A stretch of 64,000 bases of DNA from Bacillaceae bacterium (GTDB lineage: Bacteria; Bacillota; Bacilli; JACDOE01), in contig JACDOE010000008.1 of assembly GCA_017656255.1 (NCBI GenBank), positions 62,001 through 126,000 of the forward strand, in the 5' to 3' direction. How positions within the stretch are numbered: position 1 is the first letter of the stretch; the number at the start of each line of letters is the position of its first letter. Of this stretch, positions 1-64,000 are shown piece after piece. A program made the position numbers and the translations under genes. The notes beneath the pieces are model-generated. The model was not told the DNA's origin. It saw only the letters and a program-made list of their open reading frames with translations, and did no database searches.

Positions 1-1
1 C

Positions 2-151
2 ACCCGTGCCGGGGGACAGATTAAGCTGAAAAGGGAACTGCAATCCTTAAAAGATGAACTGAAACGCAGTATTGAGGAAGAAGCTTTTGAGCGTGCAGCC
101 GAAATCAGAGACCAGATCCGGGAGCTCGAAAAGAAAATCGCGAGTGGTTAA
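2..151 (+). CDS. mcsA: McsA C-terminal fragment (activator of protein-arginine kinase), partial
   Basis: An open frame enters from the left edge and stops at TAA 149-151. The 49 visible residues form a charged helical UVR-type motif ([20 protein letters not shown]) that closes McsA proteins. McsA is the zinc-binding adaptor that activates McsB. The upstream zinc fingers are outside the window. The frame lies 14 nt upstream of mcsB, as in the Bacillus ctsR-mcsA-mcsB-clpC operon, which is why I name it despite the short fragment. Confidence 0.85.
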
Positions 152-165
152 GAGGAGGGAACTGC

Positions 166-1236
166 ATGTCTCTTCAACGGTTTATGAAAGAAGCAGTCAG
201 CGAATGGATGCGGGGAAAAGGCCCTGATTCCGATATTGTCATCAGCAGCCGAATTCGAATCGCCCGAAATCTGGTGGAGCATCCATTCCCCATGCTGGCT
301 ACCGATAGCCAGCTGGAAGCCGTGATTGAAAAGGTTATCGGAGCAAGCGGGCAGGAGGCGTTTCAGCAACTGGGAGATTTTGAACTGGTGAAAATGGAAG
401 ACCTGTCTGATCTGGAAAAACGGGTGTTGATCGAGAAACACCTGATCAGTCCCAATCTGGCCGAAGAGTCCCGAAAAGGCGCGGTCTTGCTGAGTAACAA
501 TGAGTCGGTCAGTATCATGATCAATGAGGAAGATCATATTCGAATCCAGTGTTTGTTCCCCGGATTTCAATTAAAAGAAGCCTGGAATCTGGCCAATAAA
601 ATAGACGACATCTTTGAAAAACAATTGGACTATGCCTTTGATGAAAAGAGAGGGTATTTGACCAGCTGTCCCACCAATGCCGGGACGGGGATTCGCGCAT
701 CAGTGATGATGCACTTGCCCGCCCTGGTCATGACCCAGCAAATGAACCGGATTCTGTCGGCGATCGGCCAGGTCGGCCTGGTGGTCAGAGGGATTTACGG
801 TGAAGGCAGTGAAGCGCTGGGAAATCTGTTCCAGGTCTCCAATCAGGTAACGCTGGGGCAGTCGGAACAGGAGATTATCGATAATCTGGAGAGTGTGGCG
901 CGACAAATTGTGGAACAGGAACGAATGGCCCGAAAACAATTGATGGAAAAATCAAAAATTGTGCTGGAGGATAAGGTCTGCCGATCCTACGGCATTCTGC
1001 AGCATGCACGGGTCATCGAATCCAAGGAAGCGGCCCAGCGTTTGTCTGATCTGCGTCTGGGCATTGACCTGGGTATTATCAACAATGTTTCTGCAAATAT
1101 TTTAAATGAGTTGATGGTGATGACGCAGCCGGGATTCTTGCAACAATATTCCGGCCAGAAATTGACTCCTGAACAGCGTGATGAGAAGCGGGCCAGATTG
1201 ATCCGCGAAAGACTGTTGATTGAACACCACTCTTGA
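166..1236 (+). CDS. mcsB: Protein-arginine kinase McsB
   Basis: A 356-residue phosphagen-kinase-family enzyme that phosphorylates arginine side chains and so marks proteins for ClpC-ClpP degradation. The N-terminal SSRIRIARN nucleotide-binding signature (about residues 27-35), the NEEDHIRIQ segment (120-128) and the catalytic-loop [11 protein letters not shown] (168-178, Cys168) are intact. ATG 166 follows an AGGAGGG site. It lies between mcsA and clpC, the standard stress operon, and probably shares a CtsR-controlled promoter upstream of the window. Confidence 0.97.
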
Positions 1237-1286
1237 TACCGGGGAAACAATGCTTATTTTGATCTAAATCTGGAGGTGTGTAAATA

Positions 1287-3740
1287 ATGATGTTTGGACG
1301 ATTTACGGAGAGGGCCCAGAAGGTTCTGGCACTGGCACAGGAAGAAGCGGTACGGTTAGGGCATAAAAATATCGGAACCGAACATATCCTGCTTGGGCTC
1401 GTTCGTGAAGGAGAAGGGATTGCTGCCAAAGCACTACAGGCGCTGGGACTTGGACTGGACAAAATTCAGGGAGAAGTGGAAGCGTTAATCGGCCGGGGTG
1501 GCGAACAACCCAGCAATATCAACTATACCCCCCGGGCCAAAAAAGTGATTGAATTATCGATGGATGAAGCGCGCAAACTGGGTCATACTTATGTCGGAAC
1601 CGAACATATTTTACTCGGTTTGATTCGTGAAGGCGAAGGGGTTGCCGCGCGGGTGCTGAACAATCTGGATGTCAGCCTCAACAAGGCGCGTCAACAGGTC
1701 CTGCAACTGCTGGGAAGCAACGAAGCGATGTCCGGTAACCAGCAGGGTGGAAACAATGCATCTGCCAACACCCCGACACTGGATAGCCTGGCGCGTGACC
1801 TCACGGCCATTGCGCGTGAGGAAGGCCTGGATCCGGTGATCGGCCGGGAAAAAGAGATTGAACGGGTCATTCAGGTCCTGAGTCGCCGTACCAAAAACAA
1901 TCCCGTTCTAATCGGAGAACCCGGTGTCGGAAAAACGGCGATTGCCGAAGGGCTGGCGCAGCGTATCGTCAACAATGAAATTCCGGAAATTCTCCGCAAC
2001 AAGCGGGTAATGACCCTGGATATGGGTACCGTTGTCGCCGGAACTAAATACCGCGGTGAATTTGAAGACCGCCTCAAAAAAATCATGGATGAAATTCGTC
2101 AGGCCGGCAATATTATTCTGTTTATCGATGAGTTGCATACACTGATCGGTGCCGGAGGAGCAGAAGGGGCGATCGATGCCTCCAATATCCTGAAACCGGC
2201 ACTGGCGCGTGGTGAATTGCAATGTATCGGGGCGACCACCCTGGATGAATACCGCAAATATATTGAAAAAGATGCGGCGTTAGAACGCCGGTTCCAGCCG
2301 ATTCAAGTGGATGAACCGTCGGCGGATGAAGCGATTCTGATTCTGCAGGGATTGCGCGATCGCTATGAAGCGCATCACCGGGTGAAAATTACTGATGAAG
2401 CTATTGAGCAGGCCGTCAAACTTTCGGACCGTTATATCTCCGATCGATTCCTGCCGGACAAAGCGATCGACTTGATTGATGAAGCGGCTTCCAAGGTGAG
2501 ATTGCAATCATTCACTGTGCCGCCTAACCTGAAAGAACTGGAGCAAAAACTGGAGGAAATTCGCAAGGAAAAAGATGCGGCGGTACAAAGCCAGGAATTT
2601 GAAAAAGCGGCTTCCCTGCGTGACACGGAACAGAAGCTTCGTGAAGAGCTGGAGCAGACCAAAAGCCAGTGGAAAGAAAAGCAGGGGCAAACTGATTCGG
2701 AAGTGACCCCGGAAGATATTGCCCAGGTGGTCGCCAACTGGACGGGAATTCCGGTTGCAAAACTGGAAGAAGAAGAAACCAGCCGCCTGTTGAAAATGGA
2801 AGAAATTCTGCATAAACGGGTCATCGGACAGGAAGAGGCCGTCAAATCTGTATCCAGAGCAGTTCGCCGGGCAAGAGCCGGGCTGAAGGACCCGAAACGC
2901 CCGATCGGATCATTTATATTCCTCGGTCCGACCGGGGTCGGTAAGACAGAATTGGCCCGGGCCCTGGCAGAAGCCCTGTTTGGCGATGAAGATGCCACCA
3001 TCCGTATCGACATGTCGGAATATATGGAAAAACACTCGACGGCTCGTCTTGTGGGAGCGCCTCCGGGATATGTCGGGTACGATGAAGGCGGACAATTGAC
3101 GGAAAAAGTGCGTCGTAAGCCTTACTCGGTTATCCTGCTGGATGAGATTGAAAAAGCGCATCCGGAGGTATTCAACATCCTTCTGCAGGTTCTCGAAGAT
3201 GGCCGTTTGACGGATTCCAAAGGAAGGACTGTTGATTTCCGCAACACGGTCATCATCATGACATCCAACGTCGGTGCTGAAACCATCAAGAAAAATCCCT
3301 CGGTTGGATTTATGACCGGAGGCTCGGAAAAAACGTATGAAGACATGAAGAGCCGTGTGATGGAAGAATTGAAGAAAAGCTTCCGTCCCGAGTTCCTGAA
3401 CCGGATCGACGAAGTCATTGTCTTCCATTCTCTCGAAGAAGCGCATATTCAGGAAATTGTTTCGCTGATGGCGGAAGAATTGCGCAAACGTTTGAGAGAG
3501 CAGGACATCGATTTCGAATTGACGGAAGAAGCCAAACAGTACCTGGCCAAAGAAGGTTATGATCCGACCTACGGTGCGCGTCCGCTTCGCCGGGCTATTC
3601 AGAAGCATATTGAAGACCGTTTGTCGGAAGAACTGCTGCAGGGCAATATTAATAAAGGCGACACCGTCCTGATTGATGTGAAAGATGGAAAACTGGACGT
3701 TTCCAAAACCAAAAAATCCACGGTTGAAAGTTCTGTATAA
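1287..3740 (+). CDS. clpC: ATP-dependent Clp protease ATPase subunit ClpC
   Basis: An 817-residue Hsp100 AAA+ unfoldase. It has a double Clp-N domain (about 1-145, two repeats with TEHILLGL), a first AAA domain with Walker A GEPGVGKT (210-217), a UVR/M-type coiled coil (about 410-480) and a second AAA domain with GPTGVGKT near 547. The C-terminal D2-small domain is complete. Length and order match Bacillus ClpC. It feeds McsB-phosphorylated and adaptor-bound substrates to ClpP. ATG 1287 follows a GGAGGTG site, and ATG 1290 is an equally possible start. A strong hairpin terminator follows the stop. Confidence 0.98.
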
Positions 3741-3758
3741 TCAGCAGCCGTTTTGGCG

Positions 3759-3788
3759 AAAACCCCCGTTGTGGTGACGGGGGTTTTT
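3759..3788 (+). terminator. Rho-independent terminator after clpC
   Basis: AACCCCCGT at 3761-3769 pairs with ACGGGGGTT at 3777-3785 around a short loop and runs into a T tract. It closes the mcs-clpC operon, so radA probably has its own promoter. An extended -10 (TGATAAAAT, 3810-3818) lies just downstream, but I see no convincing -35. Confidence 0.85.
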
Positions 3789-3867
3789 ACGTACATCCCA
3801 TTCGTTTTATGATAAAATCAAGACAAAGTAAAAAACTAGGAATGATAGGACAAGAGAAGGGGAAACG

Positions 3868-5238
3868 ATGGCAAAGACTAAAACCAAATTTGTATGTCAA
3901 GAATGTGGTTATGAATCACCGAAATGGATGGGAAAATGCCCCGGATGCAACAACTGGAACAGTCTGGTTGAGGAAAGAGAAGTCAAAGGGGTCAAAGCCA
4001 TGTCACACGGGGGATCCGGTCCTGCCCGCTCCGCCAGAGCCCAGAAAATTATGGACCTGGAAGGAAAGGATCAGCCACGCATTAATACGGAATTTATGGA
4101 ACTGAATCGTGTTCTGGGAGGTGGTCTGGTACCCGGGTCACTCAATCTGGTCGGAGGAGATCCTGGAATCGGAAAATCAACATTATTGCTGCAGGTCTCT
4201 CATCAAATCGCCAGGCAGGGGCATAAAGTGCTATATATTTCCGGTGAGGAATCCACCCGCCAGATCAAGCTTCGTGCCGATCGGCTCAATATTCGTGATG
4301 ACAATCTGTATGTTTTGGCTGAAACCAATGTCGAATTCATTGAGGAACAAATACGTGATCTGTCACCGTCTCTGGTTATCGTGGATTCGATTCAAACGGT
4401 TTTTCACCCGGAGATCGTGTCTGCTCCGGGAAGTGTCGCGCAGGTTCGGGAAAGCACGTCCCATTTTATGCGCATTTCCAAGGGGCAGGGCATCAGTATT
4501 GTGATTGTCGGCCATGTCACCAAACAGGGATCCATCGCCGGGCCACGTCTTTTAGAGCACATGGTGGACGCCGTTTTATATTTTGAAGGAGAACGCCATC
4601 ATGCCTATCGTATTTTACGGTCAGTCAAGAATCGTTTCGGGTCCACCAATGAAATCGGTATTTTTGAAATGGGAGAAAAAGGGCTGCGTGAAGTGATCAA
4701 TCCTTCCGAACTGTTTCTTTCGGAACGATCAAAAGGGGCTGCGGGTTCCACTGTTGTGGCAAGTATGGAAGGAACTCGACCGGTCCTTGTCGAATTACAA
4801 GCTTTAATCACCCCTACCAGTTATGGAACGCCACGTCGAATGGCAACGGGTGTGGACCATAACCGGATTGCTCTGTTGATGGCTGTCCTGGAGAAGCGAG
4901 TCGGGTTGTTGCTGCAAAATCAGGATGCCTATGTCAATGTGGCAGGCGGTGTAAGACTGGACGAACCGGCCATCGATCTGGCCATTGCAGTCAGTATTGC
5001 TTCCAGCTTTCGAGATAAACCCACCCGTCACCATGATGTCGTGATTGGTGAAGTGGGACTGACCGGTGAGGTGCGCGGGGTTTCACGTATTGAACAGCGG
5101 GTGACGGAAGCCAGAAAACTTGGTTTTAAAAGAGCTATTATTCCGGCAAAAAACATGCATGGATGGGATGTTCCTGACGGAATCGAAATCGTAGGAGTCC
5201 AGACAGTTGAGGATGCTTTGCATGAGGCAATAGGTTAG
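3868..5238 (+). CDS. radA: DNA repair protein RadA (Sms)
   Basis: A 456-residue RecA-like branch-migration ATPase of recombinational repair. It shows the N-terminal four-cysteine zinc finger (C10, C13, C24, C27), Walker [11 protein letters not shown] (about 96-105), the RadA-specific KNRFG motif near residue 252, and a C-terminal Lon-protease-like domain. ATG 3868 has AGAAGGGG upstream. It is followed 11 nt later by disA, the common Bacillota pairing, and the two may be cotranscribed. Confidence 0.97.
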
Positions 5239-5249
5239 GAGGGTCATGA

Positions 5250-6326
5250 ATGGCTGATGGAAACAAAAAAGACATCATCAGTGAAATCCTGCAACTTGTA
5301 GCGCCGGGTACCGAATTCCGGGAAGGTCTGGAAAACGTGCTTCGCGCCAAGACAGGGGCTTTAATTGTGGTTGGGTATGACCAGTCGATCATGGACATCG
5401 TCGATGGCGGATTTTCGATCGATTGTGAGTTTACACCGGCCAATCTGTATGAACTGGCGAAAATGGACGGGGCGATCATTTTAAGTGAGGATTGTAAAAA
5501 AATCCTGTATGCCAACACGCAGTTGTTACCCGCATCGTCGATTCCATCACGTGAAACGGGGATTCGGCATCGTACGGCGGAACGCGTCGCCAAACAGACC
5601 GGCAAATTAGTCATCTCCATTTCCCAGAGAAGAAATGTGATTACCCTGTACCACGGCAATTTCCGTTATGCGCTCAAGGATATCGGGGTGATTCTAACCA
5701 AGGCTAATCAGGCGATTCAAACCCTGGAAAAATACAAGTCCGTCCTGGACCAAAGTCTGACCAATCTGGGCGCCCTTGAGTTTGAAGAGCTGGTCACCCT
5801 GTATGAAGTCATCATGGTCATTCAACGGATTGAAATGGTTCTGCGTATCAAGGCGGAAATCAAGAATTATATTAATGAACTGGGAACCGAAGGTCGCCTG
5901 ATCAGTATGCAAATGGATGAACTGGTGGGCGACATTGAAGATGAAGCGTATCTGCTGATCAAGGATTACGCCAAAGATCTCAAGGACCATCAACCTGATA
6001 TGACGCTGGAAGACCTGAAGAATCTCTCTTCAGATGAATTGCTGGATTCATCCCTTATTGTCAAATTACTGGGTTACCCGGCCAGCACAAACATTCAGGA
6101 AGAACCGGTTTCACCGAGAGGATACCGGATTTTGCACCGGATTCCGCGTTTGCCGGCTCCAATCATCCATAACCTGATCGAACAGTTTAAAACACTTCCC
6201 CGGATTATGATGGCAACCATTGAAGAACTGGATGATGTGGACGGTATCGGAGAAGTGCGTGCCAGAGCGATTAAAGACGGATTGAAACGCATTCAGGAAC
6301 AGGTGTTTATTGATCGGCATATTTAG
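5250..6326 (+). CDS. disA: DNA integrity scanning diadenylate cyclase DisA
   Basis: A 358-residue enzyme that makes cyclic di-AMP from two ATP and scans DNA for damage. The DAC domain carries the catalytic DGA (73-75) and the RHR triplet (106-108). A helical linker follows, then a C-terminal helix-hairpin-helix DNA-binding region ([14 protein letters not shown]). Length and architecture match Bacillus DisA. It sits directly behind radA, whose product is known to modulate DisA in Bacillus. Confidence 0.97.
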
Positions 6327-6376
6327 ATAGCAGGAAATCCATTCACATAATCATCAACGAAAAACCATATAGTAAT

Positions 6377-6406
6377 TTGACAGTCGTTCTGCAAATTGCA
6401 TAGAAT
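6377..6406 (+). promoter_or_regulatory. Probable sigma-A promoter for pssA
   Basis: TTGACA (6377-6382), an 18-nt spacer and TAGAAT (6401-6406) lie 125 nt upstream of pssA in the otherwise non-coding 204-nt gap after disA. The gap also holds a small AT-rich inverted repeat (TTTCTTAA/TTAAGAAA). Confidence 0.65.
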
Positions 6407-6530
6407 AAAGCTGTTGTAAAAATAAAATTTCTTAATTTAAGAAAAATATGGTACAGATCGTGCTTTTGCTCGCCATTATTCCGGTTTATATGATCTTGTA
6501 TCACCGTTTTTTCACCTTTCAGGGGGGATC

Positions 6531-7259
6531 ATGATGGTGGCTAAAACATTGCCAAGTTTGTTTACTGTCGGCAACCTGTTCTTGGGTGTCGTTGCCATAA
6601 TACTTGCTTTTCAGGGAAATGCCCTTTATCTGGATTATGCAGCATTAACGGTCATTCTTGGGATGATCCTGGACGGACTGGATGGGAGAGTGGCCAGACT
6701 GCTCAATACCCAGAGTGAATTCGGCAAACAGTTGGATTCATTGTCTGATGTGATCACCTTTGGGGTAGCCCCTGCCTTTGTCATGTATGTGGTTGTATTA
6801 CAGGAAATGAATATTTTCGGGATTCTGGTAACGGCTCTATTCCCGATTTGCGGTGCCTTGAGGCTTGCCCGTTTCAATGTTCAGTCGGGAACTCCCGGGT
6901 ATTTCACCGGACTGCCGATCACCGCAGCGGGTGGTGTACTGGCAACCCTCGCGCTTTATCATGAAGTGTTCGCCCCGGTTTATCTGGCACTTGGGATGAT
7001 CGCACTCGCGCTGTTGATGGTGAGTAACATTAAGTATCCCAATTTTAAGAAAGTTGGGGTACCCAGAGCGGCTTACTGGATAACACCCATTATCTTTGTC
7101 GCTGTTGTGCTGGTGGCACTGCGTTATCCTGAACAGTTTCCCAAGATCGTTTTTCTGCCGCTTGCTCTGTATGCGCTTTACGGGTTAAAAAAAAACGTTG
7201 ATCATCTTCGCAACAAGTGGAACAGACGCCGAAAAGAAGGGAAGCTGTTTCACAGATAA
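6531..7259 (+). CDS. pssA: CDP-diacylglycerol-serine O-phosphatidyltransferase
   Basis: A 242-residue integral-membrane CDP-alcohol phosphatidyltransferase. The family signature D-G-x2-A-R-x8-G-x3-D-x3-D is complete (D51, G52, A55, R56, G65, D69, D73). About six hydrophobic helices follow and the tail is strongly basic. I call phosphatidylserine synthase rather than phosphatidylglycerol-phosphate synthase from the short PssA-like length and N-terminal layout (LPSLFTVGNLFLG). ATG 6531 follows a GGGGGG site, and the second ATG at 6534 is equally plausible. It has its own promoter. Confidence 0.85.
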   Translation: MMVAKTLPSLFTVGNLFLGVVAIILAFQGNALYLDYAALTVILGMILDGLDGRVARLLNTQSEFGKQLDSLSDVITFGVAPAFVMYVVVLQEMNIFGILVTALFPICGALRLARFNVQSGTPGYFTGLPITAAGGVLATLALYHEVFAPVYLALGMIALALLMVSNIKYPNFKKVGVPRAAYWITPIIFVAVVLVALRYPEQFPKIVFLPLALYALYGLKKNVDHLRNKWNRRRKEGKLFHR

Positions 7260-7308
7260 AACCAGGAGATGCTTTCCAGAAAAAATAGCATATACAGGAA
7301 CTAAATTG

Positions 7309-7380
7309 TTGACGAATGCGCCCCTTGTATGCTAATATATTTAATTTATATTGACAGCACCCCCTTTTCTGTGATATATT
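7309..7380 (+). promoter_or_regulatory. Tandem sigma-A promoters upstream of carD
   Basis: P1 is TTGACG (7309-7314), 18 nt, TAATAT (7333-7338), with an extended -10 TGC. P2 is TTGACA (7351-7356), 18 nt, TATATT (7375-7380). P2 ends 32 nt before the carD start. Two close-to-consensus promoters in series suggest strong or layered control. Confidence 0.7.
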
Positions 7381-7412
7381 GGAAATACAGACTGTTGTGG
7401 GGGTGGCATTTG

Positions 7413-7889
7413 TTGTTCCAAATTGGTGATAAAGTGGTCTATCCCATGCATGGCGCCGGTGTGATTGAAGCCATTGAAGAAAAAGAAATCCTCGGGGAAC
7501 GGAAAAAATATTACATTATGAGAATGCCAGTAGGCGAAATGAAAGTCATGATACCTCTGTCTAAAGCGGAGACAAGCGGATTGCGTTCCGTTATTGATGA
7601 AGAAGCGATGAAAAAAGTCATTGAACTTCTCAGGACAGAAGATGAGCATATTACGTCAAACTGGAACCATCGTTATCGAATGAATATGAACAAGATGAGA
7701 ACCGGTGATATATTTGATGTGGCTTATGTTGTTCGAAGCCTGACTCTTCGGGACCGTGAAAAGGGTCTGTCGACGGGAGAGCGTAAGATGCTGGACAATG
7801 CCAAACAAATATTGATCAGTGAATTCGTTCTGGTAAAGGGGATCGACCCGGATCAGGCAGAATGTCTGCTTGATGAACTGATTCAATAG
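7413..7889 (+). CDS. carD: CarD family transcriptional regulator
   Basis: A 158-residue CarD_CdnL/TRCF-type protein. The N-terminal RNA-polymerase-binding Tudor-like domain starts FQIGDKVVYPMHGAG, and a helical DNA-contacting C-terminal domain follows. Family members stabilise RNA polymerase open complexes at rRNA and other promoters. I choose TTG 7413 because it has GGGGGTGG about 6 nt upstream and begins the conserved domain at once; TTG 7410 is possible. A longer frame reaching back to 7329 overlaps the promoter and is not used. Confidence 0.9.
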   Translation: MFQIGDKVVYPMHGAGVIEAIEEKEILGERKKYYIMRMPVGEMKVMIPLSKAETSGLRSVIDEEAMKKVIELLRTEDEHITSNWNHRYRMNMNKMRTGDIFDVAYVVRSLTLRDREKGLSTGERKMLDNAKQILISEFVLVKGIDPDQAECLLDELIQ

Positions 7890-7892
7890 ATA

Positions 7893-7936
7893 ACAGAGAG
7901 CTTTACAGGTGAGCTTCTCGTTGAGGGGCTCTTTTC
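7893..7936 (+). terminator. Possible terminator after carD
   Basis: AGAGAGC downstream of the stop can pair with GGCTCTTTTC near 7926-7935 around a long loop. The stem is short and I am not sure it terminates. A second small hairpin, CTTGGC-GAGA-GCCAGG followed by TTTTC, lies near 8011-8031 before the next gene. Confidence 0.4.
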
Positions 7937-8122
7937 TTTACACGATTGAATGCATGAATCTTTAAGCTTGATAGTAGAAGGGCAACTAAGCTTTGCGCCT
8001 GCGCATGAGGCTTGGCGAGAGCCAGGTTTTCTTTACATTATTTTTATCTTTTTGGTTAAAAAATGAAATTTTGCGGTTTTTATTTTTTCGATTTGTCTAT
8101 AATATTTAAAGGAGGTGACATT

Positions 8123-9211
8123 ATGATTAAACGAATCATCCAGATCTTTTTCCTTCTGTTGGGTGGTGGACTTGGATATCAGTATGGGCCTGACCTGTTT
8201 GAATTTTTAAATTCATACCTCAATCTTGGTGAAAATATCATCGGAGTCAAATATATCACAGCAGCCCTCGGTGCTACCATTTTTCTTCTGGGAACATCCT
8301 GGTTGACGAATCTGCTGGAAAATTTCATTCGAAGAGGGGAAGAGCGATTAATTCGTCTGCCGATCACGGATGTGTTGTTTGGTTCAATGGGTTTGATTAT
8401 TGGTCTTATTGTTGCTTTTTTATTATATCTTCCGATTCAAAATATTGAACTACCGATTGTCGGCAATTTTCTACCGTTGTTTTTGTCGGTATTGCTTGGT
8501 TATCTCGGTTTTAATATCGCCGTTGTCAAACGGGATGAAATCGTGTCCCTGTTTTCTCTCGGTCGCACATCCAAAGACAAAAATAAAAAAGAGGAAAAAG
8601 CTTCTCAGTGCAAAATACTGGATACCAGTGTGATCATCGATGGTCGTATAGCTGATGTCTGCCAGACCGGTTTTATCGAAGGCACGCTGATTATTCCCGG
8701 ATTTGTTCTGGAGGAACTTCAACATATTGCGGACTCTTCCGATGTATTGAAAAGAAATCGGGGACGCCGCGGACTGGACATCCTGAACAAAATCCAGAAA
8801 GAACTGAAAATGAAAGTTGAGATTTATGAAGGTGATTTTGAAGAGATTCAGGAAGTGGATAGTAAACTGGTGAAACTGGCCAAAGTCCTGAACGGAAAAG
8901 TGATCACCAATGATTTTAATCTGAATAAAGTCTGTGAATTACAGGGTGTCGACGTGTTAAATATAAATGATCTTGCCAATGCCGTCAAACCGGTCGTCCT
9001 TCCTGGAGAAGAATTGAATGTACAGGTCATCAAGGACGGGAAGGAACATGGACAGGGTATCGGTTATCTCGATGACGGTACCATGATCGTGGTTGAAGGT
9101 GGAAGAGAACATATCGGTTCCGAGCTGGAAGTACTCGTCACCAGTGTGCTTCAGACTTCCGCCGGACGCATGATTTTTGCCAAACCGAAAATGCTTGAAA
9201 AAGCACTTTAG
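8123..9211 (+). CDS. yacL: Membrane PIN/TRAM domain protein (YacL family)
   Basis: A 362-residue protein with four N-terminal membrane helices, a basic linker (about 148-160), a PIN nuclease-like domain starting ILDTSVIIDGR (acidic residues D167 and D173) and a C-terminal TRAM RNA-binding domain. This is the YacL/PilT-N-like architecture found beside carD and ispD in Bacillales. The molecular target is not known to me. ATG 8123 has a perfect AAAGGAGGTGA site, so the longer frame from 8063 is rejected. A TATAAT box (8098-8103) precedes it without a clear -35. Confidence 0.88.
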   Translation: MIKRIIQIFFLLLGGGLGYQYGPDLFEFLNSYLNLGENIIGVKYITAALGATIFLLGTSWLTNLLENFIRRGEERLIRLPITDVLFGSMGLIIGLIVAFLLYLPIQNIELPIVGNFLPLFLSVLLGYLGFNIAVVKRDEIVSLFSLGRTSKDKNKKEEKASQCKILDTSVIIDGRIADVCQTGFIEGTLIIPGFVLEELQHIADSSDVLKRNRGRRGLDILNKIQKELKMKVEIYEGDFEEIQEVDSKLVKLAKVLNGKVITNDFNLNKVCELQGVDVLNINDLANAVKPVVLPGEELNVQVIKDGKEHGQGIGYLDDGTMIVVEGGREHIGSELEVLVTSVLQTSAGRMIFAKPKMLEKAL

Positions 9212-9278
9212 AAAGAATTAGCATTCAAATTTAAACATACCTTTAAGATGCAGTCGTGATCGTTGGGAGAGAGATGCA

Positions 9279-9974
9279 GTGAAATTCGGAGTTTTGCTGG
9301 CAGCAGCAGGAAGTGGAAAGCGGATGGGGATGCCTACCAAAAAGCAATTTATCTCCATCGGAGACGTTCCGGTATTCATTCGTTCCCTTCAGGTTTTCTT
9401 ACGTTTTTCTCAGATACGGGAAACGGTCATTGTCACCGCGGAAGAGGATCAGGATCTGACAGGGAAACTACTGAACACTTATTTTCCGGACAGACAGGAT
9501 ATCACGATTGTTCCAGGCGGTTCCGAGCGCCAGGAAAGTGTTTATCGCGGTCTGAAAGCTTTTAAAGATATTGATTCTGTCCTGATTCATGATGGAGCAA
9601 GACCGCTTTTAACACCGTCTCTGGTAGAACGTATTATGGATGGCGTTGAGAAGCATGGAGCCGTGATCCCGGCAGTTCCGGTCAAAGATACGATCAAACA
9701 AGTGAATCGGGATGGATGGGTAGAATCAACCCCTGAACGAACCAGCTTGTGGGCGGTACAAACCCCACAAGCTTTTCGTCTTCCCGTGGTCCTTAAAGCG
9801 CATGAGGTTGCGTTGCGGAACGGATGGACGGCGACCGACGATGCCATGTTACTTGAAAAATCGAGAGAACCCGTTAAAATCATAGAGGGTGAAGAAGAAA
9901 ACATCAAATTAACGACGCCGGCTGACCTCGTACTGGCGGAAGCTATCCTTCGCCGGCGGTCAGAGCAAGATTGA
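9279..9974 (+). CDS. ispD: 2-C-methyl-D-erythritol 4-phosphate cytidylyltransferase
   Basis: A 231-residue enzyme of the MEP isoprenoid pathway that makes CDP-methylerythritol from CTP and MEP. The CTP-binding LLAAAGSGKRMG loop at the N terminus and VLIHDGARP are intact. GTG 9279 is preceded by GGGAGAGAG. It is 18 nt upstream of ispF, the enzyme two steps later in the pathway, and both probably share a transcript with yacL. Confidence 0.96.
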   Translation: MKFGVLLAAAGSGKRMGMPTKKQFISIGDVPVFIRSLQVFLRFSQIRETVIVTAEEDQDLTGKLLNTYFPDRQDITIVPGGSERQESVYRGLKAFKDIDSVLIHDGARPLLTPSLVERIMDGVEKHGAVIPAVPVKDTIKQVNRDGWVESTPERTSLWAVQTPQAFRLPVVLKAHEVALRNGWTATDDAMLLEKSREPVKIIEGEEENIKLTTPADLVLAEAILRRRSEQD

Positions 9975-9992
9975 AGAAAGGGAGAGGACCAT

Positions 9993-10460
9993 TTGAGAAT
10001 CGGACAGGGTTTTGATGTTCATCAACTTGCAGACGGACGTGAATTGATTATAGGGGGTGTCAGAATCCCTTTTGAAAAAGGGCTTCTGGGACATTCCGAT
10101 GCCGATGTTCTGCTTCATGCGATCAGTGATGCCATTCTGGGCGCGCTGGCGGAAGGGGATATCGGCAAACATTTTCCGGATGATGACCCGGCCTATAAAG
10201 ATGCAGACAGTGTGAAACTGCTGTCGAGCGTGTGGGAGAAAGCCCGGCAAAAAGGGTATCGCCTGGGAAATCTGGACGCTACGATTATCGCACAGAAGCC
10301 GAAAATGGCACCGTATATCGAACAAATGAAACAGGTCATCGCCGAAACACTGGAATGTGACCCGGCCCAGGTGAACATCAAGGCGACGACCACGGAAAAA
10401 CTGGGTTTTACCGGCAGGGAAGAGGGCATTGCCGCACAGGCAATTGTTTTGTTATTATAA
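9993..10460 (+). CDS. ispF: 2-C-methyl-D-erythritol 2,4-cyclodiphosphate synthase
   Basis: A 155-residue trimeric MEP-pathway enzyme. The divalent-metal ligands in GFDVHQ (D8, H10) and the LLGHSDADV loop are present, as is the C-terminal [22 protein letters not shown] 9993 is used because it gives the canonical [10 protein letters not shown] start with a GAAAGGGAGAGG site ahead. The gene continues the ispD transcript. Confidence 0.96.
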
Positions 10461-10522
10461 TGTAATGGACTTTGCGTATGAATTTGTTGTCCCAAGTTGA
10501 AGAGAAGAAAGGTGGCATTCAC

Positions 10523-12001
10523 ATGTCGGATCAAAAACAGGTTCGTGTCAGATATGCACCCAGTCCGACCGGACATTTACATATCGGTGGAGCCCGTTCC
10601 GCTTTGTTCAACTATCTGATCGCCAGACGCAACAACGGAAAATTCATCGTCCGAATTGAAGATACCGATCAGAAACGCAATGTTGAAGATGCGGCGGAAA
10701 AACAGCTGGAAAATTTAAAATGGCTCGGCATCGAATGGGATGAAAGCATCGATAAAGATGGGGGATACGGCCCCTATCGATCCATGGAAAGGCTTCATCT
10801 TTACCAGCCCTATGTCGATCAACTGCTCGAGGAAGGCAAAGCCTATTACTGTTACTGTACGGAAGAAGAACTGGAGGCTGAACGGGAAGAGCAAAGGCAA
10901 CGTGGAGAGATGCCCCGTTATTCCGGAAAATGCCGTACACTGGATGACGCTCAGAAACTGAAATATGAACAGGAAGGTCGAAAGCCGACCATTCGCTTTC
11001 ATGTTCCGGCTGACCGGGAATATGTGGTTGAAGATCTGGTTCGGGGCCGGGTTACATTTGAATCCAACGGCATCGGGGATTTTGTCATTGTCAAAAAGGA
11101 TGGGATTCCCACGTATAATTTTGCCGTTGCGATCGATGACCACTTAATGGCGATCAGCCATGTCATTCGCGGTGAAGAGCATCTGTCTAACACACCGCGC
11201 CAGTTGATGATCTATGAAGCATTCGGCTGGGAACCGCCGAAATTTGCTCATGTTTCTTTGATATTAAATGAGAAACGGCAGAAGATGAGCAAGCGGGATG
11301 AATCGATCATTCAATTTGTTGAACAATATAGAGAACTGGGTTACCTGCCGGAAGCCCTGATCAACTTTCTCGTTCTGCTTGGGTGGGCCCCCGAGGGGGA
11401 AGAAGAGATTTTCAGCATGGATGAACTGATCGACAAGTTCTCTCTGGATCGGGTCAACAAAAGTCCGGCCGTGTTTGATACCGGTAAATTGAAATGGATG
11501 AACAACTATTACATTAAAAAAGCGCCTCTGGAGCGAATTGTCGACCTGTGTATTCCCCATCTGCAGAAGGCAGGTTATCTGCCGGATACACTGGAAGATA
11601 AGGATCGGGAGTGGGTGACCAATCTGGTTGGGCTTTATCAGGAGCAACTGGAATACGCTGCTCAGATTGCCGAACTGGCTGACCTCTTTTTTAAAGATGA
11701 TATCACCTATGACGGTGAGGCACAGGAGGTTCTCTCCGGAGAACAGGTACCGGAAGTGCTTCGGGCTTTCTATGATAAACTGACCGGGGTTGAAGCATAC
11801 ATTCCCGATGAAATTAAAGCGGCAATCAAGGCGACGCAAAAGGAAACGGGCCAGAAAGGGAAAAAGTTGTTTATGCCCATTCGTGTGGCGGCAACCGGCC
11901 AGACCCACGGACCGGACCTCAATCAGTCCCTGTTTATGCTGGGGAAAGAGAAGGTGCTGGAACGCCTGAAACAGGCGATTGACCGGGCAACCGTTTCTTA
12001 A
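10523..12001 (+). CDS. gltX: Glutamyl-tRNA synthetase
   Basis: A 492-residue class I aminoacyl-tRNA synthetase that charges tRNA-Glu. In organisms that use the amidotransferase route it also mischarges tRNA-Gln. The HIGH motif appears as HLHIGGARS and the KMSKS motif as KMSKRDES. The anticodon-binding C-terminal helical domains are complete. ATG 10523 follows AAAGGTGG, and the upstream extension from 10472 has no ribosome site. It is followed by a T-box controlled cysES unit, as in Bacillus. Confidence 0.96.
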
Positions 12002-12074
12002 ATAATGAAAAAACTTCCGATTATGTATTCTTGCAAAAACTATGATAAGATAATAAAAAATATTGAAAAGCTGT

Positions 12075-12336
12075 GAACGGGAAAGTAGGGGGCATCAGGA
12101 AAATCAACAGAGAGGACTGTCACCGGCTGAAAGCAGTCCGTTTTTCCGGTCTCTGAAATGCACCCGGGAGCTGTGACCCGAACGATGAAAACGCCCCGTT
12201 TGATTCAAGTAGGGTTGACCGGCCTGAGCCGTTATCTTGATCGAGTGAATCCGATTCAGTAATTTTCGGATTAAACAGAGTGGGACCGCGGTCATGCCGT
12301 CTCTGTAGCGAAGGGGCTATGGAGGCGGTTTTTTAA
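12075..12336 (+). ncRNA. T-box riboswitch, cysteine-specific, controlling cysE-cysS
   Basis: This fills the 413-nt gap between gltX and cysE. Stem I spans about 12108-12156, and the specifier loop reads GAAA-TGC-A with TGC at 12159-12161, a Cys codon. The antiterminator is explicit: ACAGAG (12275-12280), the bulge TGGGACC (12281-12287), the helix GCGG/CCGT, then CTCTGT (12300-12305). The competing terminator is a 13-bp hairpin (12297-12327) with loop GAAGG and a T6 run. Uncharged tRNA-Cys would favour readthrough. Confidence 0.93.
12297..12336 (+). terminator. T-box attenuator terminator
   Basis: CCGTCTCTGTAGC pairs with GCTATGGAGGCGG over 13 positions, some of them G-U, followed by TTTTTT. 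Its 5' arm includes the CTCTGT needed for the antiterminator, so the two folds exclude each other. Confidence 0.88.
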
Positions 12337-12414
12337 ATTAAAAATAAACGTACCGGCCAGGCCGGATTTGAAACATGGGGTTATGGAATCCTAAAGGAGA
12401 AAGAGGTGAGCAGC

Positions 12415-13080
12415 ATGTTTGACCAATTGAAGCAAGATATTCAGGTGGTGTTTAATCGGGATCCTGCCGCCCGAAATGTACTGGAGGTTGTCCTGACCTA
12501 TTCGGGACTGCATGCCATCTGGTTTTACCGGATTGCACACTGGTTCTGGAACAAAAAGCTTTATACACTGGCGAGAATCATTTCACAATTTGCCCGCTTT
12601 TTAACCGGGATTGAGATACACCCCGGCGCCAAAATCGGAAAAGGCCTTTTTATCGATCATGGGATGGGTGTTGTCATCGGAGAAACATGTGAGATCGGAG
12701 ATAATGTGACGATCTATCAAAATGTAACGCTGGGAGGTACCGGCAAGGAGAAAGGAAAAAGACATCCCACTATCGGGAACAATGTCCTGATCGCCACCGG
12801 GGCCAAAGTGCTCGGTTCCATGAAAATCGGAGATAATTCCAAGATCGGAGCCGGATCGGTGGTGCTGCAGGAGGTGCCTCCAAACTCGACGGTGGTTGGC
12901 ATTCCGGGACGTATTGTGATACAGGATGGAAAGCGAGTCTGTGATGACCTGGATCATGTCAATTTGCCGGATCCTGTTGCCGACATGTTGCTTAAGATGC
13001 AGCAGGAAATTGATCAATTGAAAAGACAGGTTGAGGAACTGCAGGAGGGTAAAAAAGAAAATGAGCATACAACTGTATAA
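12415..13080 (+). CDS. cysE: Serine O-acetyltransferase
   Basis: A 221-residue enzyme that makes O-acetylserine, the first committed step of cysteine synthesis. The N-terminal helical domain contains [10 protein letters not shown]. The left-handed beta-helix with hexapeptide repeats follows ([21 protein letters not shown] onward), with the active-site [11 protein letters not shown] loop. ATG 12415 has AGAGGTGAG 5 nt away; GTG 12406 is the alternative. Its end overlaps cysS by 20 nt. The Cys T-box upstream ties both genes to the charging state of tRNA-Cys. Confidence 0.95.
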
Positions 13081-14467
13081 TACGCTCACCAGAAAAAAAG
13101 AAAAATTGGAGCCGCTGGAGCCGGGAAAAATACGGATGTATGTGTGCGGCCCCACGGTTTATAACCATATTCATATCGGGAACGCCAGGGCGTTTCTGGT
13201 GTTTGATGTCATTCGCAGGTATCTGGAATATCGCGGATATGATGTCACCTATGTGCAGAATTTTACCGATGTGGATGATAAATTGATTCGCACAGCGGAA
13301 GATATGGGAAAAACCGTTCCGGAAGTTGCCGACCAATTTATTGCGTCCTATCAAGAAGATACAGAAGCTCTCGGTGTTAAAAAAGCGGATGTGCATCCGA
13401 GGGTGACGGAGCATATCGACGAGATTATTTCTTTTATTAAGCAACTGGTTGATAAGGGTGTCGCTTATGAAGTGGATGGCGACGTCTACTTCGACACGGA
13501 AAAATTCCCGGAATACGGGAAATTGTCTCATCAAAACATTGATGAACTGAAAGCCGGGGCACGGATTGATGTCAATGAAAAGAAGAAAAACCCGCTCGAT
13601 TTTGCCCTGTGGAAAAAGGCAAAACCGGGTGAGATCGCCTGGGACAGCCCCTGGGGAAAAGGGAGGCCCGGCTGGCACATTGAATGTTCGGCCATGTCCA
13701 TGAAGTACCTGGGTGAGTCTTTTGACATTCATGCCGGGGGAACGGATCTCTGCTTTCCGCATCATGAGAATGAGATCGCACAATCAGAGTCCCTGACGGA
13801 AAAACCGATGGCTCGTTACTGGCTGCATAACGGATTTCTAAATATCAATAATGAAAAAATGTCAAAATCACTGGGTAATTTTCTTACGGCTAAAGATCTG
13901 ATCCAGCAGTATTCGCCCCAGTTGATCCGTTTCTTCATGCTGACTGCCCATTACCGGCATCCGATTAATTTCAGTGAAGAATTACTGGAACAGGCGGAGA
14001 AAGGGCGTGAGCGAATCACCAATGTGATTGAAAATCTGGAGCACCGCAAACAGGCCTCTCTGGATGGGGAATTGGATGTCGATGAACAGAAAAAAATAGA
14101 GAAAGCCAGAGAAAAGTTTATTGCAGAAATGGACGATGATTTCAATACCCCCAATGCCATCACTGTTATTTTTGAACTGGTGAAAGACGCCAATCACTAT
14201 CTGCGTAGACCGCAGGTGAACCGGCAGACCATTCAGGCCTACCTGGATATGATCCATGAACTGACCGGGGTGCTGGGACTGGAATTTAATGAAAATAAGG
14301 ACGAAGCCTTACTGGATGAAGAAATCGAAAAATTGATCGAAGAACGGACGGAAGCAAGAATACAGAAAAATTATGCCCGCGCGGATGAAATTCGGGATCT
14401 GCTGAAATCTAAAGGAATTGTACTGGAAGACACGCCTCAGGGAGTCCGGTGGAGACGGGAAACATGA
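13061..14467 (+). CDS. cysS: Cysteinyl-tRNA synthetase
   Basis: A 468-residue class I synthetase that charges tRNA-Cys. Zinc ligands include C29 in [10 protein letters not shown], the HIECSAMS cysteine and the HHENE histidine. The HIGH signature is HIHIG (about 36-40) and KMSKS lies near residue 265. ATG 13061 is preceded by GCAGGAGGG inside the cysE end. Its stop overlaps the mrnC start as ATGA, indicating coupled translation. Confidence 0.96.
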
Positions 14468-14898
14468 TCGGGCAGGGAAAACGGATTGAGAATCCACGCC
14501 TGGTCAATAGTCTGGCTCTCGCTTATATGGGAGATGCCGTTCTGGAAGTTTATGTCCGTTCCCATTTGATTGCCGAAGGAAGTGTGCGGCCCAACCGGCT
14601 CCATCGTGACGCGATCCGTTATGTGTCGGCACGAGCGCAGGCTGACGTGGTCCGAAAAATATTTGAACGGTTTACAGAGGATGAACAGGATATCATCAAA
14701 AGAGGGCGAAACGCCAAGTCGGCGACTGTTCCCAAAAACGTGAGTGTCTCCGACTACCGGTTAAGTACCGGATTCGAATGTTTGATCGGTTATCTGTATC
14801 TGCAGGGGAACCAGCCGCGGCTTGATCAGATTATGGACTGGCTTTTTGAAACCGTAGAAAATCAAGATCGGACAGACAAGGAGAATGACCATGAGTGA
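14464..14898 (+). CDS. mrnC: Mini-ribonuclease III
   Basis: A 144-residue RNase III-like catalytic domain without the double-stranded-RNA-binding domain, the Mini-III type that matures 23S rRNA ends. The catalytic signature is [15 protein letters not shown] (D24). ATG 14464 overlaps the cysS stop (ATGA) and has GGTGGAGA ahead; the upstream GTG 14449 is less likely. The end overlaps rlmB. Confidence 0.93.
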
Positions 14899-15637
14899 CT
14901 GGATAGTAGGGAAAAACCCGGTACTGGAAGCCCTTCGTTCAGGCAGAACCATCAATAAAATATGGGTGGGGGAAGGATCCCAGAAGGGCCAGATGAAAGA
15001 CATTCTGAAACTGGCCCGGCAACAGGGGATCGTGGTTCAGGATGTCCCGCGAAAAAAACTGGATCAGCTGGCTTCGGGTCAGCCTCATCAGGGGGTTGCC
15101 GCATCGGTTTCCTCCTATGATTATGCTGATTTTGAAGAGATGATCAGACAGGCTCGGGAAAGTGACAACACCCCATTTTTATTGATCCTGGACGAACTCG
15201 AAGATCCCCATAACCTGGGATCGATCCTCCGAACAGCAGATGCGGTCGGTGTTCATGGCGTCATTATTCCCAAAAGACGATCGGTAGGACTGACTTCCGT
15301 GGTGGCGAAAGCATCGGCCGGTGCGATTGAGTATGTCCCGGTATCACGAGTTACCAATATTCCGAGGGTGATAGATCAATTGAAAGAAGAAGGCTTCTGG
15401 GTCGTGGGTTCCGATGCGGATGCAAAAGACGATTACCGGGAAGTCAAATATGATATGCCGGTGGCCCTTGTCATCGGCAGTGAAGGCAAAGGAATGAGCA
15501 GACTGGTCAGGGAAAAGTGTGATTTCTTGATCCGCCTGCCAATGAAAGGAAACGTCTCCTCTTTAAATGCGTCCGTGGCAGCTGCCCTGATGATGTATGA
15601 AGTGTATCGTCAGCGATACCCGCTGGAGAATGGTTGA
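14891..15637 (+). CDS. rlmB: 23S rRNA (guanosine-2'-O-)-methyltransferase RlmB/TrmH family
   Basis: A 248-residue SPOUT-class methyltransferase. It has an N-terminal substrate-binding domain ([14 protein letters not shown]), then the knotted catalytic domain with [33 protein letters not shown] and [16 protein letters not shown], the three SpoU motifs. ATG 14891 sits 7 nt from AAGGAG. The in-frame ATG 14885 would also serve. It is part of the cysES-mrnC-rlmB-yacP run. Confidence 0.93.
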
Positions 15638-15643
15638 TGAACC

Positions 15644-16156
15644 ATGAGAGAAGACATCCTGATTGTAGACGGGTACAACATCATAGGGGCGTGGCCGTCC
15701 CTGCAAAAACTGAAGCAGGAAAGTCTGGAGGATGCACGGGATGAATTGCTTTCCCGTCTTGCTGAATACCAGGCTTTTACGGGGATGAAAGTGATTGTGG
15801 TCTTCGATGCCCATCAGGTACCGGGAGCGGGACGCAAACAGAAAGAATACCGGCTTGAAGTCTATTACACCCGTGAAAATGAAACGGCGGATGAACGGAT
15901 TGAGAAACTGGTAAAACAATTGAACGCCCGGCACAGGCAAATTTATGTCGCAACCTCCGATTACACGGAACAGCATGTTATTTTCGGATCGGGAGCCCTG
16001 CGCCTTTCTGCACGAGAATTGTTGATCAATGTAGAAAATATGGACAGACAGATTCGTGCCAGAGTAAAAGAAACCCGGGAATCCCCGGAAAAGAATAAAA
16101 TCCCGCTCAATGAAGAAATTGAAAAAATTTTCGAAAAATGGCGTCGTCAGAAGTAG
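15644..16156 (+). CDS. yacP: NYN domain ribonuclease-like protein (YacP/Rae1 family)
   Basis: A 170-residue NYN (PIN-like) domain protein: ILIVDGYNIIGAWP at the start, VVFDAHQVPG, and TADERIEKLVK in the middle, with a charged helical tail. In Bacillus subtilis the orthologue Rae1 is a ribosome-associated mRNA endonuclease. That this protein does the same is inference from family and position between rlmB and sigH. Confidence 0.88.
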   Translation: MREDILIVDGYNIIGAWPSLQKLKQESLEDARDELLSRLAEYQAFTGMKVIVVFDAHQVPGAGRKQKEYRLEVYYTRENETADERIEKLVKQLNARHRQIYVATSDYTEQHVIFGSGALRLSARELLINVENMDRQIRARVKETRESPEKNKIPLNEEIEKIFEKWRRQK

Positions 16157-16163
16157 AGATTGG

Positions 16164-16193
16164 TTGACGTAAATTCTATCTATACTGTATAAT
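16164..16193 (+). promoter_or_regulatory. Sigma-A promoter of sigH
   Basis: TTGACG (16164-16169), an 18-nt spacer and a perfect TATAAT (16188-16193) lie about 38 nt before the sigH start. This separates sigH from the cysES operon. Confidence 0.8.
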
Positions 16194-16230
16194 AATGTTA
16201 TCGCTTGTGTAGCAGGGCGGAGGGATGATA

Positions 16231-16875
16231 GTGAGCGTGGACCTGAAAGAAAGTCAGATCCGGTACGACACCATAGAAGACGAGGCTTTAGTAGAGCTGG
16301 TGCACGAAGGAGATTCAGGAGCTCTGGAATATCTGATCAACAAGTATAAAAACTTCGTGCGTGCCAAAGCGAGATCTTATTTCTTGATCGGAGCGGATCG
16401 GGAAGATATCGTACAGGAGGGCATGATTGGCTTATACAAGTCAATTCGAGACTTTCGCGGGGACAAACTTGCATCTTTCAAGGCGTTTGCCGAGTTGTGC
16501 ATCACCCGGCAGATCATCACGGCCATCAAAACCGCTACACGCCAGAAACATATCCCTCTGAACTCATATGTATCTCTGGACAAGCCCATTTATGACGAAG
16601 ATTCCGACCGAACGTTATTGGATGTGATCTGTGGAACGAAAGTGTCGGATCCTGAAGAATTGATTATCAATCAGGAAGAGTTTGATGATATTGAAGACAA
16701 GATGGGCGAGATCCTCAGTGATTTGGAACGCCAGGTATTGATGCTCTATCTGGACGGCAGATCCTATCACGAAATTGCCGTCGATTTGAACAGGCACGTC
16801 AAGTCGATTGATAATGCCCTGCAGCGGGTCAAGCGAAAGCTTGAGCGCTATCTGGAAATTCGCGAAATCAACTAA
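16231..16875 (+). CDS. sigH: RNA polymerase sigma factor SigH
   Basis: A 214-residue sigma-70 factor of the sporulation and stationary-phase sigma-H type. Region 2 contains NKYKNFVRAKARSYFLIGAD and the core-binding DIVQEGMIGLYKSIRDF. Region 4 ends with GRSYHEIAVDLNRHVKSIDNALQRVKRKLE. The close match to Bacillus SigH supports an organism that sporulates or descends from sporulators. I choose GTG 16231 because GGCGGAGGG abuts ATG 16225 too closely. It has its own promoter and terminator. Confidence 0.95.
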   Translation: MSVDLKESQIRYDTIEDEALVELVHEGDSGALEYLINKYKNFVRAKARSYFLIGADREDIVQEGMIGLYKSIRDFRGDKLASFKAFAELCITRQIITAIKTATRQKHIPLNSYVSLDKPIYDEDSDRTLLDVICGTKVSDPEELIINQEEFDDIEDKMGEILSDLERQVLMLYLDGRSYHEIAVDLNRHVKSIDNALQRVKRKLERYLEIREIN

Positions 16876-16885
16876 AAAGACCTGG

Positions 16886-16906
16886 ACAGGGGAGACCCTG
16901 TTTTTT
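16886..16906 (+). terminator. Terminator after sigH
   Basis: ACAGGG-GAGA-CCCTGT is followed by a run of T. A second weaker hairpin (AGCCTT/AGGGCT, about 17000-17020) follows before the rpmG promoter. Confidence 0.85.
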
Positions 16907-17029
16907 ATTTTGCGGATAGACGCCGACAGATTGAATAAATGTCTGTGTTTCAGTCAAAAATGGAAATTATAATTTCATTTCGGGCCTCTCACACATGACA
17001 GCCTTGTTTCAGGGCTTTCTTTTGTTTTG

Positions 17030-17058
17030 TTGACAATAGAAAAGGCATGTGATAAATT
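17030..17058 (+). promoter_or_regulatory. Promoter of rpmG-secE-nusG
   Basis: TTGACA (17030-17035), a 17-nt spacer and TAAATT (17053-17058) with an extended -10 TGA lie 85 nt before rpmG. Confidence 0.7.
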
Positions 17059-17142
17059 ATTTGGGTAGCCGTGTTTGTAGCGGATTCCTCGACGTTTTTT
17101 TATAAAAAAAGCCAGGGATATAAGTTGTGGGAGGTGTAACAC

Positions 17143-17292
17143 ATGCGGGTTATTATCACATTAGCTTGCACCGAGTGCAAACAGCGAAACTATACCACAA
17201 GCAAGAATAAGCGTAAACATCCCGATCGCCTGGAAATGAATAAATATTGCAAGTTCTGCAATAGTCATACATTACATCGCGAAACGAAATAA
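17143..17292 (+). CDS. rpmG: Ribosomal protein bL33 (zinc-binding form)
   Basis: A 49-residue large-subunit protein. The two CxxC pairs (CTEC and CKFC) mark the zinc-binding paralogue. ATG 17143 follows GGGAGGTG. It precedes secE-nusG, the usual Bacillota order. Confidence 0.95.
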
Positions 17293-17331
17293 CGATTTAC
17301 GTGTGTAAGTTCAGTTACTGGGGGTGTTGAT

Positions 17332-17544
17332 GTGGGTTTCTTGGCCAGGCTTGGTGCCACTTTTAGGAAATGGCCGGCATTTTTCAATGATGTCTGGGTT
17401 GAATTGAAAAAGGTCCGCTGGCCCAACCGAAAAGAGATGGTAAGTTACACAACCGTTGTTATTGTAACGGTGACGTTGATTGCGCTCTTTTTTTGGGTTT
17501 TAGATCTCGGAATCTCTCAGATTATTGATCTGATTCTTGGTTAA
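17332..17544 (+). CDS. secE: Protein translocase subunit SecE
   Basis: A 70-residue protein with an amphipathic N-terminal helix, the conserved VWVELKKVRWPNRKEM segment and one C-terminal membrane helix. It clamps the SecY channel. GTG 17332 has GGGGTG ahead. It lies between rpmG and nusG. Confidence 0.95.
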   Translation: MGFLARLGATFRKWPAFFNDVWVELKKVRWPNRKEMVSYTTVVIVTVTLIALFFWVLDLGISQIIDLILG

Positions 17545-17571
17545 TCTTTCACAGGGGGGGAAGGACAGCTA

Positions 17572-18117
17572 TTGTCCTCAGGAATGGAAAAACAGTGGTA
17601 TGTTGTTCATACCTATTCCGGGTATGAAAACAAGGTCAAAACCAATCTGGAAAAAAGAGTCGAATCCATGGATATGCAGGATAAGATTTTCCGTGTACTG
17701 GTTCCCACCGAGGAAACCGTGGAAAACAAGGACGGCAAGAAGAAAACCGTCTCCAAGAAAGTTTTCCCTGGTTACGTTCTGGTGGAAATGGTCATGACGG
17801 ATGATTCCTGGTATGTGGTTCGCAATACACCGGGTGTAACCGGCTTTGTAGGTTCAACCGGTTCAGGTTCCAAACCGACTCCCCTCATGCAGCATGAAGT
17901 GGACGCCATCCTTCGACAGATGGGTGTTGAACAGGCGAAACCTGAGGTTGATTTTGAACTGAAGGAAAGCGTTAAAGTGAAAGAAGGGCCGTTTGCTGAC
18001 TTTATCGGGACGATTGAAGAAATCCTGCCTGACAAACAGAAAGTGAAAGTTCACGTGAATATGTTTGGCAGGGAAACCCCCGTTGAATTGGATTTTGACC
18101 AGGTTGAGAAAGTTTAA
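17572..18117 (+). CDS. nusG: Transcription termination/antitermination factor NusG
   Basis: A 181-residue factor with an NGN domain (WYVVHTYSGYENKVK, then VFPGYVLVEM and RNTPGVTGFVG) and a C-terminal KOW domain (VKEGPFADFIGTIEEI, NMFGRETPVEL). TTG 17572 is favoured by the AAGGAC site 7 nt upstream. ATG 17584, which would give the Bacillus-like MEKQWYVV start, has only CAGGA directly against it. It follows secE. Confidence 0.96.
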   Translation: MSSGMEKQWYVVHTYSGYENKVKTNLEKRVESMDMQDKIFRVLVPTEETVENKDGKKKTVSKKVFPGYVLVEMVMTDDSWYVVRNTPGVTGFVGSTGSGSKPTPLMQHEVDAILRQMGVEQAKPEVDFELKESVKVKEGPFADFIGTIEEILPDKQKVKVHVNMFGRETPVELDFDQVEKV

Positions 18118-18368
18118 TCATGTTCGGGAAAAGGTTCTCCATTGTTGGTACCTTTTACAGGTATCAGCGATTTTAGGTTCATATATGAATTTAATCATGC
18201 TAAAATGGAGAATGGAGTCTGTTCCTTACGGATAGGCTTCTATTTCTGTGTTCGAGCCCGGCTTTAACAGGATGATCCGTTTTATCCGATTGAGCCTGGT
18301 CGGACGCTCTCTTCAAGTGGGAGGGTTTTTCCCGTTTCACCACATTTTGGATTAAGGAGGTGTGTTAC
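18118..18368 (+). promoter_or_regulatory. Structured 250-nt spacer upstream of rplK with attenuator-like hairpin
   Basis: There is no gene here. A long-range inverted repeat joins TTCTCCATT (18135-18143) to AATGGAGAA (18204-18212). An overlapping repeat joins ATTTTAG (18170-18176) to CTAAAAT (18200-18206), so the two folds compete. Near the 3' end CTCTCTT pairs with GGGAGGG before T5 (about 18307-18330), like a terminator. I infer a regulated leader for rplKA, but recognise no published element. Confidence 0.45.
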
Positions 18369-18794
18369 GTGGCTAAAAAGGTAATTAATGTTGTTAAATT
18401 GCAAATTCCGGCTGGAAAAGCGAATCCGGCTCCTCCTGTTGGTCCTGCGTTAGGTCAGGCTGGTATCAATATCATGGGATTTTGTAAAGAATTTAACGCC
18501 CGTACCCAGGATCAAGCGGGTATGATTATTCCGGTAGAGATTACGGTATTTGAAGACCGTTCTTTTACGTTTATCACCAAAACTCCGCCTGCTGCCGTTC
18601 TGCTCAAGAAAGCAGCGGGAATCGAGTCCGGCTCCGGCGAGCCGAACAAGAATAAAGTGGCTACAATCAAGCGTGATAAAGTACGTGAAATTGCCGAAAC
18701 CAAAATGCAAGACCTGAACGCAGCCGACATTGAAGCAGCCATGAGAATGGTTGAAGGAACAGCCCGTAGCATGGGTATTGTCGTAGAAGACTAA
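18369..18794 (+). CDS. rplK: Ribosomal protein uL11
   Basis: A 141-residue protein of the GTPase-associated centre and stringent-response sensor region. It has the proline-rich [19 protein letters not shown] segment and a C-terminal rRNA-binding domain. GTG 18369 has AAGGAGG 8 nt upstream and gives exactly the canonical length; GTG 18360 lies in the ribosome site. Confidence 0.97.
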
Positions 18795-18862
18795 TGTTTG
18801 TTCGTTCGCCTTGAACCGTGGGAGGTTAATCCGCTACGACCACTAAAAGGAGGAATTCAAGT

Positions 18863-19555
18863 ATGGCGAAGACAGGAAAAAAATATAAAGAAGCATTGAA
18901 ATTAATCGATCGTGATCGTCAATATGATGTGAAAGAAGCGATCGAACTCGTCAAAAAAGCAGCTCCTGCGAAGTTTGACGAAACCGTTGAAATTGCGGTC
19001 CGTCTTGGCGTCGATCCGAAGAAAGCGGATCAGCAGGTTCGCGGTGCCGTTGTCCTTCCGCATGGAACCGGTAAAACACAAAAAGTGCTCGTGTTTGCCA
19101 AAGGTGATAAAGCGAAGGAAGCTGAAGCGGCAGGTGCTGATTATGTCGGAGACGAGGAATACATCAACAAGATTAATCAGGGCTGGTTTGACTTTGATGT
19201 TGTTGTAGCCACGCCTGATATGATGGGTGAAGTAGGGAAACTGGGACGCGTTCTCGGACCTAAAGGGTTAATGCCCAACCCCAAAACCGGTACTGTTACC
19301 TTTGAGGTAGAAAAAGCCGTTAAAGAAATCAAGGCGGGTAAGATCGAATACCGCGTTGATAAAGCGGGAAATGTTCACGCACCGATTGGGAAGGTATCCT
19401 TTGACACTGACAAGCTGGTTGATAACTTCAATACGTTGATGGAGACGTTGTTGAAAGCGAAGCCGGCTGCAGCCAAGGGAACGTATATCAAAGGCGTTTC
19501 CGTCAGCTCTACCATGGGACCTGGTATTCGGGTATCCGCAGCCAAAGTTTCCTGA
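18863..19555 (+). CDS. rplA: Ribosomal protein uL1
   Basis: A 230-residue L1-stalk protein. The two-domain fold is visible: [15 protein letters not shown], the [19 protein letters not shown] signature, and the C-terminal return to domain I. AAAGGAGG precedes ATG 18863. It forms an rplK-rplA pair; in other bacteria L1 represses its own operon by binding the mRNA leader. Confidence 0.97.
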
Positions 19556-19573
19556 TATCAGACATGACGAGTC

Positions 19574-19602
19574 TTGACTTTTGGGAATATAAATGGTAAG
19601 AT
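19574..19602 (+). promoter_or_regulatory. Promoter of rplJ-rplL
   Basis: TTGACT (19574-19579), a 17-nt spacer and TAAGAT (19597-19602) with extended -10 TGG lie directly before the L10 leader. Confidence 0.75.
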
Positions 19603-19608
19603 GCTATC

Positions 19609-19768
19609 CGTTGGTTGCCTTTTGTAAACTGCATAACATTTCTCGCCGTAGACAGTAGGTGCCGATCAGGCTTAATCTCCTACCGAGGTTGGGACCGGTA
19701 ACGTCATCAACATTCATAACAAGGATGTTACAGGCCTCTCCATGTCTGCGGAGAGGCCTTTTCTTATG
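19609..19768 (+). ncRNA. L10 (rplJL) autoregulatory leader
   Basis: This carries the conserved ribosomal L10-leader core CCGTAGACAGTAGGTGC with the pairing CCTACCGAGG, followed by a 10-bp terminator stem AGGCCTCTCC/GGAGAGGCCT (19732-19759) and a T run. In Bacillota, L10-(L7/L12)4 binds this leader and causes premature termination. Assignment rests on the motif and on position before rplJ. Confidence 0.85.
19732..19764 (+). terminator. L10-leader attenuator
   Basis: A perfect 10-bp stem with an 8-nt loop followed by TTTTCTT, 41 nt before the rplJ start. It is the expected switch of the leader. Confidence 0.85.
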
Positions 19769-19804
19769 CATATATCAGCCTGCAACTGCAAGGAGGTGGA
19801 TCAG

Positions 19805-20335
19805 TTGGGCTCAGCAATTGAGAGAAAGAAGCAAATCGTGGAAGAAATCAAGGAAAAGATCGAGAAATCCGAGTCGATGGTTCTGGTTGATTACCGCGGC
19901 CTGACCGTTGATGAGGTGGATGAATTAAGAAGGAAATTCAGAGAATCCAATGTCGATTACAAAGTTTATAAAAACACGATGATGCGATTTGCTTTTAAAG
20001 AAGCAGGGTACGAAGAATTTAACACGTATTTGACAGGTCCGAACGCGATTGCATTCGGTTTTGAAGATGCGGTAGCCCCTGCCAAAATCACCAGTGAATT
20101 CGGTAAGGAACATGACGCACTGGAGATTAAGGCCGGAATTGTAAACGGTCAGATTGTAGACGTTGATGGAATCAAGTCGCTCGCAGACCTGCCTTCCAGA
20201 GAAGTCCTTATCGCTCAGGTGCTTGGTGGCTTGAACGGACCGATTTCCGGACTGGCCAACGTGCTTCAGGGTACCATTCGCAACCTTGTCTATGCGTTGA
20301 ATGCGGTTAAGGAAAAGCAGGAAGCTGAAGCGTAA
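19805..20335 (+). CDS. rplJ: Ribosomal protein uL10
   Basis: A 176-residue base of the L7/L12 stalk. It carries VLVDYRGLTVDEVDELRRKFRE and the acidic/Ala-rich C-terminal helix that docks L7/L12 dimers. TTG 19805 follows a perfect AAGGAGGTGG; the frame running back to 19742 would read through the leader terminator and is rejected. Confidence 0.96.
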   Translation: MGSAIERKKQIVEEIKEKIEKSESMVLVDYRGLTVDEVDELRRKFRESNVDYKVYKNTMMRFAFKEAGYEEFNTYLTGPNAIAFGFEDAVAPAKITSEFGKEHDALEIKAGIVNGQIVDVDGIKSLADLPSREVLIAQVLGGLNGPISGLANVLQGTIRNLVYALNAVKEKQEAEA

Positions 20336-20386
20336 GCTCACTTGAATTGAAAAACAAAACGAAAATTTTTTTGGAGGGATTAAACA

Positions 20387-20770
20387 ATGGCAAGTGAAAA
20401 AGTGCAAAATCTGATTGAAGAAGTTAAAGGTTTAACTGTACTGGAACTTTCTGAACTGGTAAGTGCTCTCGAAGAAGAATTTGGTGTAAGTGCTCAGGCT
20501 CCCGTAGCTATGGCTGCAGCTCCTGGAGCAGGTGCAGCTGCTGGTGGCGCTGAAGAAAAAACTGAATTTGACGTTGTGCTGGAAAGCGCTGGAGATTCCA
20601 AAATCAACGTTATCAAAGCTGTTCGTGAAATCACCGGTCTTGGATTGAAAGAAGCAAAAGCTCTGGTAGACGGCGCTCCTGCTCCGGTTAAAGAAGGAGT
20701 ATCCAAAGACGAAGCTGAAGAAATGAAGAAGAAACTTGAAGATGCTGGAGCAAGTGTTGAACTGAAGTAA
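20387..20770 (+). CDS. rplL: Ribosomal protein bL12
   Basis: A 127-residue stalk protein. The N-terminal dimerisation helices lead into the Ala/Gly hinge (about 37-55) and the factor-binding C-terminal domain with [15 protein letters not shown]. Strong TTGGAGGG site. Codon use is visibly biased (for example GCT, GTA, CTG), as in highly expressed genes. Confidence 0.97.
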
Positions 20771-20793
20771 CACAGTCATACAACGAAGCAGAT

Positions 20794-20823
20794 TGCGGTC
20801 CGCCAAATAGCGGGCCGCATTTT
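20794..20823 (+). terminator. Terminator after rplL
   Basis: TGCGGTCCGC pairs with GCGGGCCGCA around CAAATA, followed by TTTT. It ends the rplJL transcript. Confidence 0.85.
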
Positions 20824-20940
20824 CCATTATCAAACCGGTCATAAATATAAACAGATAGAAAATGAAGGCTATTTTTTTCTTTTATGCCCGTTTTACCGTA
20901 GCTCCGTTGCAAAAATCATGATTAAACATGGTGATCAGAC

Positions 20941-21546
20941 ATGAACAATCACTATTATTCCAAAAAGCCCGAGGTCAGACACGATCTCCACAAAATTGAG
21001 TTTGAACTGAGAGGAAAAACCTACACGTTCCTGACGGACAGTGGTGTTTTTTCAAAGGATCGCGTGGATTTCGGATCCGTGACGTTGATTGAATGCATGG
21101 ATATTCCACGGGATGCCGATGTGCTGGATGTCGGATGTGGTTATGGTCCGATCGGTATTACGGCTGCGACCCTGGCTGACCGGGGGCAAGTCCTGCTTGT
21201 GGATGTCAATGAGAGGGCGGTGGAGCTGGCCACAGAAAATATTCGCCTGAATCAGATCGCCAATGCAAAAGCGATGGTAAGTGACCTGTTCAGTGCTGTG
21301 CCAGAAGGCCGGACATTCGATAGAATCCTGACCAATCCTCCCATCCGGGCGGGTAAGAAAGTGGTTCACCGTATCTTTGAAGAGGCAGTTCAGTACCTGA
21401 AGCCGGGCGGACAATTATGGGTGGTCATTCAAAAAAAGCAAGGAGCTCCGTCGGCTTACGAAAAATTGAAGGTCTGTTTTGATGATGTGGAGGAAGTGAC
21501 CAAAAACAAGGGGTACCGGGTTTTTAAAGCGGTTAAACGGTCATAA
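20941..21546 (+). CDS. ybxB: Class I SAM-dependent methyltransferase, RsmC-like (YbxB)
   Basis: A 201-residue methyltransferase. It has the SAM motif LDVGCGYGPIG and the amino-methyltransferase signature NPPIRAGKK, characteristic of RsmC/RlmG-like rRNA guanine-N2 methyltransferases. In Bacillus, YbxB lies between rplL and rpoB exactly as here. The precise rRNA target is not shown by the sequence. Confidence 0.9.
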   Translation: MNNHYYSKKPEVRHDLHKIEFELRGKTYTFLTDSGVFSKDRVDFGSVTLIECMDIPRDADVLDVGCGYGPIGITAATLADRGQVLLVDVNERAVELATENIRLNQIANAKAMVSDLFSAVPEGRTFDRILTNPPIRAGKKVVHRIFEEAVQYLKPGGQLWVVIQKKQGAPSAYEKLKVCFDDVEEVTKNKGYRVFKAVKRS

Positions 21547-21927
21547 AAGAAAATAATATTTTTTCTTGACATTAAATATTGACAGTGATATAGTTAAAAA
21601 ATGCTACTGGATAGATTAGGGTCATACACCCTTTTTTCAATCTGTCAACACCTTTGAACGTTTTTTCCTCAAAATGATAATATCTCCATTCAGCCTGATC
21701 ATCACCTTCTAAGGGAGTTCAGTGAAAATATGAATGATCAATATACGAATTGGAAATAATTATAAAATAATACCAGTTAAAAAAATGAGGTATACCGGAA
21801 CTCATTTTTATTTTTTGTTAAAAAATATTTTTTGATTCTATTGTTGTTGATAGACATCTGACCTTTTTTGTTTTGAAGAGGTGGATGTTTAGATAGAAAA
21901 TTTATCGGGTATGAGGGGTGAAAGGGT
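21547..21927 (+). promoter_or_regulatory. rpoB upstream region with two promoters and two terminator-like hairpins
   Basis: This 381-nt gap has no gene. P1 is TTGACA (21566-21571), 17 nt, TATAGT (21589-21594) with extended TGA. A small hairpin AGGGT/ACCCT with T6 (21618-21637) follows. P2 is TTGAAC (21654-21659), 18 nt, TAATAT (21678-21683) with extended TGA. A second hairpin, AAATGAG/CTCATTT, with T-rich tail (21783-21820) lies about 110 nt before rpoB. Attenuated, dual-promoter control is an inference. Confidence 0.65.
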
Positions 21928-24900
21928 TTGGCTGGTCACATGATCGAATGCGGACGATATCGTCAGCGCAGAAGCTATTCAAGAATTCAAGAAGTATTAG
22001 ACCTCCCCAATCTTATCGAGATTCAGAAGAAGTCCTACCAGTGGTTCCTGGATGAAGGCCTGAGAGAAATGTTTGAAGACATTTCGCCGATTGAAGATTT
22101 CACTGGCAATTTGGTTCTCGAGTTTATAGACTACAGTCTCGGCGAACCCAAGTACACGGTTGAAGAGTCGAAGGAACGGGATGTTACCTATGCGGCACCA
22201 CTTCGAGTCAAAGTTCGTCTGATCAACAAGGAAACCGGCGAAGTGAAAGAGCAGGAAGTTTTCATGGGAGATTTCCCGCTGATGACAGATACGGGGACTT
22301 TTATCATTAACGGTGCTGAGCGTGTTATTGTCAGCCAGCTTGTCCGTTCTCCCAGTGTCTATTTTAACACCAAAGTCGACAAAAATGGAAAGCAAAATTT
22401 CAGTGCAACGGTGATCCCCAACCGGGGAGCATGGCTGGAGCTGGAAACCGATGCCAAAGATATCATCTATGTTCGGATTGACCGTACCAGAAAAATTCCG
22501 GTAACGGTACTTTTGCGTGCGCTCGGATTTGGCTCCGATTCGGAGATTCTGGATCTCCTTGGTGAAGAAGAGTTTATTAAGAATACGCTTGAAAAAGATA
22601 ATACCGATTCAACGGAAAAAGCTTTGATTGAAATCTACGAGCGTTTGCGCCCCGGTGAACCGCCGACGGTGGAAAATGCAATCAGTTTGCTGGTATCCCG
22701 CTTTTTTGACCCGAAACGCTATGATCTGGCCAATGTGGGACGCTACAAAGTAAACAAGAAACTTCATATCAAAAACCGTCTGTTTAATCAGCGGCTGGCC
22801 GAGACGCTGGTGGACCCGGAAACGGGTGAAATTCTGGCGGAAGCCGGCCAGGTCATCGACAGACGGATTCTGGATCGCCTGATTCCCTATATTGAAAAAG
22901 GAATCGGTTTTCATGAATATAAACCGCGTGGCGGGGTCGTTGAAAATGAAAATATCGGTTTGCAGACCGTCAACATTTTCTCGCCGCATGAAGATGGAAA
23001 GATCATTAAAGTCATTTCCAACGGGTTTATCGAAAAGAATGTGAAACATATTACACCTGCAGATATTATTGCTTCCATCAACTATTTTATTAATCTGCTG
23101 CACGGTGTAGGTAACACGGATGACATCGACCACCTCGGGAACCGCCGTCTGCGTTCGGTCGGTGAGCTGTTGCAGAACCAGTTCCGTATCGGACTGTCCC
23201 GGATGGAACGGGTGGTTCGCGAGAGAATGTCGATTCAGGATGCCAACGCGATTACACCGCAGGCCCTGATTAACATTCGCCCGGTTATCGCATCCATTAA
23301 AGAGTTTTTCGGAAGCAGTCAGCTGTCACAGTTTATGGATCAGACCAACCCGCTTGCGGAACTGACCCATAAACGTCGTCTGAGTGCGCTCGGACCGGGA
23401 GGACTGACTCGTGAAAGAGCCGGCTTCGAAGTGCGGGACGTTCACCATTCTCACTACGGCAGAATGTGCCCCATCGAAACGCCTGAAGGTCCTAACATCG
23501 GTCTGATTAATTCGCTGTCCACGTATGCGCGTATCAACGAATACGGCTTTATTGAAACGCCGCGCCGCAAAGTGGATCCGGAAACCGGACGTCTCACGGA
23601 CGAAATCGTGTTCCTGACAGCCGATGAAGAAGATGTCTACAATATAGCCCAGGCGAATGCACCGGTTAATGAAAATGGGGAATTCGTCAATGAAACGGTC
23701 ATCTGTCGCCGTAGAGGGGAAGTCCTCACCGTACCGCGGGACAAAGTCGACTTTATGGATGTATCGCCCAAACAGGTGGTCTCCGTCGCAACCGCGCTGA
23801 TTCCGTTCCTGGAAAACGACGACGCCAACCGTGCGTTGATGGGATCCAACATGCAGCGGCAGGCTGTTCCGTTGCTTGTTCCGGAGGCTCCCTATGTTGG
23901 AACCGGAATTGAACACAAGGCGGCGAAAGATTCCGGTGTGGCTATCGTGGCCAAACATGACGGTATTGTCGAGCGGGTCACCGCCAAAGAAATCTGGATT
24001 CGCCGCACGGAAGAAGTGGACGGCAAGACGGTTCAGGGTGATCTGGACCAGTATCGTCTGCAAAAATTCATCCGTTCCAATCAGGGTACCTGCATCAATC
24101 AGCGTCCGCTTGTACGCAAAGGGGACCGGATCAAAGCCGGTGAAGTGATTGCGGATGGACCTTCAACGGAAAAAGGAGAGCTGGCACTGGGACGGAATGT
24201 GCTGGTCGCCTTTATGACCTGGGAAGGTTACAACTACGAGGACGCGATTCTATTAAGTGAAAAACTGGTCAAAGAAGACGTCTATACTTCTATTCATATC
24301 GAAGAATATGAATCAGAAGCACGAGATACCAAATTAGGCCCCGAAGAAATTACAAGGGACATTCCCAACGTCGGGGAAGATGCGCTCAAAAACCTGGATG
24401 AACGTGGCATTATCCGTGTGGGTGCAGAAGTCAAAGATGGTGACATTCTGGTAGGTAAAGTCACGCCGAAAGGGGTTACCGAACTGACGGCAGAAGAACG
24501 TCTGCTCCACGCCATTTTTGGTGAAAAAGCGCGCGAAGTTCGGGATACATCTCTCAGAGCGCCTCACGGTGGATCCGGTATTGTGGTGGACGTTAAAGTC
24601 TTCACCCGCGAAAACGGCGATGAATTGCCGCCGGGCGTCAATCAGCTGGTAAGGGTCTATATCGCCCAGAAACGTAAGATTTCTGAAGGGGATAAGATGG
24701 CAGGACGTCACGGAAACAAAGGGGTTATTGCCCGTATCCTTCCGGAAGAAGATATGCCGTTCCTGCCGGATGGAACTCCCGTAGAGATCGTGCTGAATCC
24801 GCTGGGGGTACCGTCACGTATGAATATCGGACAGGTACTGGAAACACATCTGGGTATGGCAGCCCGATCCCTGGGCATTCATATGGCGACGCCGGTCTTT

Positions 24901-25470
24901 GACGGAGCGAATGAAGATGATGTTTTCAATGCCCTTGAAGAAGCCGGCCTGCCCAGAGACGGTAAGACTGTTCTCTATGACGGAAGAACGGGAGAACCCT
25001 TTGATAACCGGGTCACCGTCGGTTGTGTTTATATGCTTAAACTGGCTCACCTGGTTGACGACAAAATCCATGCTCGTTCGACCGGACCGTACTCACTGGT
25101 TACGCAGCAACCGCTTGGAGGTAAAGCGCAGTTCGGTGGACAGCGTTTCGGTGAAATGGAGGTATGGGCGCTGGAAGCCTACGGTGCAGCCTATACCCTG
25201 CAGGAAATCCTCACTGTCAAATCGGATGATGTGGTCGGTCGTGTGAAAACGTACGAAGCGATTGTCAAAGATGAGAACGTACCGGAACCGGGCGTACCTG
25301 AATCGTTTAAAGTCCTGATCAAAGAACTTCAGAGTCTGGGTATGGATGTGAAGATTCTGGCCAAGGACGATCAGGAAATCGAGATGAAAGAAATTGATGA
25401 TGACGATGATAATGGCAATGAAAAACTGAATCTCAATCTGCAGGGGAATGAAACCGGAACAGACAGTTAA
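21928..25470 (+). CDS. rpoB: DNA-directed RNA polymerase subunit beta
   Basis: An 1180-residue beta subunit. The rifampicin region ([22 protein letters not shown]) has sensitive-type residues at the usual Gln, Asp, His and Ser positions. The [12 protein letters not shown] segment, and [19 protein letters not shown] near the end, are intact. The C-terminal tail is acidic, with a run of Asp. TTG 21928 is preceded by GGGGTGAAAGG, and its product aligns with the Bacillus N terminus. rpoC follows 55 nt downstream. Confidence 0.98.
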
Positions 25471-25525
25471 TGTCCCGTGATTCATTCAGCTTGAAGACAT
25501 TGTTTCTACAGGGAGGTATGACCCT

Positions 25526-29155
<3,630 letters not shown>

Positions 29156-29178
29156 TAAAAAAATTAAAAGGTTTGTTA

Positions 29179-29207
29179 TTGACATGAATAAACCTAAATG
29201 ATAAGAT
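29179..29207 (+). promoter_or_regulatory. Promoter of ybxF and the str operon
   Basis: TTGACA (29179-29184), a 17-nt spacer and TAAGAT (29202-29207) with extended -10 TGA lie 42 nt before ybxF. Confidence 0.8.
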
Positions 29208-29248
29208 ATCAGAGTGTGCCTGACAAACTTTACTTTGGAGGATGTACA

Positions 29249-29503
29249 ATGTCTTATGAAAAAGTAGAGCAGGCTACGAATCTTATCGTTGGTACCAAGC
29301 AAACCATAAAGGCGGTCGAACAGGGGCGCGTTCGCGAAGTGTTTGTGGCTCGCGACGCTGACCAGCGGGTGACATCCAGAGTGATAGATCTCTGTAAGAA
29401 GAAGCATGTACCCGTTACCTATGTGGATTCCAAACGTCGTCTGGGAAAAGCCTGTGGTATTGACGTTAGTGCCGCAGTGTCTGCCATTCGGAATGACGGA
29501 TGA
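29249..29503 (+). CDS. ybxF: L7Ae-family ribosomal protein (YbxF)
   Basis: An 84-residue L7Ae/L30e/S12e-fold protein that binds kink-turn RNA. It shows VGTKQTIKAVEQGRVREVFVARDAD and a C-terminal KACGIDVSAA. ATG 29249 has TTTGGAGG ahead; a longer frame back to 29198 overlaps the promoter. It sits between rpoC and rpsL as in Bacillus. Its exact ribosomal role is unclear. Confidence 0.92.
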   Translation: MSYEKVEQATNLIVGTKQTIKAVEQGRVREVFVARDADQRVTSRVIDLCKKKHVPVTYVDSKRRLGKACGIDVSAAVSAIRNDG

Positions 29504-29523
29504 GATCGCCGCATGATTTAAGA

Positions 29524-29623
29524 CATGATGTTACATCATGATATATTTCAGTTTTTGCCTTGAGTAAAACAGCTGGCCGTGCGCGGGAAACTGTGTGCGG
29601 TCTAGATATGTCAAGGCAAAAAC
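29524..29623 (+). promoter_or_regulatory. Nested hairpins in the ybxF-rpsL spacer
   Basis: CATGATG-TTA-CATCATG forms a perfect small hairpin (29524-29540). Then GTTTTTGCCTTGA (29551-29563) pairs perfectly over 13 bp with TCAAGGCAAAAAC (29611-29623). Between them GGCCGTGCGC can pair with GTGTGCGGTC (10 bp with G-U pairs). It ends 86 nt before rpsL. A structured leader is likely; its ligand is unknown. Confidence 0.55.
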
Positions 29624-29709
29624 TTTTCGTTTGTCAAAATATGAACCACCTGGACCCGTGGTCCATTGGTTTAAAAGCTGAACTCATATTTGGAAGGAGG
29701 TGCGACACA

Positions 29710-30123
29710 ATGCCGACAATTAATCAGCTCGTACGTAAAGGTCGCAAACGTAAAATGAAAAAATCTGATGCGCCTGCGTTGCAGTTTGGATATAACAGCT
29801 TCAAGAAAGAGCAGACTCAGCAAAGTTCGCCTCAAAAGCGCGGGGTATGCACGCGTGTGGGTACCATGACACCGAAGAAGCCGAACTCCGCTCTGCGTAA
29901 ATACGCCCGTGTGCGTTTGACCAATGGGATTGAGGTAACTGCTTATATCCCGGGAATCGGTCACAACCTTCAGGAGCACAGTGTTGTCCTTGTGCGTGGC
30001 GGACGTGTTAAAGACTTGCCCGGTGTTCGCTACCACATTGTGCGTGGGGCACTGGACACTGCAGGTGTGAATGACCGTAAACAGGGCCGTTCCAAGTACG
30101 GTACCAAGCGACCGAAAGAATAA
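29710..30123 (+). CDS. rpsL: Ribosomal protein uS12
   Basis: A 137-residue decoding-site protein. [11 protein letters not shown] (K56/K57) and [13 protein letters not shown] are the streptomycin-associated loops and look wild type. ATG 29710 follows AAGGAGGTGC; the frame reaching back to 29560 runs through the hairpin and is not used. First gene of the rpsL-rpsG-fusA-tuf operon. Confidence 0.97.
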
Positions 30124-30172
30124 TCATCTTACAGTGGCATGAATAAGAGAACTCAGTAAAGGAGGGAAAGCA

Positions 30173-30643
30173 ATGCCGCGTAAAGGGCCTGTACCTCGCA
30201 GGGATGTATTGCCTGATCCCATTTATAACAGCAAACTCGTGACAAGACTGATCAACCGTCTTATGATAGATGGTAAGAAGGGGATAGCCCAACGTATTCT
30301 TTACGAAGCTTTTGATATCGTAAAAGAACGGACCGGGCAGGACCCGATGGAAGTATTTGAAGAAGCACTGAAAAACATTATGCCCGTACTTGAAGTTAAA
30401 GCACGCCGTGTCGGGGGTGCCAACTATCAGGTACCGGTAGAAGTTAAACCTGAACGTCGTACGACGCTGGGACTTCGCTGGCTCGTCCAGTATTCCCGTC
30501 AGCGTGGAGAAAAAACCATGCAGGAGCGCCTGGCGAATGAAATTATTGATGCTGCCAATAATACGGGTGCAGCTGTGAAAAAGCGTGAAGATACGCATAA
30601 AATGGCTGAAGCCAATAAAGCATTTGCTCATTATCGCTGGTAA
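30173..30643 (+). CDS. rpsG: Ribosomal protein uS7
   Basis: A 156-residue small-subunit head protein. [43 protein letters not shown] and the basic RWLVQYSR regions match the family over full length. AAAGGAGGG precedes ATG 30173. Confidence 0.97.
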
Positions 30644-30703
30644 TCTGTTAACGGATCTCAAGAGATCCCGGTATAACCCAACCAGAAAGGAGACAAATAT
30701 TCC

Positions 30704-32782
30704 ATGGCACGCGAATTCTCCTTGGAAAACACGCGTAATATCGGTATCATGGCTCACATTGATGCCGGTAAGACCACCACAACCGAGAGAATATTGTTTT
30801 ATACGGGACGCGTACACAAGATTGGAGAAGTTCATGATGGTGCTGCCACGATGGACTGGATGGAGCAGGAGCAGGAAAGAGGGATTACCATTACCTCTGC
30901 TGCGACTACCGCTCAATGGAAAGGCCATCGGATCAACATCATCGATACTCCCGGACACGTCGATTTTACCGTTGAGGTAGAACGTTCACTGCGTGTTTTG
31001 GATGGAGCCGTTGGTGTATTCTGTGCCAAGGGCGGGGTAGAACCCCAATCAGAGACAGTCTGGCGCCAGGCTGATAAATATCAAGTACCCCGTATTGCAT
31101 ATGTAAACAAAATGGATATCATCGGTGCCGACTTTTTCGGTGCTGTTGAACAGATGAGGGACAGACTGGGCGCGAATGCGATTCCGATCCAGTTGCCCAT
31201 CGGAAAAGAAGATACCTTTGAAGGTATCATCGACCTCGTTACCATGCAGGCTTATTATTATCTGGATGATCTGGGCACAAGATCAGAAGCCCGCGAGATT
31301 CCGGATGATATGAAAGCTGAAGCGGATGAATGGCGTTCTACGCTGTTGGAAGCCGTTGCAGAGCTTGATGAAGATGTGATGATGAAGTACCTCGAAGGGG
31401 AAGAAATTACGGTCGACGAAATTAAGAAGGCCATTCGTAAAGGAACCGTCAATGTTGAAATTACACCGGTTCTGTGCGGTTCTTCCTATAAGAACAAAGG
31501 GGTACAGCTCCTGATGGATGCGGTTGTTGAATACCTGCCGTCTCCGCTGGATGTACCTCCGATTAAAGGATTTTTGCCTGACACGGAAGAAGAAACCGAA
31601 CGCAAATCCAGCGATGATGAACCTTTCGCTGCCCTTGCGTTTAAAATCATGACCGACCCTTATGTCGGTAAGTTGACATTCTTCCGTGTATATTCCGGAA
31701 CACTGGATTCCGGTTCATACATTCTCAATTCCACCAAAGGTAAAAGAGAACGTGTGGGACGTATTCTTCAAATGCACGCCAATCACCGTGAAGAGATCAA
31801 GACCGTCTATGCCGGTGACATTGCAGCCGGTGTTGGACTTAAAGATGTGACCACCGGTGATACGCTGTGCGATGAGAAGAATCCGGTTATTCTTGAATCC
31901 ATGGAGTTTCCGGAGCCGGTTATCTCGGTTGCGATCGAACCGAAAACCAAGGCTGACCAGGATAAAATGGCCGTTGCTCTGGCAAAACTGGCGGAAGAGG
32001 ATCCGACATTCAAAACACATACCGATGAAGAAACCGGTCAGACCATCATCAGTGGAATGGGTGAACTTCACCTTGACATCATCGTTGACCGTCTGAAGCG
32101 TGAATTTAAAGTTGAAGCCAATGTCGGAGCCCCTCAAGTTTCCTACAAGGAAACGTTCCGCAAGAGTGCCAAAGTCGAAGGGAAGTTCATCCGCCAGTCC
32201 GGTGGACGCGGACAGTACGGTCATGTCTGGGTCGAATTCGAACCGCTTGAAGAAGGTTCCGGATTCGAATTTGAAAACAAGATCGTCGGTGGTGTGGTAC
32301 CGAAAGAATATATTCCTGCCGTACAGGCTGGTATTGAAGAAGCCATGCAGAATGGTGTACTTGCCGGTTACCCGGTCATCGACATCAAAGCCACCATCTT
32401 CGATGGTAGTTACCACGATGTCGACTCATCAGAAATGGCGTTTAAAGTAGCAGGTTCACTGGCCCTGAAAGAAGCAGGTAAAAAATGTGATCCTGTTCTG
32501 CTTGAGCCGATGATGAAGATCGAAGTGGTTGTACCTGAAGATTATATGGGAGACATCATGGGTGACATTAACTCTCGCCGCGGACGCGTTGAGGGTATGG
32601 AAGCCCGTGGTGGAGCACAGGTCATCAAAGGATTTGTGCCGCTGGCTGAAATGTTTGGTTATGCCACTTACCTGCGTTCCAGAACTCAGGGACGTGGAAC
32701 CTATACAATGTTCTTCGACCACTATGAAGAAGTTCCGAAAAATGTGGCCGAGGAAATCATTAAGAAAGCAAAAGGTGAGTAA
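30704..32782 (+). CDS. fusA: Elongation factor G
   Basis: A 692-residue translocase GTPase. G1 is [14 protein letters not shown]3 is [10 protein letters not shown]4 is NKMD, followed by domains II-V with the [11 protein letters not shown] and [11 protein letters not shown] segments. AAAGGAGAC lies upstream of ATG 30704. Third gene of the str operon. Confidence 0.98.
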
Positions 32783-32826
32783 CAGGTGACCTGCGTGTGG
32801 CAGGCACATGAGACCATGTAACTAAC

Positions 32827-32871
32827 GGGCTTTGTTTCGTCACCGGTATCAGGTTGATGAAACAAATGCCC
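32827..32871 (+). promoter_or_regulatory. Long hairpin in the fusA-tuf spacer
   Basis: GGGCTTTGTTTCGTCA (32827-32842) pairs with TGATGAAACAAATGCCC (32855-32871), with one mismatch and one bulged A, around a 12-nt loop. No T run follows, so it is not a standard terminator. It ends 38 nt before tuf and could be an RNA-processing or stability element. Confidence 0.5.
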
Positions 32872-32909
32872 TCAACCTATAACTATCTAAATTAAGGAGG
32901 AAAAGACTC

Positions 32910-34100
32910 ATGAGTAAAGAAAAATTCGAGCGGAGCAAACCGCACGTAAACATTGGAACCATCGGTCACGTTGACCATGGTAAAACAACTCTGACTGCTG
33001 CCATCACGACCGTTCTTTCTGCAACTGGTGGAGCAACTGCTATGGCTTATGACGCAATCGATGCAGCTCCCGAAGAAAGAGAACGTGGAATTACCATTTC
33101 TACAGCACACGTTGAGTATGAAACTGAAAATCGTCACTATGCTCACGTAGACTGCCCGGGACACGCTGACTACGTTAAGAACATGATTACCGGTGCAGCT
33201 CAGATGGACGGAGCCATCCTGGTTGTATCTGCAGCTGATGGTCCGATGCCGCAAACTCGTGAACACATCCTGCTTTCTCGTCAGGTAGGTGTTCCTTACA
33301 TCGTTGTATTCCTGAACAAAGTTGACATGGTAGACGACGAAGAACTTCTCGAACTGGTTGAAATGGAAGTTCGCGACCTGCTGTCTGAATATGACTTCCC
33401 GGGAGATGACATTCCGGTTGTTAAAGGATCTGCACTGAAAGCTCTTGAAGATCCGGCAAGTGAATGGGGAGAAAAAATCCTCGAATTAATGCGTGCTGTT
33501 GACGATTACATCCCGACTCCTGAGCGTGACAAGGATAAGCCTTTCCTCATGCCGGTTGAGGACGTATTCTCCATCACCGGACGTGGTACTGTTGCAACCG
33601 GACGTGTTGAAAGCGGTACTGTAACTGTCGGTGACGAAGTTGAGATCATTGGTCTGACTGACGAAATCAAGAAGACGACTGTTACCGGTGTAGAAATGTT
33701 CCGTAAGCTTCTCGATCAAGCTGAAGCCGGTGACAACATCGGTGCGCTTCTCCGCGGTATTGACCGTGAAGAAGTAGAGCGCGGACAGGTTCTTGCCAAG
33801 CCTGGAAGTGTTAAGCCGCATACCAAGTTTGAAGCTCAGGTATATGTACTGAGTAAAGAAGAAGGTGGGCGTCATACTCCTTTCTTCTCCAACTATCGTC
33901 CGCAGTTCTATTTCCGTACCACTGACGTAACCGGCGTTATCAACCTTCCGGAAGGTACTGAAATGGTCATGCCCGGCGATAACGTTGAAATGACTGTAGA
34001 ACTGATCAGCCCGATCGCCATGGACGAAGGTACTCGCTTCGCTATTCGTGAAGGTGGACGTACCGTAGGTGCTGGAACAGTTTCCAAAATCATCGAGTAA
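32910..34100 (+). CDS. tuf: Elongation factor Tu
   Basis: A 396-residue GTPase that delivers aminoacyl-tRNA. G1 is [10 protein letters not shown]3 is DCPGHADY, G4 is NKVD. Domain 2 and domain 3 are complete ([18 protein letters not shown]). AAGGAGG precedes ATG 32910. Codon bias is very strong. A strong terminator follows; SelB, encoded at 41.6 kb, is its selenocysteine-specific paralogue. Confidence 0.98.
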
Positions 34101-34115
34101 GGTTAAATGCAAAAC

Positions 34116-34150
34116 AAAGGTCCAACCCGATGAAAGGGTTGGACCTTTTT
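34116..34150 (+). terminator. Terminator after tuf
   Basis: AAAGGTCCAACCC (34116-34128) pairs with GGGTTGGACCTTT (34136-34148), followed by T residues. The palindrome lies between convergent tuf and mnmH and may serve both strands. It ends the str operon and marks the left edge of the accessory segment. Confidence 0.92.
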
Positions 34151-34168
34151 ATGTTCTCGGAACCCTAT

Positions 34169-35257
34169 TTATAATCCTTCATAGCAGGATGTCACGGCCA
34201 ATTCAGTTCGACCGAATCTTTCACCGGCCAGCCGGATCAACTGTTCCGTGACACGGTCAAGGTCTGTGGCATCAAATTCTACACAGGGTTCACTGTATTC
34301 CGAGAATTTATGCTGGTAACGCGGATCATAATAATGTTCAAACAACAGGTGGATTAACCGGCGGTAATCCTTTTCTATCATGCATTGCTCACATTCTTTA
34401 CGGACGTCAGGCGACAATCTTTTTTCAATAGTCTTGAACGCATGAGCCACACGTTGTTCAAACCAGGGCTCGTCCTGATAGGGTTCAACATACTCCTGAT
34501 AAGTCCGTTCTACGCGTACGGACAGGGGTGCTGTCAATAACACGTGTAATCCCTTCTTTTTCTTATCAAGCAGGAAGTCCGGCAAAATGACACGCCCAAT
34601 CCGTTTACTTTCGGCTTCCATAAAAATATAGGGCTGATTTTTCAATCTCAGTAAATGGTGAAACAACAGGCCGTCAAACGTCTTCTGATTACCGGGCCTG
34701 TGAATGCCGATCTCGCCGAACACGGACCCTCTGTGGTGAGCCATGCCCTCCAGGTCCAGAATCGGCTGATTTTTTTCCTGCAATTTGTGTAGTATTTGCG
34801 TTTTTCCAATTCCTGTCAAACCGTGCAATACAATAAAACGGGCAGGTGCCAGTTCAGCGGACAGTGATTTCACAACATGCTGTCGGAAAGAACGGTACCC
34901 GCCATGCAACCGGTATACCTGTAACCCGGCGTAACCGGCAAAAGTGGCCACCGCTTTACTGCGCATACCGCCGCGCCAGCAAAAAATAACAGGAACATGT
35001 CCCTGATCCTGCCACTTTTTGATAGATGCCATCAGTTGGGGAATACGGGGTGATACCCATTCCATCGCCAGCCATTTGGCTTTTTCCGGGCCTTCCTGTT
35101 TGTACACGATACCGAGTTTTTCCCGCTCTTCATTGGAAAAAAGGGGAATGTTAATGGCACCCGGGATGGTGGCTTCCTCAAATTCCACAGGTGAGCGTAC
35201 ATCTATAAAAATCATATGATCACGGTTTAATGCTTCTTCGATTTTAATATCCTGCAC
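34169..35257 (-). CDS. mnmH: tRNA 2-selenouridine synthase MnmH (SelU)
   Basis: A 362-residue enzyme that replaces the sulfur of 2-thiouridine at tRNA wobble position 34 with selenium, using selenophosphate from SelD. The N-terminal rhodanese domain carries the catalytic FCWRGGMRS (Cys93). It is followed by a P-loop, LHGLTGIGKT (about 144-153), and a C-terminal kinase-like domain. GTG 35257 has AAGGAGGG 7 nt upstream and begins the domain directly; the 75-residue extension overlaps selD and is rejected. Divergent from selD, its selenium donor. Confidence 0.95.
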   Translation of the reverse strand: MQDIKIEEALNRDHMIFIDVRSPVEFEEATIPGAINIPLFSNEEREKLGIVYKQEGPEKAKWLAMEWVSPRIPQLMASIKKWQDQGHVPVIFCWRGGMRSKAVATFAGYAGLQVYRLHGGYRSFRQHVVKSLSAELAPARFIVLHGLTGIGKTQILHKLQEKNQPILDLEGMAHHRGSVFGEIGIHRPGNQKTFDGLLFHHLLRLKNQPYIFMEAESKRIGRVILPDFLLDKKKKGLHVLLTAPLSVRVERTYQEYVEPYQDEPWFEQRVAHAFKTIEKRLSPDVRKECEQCMIEKDYRRLIHLLFEHYYDPRYQHKFSEYSEPCVEFDATDLDRVTEQLIRLAGERFGRTELAVTSCYEGL

Positions 35258-35289
35258 AGGATTTCCCTCCTTATACGGGACACTTTCCT

Positions 35290-35317
35290 TTGACCTCCGC
35301 ATGAATAGTGGTAAAAT
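35290..35317 (+). promoter_or_regulatory. Probable selD promoter in the mnmH-selD divergent gap
   Basis: TTGACC (35290-35295), a 16-nt spacer and TAAAAT (35312-35317) with extended -10 TGG lie 48 nt before selD. I do not see a clear counterpart on the other strand for mnmH. Confidence 0.6.
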
Positions 35318-35365
35318 AAATATATATATTAATTCAAACTTCTGTTTATACGAGGAGGTGGGAGC

Positions 35366-36421
35366 ATGACCCGTGAACAGATTGTAAAATTGACCGGCCT
35401 GTCCAGCAAATCGGGATGAGGATGCAAAATTGGTCCGGAGGACCTGGCGCAAGTTTTGCGTCTTTTGCCGAGAAATCCTCAAACTGATCCCAATCTGCTG
35501 GTCGGATTAGATACATCAGATGATGCCGGCGTCTATAAATTAACTGAAGACCTGGCGATCATTCAATCTGTTGATTACTTTACTCCTATTGTAGACGATC
35601 CTTATATGTTCGGGCAAATCGCCGCTTCGAACGCGTTGAGTGATATCTATGCCATGGGTGGAAAACCGGTTACGGCATTGAATATTGTCGGTTTTCCCAT
35701 CAGCAAGCTGGATAAATCTATTTTAACAGATATTTTAAAAGGGGCTGCGGATAAAGTCCATGAAGCGGGAGCGACTATTATAGGCGGGCATTCCATTGAT
35801 GACCAGGAGCCTAAATTTGGAATGGCTGTAACCGGAGTCGCACATCCGGATCGGATTTTGACCAACAGCGGTGCCTGTGTAGGCGATGTTCTGGTTTTGA
35901 CCAAACCGATCGGTGTAGGCATCCTGTCTAAAGCCATCAAAGAAGATTTACTGGATGCAGAGACGGCCCAACTGGCAGCGGAAACAATGGCTCAGCTCAA
36001 CAAAGGTGCTGCGGAAGCCATGGACGGATTAGATATTCATGGATGTACTGACGTCACCGGATTCGGCCTTCTGGGACACGCCAGTGAAATGGCTGAAGGA
36101 AGCGGGGTCGGACTGGAAATTGACCATGACCGCGTTCCGGTACTTCCTCGAACGATGGCATTTGCCGAACAGGGTGTCGTTCCTGGAGGAAGCAAATCCA
36201 ATCACCACTGGTTGCGTGAAAAGGTAAGCTATCCGGATGACATGACACTGGCCGAACAATGGGTATTTTGTGATGCCGTTACTTCGGGCGGGCTTCTGGT
36301 CAGTCTTCCTGAAGATCAGGCGGAAACCTATTTGAAAGCCTTACAGGAGAAGGGTGTCGGGGAGGCTGTTGTCATCGGAAAAGTGGTTGCCGATCATCCA
36401 GGTAAAATCACGTTAAAATAG
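35366..36421 (+). CDS. selD: Selenide, water dikinase SelD, selenocysteine-containing
   Basis: A 351-residue enzyme that makes selenophosphate from selenide and ATP, the donor for both SelA and MnmH. ATG 35366 has CGAGGAGGTGGG upstream. TGA at 35417-35419 is codon 18, in the catalytic SG-U-GCKIGPED motif where other SelDs have Cys or Sec. The frame is then open to TAG 36421 with full AIRS-type domains (LVGLDTSDDAGVY, DVTGFGLLGHA). A frame caller would start too late, at TTG 35456, and lose the active site. A SECIS-like hairpin follows the UGA. Confidence 0.96.
35420..35462 (+). promoter_or_regulatory. Bacterial SECIS element of selD
   Basis: One nucleotide after the UGA a 9-bp outer stem begins: GATGCAAAA (35421-35429) with TTTTGCGTC (35454-35462). 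Above it is a perfect 5-bp mini-stem, GGTCC (35432-35436) with GGACC (35440-35444), capped by the loop GGA. The mini-stem starts 12 nt after the UGA and the loop opens with GG, as SelB-binding elements require. Confidence 0.85.
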
Positions 36422-36432
36422 GGGAACATAAC

Positions 36433-36465
36433 AAAGCGCCTGCCGTCACGGAGGCGCTTTTTTTC
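36433..36465. terminator. Bidirectional terminator between selD and the phn-type operon
   Basis: AAAGCGCCT pairs with AGGCGCTTT around a 10-nt loop, with T7 on the plus strand. It lies between two convergent units. Confidence 0.85.
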
Positions 36466-36468
36466 AAT

Positions 36469-37335
36469 TTATTGAACAGCCTTTCTGAGCATTTCTGAAA
36501 TGAAATCAGACAGGACCACCAGGATAAAATAACTGATTAACAGAAGCGTCACTTCCGTGTAATGAAACCAGCTCATACTCAGTTTGAATTGCTGCCCGAG
36601 TCCACCGGCTCCGACAAACCCGACCACAATCGTGGTCCGGATGATCACTTCCCAGCGATAGAGGATATAGGTGATAAACTTCGGCATGACCATGGGAATG
36701 ATGCCATAGATTAAAATCTGCGTTTTACCTGCCCCACTTGAGGCCAGACTTCGGATCGGCCTCATATCCAGATCTTCAATTACTTCCGCACATAATTTGC
36801 CGAGGATGCCGAAATTGTGTAAAGCCAGAGCAACCGCTCCCGGCAGAATTCCGGGCTTGAAGATGAAAATGATCAGCATTGCCCAGATCAATTCAGGTAC
36901 CGCCCTGGAGAAAACATATAAAATACGGATAACACCATATACCAGGCGGCTGTACCATTTTTTAGCCAGCATTAGCGTCCCGTCGGCATAATTGGCCGAG
37001 GCAGGAATAACCGTCAGGACCATGCCGATGACGGAGAAACCGATGGCCAGAATACTCATCACAAGTGTTTCATAGGTCAGGCGGAGTGCATTCATCCAGC
37101 TCTCCTTACTGAAAAAAGCCGGTTCTTCTACTCCAATCCCCATCATGGAAAACAAAAATTCCCGGGTGTGTTCCAGATTTTTTTCAGAAAACAACGCAAA
37201 CAGACTGGCTTCCTCCACAAACAAGATATAGATCCAGGAAGCGGCGATCAACGTCACCGCAAGCAAAAATGAAAAAGCGATAAAACCGGGCCGACGACGT
37301 GTCGTTTTCGTTTCGTGTTCCACCTGTGCATTCAT
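36469..37335 (-). CDS. phnE: PhnE-type ABC transporter permease (second copy)
   Basis: A 288-residue inner-membrane permease with a cytoplasmic N-terminal basic stretch and about six helices. The ATPase-docking EAA-like loop reads PIRSLASSGAGKTQILIYG. The family imports phosphonate, phosphite or phosphate. The start overlaps the stop of the other permease as ATGA, so the two are coupled and likely form a heterodimer. No phosphonate-degrading gene is present in the window, so the substrate is uncertain. Confidence 0.85.
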   Translation of the reverse strand: MNAQVEHETKTTRRRPGFIAFSFLLAVTLIAASWIYILFVEEASLFALFSEKNLEHTREFLFSMMGIGVEEPAFFSKESWMNALRLTYETLVMSILAIGFSVIGMVLTVIPASANYADGTLMLAKKWYSRLVYGVIRILYVFSRAVPELIWAMLIIFIFKPGILPGAVALALHNFGILGKLCAEVIEDLDMRPIRSLASSGAGKTQILIYGIIPMVMPKFITYILYRWEVIIRTTIVVGFVGAGGLGQQFKLSMSWFHYTEVTLLLISYFILVVLSDFISEMLRKAVQ

Positions 37336-38120
37336 GAAACCAACCTCTTTCTCAGAAACCGGCTCCAGAGATCGACCAATATCACCAGCCCGATCAAAAA
37401 GAAAATGAATGTCCAGACTTCATGATATTTTAAATCATCCAGGGACAAATGAATTTGATACCCCAGACCTCCCAGGCCAACAAAACTCATAATGGCGGAG
37501 GAACGAATGGCACATTCGAACCGGTACATGGTATAACTGATCATATCCGCGGCAGCGAGAGGGAAGTAACCGTAACACAATAATTGAAGCCGAGAGGCAC
37601 CGTTGGATTGGAGTGCCTGAATCGGTTCCGGTTTTACATCATTGAGCATGTCAGCAAAAATACGTCCCAGAATCCCGCCGTAAGGAATGGCGATGGCGAA
37701 TATCGCAGCAAACGGGGACAGCCCGACGGCGGCAACAAACAACCAGGCCCAGACCAGCTCATGAATGGCACGCATAAAGCCAAGTAACCCTCGTAGGCTG
37801 CTTTTGACCCATATTCGCTGTTTGCCATTGTACAGAATCCCGGATGCCAGCACCCCGAGCACCACAGCAAGAAGAATGGCAAGGGTCATGCCGGTTACAG
37901 CGTAAGCCAGCGTACGCCAGGCGGAAGTGACGGCCAGCTGCAGGATCTCCGGAGACAGATCCGGCTGAAAAAAACTTTTCACCATTTGCAGAATTGTATG
38001 TTTCCCGCCGGAATGAAAAAGATCAGGTCCCCAATTGACGGAAAAAAGACTCCAGACGAACACGAGGATCAACAGGCCGCTTAACAGATTTCTTTTGTGC
38101 AGGTCAACAAACTTCTGCAT
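37332..38120 (-). CDS. phnE: PhnE-type ABC transporter permease (first copy)
   Basis: A 262-residue permease with six predicted helices and the EAA-like loop PIQALQSNGASRLQLLCYGYFP. GGAGATGAAAG lies before ATG 38120, inside the end of the ATPase gene (17-nt overlap). Close overlaps through the four transporter genes indicate one transcript. Confidence 0.86.
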   Translation of the reverse strand: MQKFVDLHKRNLLSGLLILVFVWSLFSVNWGPDLFHSGGKHTILQMVKSFFQPDLSPEILQLAVTSAWRTLAYAVTGMTLAILLAVVLGVLASGILYNGKQRIWVKSSLRGLLGFMRAIHELVWAWLFVAAVGLSPFAAIFAIAIPYGGILGRIFADMLNDVKPEPIQALQSNGASRLQLLCYGYFPLAAADMISYTMYRFECAIRSSAIMSFVGLGGLGYQIHLSLDDLKYHEVWTFIFFLIGLVILVDLWSRFLRKRLVS

Positions 38121-38874
38121 CTTCTTTCATCTCCATGATTTTATAGAGGTCGGACAATTGCTGCGATGTGACCTGGTCCACAGGAAGATCAAAAAAGATC
38201 TGTCCATCCCGGAGGGCGATGATACGGGTAAAATATTTTCGGGCCAGGTCCACAGAATGGAGGCTGGCAATCAGCGTCTGGTTTTCTTCTTTGACCAGCC
38301 GGACCAGCATCCCGATAATATCCTCCGCACGTGCCGGGTCTAGTGAAGAGACCGGTTCGTCGGCCAAGATGACTTCCGGCTTTTGGACGAGCAGCCGGGC
38401 CAGGGCGACCCGCTGTTGTTCTCCGCCGGAAAGATGGGCCGTTTTTTCATAAATTTTATCCTTAAGGCCTACTCTGTGCAGCGCATGCATGGCCAGTTCC
38501 TTATCCTGTAAAAAAAGATAGGATAACAATGATTTGAACAGGCTCCATTCTCCCAGTCTTCCAGCCAGCACATTGTGTACCACCGGCAGGGGACCGACCA
38601 GGTCAAACTGTTGCCGGATGATCCCTAATTTACGTGCCCGTTGCCTCCTTGAGGTCAGGGAGGAAACCGGTTTTCCGTCAATGAAAAACGTGCCGTCATC
38701 GGGTGGCAACATGGCCGACAGGATATTGAGAAGCGTCGTTTTCCCTGCGCCACTCGGGCCGATCAGAGCGACGACTTCGCCCCGGTCTATACGAAAAGAA
38801 AGGGAAGATAAAGAACTTACCTCCCCGTAATATTTACTGATATTTTTTAATTCAAAAACGGGTGTGGGTGACAT
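38104..38874 (-). CDS. phnC: PhnC-type ABC transporter ATP-binding protein
   Basis: A 256-residue ATPase with Walker A GPSGAGKTTL, signature LSGGEQQRVALARLL, Walker B VILADEPVSSLDP and the switch histidine in ASLHSVD. I choose ATG 38874 (AGGTGA 8 nt upstream) over ATG 38880, which abuts that site. It drives the PhnE pair. PhnC, PhnE and PhnD are encoded together, as in phosphonate importers. Confidence 0.88.
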   Translation of the reverse strand: MSPTPVFELKNISKYYGEVSSLSSLSFRIDRGEVVALIGPSGAGKTTLLNILSAMLPPDDGTFFIDGKPVSSLTSRRQRARKLGIIRQQFDLVGPLPVVHNVLAGRLGEWSLFKSLLSYLFLQDKELAMHALHRVGLKDKIYEKTAHLSGGEQQRVALARLLVQKPEVILADEPVSSLDPARAEDIIGMLVRLVKEENQTLIASLHSVDLARKYFTRIIALRDGQIFFDLPVDQVTSQQLSDLYKIMEMKEDAEVC

Positions 38875-38887
38875 GAGCATTCACCTG

Positions 38888-39778
38888 CTATTTGATAATG
38901 CCCAGCTCGCGGGCGATTTGTTCGATGGCCTGATAATTTTCGTTTTTAGTTTCGATGAAACGATCGGTCTGGAAAAGGTCCAGAATATCCTGTTGTTTGT
39001 TTTTCATTGAAAGCAGAGCTTCTTTGACTTTCGCTTTTGTGCCTTCCCCAAACACACGGTCCACGTCGTTGATCGTCCAGTTGTAGTCGAAGTAGGCGGG
39101 TGTCGTATAGAAGACCTTCACTTTATCAAGATCAACTTTGCCTTCTTCAACCGCACTTTCCCAGACCGCTTCATTTAAAGCGCCGGCCTGGAACGCACCG
39201 GATTCAACCAGTTTGTAAGTTTTGTCGTGGGATCCGGAATAGTTGGGAACCCCGTCGAAATCTTTTTCCGGATCAATGCCGGCTTCCATCAGAAAATAAC
39301 GGGGCATCAGGTGGCCGGACGTGGAACTCTCACTGCCGAAGGTAAAGCTGACCCCTTTCAGGTCCTCCAGTGTTTCAATCGGCAGGTCTTTCCGGGCGAT
39401 AAAGACAGAATGGAATTGTTCATCCCGGGGCCGCTGGGCAATCGCTTCCGCTTCCGGAACGGCGTTACGTGCCTGAACGCCGGTCAGTCCGCCAAACCAG
39501 GCCAGATGGACTTCGCCTCTTTCAAACGCTTTGACCAGCGCCGCATAGTCAACCGAAGGCACATATTCCACCTCCAACCCGGTTTCGGCGCTTATGTAAT
39601 CGGCCAGTTCACCAAAACGGCGATTCAGATCAGAGACGTTCTGATCCGGAATCCCTCCGATTTTAAAGACAGGTGTTCCATTTTCTCCGTTCGATGCAGC
39701 ATCCTCGTTCTGGGAACCACAGGCTGCTGCGGTGATTATGAGTATTACGGCAGACAATATCAATACAAATTTTTTCAT
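38888..39778 (-). CDS. phnD: PhnD-type substrate-binding lipoprotein
   Basis: A 296-residue periplasmic-binding-type lipoprotein with a signal peptide ending in the lipobox TAAAC (Cys20). It has the family anion-binding loop SSTSGHLMPRYFL and GSHDKTYKLVESGAFQAGALNEAVWE. From memory of the phosphonate and phosphite binders, the VDAG-like stretch here reads FQAG, so an acidic ligand residue may be missing. It lies between selD and selA, so an oxyanion other than phosphonate is possible. Confidence 0.82.
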   Translation of the reverse strand: MKKFVLILSAVILIITAAACGSQNEDAASNGENGTPVFKIGGIPDQNVSDLNRRFGELADYISAETGLEVEYVPSVDYAALVKAFERGEVHLAWFGGLTGVQARNAVPEAEAIAQRPRDEQFHSVFIARKDLPIETLEDLKGVSFTFGSESSTSGHLMPRYFLMEAGIDPEKDFDGVPNYSGSHDKTYKLVESGAFQAGALNEAVWESAVEEGKVDLDKVKVFYTTPAYFDYNWTINDVDRVFGEGTKAKVKEALLSMKNKQQDILDLFQTDRFIETKNENYQAIEQIARELGIIK

Positions 39779-39954
39779 AGGTTTCTCCCTCCTGTGAAAA
39801 TATCCTGCGTCAATTAATAATCTCTCTACAAACTATAACAATAAATTATATATCATAGAACTAAATATTATACAAATATAATAGCACATCGGATCATTGA
39901 TTTTGTTTTTCTCATCAAATCAAGGTAGAATAAAGAGGAAAGGGAGGTACGACG
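39779..39954. promoter_or_regulatory. Divergent phnD/selA control region
   Basis: A strongly AT-rich 176-nt gap. For selA, TTGTTT (39903-39908), 17 nt, TAGAAT (39926-39931) is a fair promoter. Several TATAAT-like boxes on the minus strand (39840-39890) could serve phnD. I recognise no riboswitch or operator. Confidence 0.5.
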
Positions 39955-41352
39955 ATGGAAACAAAACAGGACATGTTGCGGAAATTACCCGCTATACATA
40001 AATTAGTGGACCATCCAGAGATTCGGAAATGGATGGATACCGACAGAATCTCGGCCGACTTTATCACACAACTGGCACAACTAGTCGTAGACGATGTCAG
40101 ACACGGGATTCTGAATGAACAGGTTCAATCGATAACCGATGACATGATCATTCGCCGTTTGCATCATCAGATTCGTGAGGTGGTTGAACCCCGGATCAAA
40201 CGTGTAATCAATGGCACGGGAGTTGTTCTGCACACCAACCTGGGACGTGCCGTACTGGCGGAAGAGGCGGTGCGGCAGATCGTATCCGTGGCCCGTTCCT
40301 ATTCCAATCTGGAATACCGGCTACAGGAAGGAAAACGAGGTTCACGGCACGAGCATGTGGAAGAGCTGATCAAGCTGTTGACCGGAGCTGAAGCGGCCAT
40401 GGTGGTCAACAATAATGCGGCCGCTGTTTTTCTGGTCCTCCGGGAAATGGCGCGGCATCAAGAAGTGGTTGTTTCCCGAGGACAACTGGTGGAGATCGGG
40501 GGATCTTTCCGGGTGTCGGAGATTATGAAACAGAGTGATGCGCGCCTGGTGGAAGTTGGCACGACCAACAAAACCCATGTACACGACTATGAACAGGCGA
40601 TTACGGAAGAAACGGCGCTGTTGATGAAAGTGCACACCAGTAACTTCAGGACGGTGGGATTCACCCGTGAGGTCTCGCTGGAAGAGCTGGTGGAACTGGG
40701 GCAAAAATATAACATCCCGGTATATGAAGATCTGGGAAGCGGGGTCATGTATGATCTCGCTTCGAAAGGCGTTGGGGACGAACCGTTGATCCAGGACAGT
40801 ATCCGGCAGGGGGCGGATCTGGTGACGTTCAGCGGGGACAAGCTGCTGGGGGCACCGCAGGCCGGGATTATCGCCGGAAAGAAAAAGTGGATCGACCGTC
40901 TCAAGAAAAATCAACTGGCAAGAGTGCTGCGGGTCGATAAAATGACGCTGGCCGGACTGGATGCTACCCTGCGGCTGTATCTGAACCCGGAAAGAGCCAG
41001 TCGGGAGATACCCGCAATTCGGGATATCGTGGTTGACGTTGAACATATCAGGCAAAAGGCGGAACAATTTGTTTCGATGGTGGAAGGACATTTAGCTGCC
41101 TCTGTCACCGTGGAGGAAGACGTATCCGAGGTTGGTGGCGGCACGTTGCCCGCTGTTACCATCCCCACCGTTGTTGTAGCAATCAGGCCTGAATCGATGC
41201 CGGTCCATCAACTGGAACGCAATCTCCGTTACGGCAGTCCACCGGTCGTCGGAAGGGTCAACAAAGATACATTTCTGCTTGATTTCCGTACCATACCGGA
41301 TGAAGAGGTCGATGAATTGGCCCATGCGGTTCAGCAGGCCTGCCGCGTATAA
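39955..41352 (+). CDS. selA: L-seryl-tRNA(Sec) selenium transferase SelA
   Basis: A 465-residue PLP enzyme that converts seryl-tRNA(Sec) to selenocysteinyl-tRNA(Sec) with selenophosphate. It has an N-terminal tRNA-binding domain, INGTGVVLHTNLGRA near 85-99, and the PLP lysine K296 in TFSGDKLLGAPQAG. Length matches bacterial SelA. AAAGGGAGG precedes ATG 39955. It is followed by the tRNA-Sec gene on the opposite strand. Confidence 0.97.
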   Translation: METKQDMLRKLPAIHKLVDHPEIRKWMDTDRISADFITQLAQLVVDDVRHGILNEQVQSITDDMIIRRLHHQIREVVEPRIKRVINGTGVVLHTNLGRAVLAEEAVRQIVSVARSYSNLEYRLQEGKRGSRHEHVEELIKLLTGAEAAMVVNNNAAAVFLVLREMARHQEVVVSRGQLVEIGGSFRVSEIMKQSDARLVEVGTTNKTHVHDYEQAITEETALLMKVHTSNFRTVGFTREVSLEELVELGQKYNIPVYEDLGSGVMYDLASKGVGDEPLIQDSIRQGADLVTFSGDKLLGAPQAGIIAGKKKWIDRLKKNQLARVLRVDKMTLAGLDATLRLYLNPERASREIPAIRDIVVDVEHIRQKAEQFVSMVEGHLAASVTVEEDVSEVGGGTLPAVTIPTVVVAIRPESMPVHQLERNLRYGSPPVVGRVNKDTFLLDFRTIPDEEVDELAHAVQQACRV

Positions 41353-41357
41353 AGCCA

Positions 41358-41400
41358 TAAAAAAACCGGTTGTCCCAGACGGGCAGCCGGTGTTTTGTTT
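41358..41400. terminator. Bidirectional terminator shared by selA and tRNA-Sec
   Basis: ACCGGTTGTCC pairs with GGGCAGCCGGT (11 bp, 41365-41391). On the plus strand GTTTTGTTT follows. On the minus strand the stem is followed by seven T (41359-41365 complement), so it should end the oppositely transcribed tRNA as well. Confidence 0.85.
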
Positions 41401-41440
41401 ATTCAATGGTTAAGCTCTGTTACAATGAGGATGTATGGAT

Positions 41441-41537
41441 TGGCGGGAGTGGGTGGGAATCGAACCCACCTCGGACGTCACGCGCCCGACACATGGTTTT
41501 GAAGACCAGGGAGGGCACCAGCACCTCATCCACTCCC
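41441..41537 (-). tRNA. selC: tRNA-Sec (anticodon UCA)
   Basis: Read on the minus strand, an 8-bp acceptor GGGAGTGG/CCACTCCC encloses an anticodon loop CTTCAAA with TCA, a long variable arm TCGGGCG-CGTGA-CGTCCGA of 7 bp, and a T arm GTGGG-TTCGATT-CCCAC. Discriminator G and an encoded CCA end it. The 8+5 acceptor-T stack, the TCA anticodon and the giant variable arm are diagnostic of bacterial selenocysteine tRNA. Confidence 0.97.
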
Positions 41538-41560
41538 ACGAGATGAAGGTCACAAATAAT

Positions 41561-41589
41561 ATCGTACATAAATTTATCACGGTTTGCAA
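41561..41589 (-). promoter_or_regulatory. Probable promoter of tRNA-Sec
   Basis: On the minus strand TTGCAA (41584-41589), a 17-nt spacer and TACGAT (41561-41566) place a start about 17 nt before the tRNA. It lies in the selB leader, so the tRNA and selB are transcribed away from each other across shared DNA. Confidence 0.55.
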
Positions 41590-41610
41590 GAGTAAGGAGG
41601 ATGTTTCCAG

Positions 41611-43512
41611 ATGGAACGTCATTATACAATTGGTATTGCCGGTCACATTGACCATGGCAAGACAACACTCACCAGAAAGCTGACCGATGTAGATACGGAT
41701 CGCCTGAAAGAAGAAAAGGAACGCAATATTTCGATCGAACTCGGGTTTGCCCCTTTTTCCCTCCCGGATGGTAAAAGGGTCAGTATTGTTGATGTTCCCG
41801 GACATGAGCGATTTGTTCGCCAGATGATCGCCGGTGTGGCCGGGATCGATCTGGTACTGCTTGTAATTGCAGCAGATGAAGGGATTATGCCCCAGACCCG
41901 GGAACATTCAGACATTTTGCAGTTTCTCGGGGTCAAAAACGGGATTGTGGTGATCACCAAGACAGATCTGGTTGATGACGAATGGTTACAGCTGGTTCAA
42001 GATGAAGTGGAGAACTGGATGAAAGAGACCAGTTTTGCCGATATGCCTGTCATCCCGGTCAGTGCCGAGACCGGCGAGGGGGTTGACCGGCTGGTGGTAA
42101 AAATCCAGGAGATGCTGTCGGATCTGCTGGGACGGGATGCAAGCGGTCCTTTTCGCCTACCGATTGATCGTGTTTTTACCAAAAAGGGAATCGGGACGGT
42201 TGTGACAGGGACGGTTTACCAGGGATCTGTCTCGGAAGGGGACCGACTTGAACTGTTGCCGAACAAACAGGAAGTGAAAGTCCGCCAGGTTCATGTTCAC
42301 AATGAACAGAAAAAACAGGCTTTTGCCGGGCAGCGAACGGCTTTGAACCTTTCAGGCATCGATCTGGAGGAAATCCAGCGGGGAGATACCCTGGTCAGCC
42401 CCGGTTATTTTGAAGCCACCGAGCGGATTGATATCCGTTTTCAGATGCTTAAGGATCTCTCTTTTTCGGTTAAGCAGCGGTCCCGGGTTCGGATTCATAC
42501 GGCCACTTCGGAAGTGATCGGAAAAATCATCTTTTTCGACCGCAATGAACTCCTACCCGGCGATGAAGTCTATGCCCAGCTGGATCTGGAGGAACCGCTG
42601 GTCGTGAAAAAAGGGGACCCGTTCATCCTGCGTCGGCTGTCTCCCGTCGATACCATCGGGGGTGGCCAAGTGCTGGATCCTTATGCGGAAAAATACCGTT
42701 TCGGACAGGCGACGGTTGAAAAGTTAAAACAAAAGGCCCAGGATGATCCGTTATCATCGCTTCGAACATTTATTCAGGATGCCGGATATGCCACCGTTCA
42801 GCAGGCAGCCCGGCATCTGGCCGTCGATGAAGACCAGGTGGCCAAGTGGGTTGAGCAGTTTGTTGAGCAGGGAAGTATTCTGTATTTTGCTGATGAACAG
42901 TATATCGTGGACCGGACCGGCCTGGGACGGTGGGAGGAACAGATACGAAGCGTACTGGAGGACTATCACGAAAAACACCCGATGCGCGCCGGACTTAACA
43001 AGGCGGAGATGAAATCCCGCTATTTTTCAGGCATGCCGGAGAAATTGTGGCATTTGTTTCTGGACTATGAACAGGAACGGGAGTTCCTGCGGAGCCGGGA
43101 TGAATGGGTGTCCCTCTATTCATTTGAGCCTGAAGTGCCCGGTTCGCTGGCAGCGAAAGCCGAACAGGTGGTGCAAAAGATTGAATCGGCCGGGATCAAG
43201 GTGCCGGACTGGAAGGCGGTGGCCGGAGAGGTCGGGATACCGGCAAAGGACATGGACGACCTGAAAAATTACTTGATATACAAAGGGACTTTACTTCCCC
43301 TGACAGAGGATATGGTCATATCCAGACGGGTTTTTGACGAGAAGGTGTCGGAACTGGCGGCCAGCGATGTGGTTAAGCAGCCGTTTACGCCGGCAGAGGC
43401 CAAAACCGTGCTGGATGTCTCACGCAAATATCTGATCCCTTTTCTTGAATTGCTGGATACACAGGGATATACTGTGCGGCATGACAACAAGCGAAAATGG
43501 GTCGGTGCATAA
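41611..43512 (+). CDS. selB: Selenocysteine-specific elongation factor SelB
   Basis: A 633-residue EF-Tu-like GTPase that delivers Sec-tRNA to UGA codons marked by SECIS hairpins. G1 is GHIDHGKTT (11-19), G3 is DVPGHERF, G4 is TKTD. The EF-Tu-like domains 2-3 are followed by four C-terminal winged-helix domains (from about residue 375) that bind SECIS RNA. AAGGAGGATG precedes ATG 41611. It is needed to read both UGA-containing genes reported in this window. Confidence 0.97.
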
Positions 43513-43547
43513 CGCCTTGAAAAATCAGTTTTTAAAATGTTCCTGTC

Positions 43548-43575
43548 CTTGACCCGAAAAATGATTTGTTATAAT
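43548..43575 (+). promoter_or_regulatory. Promoter of the lytS-like gene
   Basis: An extended -10, TGTTATAAT (43567-43575), is preceded by CTTGACC with a 15-16 nt spacer. It lies 48 nt before the gene start. Confidence 0.6.
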
Positions 43576-43623
43576 ATAGATAACTTTATTTGAGTGTTCG
43601 TCGGCAGGACAGGGGGGAAAAAC

Positions 43624-45432
43624 GTGTGGGATTTGCTGTTTTTAATGCTGGAGCGAATGGGAATTCTCGTTACCATTGCTTTTTTGCTGACCCGTGTGCC
43701 TGTTTTTCGCAATATGCTGCGGAACGGGGATGAAACGATTTGGACCCGGGTCAGACTGATTGTTGCTTTTGGTGTGATGGGGATTATCGGGACTTATACC
43801 GGGGTTCCCGTCGATTCAGAAGCACTGACCCAATTTTTCCCCTCTTATTCACTGTCCGTGGATGAGGCGATTGCCAATGCCCGGGTGGTCGGTGTCGCAA
43901 CGGCAGGCCTTCTGGGAGGTCCGATGATGGGACTGGGTGCCGGCGTTATTGCCGGGCTGCACCGGCTGTCACTGGGTGGGTTTACGGCGTTCGCGTGCGG
44001 TGTCTCTACTATCGTGGAAGGCCTTTTTGCCGGCTGGGTGGGTCGCAAATATGGAAAAGAAGGATTTATCAGTCTGCGTCAGGCCTTTCTCACCGGTTTT
44101 CTTGCCGAGACGCTGCAAATGGTGATTATACTGCTTCTGGCACGTCCCTTCCCGAAAGCCCTGGGCCTGGTGGAAGTGATCGGGGTGCCGATGATCGTGG
44201 CCAACAGTATCGGCATTACGATTTTTATTGCGATTATTAAACTGGTGTATCGGGAAGAGGAACGTTTCGGGGCGTTGCAGGCGCAAACGGCGCTGAAGAT
44301 TGCGGACCGCACGCTGAGTTATCTGCGGCAGGGTCTCAGTCCGGAATCAGCCCGGGCAGCCGCCGGAATCATTCTGGAGGAAACACGCATCGCAGCCGTC
44401 GCCGTGACGGATCGGGAACAGATTCTGGCCCATGTCGGAGTGGGCAGTGACCATCATCATGCGGGGAGCCGCATCCTGACCCGGGCGACCAGGGAAGTGC
44501 TGGAAACCGGTCAACTAAAAGTGGCGAGGTCGCTGGAAGATATCCATTGTTCCTATGATTCCTGTCCGCTGCAGGCGGCCATCATTATGCCGCTTTCGGC
44601 ATCGGGGCGCATTGTCGGCTCGTTAAAGTTGTACTTTTTAAGCAGTAAACAAATTAACTCCGTCAATATCGAACTGGCACGGGGATTGGCCAAGTTGTTC
44701 TCCAATCAACTGGAGTTATCGGAACTGGAACGGCAGGCCCGTCTGGCCAGAGATGCGGAGATCCGTTCGCTTCAATCGCAGATCAGCCCCCATTTTTTGT
44801 TCAATTCGTTGAATACGATTGTCTCTTTATGCCGGACCAACCCGGAGGAAGCCAGGGAACTGTTGATCCAGCTGGGACATTTTTTAAGACAGAATATTCG
44901 TTCTTCAGTCACCTACCAGATCCCCCTGTCAAAGGAAATCGAGCATGTTCAGGCCTATATGGCCATTGAAATGGCCCGTTTTTCCGACAAGATCTTTATG
45001 GAAGTATCGGTGGACGAAAACATTGATGATGTTCGGGTGCCTCCCCTCATTTTGCAACCGCTGGTTGAAAACGCTTTAAATCATGGGGTGCGCCCTTTAA
45101 ACAGAGAAGGCATTGTCTATGTCAGAATCACCAATGTGGATGAAGGGATTCGGGTTGAAGTGATTGATAACGGCAAAGGGATGGAGCCGCAAATCCAGAA
45201 ATCACTACTGGAAGGACCGGTGGATTCGCCCAGTGGGACCGGAACCGGACTCTACAGTGTGCATCAGAGGCTGGTAGGCTTATTCGGCGAACAGTCCGGC
45301 CTCCGGATAGAAAGTGCCCCCGATCAGGGGACAAGCATTTCGTTTACCATCCCAAAAACCGGTAAAGGACAGAAGGTGGTGGCCTATGAAGATTCGTACC
45401 ATGATCGTGGACGACGAGATGTTATCTCGTGA
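43624..45432 (+). CDS. lytS: LytS-type sensor histidine kinase
   Basis: A 602-residue membrane kinase. It has a 5TMR-LYT N-terminal sensor of five to six helices (about 1-200), a GAF-like domain (about 225-360), the His_kinase domain QISPHFLFNSLNTI (phospho-accepting H390) and a HATPase with LVENALNHGV and GTGTGLYSVHQRL. GTG 43624 follows AGGGGGGAAA. It overlaps the regulator gene by 47 nt. LytS and BtsS-type kinases respond to murein or pyruvate signals; the downstream CstA carrier points to pyruvate. Confidence 0.9.
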   Translation: MWDLLFLMLERMGILVTIAFLLTRVPVFRNMLRNGDETIWTRVRLIVAFGVMGIIGTYTGVPVDSEALTQFFPSYSLSVDEAIANARVVGVATAGLLGGPMMGLGAGVIAGLHRLSLGGFTAFACGVSTIVEGLFAGWVGRKYGKEGFISLRQAFLTGFLAETLQMVIILLLARPFPKALGLVEVIGVPMIVANSIGITIFIAIIKLVYREEERFGALQAQTALKIADRTLSYLRQGLSPESARAAAGIILEETRIAAVAVTDREQILAHVGVGSDHHHAGSRILTRATREVLETGQLKVARSLEDIHCSYDSCPLQAAIIMPLSASGRIVGSLKLYFLSSKQINSVNIELARGLAKLFSNQLELSELERQARLARDAEIRSLQSQISPHFLFNSLNTIVSLCRTNPEEARELLIQLGHFLRQNIRSSVTYQIPLSKEIEHVQAYMAIEMARFSDKIFMEVSVDENIDDVRVPPLILQPLVENALNHGVRPLNREGIVYVRITNVDEGIRVEVIDNGKGMEPQIQKSLLEGPVDSPSGTGTGLYSVHQRLVGLFGEQSGLRIESAPDQGTSISFTIPKTGKGQKVVAYEDSYHDRGRRDVIS

Positions 45433-46141
45433 TGAGCTTCGATATCTGATTGATCTGCATGATGATTTTGAAGTCTGCGGGGAGGCATCTACCGCGGTGG
45501 ATGCCATGAAAAAATATCTGGAGATCAAACCGGACGTTGTGTTTCTCGACATTCAGATGCAGGATATGGACGGGATGATGGTCGCCCGGCAGTGGCAGGA
45601 GCAGAAAAATCCACCATTGATTGTATTTGCCACCGCTTATGATGAACATGCAGTGGATGCTTTTGCTGTCAATGCGGTTGATTATCTGTTGAAGCCCTTT
45701 GATAAAAACAGGATTGAGGATACGATCAAGCGGATTCGGCAGATTCTTAATAACGGCAGGAACGGCGCTGAATCAAACGTATCCACCGTTACTCCCCTGT
45801 CCAAAAAAGTAAACAAGTTGATTGTAGAGGATAAAGATCGCACCGTTCTGATTAATCCCGAGGACATTGTCTATGCTTTCAGGGAGGATCGCAGGGTCTA
45901 TTTGAAAACAAACGATCATGTTTACTCCACGCTTTTTTCGTTACAGACTCTCGAAGATAAATTGAGAGAATATCCGTTTTTCAGAACCCATCGCAGTTAT
46001 CTGGTCAATTTGAATATGATTGCGGAAATGATTCCGTGGTTTAACGGCGCTTATAACCTGAGAATGAAGGATGAAGAGGGATCCACCGTCCCAGTTAGCC
46101 GAAACTACGTCAGGGAACTAATGGAAAAACTGGAACTTTAA
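45386..46141 (+). CDS. lytR: LytR/AlgR-type response regulator (LytTR DNA-binding domain)
   Basis: A 251-residue regulator. The receiver domain has phospho-acceptor D55 in VFLDIQMQDMDG and the KPFDKNR loop. A linker leads to a LytTR DNA-binding domain (about 150-250; DIVYAFREDRRVYLKT, FRTHRSYLVNL). ATG 45386 follows AGAAGGTGG, so a longer frame from 45314 is rejected. I infer that it activates cstA immediately downstream. Confidence 0.92.
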   Translation: MKIRTMIVDDEMLSRDELRYLIDLHDDFEVCGEASTAVDAMKKYLEIKPDVVFLDIQMQDMDGMMVARQWQEQKNPPLIVFATAYDEHAVDAFAVNAVDYLLKPFDKNRIEDTIKRIRQILNNGRNGAESNVSTVTPLSKKVNKLIVEDKDRTVLINPEDIVYAFREDRRVYLKTNDHVYSTLFSLQTLEDKLREYPFFRTHRSYLVNLNMIAEMIPWFNGAYNLRMKDEEGSTVPVSRNYVRELMEKLEL

Positions 46142-46286
46142 TTTTTTAAGTGAACGATATTTGTATTTTCAGACAGGAGAACAAACATAATAGACATGTT
46201 TTATGCATCCGGCGCCTGTTTTTTGTATCATGAATAGGACGTGGAATATTCATATAATTTACTAAATTCTCAAAAAGGAGGCGTCG

Positions 46287-48026
46287 TTGATGAATAGTGC
46301 AGTCATAGCAATTATTGGGATGCTGGTATTCTATCTGGGTTACCGCTATTATTCAAAGTTCATCGCAGAGAAAATCTACCGGCTGGATCCCAATTACGTC
46401 ACACCTGCCCATCAATTTAATGATGGTGTGGACTTTGTGCCAACCAAAAAACACATTTTGTGGGGGCACCATTTCACGTCGGTTGCCGGTGCTGCCCCAA
46501 TCGTCGGACCGGCGATAGCGGTTTACTGGGGATGGCTGCCAGCATTTTTATGGGTTGTTCTTGGAACCGTTTTCGCAGCGGGGGTTCATGATTTCGGAAC
46601 GCTGGTGGTGTCCAATCGCCATAAAGGACAATCCATGGGGACACTGGCTGACCGGATCATCGGGTCAAGAGCCAAGGTCCTGTTTCTGTTCATCATTTTG
46701 ATTCTGGTATTGATGGTTAATGCCGTGTTTGCGTGGGTCATTTCCAAACTGTTTATTTCTTTCCCTGCCAGTGTGTTGCCGGTGTTTATCGAGATTCCGC
46801 TGGCGATCTGGATTGGTAATTACGTATATAAGAAAAAAGGAAATCTGTTGTTGCCTTCCGTGATTGCGCTGGTGATTATGTATGGAACAGCTGTCATCAC
46901 CAGTCAGGTTGAAGCGCTGCAAATCAATCTGCCCCAGTGGTTCGGAGGAGAAGAAGCAAGCCTTCTGTTCGGAATGAATGGGACACAGATGTCCTTCCTG
47001 GTGTGGATTATCGTGTTAATGGTGTATGGATACATTGCGTCCACACTTCCTGTCTGGAAGTTGCTTCAGCCGCGTGATTATATTAATTCACATCAGTTGA
47101 TCATCGGACTTCTGGTATTTTATATCGGATTGTTTATTCTTCATCCGACCATTTCAGCTCCGGCTGTTAACGACGTTTCTGACAAGTCATGGTGGCCGTT
47201 CCTGTTTATCACCATCGCCTGTGGAGCTATTTCCGGTTTCCATGGTCTGGTTTCTTCCGGTACAACTTCCAAACAGTTGGAAAATGAAACGGATGCCCGT
47301 TTTGTTGGATATCTGGGGTCTGTCGGGGAAGGGTTACTCGCCCTGATCTCCATTATTGCGGTTGTGACCTTCTTCGGCACTCAGCAGGAGTTCCTGTCTA
47401 CTTATGAAAGTTTTGCTGCTGCCGGAAGCGCAGGTCTCGGTACGTTTGTCAGTGGTGCGGCGCAACTGGCCACAGGACTGGCTATTCCGCTCAGTGTCGG
47501 AAAGACCATTGTTTCAGTTATCGTCGTCAGTTTTGCAGCGACAACACTAGATACGTCCATTCGTTTGATGCGTTACATTATTGCTGAAATCGGAAAAGAG
47601 TACAAAGTTGAATCTTTAACCGGGAAACATCAGGCTACAACCCTTGCTGTAGTATCCAGTGCGATTCTCGTTCTGTTACCGGGCCCCAATGGATTCGGTT
47701 CCGGTGGTTATCTGCTGTGGCCGCTGTTTGGTACTTCCAACCAGCTACTGGCAGGTATCAGTCTGTTGATTGTTTCCATCTGGCTGAAGAAACTGGGACG
47801 CAATTATCTACCAACCTTGATTCCAATGGTATTCCTGCTATTTGTCACGATCTGGGCGATGTTCAAGCAGGTGTTCGGTACCTGGTTCCTCGGGGCAAAC
47901 GGTACCTGGCATCTGTTTATCCTGGGTGCGATCATTCTGGTGTTTGCCATCTGGATCTTGATCGAAGCTTACTCCGCATTTAATAACCGCAATAATTACA
48001 CGATGGATGACAATCTGAAAGGTTAA
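46287..48026 (+). CDS. cstA: CstA family carrier (probable pyruvate/carbon-starvation transporter)
   Basis: A 579-residue integral-membrane protein of about 15-16 helices. It begins with the CstA signature YRYYSKFIAEKIYRLD and contains HHFTSVAGAAPIVGPAIAVYWGW and SSGTTSKQLENETDARFVGYLG. Family members (CstA, BtsT) import pyruvate or peptides. Its position behind a LytS/LytR pair resembles the BtsS/BtsR-BtsT pyruvate system. The gap before it has TATAAT (46253-46258) without a good -35, as expected for an activator-dependent promoter. AAAAAGGAGG precedes ATG 46287. Confidence 0.9.
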   Translation: MMNSAVIAIIGMLVFYLGYRYYSKFIAEKIYRLDPNYVTPAHQFNDGVDFVPTKKHILWGHHFTSVAGAAPIVGPAIAVYWGWLPAFLWVVLGTVFAAGVHDFGTLVVSNRHKGQSMGTLADRIIGSRAKVLFLFIILILVLMVNAVFAWVISKLFISFPASVLPVFIEIPLAIWIGNYVYKKKGNLLLPSVIALVIMYGTAVITSQVEALQINLPQWFGGEEASLLFGMNGTQMSFLVWIIVLMVYGYIASTLPVWKLLQPRDYINSHQLIIGLLVFYIGLFILHPTISAPAVNDVSDKSWWPFLFITIACGAISGFHGLVSSGTTSKQLENETDARFVGYLGSVGEGLLALISIIAVVTFFGTQQEFLSTYESFAAAGSAGLGTFVSGAAQLATGLAIPLSVGKTIVSVIVVSFAATTLDTSIRLMRYIIAEIGKEYKVESLTGKHQATTLAVVSSAILVLLPGPNGFGSGGYLLWPLFGTSNQLLAGISLLIVSIWLKKLGRNYLPTLIPMVFLLFVTIWAMFKQVFGTWFLGANGTWHLFILGAIILVFAIWILIEAYSAFNNRNNYTMDDNLKG

Positions 48027-48064
48027 GGGTCATACTTGACTTTGATGATTGAAAAGCGTCAAAT

Positions 48065-48098
48065 GAACAGGATCGGGTCACCCCGGTCCTGTTCTTTC
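48065..48098 (+). terminator. Terminator after cstA
   Basis: A 13-bp hairpin, GAACAGGATCGGG with CCCGGTCCTGTTC, around a short loop, followed by TTTCCT. It separates cstA from the selenoprotein cassette, although a TATAAT (48102-48107) just after it has no visible -35. Confidence 0.85.
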
Positions 48099-48171
48099 CT
48101 ATATAATAGATATAAAGAACGGGACAGTTTCCGGTGTCATATTAGTTGTGAACCCGGCTGGAGGTGAAAGC

Positions 48172-48609
48172 ATGCAACCTGTGCATGTCCTGATGGTCAG
48201 GGAAGTGGATGCCCAGCATACAGGAAGCGGCTGATGCGGACGCATGTCCGGAGGTGAAGGTTTCACCTTTAGCGATCCGTCGTTATTTGCCGAGCAACGT
48301 CGAATCATGGAAGAGATGGGTATTTTGTACCGGGCGTTGAAGCATGAATTTGAAGATCAAGTGGAACTGGAAATGATTGATCCGCGCAATTCGATTTCAT
48401 TTGTTTATACTTTAATAAAAGTAGGAAGACGAAATGGTCTGCCCTGGAAAATAACATTTCGGTCCCTGACCCGGGGATTTAATACGATCGCTGTGTTTGT
48501 AAACGGAGAACTGGTCGCACAGGGAAGAGTACCGAAGGTAGCGGAGGTTCGAGAACGGATTGTTTCGATTTTGAACGGGGAAAAGGAGGGAAGTGGCCGT
48601 GGGCATTAA
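48172..48609 (+). CDS. Thioredoxin-fold, ArsD-like selenoprotein (Sec21), unnamed
   Basis: A 145-residue protein read through TGA 48232-48234 as selenocysteine. ATG 48172 has a perfect GGAGGTGA site, while the ATG after the UGA (48244) has none. The N terminus is a strand (VHVLMVREV) leading to the redox site TGSG-U-CGRMSG, an adjacent Sec-Cys pair. The C-terminal half, FVNGELVAQGRVPKVAEV, resembles the ArsD pattern DGExVxxGRxPxxxEL, and ArsD has STGVCG at the matching site. So it is likely a chaperone or reductant for a thiophilic metal or metalloid. It overlaps the next gene by 11 nt. NCBI uses a family name 'SaoT' for thioredoxin-like (seleno)proteins; I cannot check membership. Confidence 0.86.
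48250..48270 (+). promoter_or_regulatory. Bacterial SECIS-like hairpin of the ArsD-like selenoprotein
   Basis: AGGTGAA (48252-48258) pairs perfectly with TTCACCT (48262-48268) around the loop GGT. Two further G-U pairs extend the stem. The loop opens with GG and starts 24 nt after the UGA, inside the window accepted for bacterial SECIS elements. A smaller CGGAC/GTCCG hairpin lies between UGA and stem. Confidence 0.8.
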
Positions 48610-48862
48610 AGAACAGTGGGATAAGTTGATGGCATTTTATGAAGAGATGTTTATGACCCCGTATCGGTCGGCGGTAAAACGGGAAATACGGGATGAGGAT
48701 GATCTGTTTCTGTTTCTCTGTTTTTCGGAGATGCTGGGGCTGCCTAATCCGGTTTCTTATTATACGTTGGAGTTGTATCCGCTGGTGTATGAACGGTTTC
48801 ATGAGTGGCATAAGCGGATGGGGATGGAGAAGTCGCCGTTGGATGGGATACGATGCTGCTAG
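48599..48862 (+). CDS. Cory-CC-star type small protein (C-terminal Cys-Cys)
   Basis: An 87-residue, mostly helical protein with a conserved-looking core (YEEMFMTPYRSAVKREIRDE, LGLPNPVSYYTLELYP, FHEWHKRMGMEKSPLD) that ends in Cys-Cys directly before the stop. I recognise this layout as the family called cory-CC-star protein, found beside ArsA-type ATPases. GTG 48599 is 9 nt after AAAGGAGGG (GTG 48593 is the alternative), and it overlaps the selenoprotein gene by 11 nt. The two terminal cysteines are its only cysteines after the FLCF pair region, and suit binding of soft metals. Function is not established. Confidence 0.8.
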   Translation: MGIKEQWDKLMAFYEEMFMTPYRSAVKREIRDEDDLFLFLCFSEMLGLPNPVSYYTLELYPLVYERFHEWHKRMGMEKSPLDGIRCC

Positions 48863-48941
48863 CTGAGGGATCTTCGGATCGACTCGCCTTTTTCCTCACT
48901 TCGCTCGGGCGGTCTTCGTCGAGTCCGAAGATCCCTCAGCT
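48861..48941 (+). repeat. Large inverted repeat overlapping the cory-CC-star stop codon
   Basis: AGCTGAGGGATCTTCGGA (48861-48878) is a perfect 18-bp inverted repeat of TCCGAAGATCCCTCAGCT (48924-48941). The first arm starts inside the TAG stop. The loop is 45 nt and contains further short pairing (ACTCG/CGAGT). No strong T run follows. It may act as an RNA stabiliser or terminator, or be an intergenic palindromic repeat. Confidence 0.85.
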
Positions 48942-48963
48942 TTCGGTTGTTGGTTATAAGGTG

Positions 48964-48988
48964 AATTTGGGCTTTCGCCCAAATTTTC
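48964..48988 (+). terminator. Terminator-like hairpin in the repeat region
   Basis: AATTTGGGC-TTTC-GCCCAAATT is a perfect 9-bp stem followed by TT. It lies between the large palindrome and the tandem repeats, so it may end the two-gene transcript. Confidence 0.65.
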
Positions 48989-48998
48989 CATTTGTGGG

Positions 48999-49126
48999 CC
49001 TGCCCTCGCTTCGCTTGTGCGGGCTTTGTTTCTCTGATGGGTCCTGCCCTCGCTTCGCTTGTGCGGGCTTTGTTTCCCTGATGGGTCCTGCCCTCGCTTC
49101 GCTTGTGCAGGCCTTTGTTTAATCTA
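48999..49126 (+). repeat. 44-bp tandem repeat, about 2.9 copies
   Basis: Units start at 48999, 49043 and 49087 with near-identical sequence beginning CCTGCCCTCGCTTCGCTTGT. Each unit contains a hairpin (GCCCTCGC with GTGCGGGC, one mismatch) followed by TTTGTTT, so the array looks like serial weak terminators. The period is not a multiple of three and has no spacers, so it is neither coding nor CRISPR. It fills the 291-nt gap (48863-49153), in which I see no gene. Confidence 0.9.
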
Positions 49127-49153
49127 GTTCGTACTGGAGAGGGGGTTTTAAAC

Positions 49154-50083
49154 ATGAAGGCTTATCTGGACAAGAAGGTGCTTTTTTTTGGCGGGAAAGG
49201 TGGGGTCGGCAAGACGACTTCAGCTTCTTCGTTTGCGGTCGGGGCGGCGAAGAGGGGGAAGAAGACGCTGCTGGTGTCGACGGATCCGGCTCATAATACC
49301 GGGGATATTTTTGATCGGCCGATCGGCGGGAAGGAGACGCCGATTGCGGAGAATCTGTGGGCGATTGAAATTGATCCGCATGTGGAATCGCATCGTTATA
49401 TCAACCAGGTGAAAGATAATATCCGGCAGGTGGTCAGTTCGAGGATGCTGGAAGAGATTAACCGGCAGATCGACGTTGCCAGTGTGTCGCCCGGTGCGGA
49501 AGAAGCGGCGCTGTTTGACCGGCTGGTGGACCTGATTCTGGAAGGGCAGGATGCCTACGATCTCATTGTGTTTGATACCGCGCCGACGGGACATACGATT
49601 CGATTGCTGTCGCTTCCGGAATTGATGGGCGTGTGGGTGGATGGCATGTTAAGCCGCCGGCAGAAAACGAATGAGATGAATGCCTGGTTAAATGACGGGG
49701 AAGAACCTCCGGACGATCCGATCTATGAGGTGCTTCAGCGCCGCAAAAACAAGTTTGCCCGGGCACGTGAAATTCTGCTGGATCCGTCCCGGACTTCTTT
49801 TATCTTTGTCATGATCCCAGAAAAGCTGCCGATGGTCGAAACCAAAAAGGCGATTGCCATGCTTCAAAAACATGGGATTCCCACCGAAACGATTATCGTA
49901 AACCGGGTTCTGCCGGATGATGTGGTTGATCCCTTTTTTCAAAAAAGAAAGGAACAGGAGAAGAGGTATTTGGAACAGATGAAAGAGATGTTTGCCGAAC
50001 AACGCCTTCATTATATTCCGATGATGGAACATGACATCTATGGGATGGACGCCCTGTTGAAAATAGCGGGCCATTTGTTATAA
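49154..50083 (+). CDS. ArsA/GET3 family ATPase lacking cysteine
   Basis: A 309-residue SIMIBI-class P-loop ATPase with deviant Walker A GGKGGVGKTT (about 13-22), switch I STDPAHN, switch II FDTAPTGHTIRLLSLPEL and the nucleotide-binding NRVLPDD. It is a single half-length unit, so it should dimerise like GET3. There is no cysteine anywhere, so neither ArsA metal-site cysteines nor the GET3 zinc CxxC exist. ATG 49154 follows GGAGAGGGGG. With the CC-star and Sec-Cys proteins upstream, I infer that those supply the metal ligands. The family name SaoA (ArsA-related) may or may not apply. Confidence 0.88.
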   Translation: MKAYLDKKVLFFGGKGGVGKTTSASSFAVGAAKRGKKTLLVSTDPAHNTGDIFDRPIGGKETPIAENLWAIEIDPHVESHRYINQVKDNIRQVVSSRMLEEINRQIDVASVSPGAEEAALFDRLVDLILEGQDAYDLIVFDTAPTGHTIRLLSLPELMGVWVDGMLSRRQKTNEMNAWLNDGEEPPDDPIYEVLQRRKNKFARAREILLDPSRTSFIFVMIPEKLPMVETKKAIAMLQKHGIPTETIIVNRVLPDDVVDPFFQKRKEQEKRYLEQMKEMFAEQRLHYIPMMEHDIYGMDALLKIAGHLL

Positions 50084-50098
50084 GATAACGCTGTATGA

Positions 50099-50132
50099 AA
50101 CCTGGTAGGCTATTTTACTATCAGGTTTTTTT
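50099..50132 (+). terminator. Terminator after the ArsA-like gene
   Basis: AACCTGGTAG pairs with CTATCAGGTT over 10 bp, followed by T7. It closes the accessory segment just before the S10 promoter. Confidence 0.92.
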
Positions 50133-50160
50133 AGGCCATCCACCGGTTTTTATAAAAACC

Positions 50161-50630
<470 letters not shown>

Positions 50631-50701
50631 GACCGTAGATAGATGTCATGGAAGCAAGATGAATCAAAAAATGAGAGGTTGAATTACAGGAGGTGTTTGA
50701 T

Positions 50702-51340
50702 ATGACCAAGGGAATCTTAGGGAAAAAAGTGGGGATGACGCAAATCTTCACAGAAGATGGTTCCGCTGTTCCGGTAACCGTGATTCAGGCCGGTCCCTGT
50801 GTCGTTCTTCAGAAGAAGAGTGAAGATACAGACGGGTATGCGGCAATTCAACTCGGTTTCGACGATAAGAAAGAACAGCGTGCCAATAAGCCGGAACTGG
50901 GCCATGCCAAAAAGGCCGAAACGGCACCTAAGCGCTACATTCGTGAGATTCGCGGCGTGAATCTTGATGAATACGAAGTTGGTCAGGAAGTAAAAGCTGA
51001 TACATTTGAAGAAGGAGAACTGGTTGACGTAACCGGAGTCTCCAAAGGTAAGGGTTTCGCCGGTGCGATCAAGCGCCACAATCAGGCGCGTGGACCGATG
51101 GGACACGGCTCTCATTACCATCGTGGACCGGGTTCGCTGGGACCGATTGATCCGAACCGTGTTTTCAAGGGGCAAACCCTGCCGGGACGTATGGGTCGTG
51201 AAAAAGTAACGACTCAGAACCTGGAAGTCGTCAAAGTGGATCCGGAAAAGAATCTTATTTTGATTAAAGGTGCGATTCCGGGACCCAAAAACGGATATGT
51301 CACCATTAAAAGTGCGGTTAAGGCACAGGCAGGTAAGTAA
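50702..51340 (+). CDS. rplC: Ribosomal protein uL3
   Basis: A 212-residue protein near the peptidyl-transferase centre. [16 protein letters not shown] is canonical, and the central [20 protein letters not shown] loop is intact. ATG 50702 is preferred over GTG 50693, which lies within the AGGAGGTG site. Confidence 0.97.
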
Positions 51341-51360
51341 AGAGGAAAGGGGGATATGAC

Positions 51361-51984
51361 ATGCCGAAAGTAACACTGTATAACCAGAGTGGAGCGCAAG
51401 CTGGAGAAATTGAACTATCCGACGCTGTATTCGGAATTGAACCGAACGAACATGTACTTTACGATGCAGTTGTGATGCAGCAGGCATCTCAACGTCAGGG
51501 TACTCACAAAGTGAAGAACCGGTCTGAAGTAAGAGGCGGTGGCCGTAAACCCTGGCGGCAGAAGGGAACTGGACGTGCGCGTCAGGGAAGCATCCGTTCT
51601 CCGCAATGGGTCGGCGGTGGTGTGGTATTCGGACCGCAGCCCCGTGACTATGGATACAAACTGCCGAAGAAAGTTCGTCGTCTGGCTATGAAATCCGCCC
51701 TTTCTAGCAAAGTGAAAAACGACGAGATCGTGGTTCTGGAAGATCTGAAACTGGATGCTCCCAAGACCAAAGAAATGGCCGGTATCCTGAAAAACCTGAA
51801 TGCCGATAATAAAGCATTGATTGTCCTGAGTGAGTTTGATGAAAACGTGGTTCTGTCTGCACGTAACATCCCGGGAGTCACACTGGTGGACGCCGCCGGT
51901 ATTAACGTGCTGGATGTGTTGAATCACGACAAACTGGTGATCACACAGGAAGCCGTACAAAAGGTAGAGGAGGTGCTTGGTTAA
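51361..51984 (+). CDS. rplD: Ribosomal protein uL4
   Basis: A 207-residue protein of the exit tunnel. The long basic loop ([23 protein letters not shown]) is complete. AAAGGGGG precedes ATG 51361. The stop overlaps the rplW start by one base. Confidence 0.97.
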
Positions 51985-52271
51985 TGGATGCACGTGATAT
52001 CATCAAGCGCCCGGTTATTACTGAACGCAGTACTGACATGATGGCTGAAAACAAATATGTCTTTGAAGTTGATCTCAAAGCGAACAAAACACAGATCAAG
52101 CAGGCTGTCGAAGATATCTTTGATGTCAAAGTAGTCAAGGTCAACACCATGCGTGTGAAAGGGAAGAAAAAGAGAATGGGGCGTTATGAAGGACGTCGCT
52201 CCGACTGGAAAAAAGCGATTGTGCAGCTGTCTGAAGACAGCAAGGCGCTGGAATTTTTTGAAGGCGTATAG
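51984..52271 (+). CDS. rplW: Ribosomal protein uL23
   Basis: A 95-residue exit-site protein that docks trigger factor and SRP. It shows [15 protein letters not shown] and [20 protein letters not shown]. Its ATG shares an A with the rplD stop (TAATG), so the two are translationally coupled. AGAGGAGGTG lies ahead. Confidence 0.97.
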
Positions 52272-52301
52272 ACCAGTATACAGAGAAGGAGGGAATAATA
52301 A

Positions 52302-53132
52302 ATGGGTCTGAAACATTTTAAACCGACATCACCGGGGCGCCGCCAGATGACGGTTTCGTCTTTTGAAGAAATTACGACGGATAAACCGGAAAAATCCCTG
52401 CTGGCTCCGCTGGTGAAAAAAGCAGGTCGTAACAATCAGGGAAGGCTGACAGTCAGACATCAGGGAGGCGGACACAAACGGAAGTACCGGATTATCGATT
52501 TCAAACGGAACAAAGATGGTATTCCCGGAACCGTTGCTACGATCGAATACGATCCGAACCGTTCCGCCAACATCGCCCTGATTAACTATGCGGATGGTGA
52601 GAAGCGTTACATCCTCGCTCCGAAAGGATTGAAAGTAGGAGATCAAATCATGTCCGGACCGGATGCGGACATCAAGGTGGGTAACGCACTACCGCTGGAG
52701 AACATTCCGGTAGGTACCGTGATTCACAACATTGAAATGAAACCTGGAAAAGGTGGACAGCTGGTTCGTGCCGCTGGTGCCGAAGCACAGTTGCTCGGTA
52801 AAGAAGGCGATTATGCCATCGTTCGCCTGACATCCGGAGAGGTACGCATGATTCGCAAAGAGTGCCGTGCTACTATCGGACAGGTTGGAAATCTGGATCA
52901 TGAATTGATCACGATTGGTAAAGCAGGACGTTCCCGCTGGCTGGGCAAGCGGCCGACCGTACGGGGATCTGTTATGAACCCGAGTGACCACCCGCACGGT
53001 GGTGGTGAAGGTCGTGCGCCGATCGGACGCAAATCACCGGTTACACCCTGGGGTAAACCGACGCTCGGATACAAAACCCGCAAGAAAAACAAAGACTCTG
53101 ACAAGTATATTATCCGCAGACGGAAGAAATAA
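52302..53132 (+). CDS. rplB: Ribosomal protein uL2
   Basis: A 276-residue core protein required for peptidyl transfer and subunit association. The C-terminal [25 protein letters not shown] motif is present. GAAGGAGGG precedes ATG 52302. Standard S10-operon position. Confidence 0.97.
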
Positions 53133-53207
53133 AATTTCTGATGGACGTTCGTTACGGGAGACGGATGACGGACGAAAAATCACACGTTTGCGAAGGGAGG
53201 TTCATTC

Positions 53208-53486
53208 ATGGGACGCAGCTTAAAAAAAGGGCCTTTTGTAGATGATCATCTGATGAAAAAGATCGAGGAATTAAACGCCAAAAACGAAAAGAAAGTCATT
53301 AAAACCTGGTCTCGTCGTTCAACCATTTTCCCAGAATTTGTTGGTCATACGATTGCCGTTTATGATGGACGCAAGCATGTACCGGTTTACATCTCGGAAG
53401 ACATGGTCGGACATAAACTCGGTGAATTTGCCATGACCCGTACTTTTAGAGGACACGCGAGCGACGACAAGAAAACGAAAAGATAA
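53208..53486 (+). CDS. rpsS: Ribosomal protein uS19
   Basis: A 92-residue small-subunit head protein. [15 protein letters not shown] and [24 protein letters not shown] match the family throughout. GGGAGG precedes ATG 53208. Confidence 0.97.
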
Positions 53487-53517
53487 TCTGACGGTATGAT
53501 CGAGAGGAGGTACGAAC

Positions 53518-53853
53518 ATGGAAGCTAAAGCTAAAGCGAAATTTATTCGCATAGCTCCTCGCAAAGTGCGCCTGGTAGTCGATTTGATTCGCGGCAAACA
53601 GGTCGGCGAAGCCATTGCAATCCTGCGCCATACACCGAAAGCCGCTTCTCCGGTTGTGGAAAAGGTGTTGAAGTCAGCGGTTGCCAATGCGGAACACAAC
53701 AATGAAATGGATGTTAATAATCTGGTCATCAGCGAAGCTTATGTTGATGAGGGGCCCACATTGAAGCGGTTCAGACCTCGTGCAATGGGGCGCGCCAGCC
53801 GGATTAACAAGCGTACGAGCCATATTACGATCGTCGTGAAAGAACAAGAATAA
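53518..53853 (+). CDS. rplV: Ribosomal protein uL22
   Basis: A 111-residue protein with a tunnel-lining loop ([20 protein letters not shown]), where macrolide-resistance changes occur in other species; none is obvious here. GAGAGGAGGT precedes ATG 53518. Confidence 0.97.
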
Positions 53854-53867
53854 AAGGAGGGATCTGC

Positions 53868-54530
53868 GTGGGTCAGAAGGTTAACCCGGTAGGGATGCGA
53901 GTAGGGATTATCCGTGACTGGGAATCCAAGTGGTTCGCAGGAAAAGATTATGCCGATTTGCTCCACGAAGATATCAAACTTCGTGACTATATCAAAAATC
54001 GTTTAAAAGATGCTGCCGTTGCCTCGATCGAAATCGAACGTGCGGCTAACCGTGTCAACATTTCCATTTACACGGCGAAGCCCGGAATGGTCATCGGTAA
54101 AGGTGGCTCGGAAGTTGAAGCGTTGAGAAAAGAACTTTCCAAAATGACCGACAAGAAAGTTCATATCAACATTAATGAAATTAAAAACCCGGACTTGAAC
54201 GCAACGCTTGTTGCTGAGAATATTGCCCGTCAACTTGAAAATCGTATTTCTTTCCGTCGTGCACAGAAGCAGGCGATTCAGCGTACGATGCGTGCCGGTG
54301 CACAGGGAATTAAAACGATGGTAAGCGGACGTCTGGGTGGAGCGGATATCGCCCGGTCCGAAGGATACAGTGAAGGTACGGTTCCGCTGCACACCATTCG
54401 TGCCGATATTGATTACGGAACAGCAGAAGCTCATACCACGTATGGAAGAATCGGAGTGAAAGTCTGGATCTATCGTGGTGAAGTTCTTCCCAAAGCGAAG
54501 AACAAGCAAGCCGGGGAAGGAGGAAAGTAA
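53868..54530 (+). CDS. rpsC: Ribosomal protein uS3
   Basis: A 220-residue mRNA-entry protein. The KH domain ([18 protein letters not shown]) and the C-terminal domain ([23 protein letters not shown]) are complete. GTG 53868 with AAAGGAGGG ahead. Confidence 0.97.
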
Positions 54531-54532
54531 TC

Positions 54533-54967
54533 ATGTTAATGCCTAAACGCGTGAAACACCGCAAAGTCCACCGCGGACGGATGAAAGGTAGAGCCAAAGG
54601 CGGTACGGAAGTAGCGTTTGGTGAATACGGACTTCAGGCGCTGGAGCCGTCCTGGATTACCAACCGCCAGATTGAAGCGGCTCGTATCGCCATGACACGT
54701 TATATGAAACGTGGAGGTAAAGTCTGGATCAAGATTTTTCCGGATAAACCCGTTACACAAAAACCGCTTGAAGTTCGGATGGGTAGTGGTAAAGGGTCTC
54801 CTGAACACTGGGTCGCTGTTGTTAAACCCGGCAAAGTGATGTTTGAAATCGCAGGTGTCCCTGAAGAAGTTGCGCGTGAAGCACTGCGCCTGGCTTCCCA
54901 CAAGCTGCCTATCAAAACCAAGTTTGTAAAACGGGAAGAAACGGGTGGTGACGCAAATGAAAGCTAA
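54533..54967 (+). CDS. rplP: Ribosomal protein uL16
   Basis: A 144-residue A-site tRNA contact protein. [27 protein letters not shown] is canonical from ATG 54533. GGAGGAAAG lies at the end of rpsC. The end overlaps rpmC by 11 nt. Confidence 0.97.
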
Positions 54968-55154
54968 CGATTTTCGTAACTTGACAACAGCTGAAATCGA
55001 ACAAAAACTGACAGGTTTAAAAGAAGAATTGTTTAATTTGCGTTTTCAACTCGCCACGGGTCAACTTGATAACACAGCACGTATCAAGCAGGTACGTAAA
55101 GATATAGCGAGAGCGAAAACGGTTTTGAACGAACGGAAACTCGGCATCAGCTAA
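54957..55154 (+). CDS. rpmC: Ribosomal protein uL29
   Basis: A 65-residue coiled-coil protein at the exit site: [18 protein letters not shown] and [24 protein letters not shown] 54957 with GGTGGTGA ahead gives the normal length; GTG 54945 is less likely. It overlaps rplP. Confidence 0.95.
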
Positions 55155-55181
55155 TAAAACCATCCATTGAAAGGAGGTTGC

Positions 55182-55448
55182 ATGATGGCAGAACGCAATT
55201 CTCGTAAAGAGCTGGTCGGTAAAGTAGTTAGTGACAAGATGGACAAAACCATCGTTGTCATGGTTGAAACCTACAAGAAGCACAAGCTTTATCACAAGCG
55301 CGTGAAATACTCCAAGAAATTTAAAGCTCATGATGAGCATAACCAGGCGAAAGTCGGCGATATCGTTCGTATTATGGAAACGCGCCCTCTTTCCAAAGAT
55401 AAACGCTGGCGTTTAGTTGAAATCGTAGAAGAAGCAGTTATCATTTAA
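55182..55448 (+). CDS. rpsQ: Ribosomal protein uS17
   Basis: An 88-residue OB-fold protein: [22 protein letters not shown] and [25 protein letters not shown] 55182 follows AAAGGAGGTTG; ATG 55185 is an alternative. Confidence 0.97.
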
Positions 55449-55478
55449 CGGTAACGGATTGAAGGGAGGGAATTATCG

Positions 55479-55847
55479 ATGATTCAACCTCAAACACGCT
55501 TAAATGTTGCAGACAATTCCGGAGCCAAGGAATTAATGTGCATTAAAGTTTTGGGCGGATCCAGAAAGAAATATGCCAACATCGGGGACCTTATTGTGTG
55601 CTCGGTTAAAGAAGCAACACCCGGAGGCGTTGTCAAAAAGGGTGACGTCGTGAAGGCGGTTGTCGTTCGTTCCAAGCGTGGTGCGCGCCGCGATGACGGT
55701 TCATATATCAGATTTGATGAGAACGCAGCGGTAATTGTACGGGATGACAAGAGTCCCCGTGGAACACGTATTTTCGGTCCAGTTGCACGCGAACTGCGTG
55801 AAAGAGACTTCATGAAAATCGTGTCCCTCGCCCCTGAAGTTCTTTAA
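55479..55847 (+). CDS. rplN: Ribosomal protein uL14
   Basis: A 122-residue protein. It begins [27 protein letters not shown] and ends with the [23 protein letters not shown] family tail. Full length, GAAGGGAGGG site. Confidence 0.97.
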
Positions 55848-55912
55848 TTGAAAGCTTAACCCGTTTTAATAAGATGCGGATTAGTGTCTTACATGAGGAG
55901 GTGCTCTAGGTC

Positions 55913-56224
55913 ATGCGTGTGAAGAAAGATGATCAGGTAATCGTGATTACCGGTAAAGATAAAGGGAAAAAAGGACGTGTGTTACAGGCCTATCCCAAAA
56001 ACGACAAAGTCCTGGTCGAAGGCGTCAACATGGTGAAAAAACATGTACGCCCCAACCCGAACAATCAACAGGGCGGGATTGTAACACAGGAAGCGCCGAT
56101 CCATGTATCCAATGTTATGCTGGTAGATCCCAAAACAGGTGAACCGACTCGCATCGGATACAAAGTGGAGAACGGAAAAAAAGTTCGTGTAGCCAAGAAA
56201 TCAGGGCAAGTTATTGATAAGTAG
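55913..56224 (+). CDS. rplX: Ribosomal protein uL24
   Basis: A 103-residue KOW-domain assembly-initiator protein: [24 protein letters not shown] and [26 protein letters not shown] precedes ATG 55913. Confidence 0.97.
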
Positions 56225-56250
56225 TCAGCGGGAAAGGAGGTTATTCGATT

Positions 56251-56793
56251 ATGCCTGCACGATTAGTTGAAAAATATAGAAATGAAATTACACCAAGCAT
56301 GATGGAAAAATTCGAATATCGTTCCACCATGGAAGTGCCGAAAATTGAAAAAGTCGTGATTAACATGGGTGTCGGAGATGCCGTTCAAAACCCGAAAGCG
56401 TTGGACAGCGCCGTGGAAGATCTCGCGTTGATCTCCGGTCAGAAACCGGTTGTGACACGTGCCAAAAAGTCCATCGCCGGATTCCGCCTTCGTGAAGGAA
56501 TGCCGATCGGGGCGAAGGTAACGCTTCGTGGTGAACGGATGTACCATTTTCTCGACAAACTTTTCAATGTTGCACTTCCGCGTGTTCGCGACTTCCGTGG
56601 TGTCCCTCAGGGTGCTTTTGACGGACGTGGTAACTACACTCTGGGTATCAAGGAACAGTTGATTTTTCCGGAGATTGAATACGATAAGGTGGATAAGGTT
56701 CGCGGGATGGATATCGTCATCGTCACATCCGCCCGCAATGACGAAGAAGCACGTGAATTGCTCGAACAGATGGGAATGCCGTTCAGAAAATAA
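56251..56793 (+). CDS. rplE: Ribosomal protein uL5
   Basis: A 180-residue protein that contacts 5S rRNA and P-site tRNA. It shows [21 protein letters not shown] and [27 protein letters not shown] precedes ATG 56251. Confidence 0.97.
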
Positions 56794-56802
56794 CTCCTAT
56801 AA

Positions 56803-57006
<204 letters not shown>

Positions 57007-57036
57007 TCGCCCAGATCGGGAAGGAGGTTGTAACAC

Positions 57037-57435
57037 ATGGTAATGACAGATCCAATTGCAGATATGCTTACTCGCATTCGTAACGCCAACATGGTTCGTC
57101 ACGAGACGGTAGAAATACCAGCCTCTAAAATCAAAAAAGAGATCGCTCGTATTTTGAAAGAAGAGGGTTTCGTTCGTGACGTAGAGTTTATCGATGACAA
57201 CAAACAGGGGATTATCCGTATTTATTTGAAATACGGTACAGATAATGAACGCGTCATAACCGGTTTGAAACGGATCAGCAAGCCGGGTCTTCGTGTGTAT
57301 ACCAAGAAAGAAGAGATTCCGCGCGTACTGGGCGGACTCGGAATCGCCGTACTTTCAACATCGAAAGGTGTTATGACGGATAAGCAGGCCCGCCAGGAAC
57401 AGGTCGGCGGAGAAGTTCTCGCTTACGTCTGGTAA
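57037..57435 (+). CDS. rpsH: Ribosomal protein uS8
   Basis: A 132-residue central-domain protein: [23 protein letters not shown] and the C-terminal [20 protein letters not shown]8 is the usual translational repressor of spc operons in enterics; no matching site was sought here. AAGGAGG site. Confidence 0.97.
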
Positions 57436-57463
57436 TGAGCTAACCACGATTGGAGGTGTAATC

Positions 57464-58000
57464 ATGTCACGTGTAGGAAATAAACCCATCACGATACCGT
57501 CAGGCGTCGAAGTGAAGTTGGACGGCGAGAAGATGACGGTGAAAGGTCCCAAAGGAACACTCGAACGTACGATCCATCAGGACATGAACATTATTATTGA
57601 AGACAATGAAATCAGGGTAGAACGCCCTTCTGAAAGTAAACAGCATCGTGCATTGCATGGTACGACACGAAGCAATATCGCCAACATGATTGAAGGAGTA
57701 ACCAACGGATTTGAAAAAACACTGGAACTGGTCGGGGTCGGATACCGTGCCAGCAAATCCGGTAAGAAAATCGTATTGAATGTCGGTTACTCTCATCCCG
57801 TAGAAATCACTCCGGAAGAAGGAATCGAAATCGATGTTCCGGCTCAGAACCAGGTAGTGGTTAAAGGTATTAACAAAGAGCGTGTCGGACAAATCGCAGC
57901 AGAAATCCGTTCCATCCGGAAACCTGAACCTTATAAAGGGAAAGGTATTCGTTACCAGGGCGAATATGTGCGCCGTAAAGAAGGTAAGACCGGTAAATAA
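57464..58000 (+). CDS. rplF: Ribosomal protein uL6
   Basis: A 178-residue two-domain protein: [20 protein letters not shown] and the C-terminal [33 protein letters not shown] precedes ATG 57464. Confidence 0.97.
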
Positions 58001-58028
58001 AGTCAGTTAAGAAAGGAGTGACAGGGAT

Positions 58029-58397
58029 ATGATCACCAAAAAAGACAAGAACAAAGTCAGGAAAAAAAGACATATGCGGATCCGCAGAAGATTGTTTGGA
58101 ACGGCAGAGCGGCCGCGCCTGAACGTCTATCGTTCTACCAACAACATCTACGTACAGGTTATTGACGACATCGCCGGTGAAACACTGGTTGCCGCATCTA
58201 CCATGGATCCGCAATTGAAAGGTGAACTCAAAAGCGGCGGAAATATTGAGGCGGCCAAAAAGGTCGGCGAATTGATCGCACAGCGTGCCAAAGAAAAAGG
58301 GATTACGCAGGTCGTGTTTGATCGCGGCGGTTATCTCTATCACGGACGTGTGAAAGCACTGGCTGAGGCAGCACGTGAAGGCGGATTAGAATTTTAA
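58029..58397 (+). CDS. rplR: Ribosomal protein uL18
   Basis: A 122-residue 5S rRNA-binding protein with a basic N terminus ([26 protein letters not shown]) and [34 protein letters not shown] precedes ATG 58029. Confidence 0.97.
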
Positions 58398-58411
58398 AAG
58401 GAGGGAAATTA

Positions 58412-58909
58412 ATGCGTATCGACCCGAACGGTCTCGATCTTGAAGAAAAAGTTGTAGCCATTAACCGCGTTGCAAAAGTGGTTAAGGGTGGACGTCGGTT
58501 TAGCTTTAGTGCACTGGTCGTCGTGGGTGACAAAAACGGCCATGTCGGTGTCGGAATGGGAAAAGCATCCGAGGTACCGGACGCGATTCGCAAAGCCATT
58601 GACGATGCCAAGAAAAAATTGATCAAGGTTCCGATTGTCGGATCTACGATTCCTCATGAAATTATCGGACACTTTGGTGCCGGAAGAGTTCTGATGAAGC
58701 CGGCTGCCGAAGGTACGGGAGTTATTGCCGGTGGACCGGTACGTGCCGTACTGGAACTGGCCGGTGTGGGTGACGTGTTGAGTAAATCTCTCGGGTCCAA
58801 CAACCCGTTGAATATGGTTAACGCAACCATCGAAGGCTTAACCCGCCTGAAGCGTGCCGAAGATGTTGCGAAGTTGCGTGGAAAAAGCGTAGAAGAATTG
58901 TTAGGATAA
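58412..58909 (+). CDS. rpsE: Ribosomal protein uS5
   Basis: A 165-residue protein. The dsRBD-like N-terminal half has [22 protein letters not shown], and the C-terminal half has [31 protein letters not shown] precedes ATG 58412. Confidence 0.97.
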
Positions 58910-58923
58910 AGGAGGGATAGACC

Positions 58924-59112
58924 GTGGCCAAAAAATTGCAAATTACGTTAAAAAGAAGTCTGATCGGTCGCCCCGAACCTCAGCGTAAGACCGTTAAATC
59001 TCTTGGTTTACGCAAGCTCCATCAAACGGTGGAACAACAGGACAATCCAGCTATTCGTGGTATGGTTGCTAAAGTAGCTCATCTGGTTGAAGTCAAAGAG
59101 GTAGACGCATAA
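58924..59112 (+). CDS. rpmD: Ribosomal protein uL30
   Basis: A 62-residue protein: [28 protein letters not shown] and [20 protein letters not shown] 58924 with AAAGGAGGG ahead. Confidence 0.96.
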
Positions 59113-59145
59113 ATTCTGAATTTCAAGTAGACAGGAGGTGTTACC

Positions 59146-59586
59146 ATGAAGTTACATGAATTAAAGCCTGCAGAGGGTTCCCGCAAAAAACGGAATCGTG
59201 TCGGACGTGGTATTGCATCTGGTAACGGTAAAACGGCCGGCCGCGGTCATAAAGGTCAAAAAGCGAGATCCGGCGGTGGCGTGCGCCCGGGCTTTGAAGG
59301 TGGTCAGATGCCTTTGTTCCAGCGCCTGCCGAAACGCGGATTTACCAATCGCAATCGCAAAGAATATGCCATTGTAAACCTGGACACATTAAACCGTTTT
59401 GAAGCGGACAGCGAGGTAACCCCTGAAGTTCTGATTGAAAAAGGGATCATCAAGAATGTTAAAGATGGCGTCAAGATCCTGGGGGATGGCGAACTGAATG
59501 TTAAGTTAACGGTAAAGGCGAATAAATTCTCTCAATCCGCGGTTGAGAAAATTGAGGCTGCTGGTGGGAAAACTGAGGTGATTTAA
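59146..59586 (+). CDS. rplO: Ribosomal protein uL15
   Basis: A 146-residue protein with a Gly/Arg/Lys-rich N-terminal extension ([37 protein letters not shown]). ACAGGAGGTG precedes ATG 59146. It directly abuts secY. Confidence 0.97.
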
Positions 59587-59587
59587 T

Positions 59588-60880
59588 TTGTTTCAAACAA
59601 TCTCCAACATTTTTAAAGTGGGCGATTTAAGAAGTAAAATTATTTTTACTCTATTAATGCTGGTCGTCTTTCGGATTGGCAGCTTTGTGCCCGTGCCCAA
59701 CATCGATGTAGCAGCTCTACAAGCATATGCCGCAGGTAACAATATACTGGGATTCTGGAATACTTTTACCGGTGGAGCATTAAGTCAGTTTTCTATTTTT
59801 GCAATGGGGATTATGCCTTACATCACGGCATCCATCATCATGCAGTTGTTATCAATGGATGTCGTTCCCAAGTTTGCCCAGTGGGCAAGGGAAGGTGAAG
59901 CAGGACGTCGCAAGATCGCACAGTTCACCCGTTATGGAACGGTGGTACTGGCCCTGATTCAGGCAGCGGGGATGTCAATCGGATTTAACAATCTGATCCC
60001 CGGACTGGTCCAGGATCCTTCATTCACCACCTTTGCCATCATAGCCATTACGCTGACAGCAGGAACCACCTTTTTGATGTGGCTGGGTGAGCAAATTACC
60101 GAAAAGGGAATCGGAAACGGAATCTCCATCATCATCTTCGCCGGTATCGTAGCCGGTATTCCGGGTGGCGTTTATGACATTTATCAAACACAGTTCGCCA
60201 ATAATACGGACCAACTCTTTTTAAACATCGTCAAAATCATCATCATTCTAATCGCCGTTATTCTAATTACAGCGGGAGTCATTTATATTCAGCAGGGAAT
60301 CCGCAAGATTCCGGTGCAGTATGCGAAGCGGGTTGTCGGTAGAAAAATGTACGGCGGACAGTCGACACATTTACCGATTAAAGTGAATGCAGCAGGTGTT
60401 ATTCCTGTCATCTTCGCACTCTCCATCGTGATATTCCCGCAGACGATCGCCAACTTCTGGGCAGGGAATGCGGTAGCGGACTGGATCCGCACCAACTTTG
60501 ATTACCGGGCTCCGCTTGGTATGGTCCTGTATGTTCTGTTGATCATCGGGTTTACCTACTTTTATACGTTCGTTCAGATTCAACCGCCTCAAATGGCAGA
60601 GAATCTGAAGAAAAACGGCGGATATATTCCGGGAATCAGACCGGGTAAAAACACGGAAATTTACCTGACGCGGATTCTGAACCGGATCACCCTGGTGGGG
60701 GCTGTATTCCTGGCTGCTGTATCGATTCTCCCCGTATTTTTCTCAGCAATCGCCAATCTGCCGGCTTCCGTCCAGATCGGTGGAACGGCCCTGCTGATCG
60801 TGATCGGGGTTGCACTCGATACTATGAAACAAATTGAGAGCCAGCTGGTTAAACGCCATTACAAAGGCTTTATCAAATAG
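59588..60880 (+). CDS. secY: Protein translocase channel subunit SecY
   Basis: A 430-residue ten-helix channel protein. The plug/TM2 region (GALSQFSIFAMGIMPYITASIIMQLL) and the C5 cytoplasmic loop (IPVQYAKRVVGRKMYGGQSTHLP) are intact. TTG 59588 starts one base after the rplO stop, with GAGGTG inside rplO. It partners the SecE encoded at 17.3 kb. Confidence 0.97.
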   Translation: MFQTISNIFKVGDLRSKIIFTLLMLVVFRIGSFVPVPNIDVAALQAYAAGNNILGFWNTFTGGALSQFSIFAMGIMPYITASIIMQLLSMDVVPKFAQWAREGEAGRRKIAQFTRYGTVVLALIQAAGMSIGFNNLIPGLVQDPSFTTFAIIAITLTAGTTFLMWLGEQITEKGIGNGISIIIFAGIVAGIPGGVYDIYQTQFANNTDQLFLNIVKIIIILIAVILITAGVIYIQQGIRKIPVQYAKRVVGRKMYGGQSTHLPIKVNAAGVIPVIFALSIVIFPQTIANFWAGNAVADWIRTNFDYRAPLGMVLYVLLIIGFTYFYTFVQIQPPQMAENLKKNGGYIPGIRPGKNTEIYLTRILNRITLVGAVFLAAVSILPVFFSAIANLPASVQIGGTALLIVIGVALDTMKQIESQLVKRHYKGFIK

Positions 60881-60883
60881 TAG

Positions 60884-61609
<726 letters not shown>

Positions 61610-62356
61610 ATGATTATCTGCAAATCTCAACGGGAACTGGAAATCATGCGTGAAGCCGGGCGCCTGGTGGCTCTGACTCACCAGGAACTGGCCCGGTCCA
61701 TTCAAGCCGGCATCACAACCCGGGAACTGGATGATCTTGCAGAGAAATTCATTCGCAAAAATGGGGGAAAACCTTCTTTTAAAGGCTATGGAGGCTTTCC
61801 GGGAAGCATTTGTACTTCAGTCAACGAGGAACTTGTTCATGGGATACCGGGCAAAAAGAAGTTGCAGGATGGCGATATCATCAGTATTGATATCGGTGTA
61901 GAGGTTGAAGGGTATCACGGTGATTCTGCCTGGACTTACACGGTGGGAGACGTGAAACCGGAAACGGAAAGGCTTTTGAAGGTCACGGAAGAATCACTTT
62001 ACAGAGGACTGGAACAGGCCAAACCGGGAGCAAGACTGTCAAATATCTCCCATGCCATCCAGACCTATGTCGAAGCAGAAGGGTTCTCGATTGTAAGAGA
62101 ATATGTCGGGCACGGAATTGGTCGCAACCTTCATGAAGACCCGCAGATCCCGAATTTCGGGCCGCCGGAACGGGGTCCCCGCTTAAAGCCGGGAATGGTT
62201 CTGGCGATCGAACCCATGGTGAATGCCGGCCAGCGACATGTTCGGACACTGGAAGACAACTGGACGGTTGTCACGGTAGATGGTTCCATGTGTGCCCATT
62301 ATGAACACACCATTGCGATCACGGACGAAGGGTACGAGATTTTGACAAAGGTATAA
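61610..62356 (+). CDS. map: Methionine aminopeptidase, type I
   Basis: A 248-residue metalloprotease that removes initiator methionine. The metal-ligand regions [34 protein letters not shown] and AIEPM are present. ATG 61610 directly follows the adk TAA, so translation is probably coupled. Confidence 0.97.
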
Positions 62357-62374
62357 TGAAAAAAGGTGATGGAT

Positions 62375-62692
62375 GTGACTGATTCCGAAACCCATTCGCG
62401 ACCTTTAGTGGGGAAAATCGTTCGTAGTATTCGTGGTCGGGATGCCGGCAAATTTGCCGTCGTGATTGAGCAATTGGATGACAGGTTTGTGCTGATTGCA
62501 GATGGGGACAAACGCAAACTGGACCGGCCGAAACGCAAGAATGTTATGCATCTGGAAATGACCGAACATGTTGCCGAAGAAATCGTTGATGCGATTGAAA
62601 ATGGCGGTCGGCTTACCAACGGCAAGCTCCGTTATCATCTGAACAAATTTCTGGAGCAGCTTCCAGCTGAAGTACAACGAAAAGGAGAGTGA
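62375..62692 (+). CDS. KOW-domain RNA-binding protein (L14e/YbzG type)
   Basis: A 105-residue protein with an SH3-like KOW domain ([44 protein letters not shown]), as found between map and infA in many Bacillota. The function is not known; ribosome or RNA association is inferred from the fold and position. GTG 62375 has AAAGGTG 6 nt upstream, so I prefer it to ATG 62369 or GTG 62366, which lie in the site. Confidence 0.85.
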
Positions 62693-62696
62693 TTTC

Positions 62697-63094
<398 letters not shown>

Positions 63095-63160
63095 CTTTGT
63101 CCGTTTCACGTCATAGACCCAGTTCGTATGGAAAAATTACTGAATCAGGAGGTGCACACT

Positions 63161-63529
63161 ATGGCACGTATCGCAGGTGTAGACTTACCCCGTGACAAAC
63201 GGGTGGAAATTGCGCTGACCTATATTTTTGGAATCGGTCGCCCGAAATCCAACCAGATCCTGAAAGAAACCGGTATTAATCCGGATACACGCGTTCGGGA
63301 TTTAACCGAAGAAGAAGTGTCCAAACTTCGTGACTACATCGATAAAAACGTGAAGGTTGAAGGGGACTTGCGCCGCGAAGTATCCTTGAATATCAAACGT
63401 TTGATTGAAATCGGATCTTATCGTGGTATTCGTCACCGCCGCGGACTTCCGGTTCGGGGACAGAATTCCAAAAACAACGCAAGAACCCGCAAAGGGCCTC
63501 GTCGTACAGTAGCTAACAAGAAGAAGTAA
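63161..63529 (+). CDS. rpsM: Ribosomal protein uS13
   Basis: A 122-residue head protein: [26 protein letters not shown] and the basic tail [22 protein letters not shown] 63161 with CAGGAGGTG; the longer frame from 63128 is not used. Confidence 0.97.
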
Positions 63530-63545
63530 AGGAGGGAATCAGTAA

Positions 63546-63941
63546 ATGGCTAAGAGAGGAACCGCAACACGGACTCGCCGTCGTGACCGCAAAAATGTGG
63601 AATCTGGAGTGGCACACATTAAATCAACCTTTAACAATACGATTGTAACCATCACAGATCCTCATGGAAATACGATTTCCTGGGCCAGTGCCGGAGCACT
63701 CGGATTTAAAGGATCTCGTAAAAGCACGCCTTTTGCAGCCCAGATGGCTGCCGAACAGGCTGCAAAAACAGCTATGGAACATGGCATGAAGACGGTTGAA
63801 GTTACCGTTAAAGGACCGGGTGCCGGACGGGAAGCTGCCATTCGTTCTCTGCAGGCTGCCGGCCTCGAAGTGAGCGCCATCAAAGATGTAACACCCATTC
63901 CTCATAATGGATGCCGTCCACCAAAACGTCGTCGTGTATAA
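63546..63941 (+). CDS. rpsK: Ribosomal protein uS11
   Basis: A 131-residue platform protein: [27 protein letters not shown] and [28 protein letters not shown] precedes ATG 63546. The last 59 nt of the window hold no gene; rpoA is expected just beyond. Confidence 0.97.
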
Positions 63942-64000
63942 TTTGGCGGAAGTTGCGTAAAATAAACGTTTTAAATTTTTGGCGAGATGTCAATAATAGA

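Follow-up and report, generated by a model that had tools for sequence, protein, structure and literature searches.

A probable selenoprotein family with a vicinal selenocysteine-cysteine pair, encoded in CstA-family transporter operons of Bacilli

Could a UGA codon inside a small gene behind a CstA-family transporter be read as selenocysteine (Sec), and what might the resulting protein do? The gene lies in a 64,000-nucleotide stretch of a Bacillaceae genome (GenBank assembly GCA_017656255.1, contig JACDOE010000008.1, positions 62,001 to 126,000), the whole of which is called the window here. The original prediction placed an overlooked selenoprotein at 48172-48609, with a well-spaced ribosome binding site, 20 codons, an in-frame UGA, and 124 open codons behind it, and each of these elements was confirmed on the sequence. 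The frame opens at ATG 48172 and runs through 20 codons to TGA 48232-48234, followed by UGC, 123 more sense codons, and TAA 48607-48609. It encodes a 145-aa protein, laid out as MQPVHVLMVREVDAQHTGSG-U-CGRMSGGEGFTF...DPRN...NGELVAQGRVPKVAEV, in which the UGA is codon 21 and a Cys follows immediately. A frame caller would instead choose ATG 48244, the nearest ATG past the UGA, giving an open reading frame (ORF) of 121 aa; as predicted, this start has no ribosome site. Relatives of the gene likewise carry a purine-rich site ahead of a start upstream of the UGA.

48160 to 48167, plus strand: ribosome binding site GGAGGTGA, with the ATG 4 nt on (sequence)
48172 to 48609, plus strand: gene for the vicinal Sec-Cys protein, 145 aa, UGA read through (frame plus homologues)
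48232 to 48234, plus strand: putative Sec codon UGA, residue 21, with the Cys codon at 48235-48237 (Cys in relatives)
48250 to 48270, plus strand: SECIS-like hairpin, 9 bp including G-U pairs, loop GGU (covariation in relatives)

The genes of the window stand in the order selD, selA, tRNA-Sec (minus strand), selB, LytS-type sensor, LytTR regulator, cstA, the Sec gene, cory-CC-star (cory), and arsA. SelA, SelB, SelD, and tRNA-Sec had been claimed for the window from the sequence alone, and model searches located all four.

35366 to 36421, plus strand: SelD, with an in-frame UGA at 35417-35419 (SKSG-U-GCKIGPEDL; model match and frame)
39955 to 41352, plus strand: SelA (TIGR00474, 594.6 bits)
41441 to 41537, minus strand: tRNA-Sec (RF01852, 68.8 bits)
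41611 to 43512, plus strand: SelB (TIGR00475, 379.6 bits)
43594 to 45432, plus strand: LytS-type sensor kinase (domain matches to 5TMR-LYT and His_kinase)
45386 to 46141, plus strand: LytTR response regulator, BtsR/LytR-like (BtsR the best model, below cut-off)
46287 to 48026, plus strand: CstA-family transporter gene, the upstream neighbor (Pfam PF02554, E 3e-150)
48599 to 48862, plus strand: cory-CC-star, overlapping the end of the Sec gene, with a C-terminal Cys-Cys (NF041419, 134 bits against a cut-off of 80)
49154 to 50083, plus strand: ArsA/GET3-like ATPase, single domain, without cysteine (TIGR00345, 315 bits)

With its in-frame UGA, SelD is itself read as a selenoprotein, so the SelD ORF that begins at 35456 falls short of the full gene; behind this UGA stands a hairpin of 5 bp with loop GGA. 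The formate dehydrogenase of the source genome also has an in-frame UGA (NRT-U-HAPS).

A single-sequence search with the window Sec protein against viral and genome contig collections returned no match; the source genome is the sole representative of its family and order in the genome collection searched. The family was reached through its neighbor cory, by way of the DNA ahead of cory in 400 class genomes and then by alignments and profiles. The first two homologues came from genomes G022 and G205: the former has UGA-UGC (SNSG-U-CG) and a TTG start after GGAGGTGA, and the latter, the nearest Cys relative, has Cys-Cys at the same place (SNSG-CC-G). A profile search within the class Bacilli identified the family in 12 of 400 genomes and recovered further Cys-Cys members, and another 47 Cys-Cys loci were found in species genomes of Gemmatimonadota, Actinomycetota, Salinisphaera, other Pseudomonadota, and one planctomycete. 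The third UGA copy lies on plasmid NZ_CP089998 of Cytobacillus spongiae (GMG-U-CGG), where the RefSeq annotation covers only what follows the UGA, as a hypothetical protein of 95 aa, and names the neighbors "carbon starvation protein A" and "cory-CC-star protein." A different order of the class, searched in 399 genomes, yielded 26 strong members, of which about half have UGA.

We collected 17 intact UGA copies, the window copy included, and the UGA version of the family is known from at least 17 genomes or records. All of these copies encode U-C-G at the same site, as TGA-TGY-GG. Cys-Cys takes the place of U-C in about 65 relatives from Bacilli, Gemmatimonadota, Actinomycetota, Pseudomonadota, and Planctomycetota, and about 80 relatives keep the protein sequence encoded ahead of the UGA. 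The check proposed for the original prediction, homologues that keep Cys or Sec at residue 21 together with the N-terminal strand, thus came out in its favor. Residues that are invariant or nearly so across the family are R10, C/U21, C22, G50, D70-P-R-N73, and G112. When 82 members are placed in a tree, the Sec and Cys versions intermix within clades and require four or five changes, five being an upper figure, as one UGA row (L140) was entered as Cys; such mixing is what would be expected for Sec/Cys exchange at one functional site. Both SelB and tRNA-Sec were found in the three UGA genomes or records tested (the source genome, G022, and C. spongiae). In the source genome (G000) and G022, SelB scores above the cut-off and tRNA-Sec near 69 bits, and in C. 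spongiae selB and tRNA-Sec lie on the same plasmid as the UGA copy. Three genomes with Cys copies (G205, G195, and G312) yielded no SelB above the cut-off and no tRNA-Sec of similar strength.

Several individual copies deserve mention. An eighteenth UGA copy, L147 (G1125, at 1592), has an additional TAG, is seemingly broken, and is excluded from the 17; L058 (G347) is a decayed copy that reads SGCYG and ends early. All Cys members of family f198 (L122, L124, L126-L128, L131, L133, L137, L138, and L141) have a third Cys four residues on (GCCGGIC or GCCGGVC), which the Sec members lack, as if the extra Cys compensated for Sec.

The hairpin behind the UGA had been predicted as 7 bp beginning 17 nt past the codon; it is present and extends to 9 bp with G-U pairs, with arms GGAGGTGAA (48250-48258) and TTCACCTTT (48262-48270) around loop GGT. 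It lies directly downstream of the UGA with a G in the first two loop bases, the arrangement expected of a SECIS element. A stem of at least 9 bp by the same rules follows 1.0% of all TGA triplets in the window (at least 7 bp, 4.2%), so the window hairpin by itself is weak proof. Comparison among the UGA copies is more telling. Bacillus-like copies have CTGATGA-CGGGT-TCATCAG or GTGRTGA-CGGGT-TCATCAC, G022 has GGGTGA-GGTCC-TCACCT, and the window copy has GGAGGTGA-AGGTT-TCACCTTT. Across 16 distinct sequences, 98.2% of cells are paired versus 87.9% after shuffling, with 0 of 500 shuffles reaching as high; two-sided changes, including C-G/G-C swaps, occur at three of the seven pairs, and slid pairing partners score far worse than the true register. 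A 7-bp stem by the same rules was found in only 4 of 54 Cys copies. Ahead of the stem, Ser is encoded by TCT in some copies and by AGT in others, changing in step with AGN or ACN behind it, and this coupling points to selection acting on the RNA. A search of Rfam at the window hairpin gave no family and one chance snoRNA match.

The recurrence of UGA-UGY-GG in 17 genomes or records, its replacement by Cys in about 65 relatives, and the covariation of the hairpin place the selenoprotein reading far beyond chance, and from these comparisons Sec insertion at UGA 48232 is very likely. The codon would be decoded by the organism's own SelB and tRNA-Sec by way of the downstream hairpin. If translation instead stopped at the UGA, the actual gene would be the 121-aa ORF from 48244, or else a pseudogene. 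This is the choice that gene callers make here and that RefSeq makes in C. spongiae, but against it stand the protein-level conservation ahead of the UGA, the Cys at the corresponding codon of relatives, the frame that stays open in all 17 UGA copies, the covarying hairpin, and a start at 48244 that has no ribosome site; we regard it as barely credible. The exchanges between UGA and Cys and the covariation of the hairpin led us to reject a stop-codon reading, an altered code, and a broken gene alike.

What kind of protein this is was approached through its fold. The AlphaFold2 model, built with 43 sequences, has a pLDDT of 85.8 overall, with its worst values (53-61) in the Sec loop. Its best structural matches in the PDB are ArsD and then thioredoxins, ArsD 3kgk being the best solved structure (E 2.7e-3, probability 0.99, TM 0.56 by target length and 0.39 by query). 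The modeled fold is ArsD/thioredoxin-like, and the likeness to these proteins in the original prediction holds at this level. It does not hold at the level of family: the NCBIfam ArsD model does not match the Sec protein, whereas R773-type ArsD scores 135.6 bits, and hhalign of the family against an ArsD alignment matches just the last 34 columns, at 56% probability. ArsD (NF033727; PDB 3kgk and 3mwh) shares with our family a thioredoxin-like fold, vicinal Cys after strand 1, a C-terminal NGExVxxGxxP-like motif, and a gene that adjoins an ArsA-family ATPase. It differs in having Cys12, Cys13, and Cys18, of which 12 and 13 are invariant in the ArsD alignment, where our family conserves only U/C21 and C22, a pair of uncertain correspondence to Cys12-Cys13 or Cys18, and in belonging to arsenic resistance rather than a CstA operon.

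Other known families are more distant. The ArsD-related vicinal cysteine protein VcpD (NF047871) also has vicinal Cys, and Cys relative L043 aligns over most of its model, but at 17.9 bits against a cut-off of 90, and the window protein has no match. Thioredoxin_3/MTH895-ArsE (PF13192, TIGR00412) weakly matches the last strands of the Sec protein, below cut-offs; Sec proteins of the CxU and UxC types are known in the PF13192 domain (PMC13188914), whereas the protein here is longer and its U and C are adjacent. No model in Pfam or NCBIfam (June 2026) covers the family, for which Thioredoxin_3, TIGR00412, and VcpD are the weak best matches, and PDB sequence searches with the Sec protein gave chance matches only. 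"Hypothetical protein DG" (motif GUxG, NF049953), considered as a possible earlier report, had no match in the NCBIfam scans and was compared by model only. None of the 119 prokaryotic families of selenoproteins in a 2026 inventory (PMC13188914) fits, and KCU-star/DUF466 is the sole entry there that can be related to CstA operons. Because no NCBIfam or Pfam model covers it, ArsD is related in fold only, and the inventory lacks it, we take this as a new selenoprotein family in a new place within a known transporter system.

The gene order cstA, Sec or Cys gene, cory, arsA recurs in G022, G205, C. spongiae, Gemmatimonadota, Actinomycetota, and Salinisphaera and at all but one of loci L122-L148. 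In a distant Cys clade (L053-L057), cstA is the sole adjoining operon partner and arsA is absent, which makes cstA the constant partner; members away from cstA are L050-L052 and L143. Cys members L050-L052 and L058 stand alone near EF-Tu/EF-G or acyltransferase-like genes. Since the family occurs in 12 of 400 class genomes versus 45 of 400 for cory, and is therefore absent from most cory genomes, the transporter can function without the Sec/Cys protein. The C-terminal Cys-Cys of cory is present at 88 of 88 loci, and a single Cys of CstA is invariant (33 of 33; residue 312 of the CstA in the window).

The gap that separates cstA from the Sec gene holds a terminator-like hairpin of 13 bp (48065-48094), and strong hairpins occupy this gap in many relatives; how much transporter is made relative to helper may be set there by read-through or attenuation. 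Near-identical tandem units of roughly 60 bp (GGGTCCTGCCCTCGCTTCGCTTGTGCGGGCTTTGTTTC...) fill window positions 48980-49120, between cory and arsA. The source genome has a second cstA-cory-arsA cluster (L032, G000:C9:27000-33500) in which cstA and cory have no Sec/Cys gene between them; it lies a few kilobases from a formate dehydrogenase gene with an in-frame UGA. In L055, L056, and L057, the pair formed by cstA and the Cys-Cys gene lies near selA, with selD also near in L055 and L057; selA, selB, selD, and cstA are clustered in the window too.

The original prediction, which suggested a metallochaperone or reductase, overlooked the operon. An operon of cstA, cory, and arsA indicates the CstA transporter rather than arsenic, and judging from gene neighborhoods the Sec protein is probably a helper of the transporter encoded directly upstream. 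That it would act on CstA by thiol chemistry is somewhat favored. The many cory genomes that lack the gene, the members that stand apart from cstA, and the low pLDDT of the Sec loop count against this reading. Accessory proteins of this transporter family offer a parallel. DUF466/KCU-star (NF033934; YbdD/YjiX of E. coli) is likewise a small CstA-type accessory with Cys-Cys or Cys-Sec depending on the species, but it is an unrelated small protein with the pair at its extreme C terminus, and its counterpart here is cory-CC-star, not the Sec gene. E. coli YbdD is a DUF466 member. Pyruvate uptake by E. coli CstA requires YbdD (PMC5847655), and natural Cys-Sec C termini occur in the DUF466 family in Campylobacterales (PMC4607533). 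The excerpted account of CstA-CstX-ArsA operons (PMC2963123, Castillo and Saier 2010) shares with the present operon its transporter, its small partner, and an ArsA homologue of one domain; it names CstX and CstY, with no selenoprotein or thioredoxin-like member in the excerpt.

The Sec-Cys pair is placed in the loop after the first strand of the predicted fold, where most relatives have Cys-Cys. Most likely, this soft dithiol or selenothiol would exchange disulfides with, or pass a soft ligand to or from, the invariant Cys-Cys tail of cory, a CstX/YbdD-like partner, and the invariant Cys of CstA is perhaps a second thiol partner. Such a step might mature, protect, or gate the transporter, with the ArsA-like ATPase driving or timing it. 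That a (seleno)thiol relay of these parts (the Sec-Cys protein, the cory/YbdD Cys-Cys tail, the CstA Cys, and timing by the ArsA-like ATPase) runs or gates CstA-family transporters is offered as a tentative possibility.

Two other functions are weighed against a role as CstA helper. An ArsD-like metallochaperone would bind As(III) or another soft metal at its Sec-Cys pair and deliver it to the ArsA-like ATPase, and CstA would serve as the pump; this would suit the ArsD structures that best match the fold, the ArsA-family ATPase in the operon, and the one Cys relative with weak, nearly full-length likeness to VcpD. ArsA binds As(III) via Cys. The ATPase of these operons has no conserved Cys, however, and none at all in 42 of 77 cases, which makes a classical As(III) hand-off unlikely and demotes this explanation; nor were arsR or arsB seen beside the operon within the window, the ArsD profile match is confined to the C-terminal part, and relatives L053-L057 sit beside cstA without arsA. 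Alternatively, a general thiol-disulfide or peroxide-reducing enzyme may simply be a passenger in the cstA operon. The fold is thioredoxin-like, certain Cys copies have no cstA nearby, and redox catalysis is a frequent use of Sec (PMC13188914), but the vicinal C-C differs from the CxxC of thioredoxins, and the linkage to cstA, cory, and arsA is tight over several phyla. We consider this improbable as well.

With a firm comparative case, the family adds to the selenoprotein inventory an entry that it lacked, present in many Bacilli, whose genes are currently truncated or overlooked by annotation. The Sec/Cys exchanges pinpoint the residue pair of interest, and selenium becomes linked to a widespread nutrient transporter that has a small partner protein and an ATPase. 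Taken together with the Cys-Sec tail of DUF466, the family suggests a central role for thiol chemistry in CstA transport. If the relay is true, selenium would have been recruited independently into two unrelated accessories of one transporter family, DUF466 elsewhere and the Sec-Cys family here.
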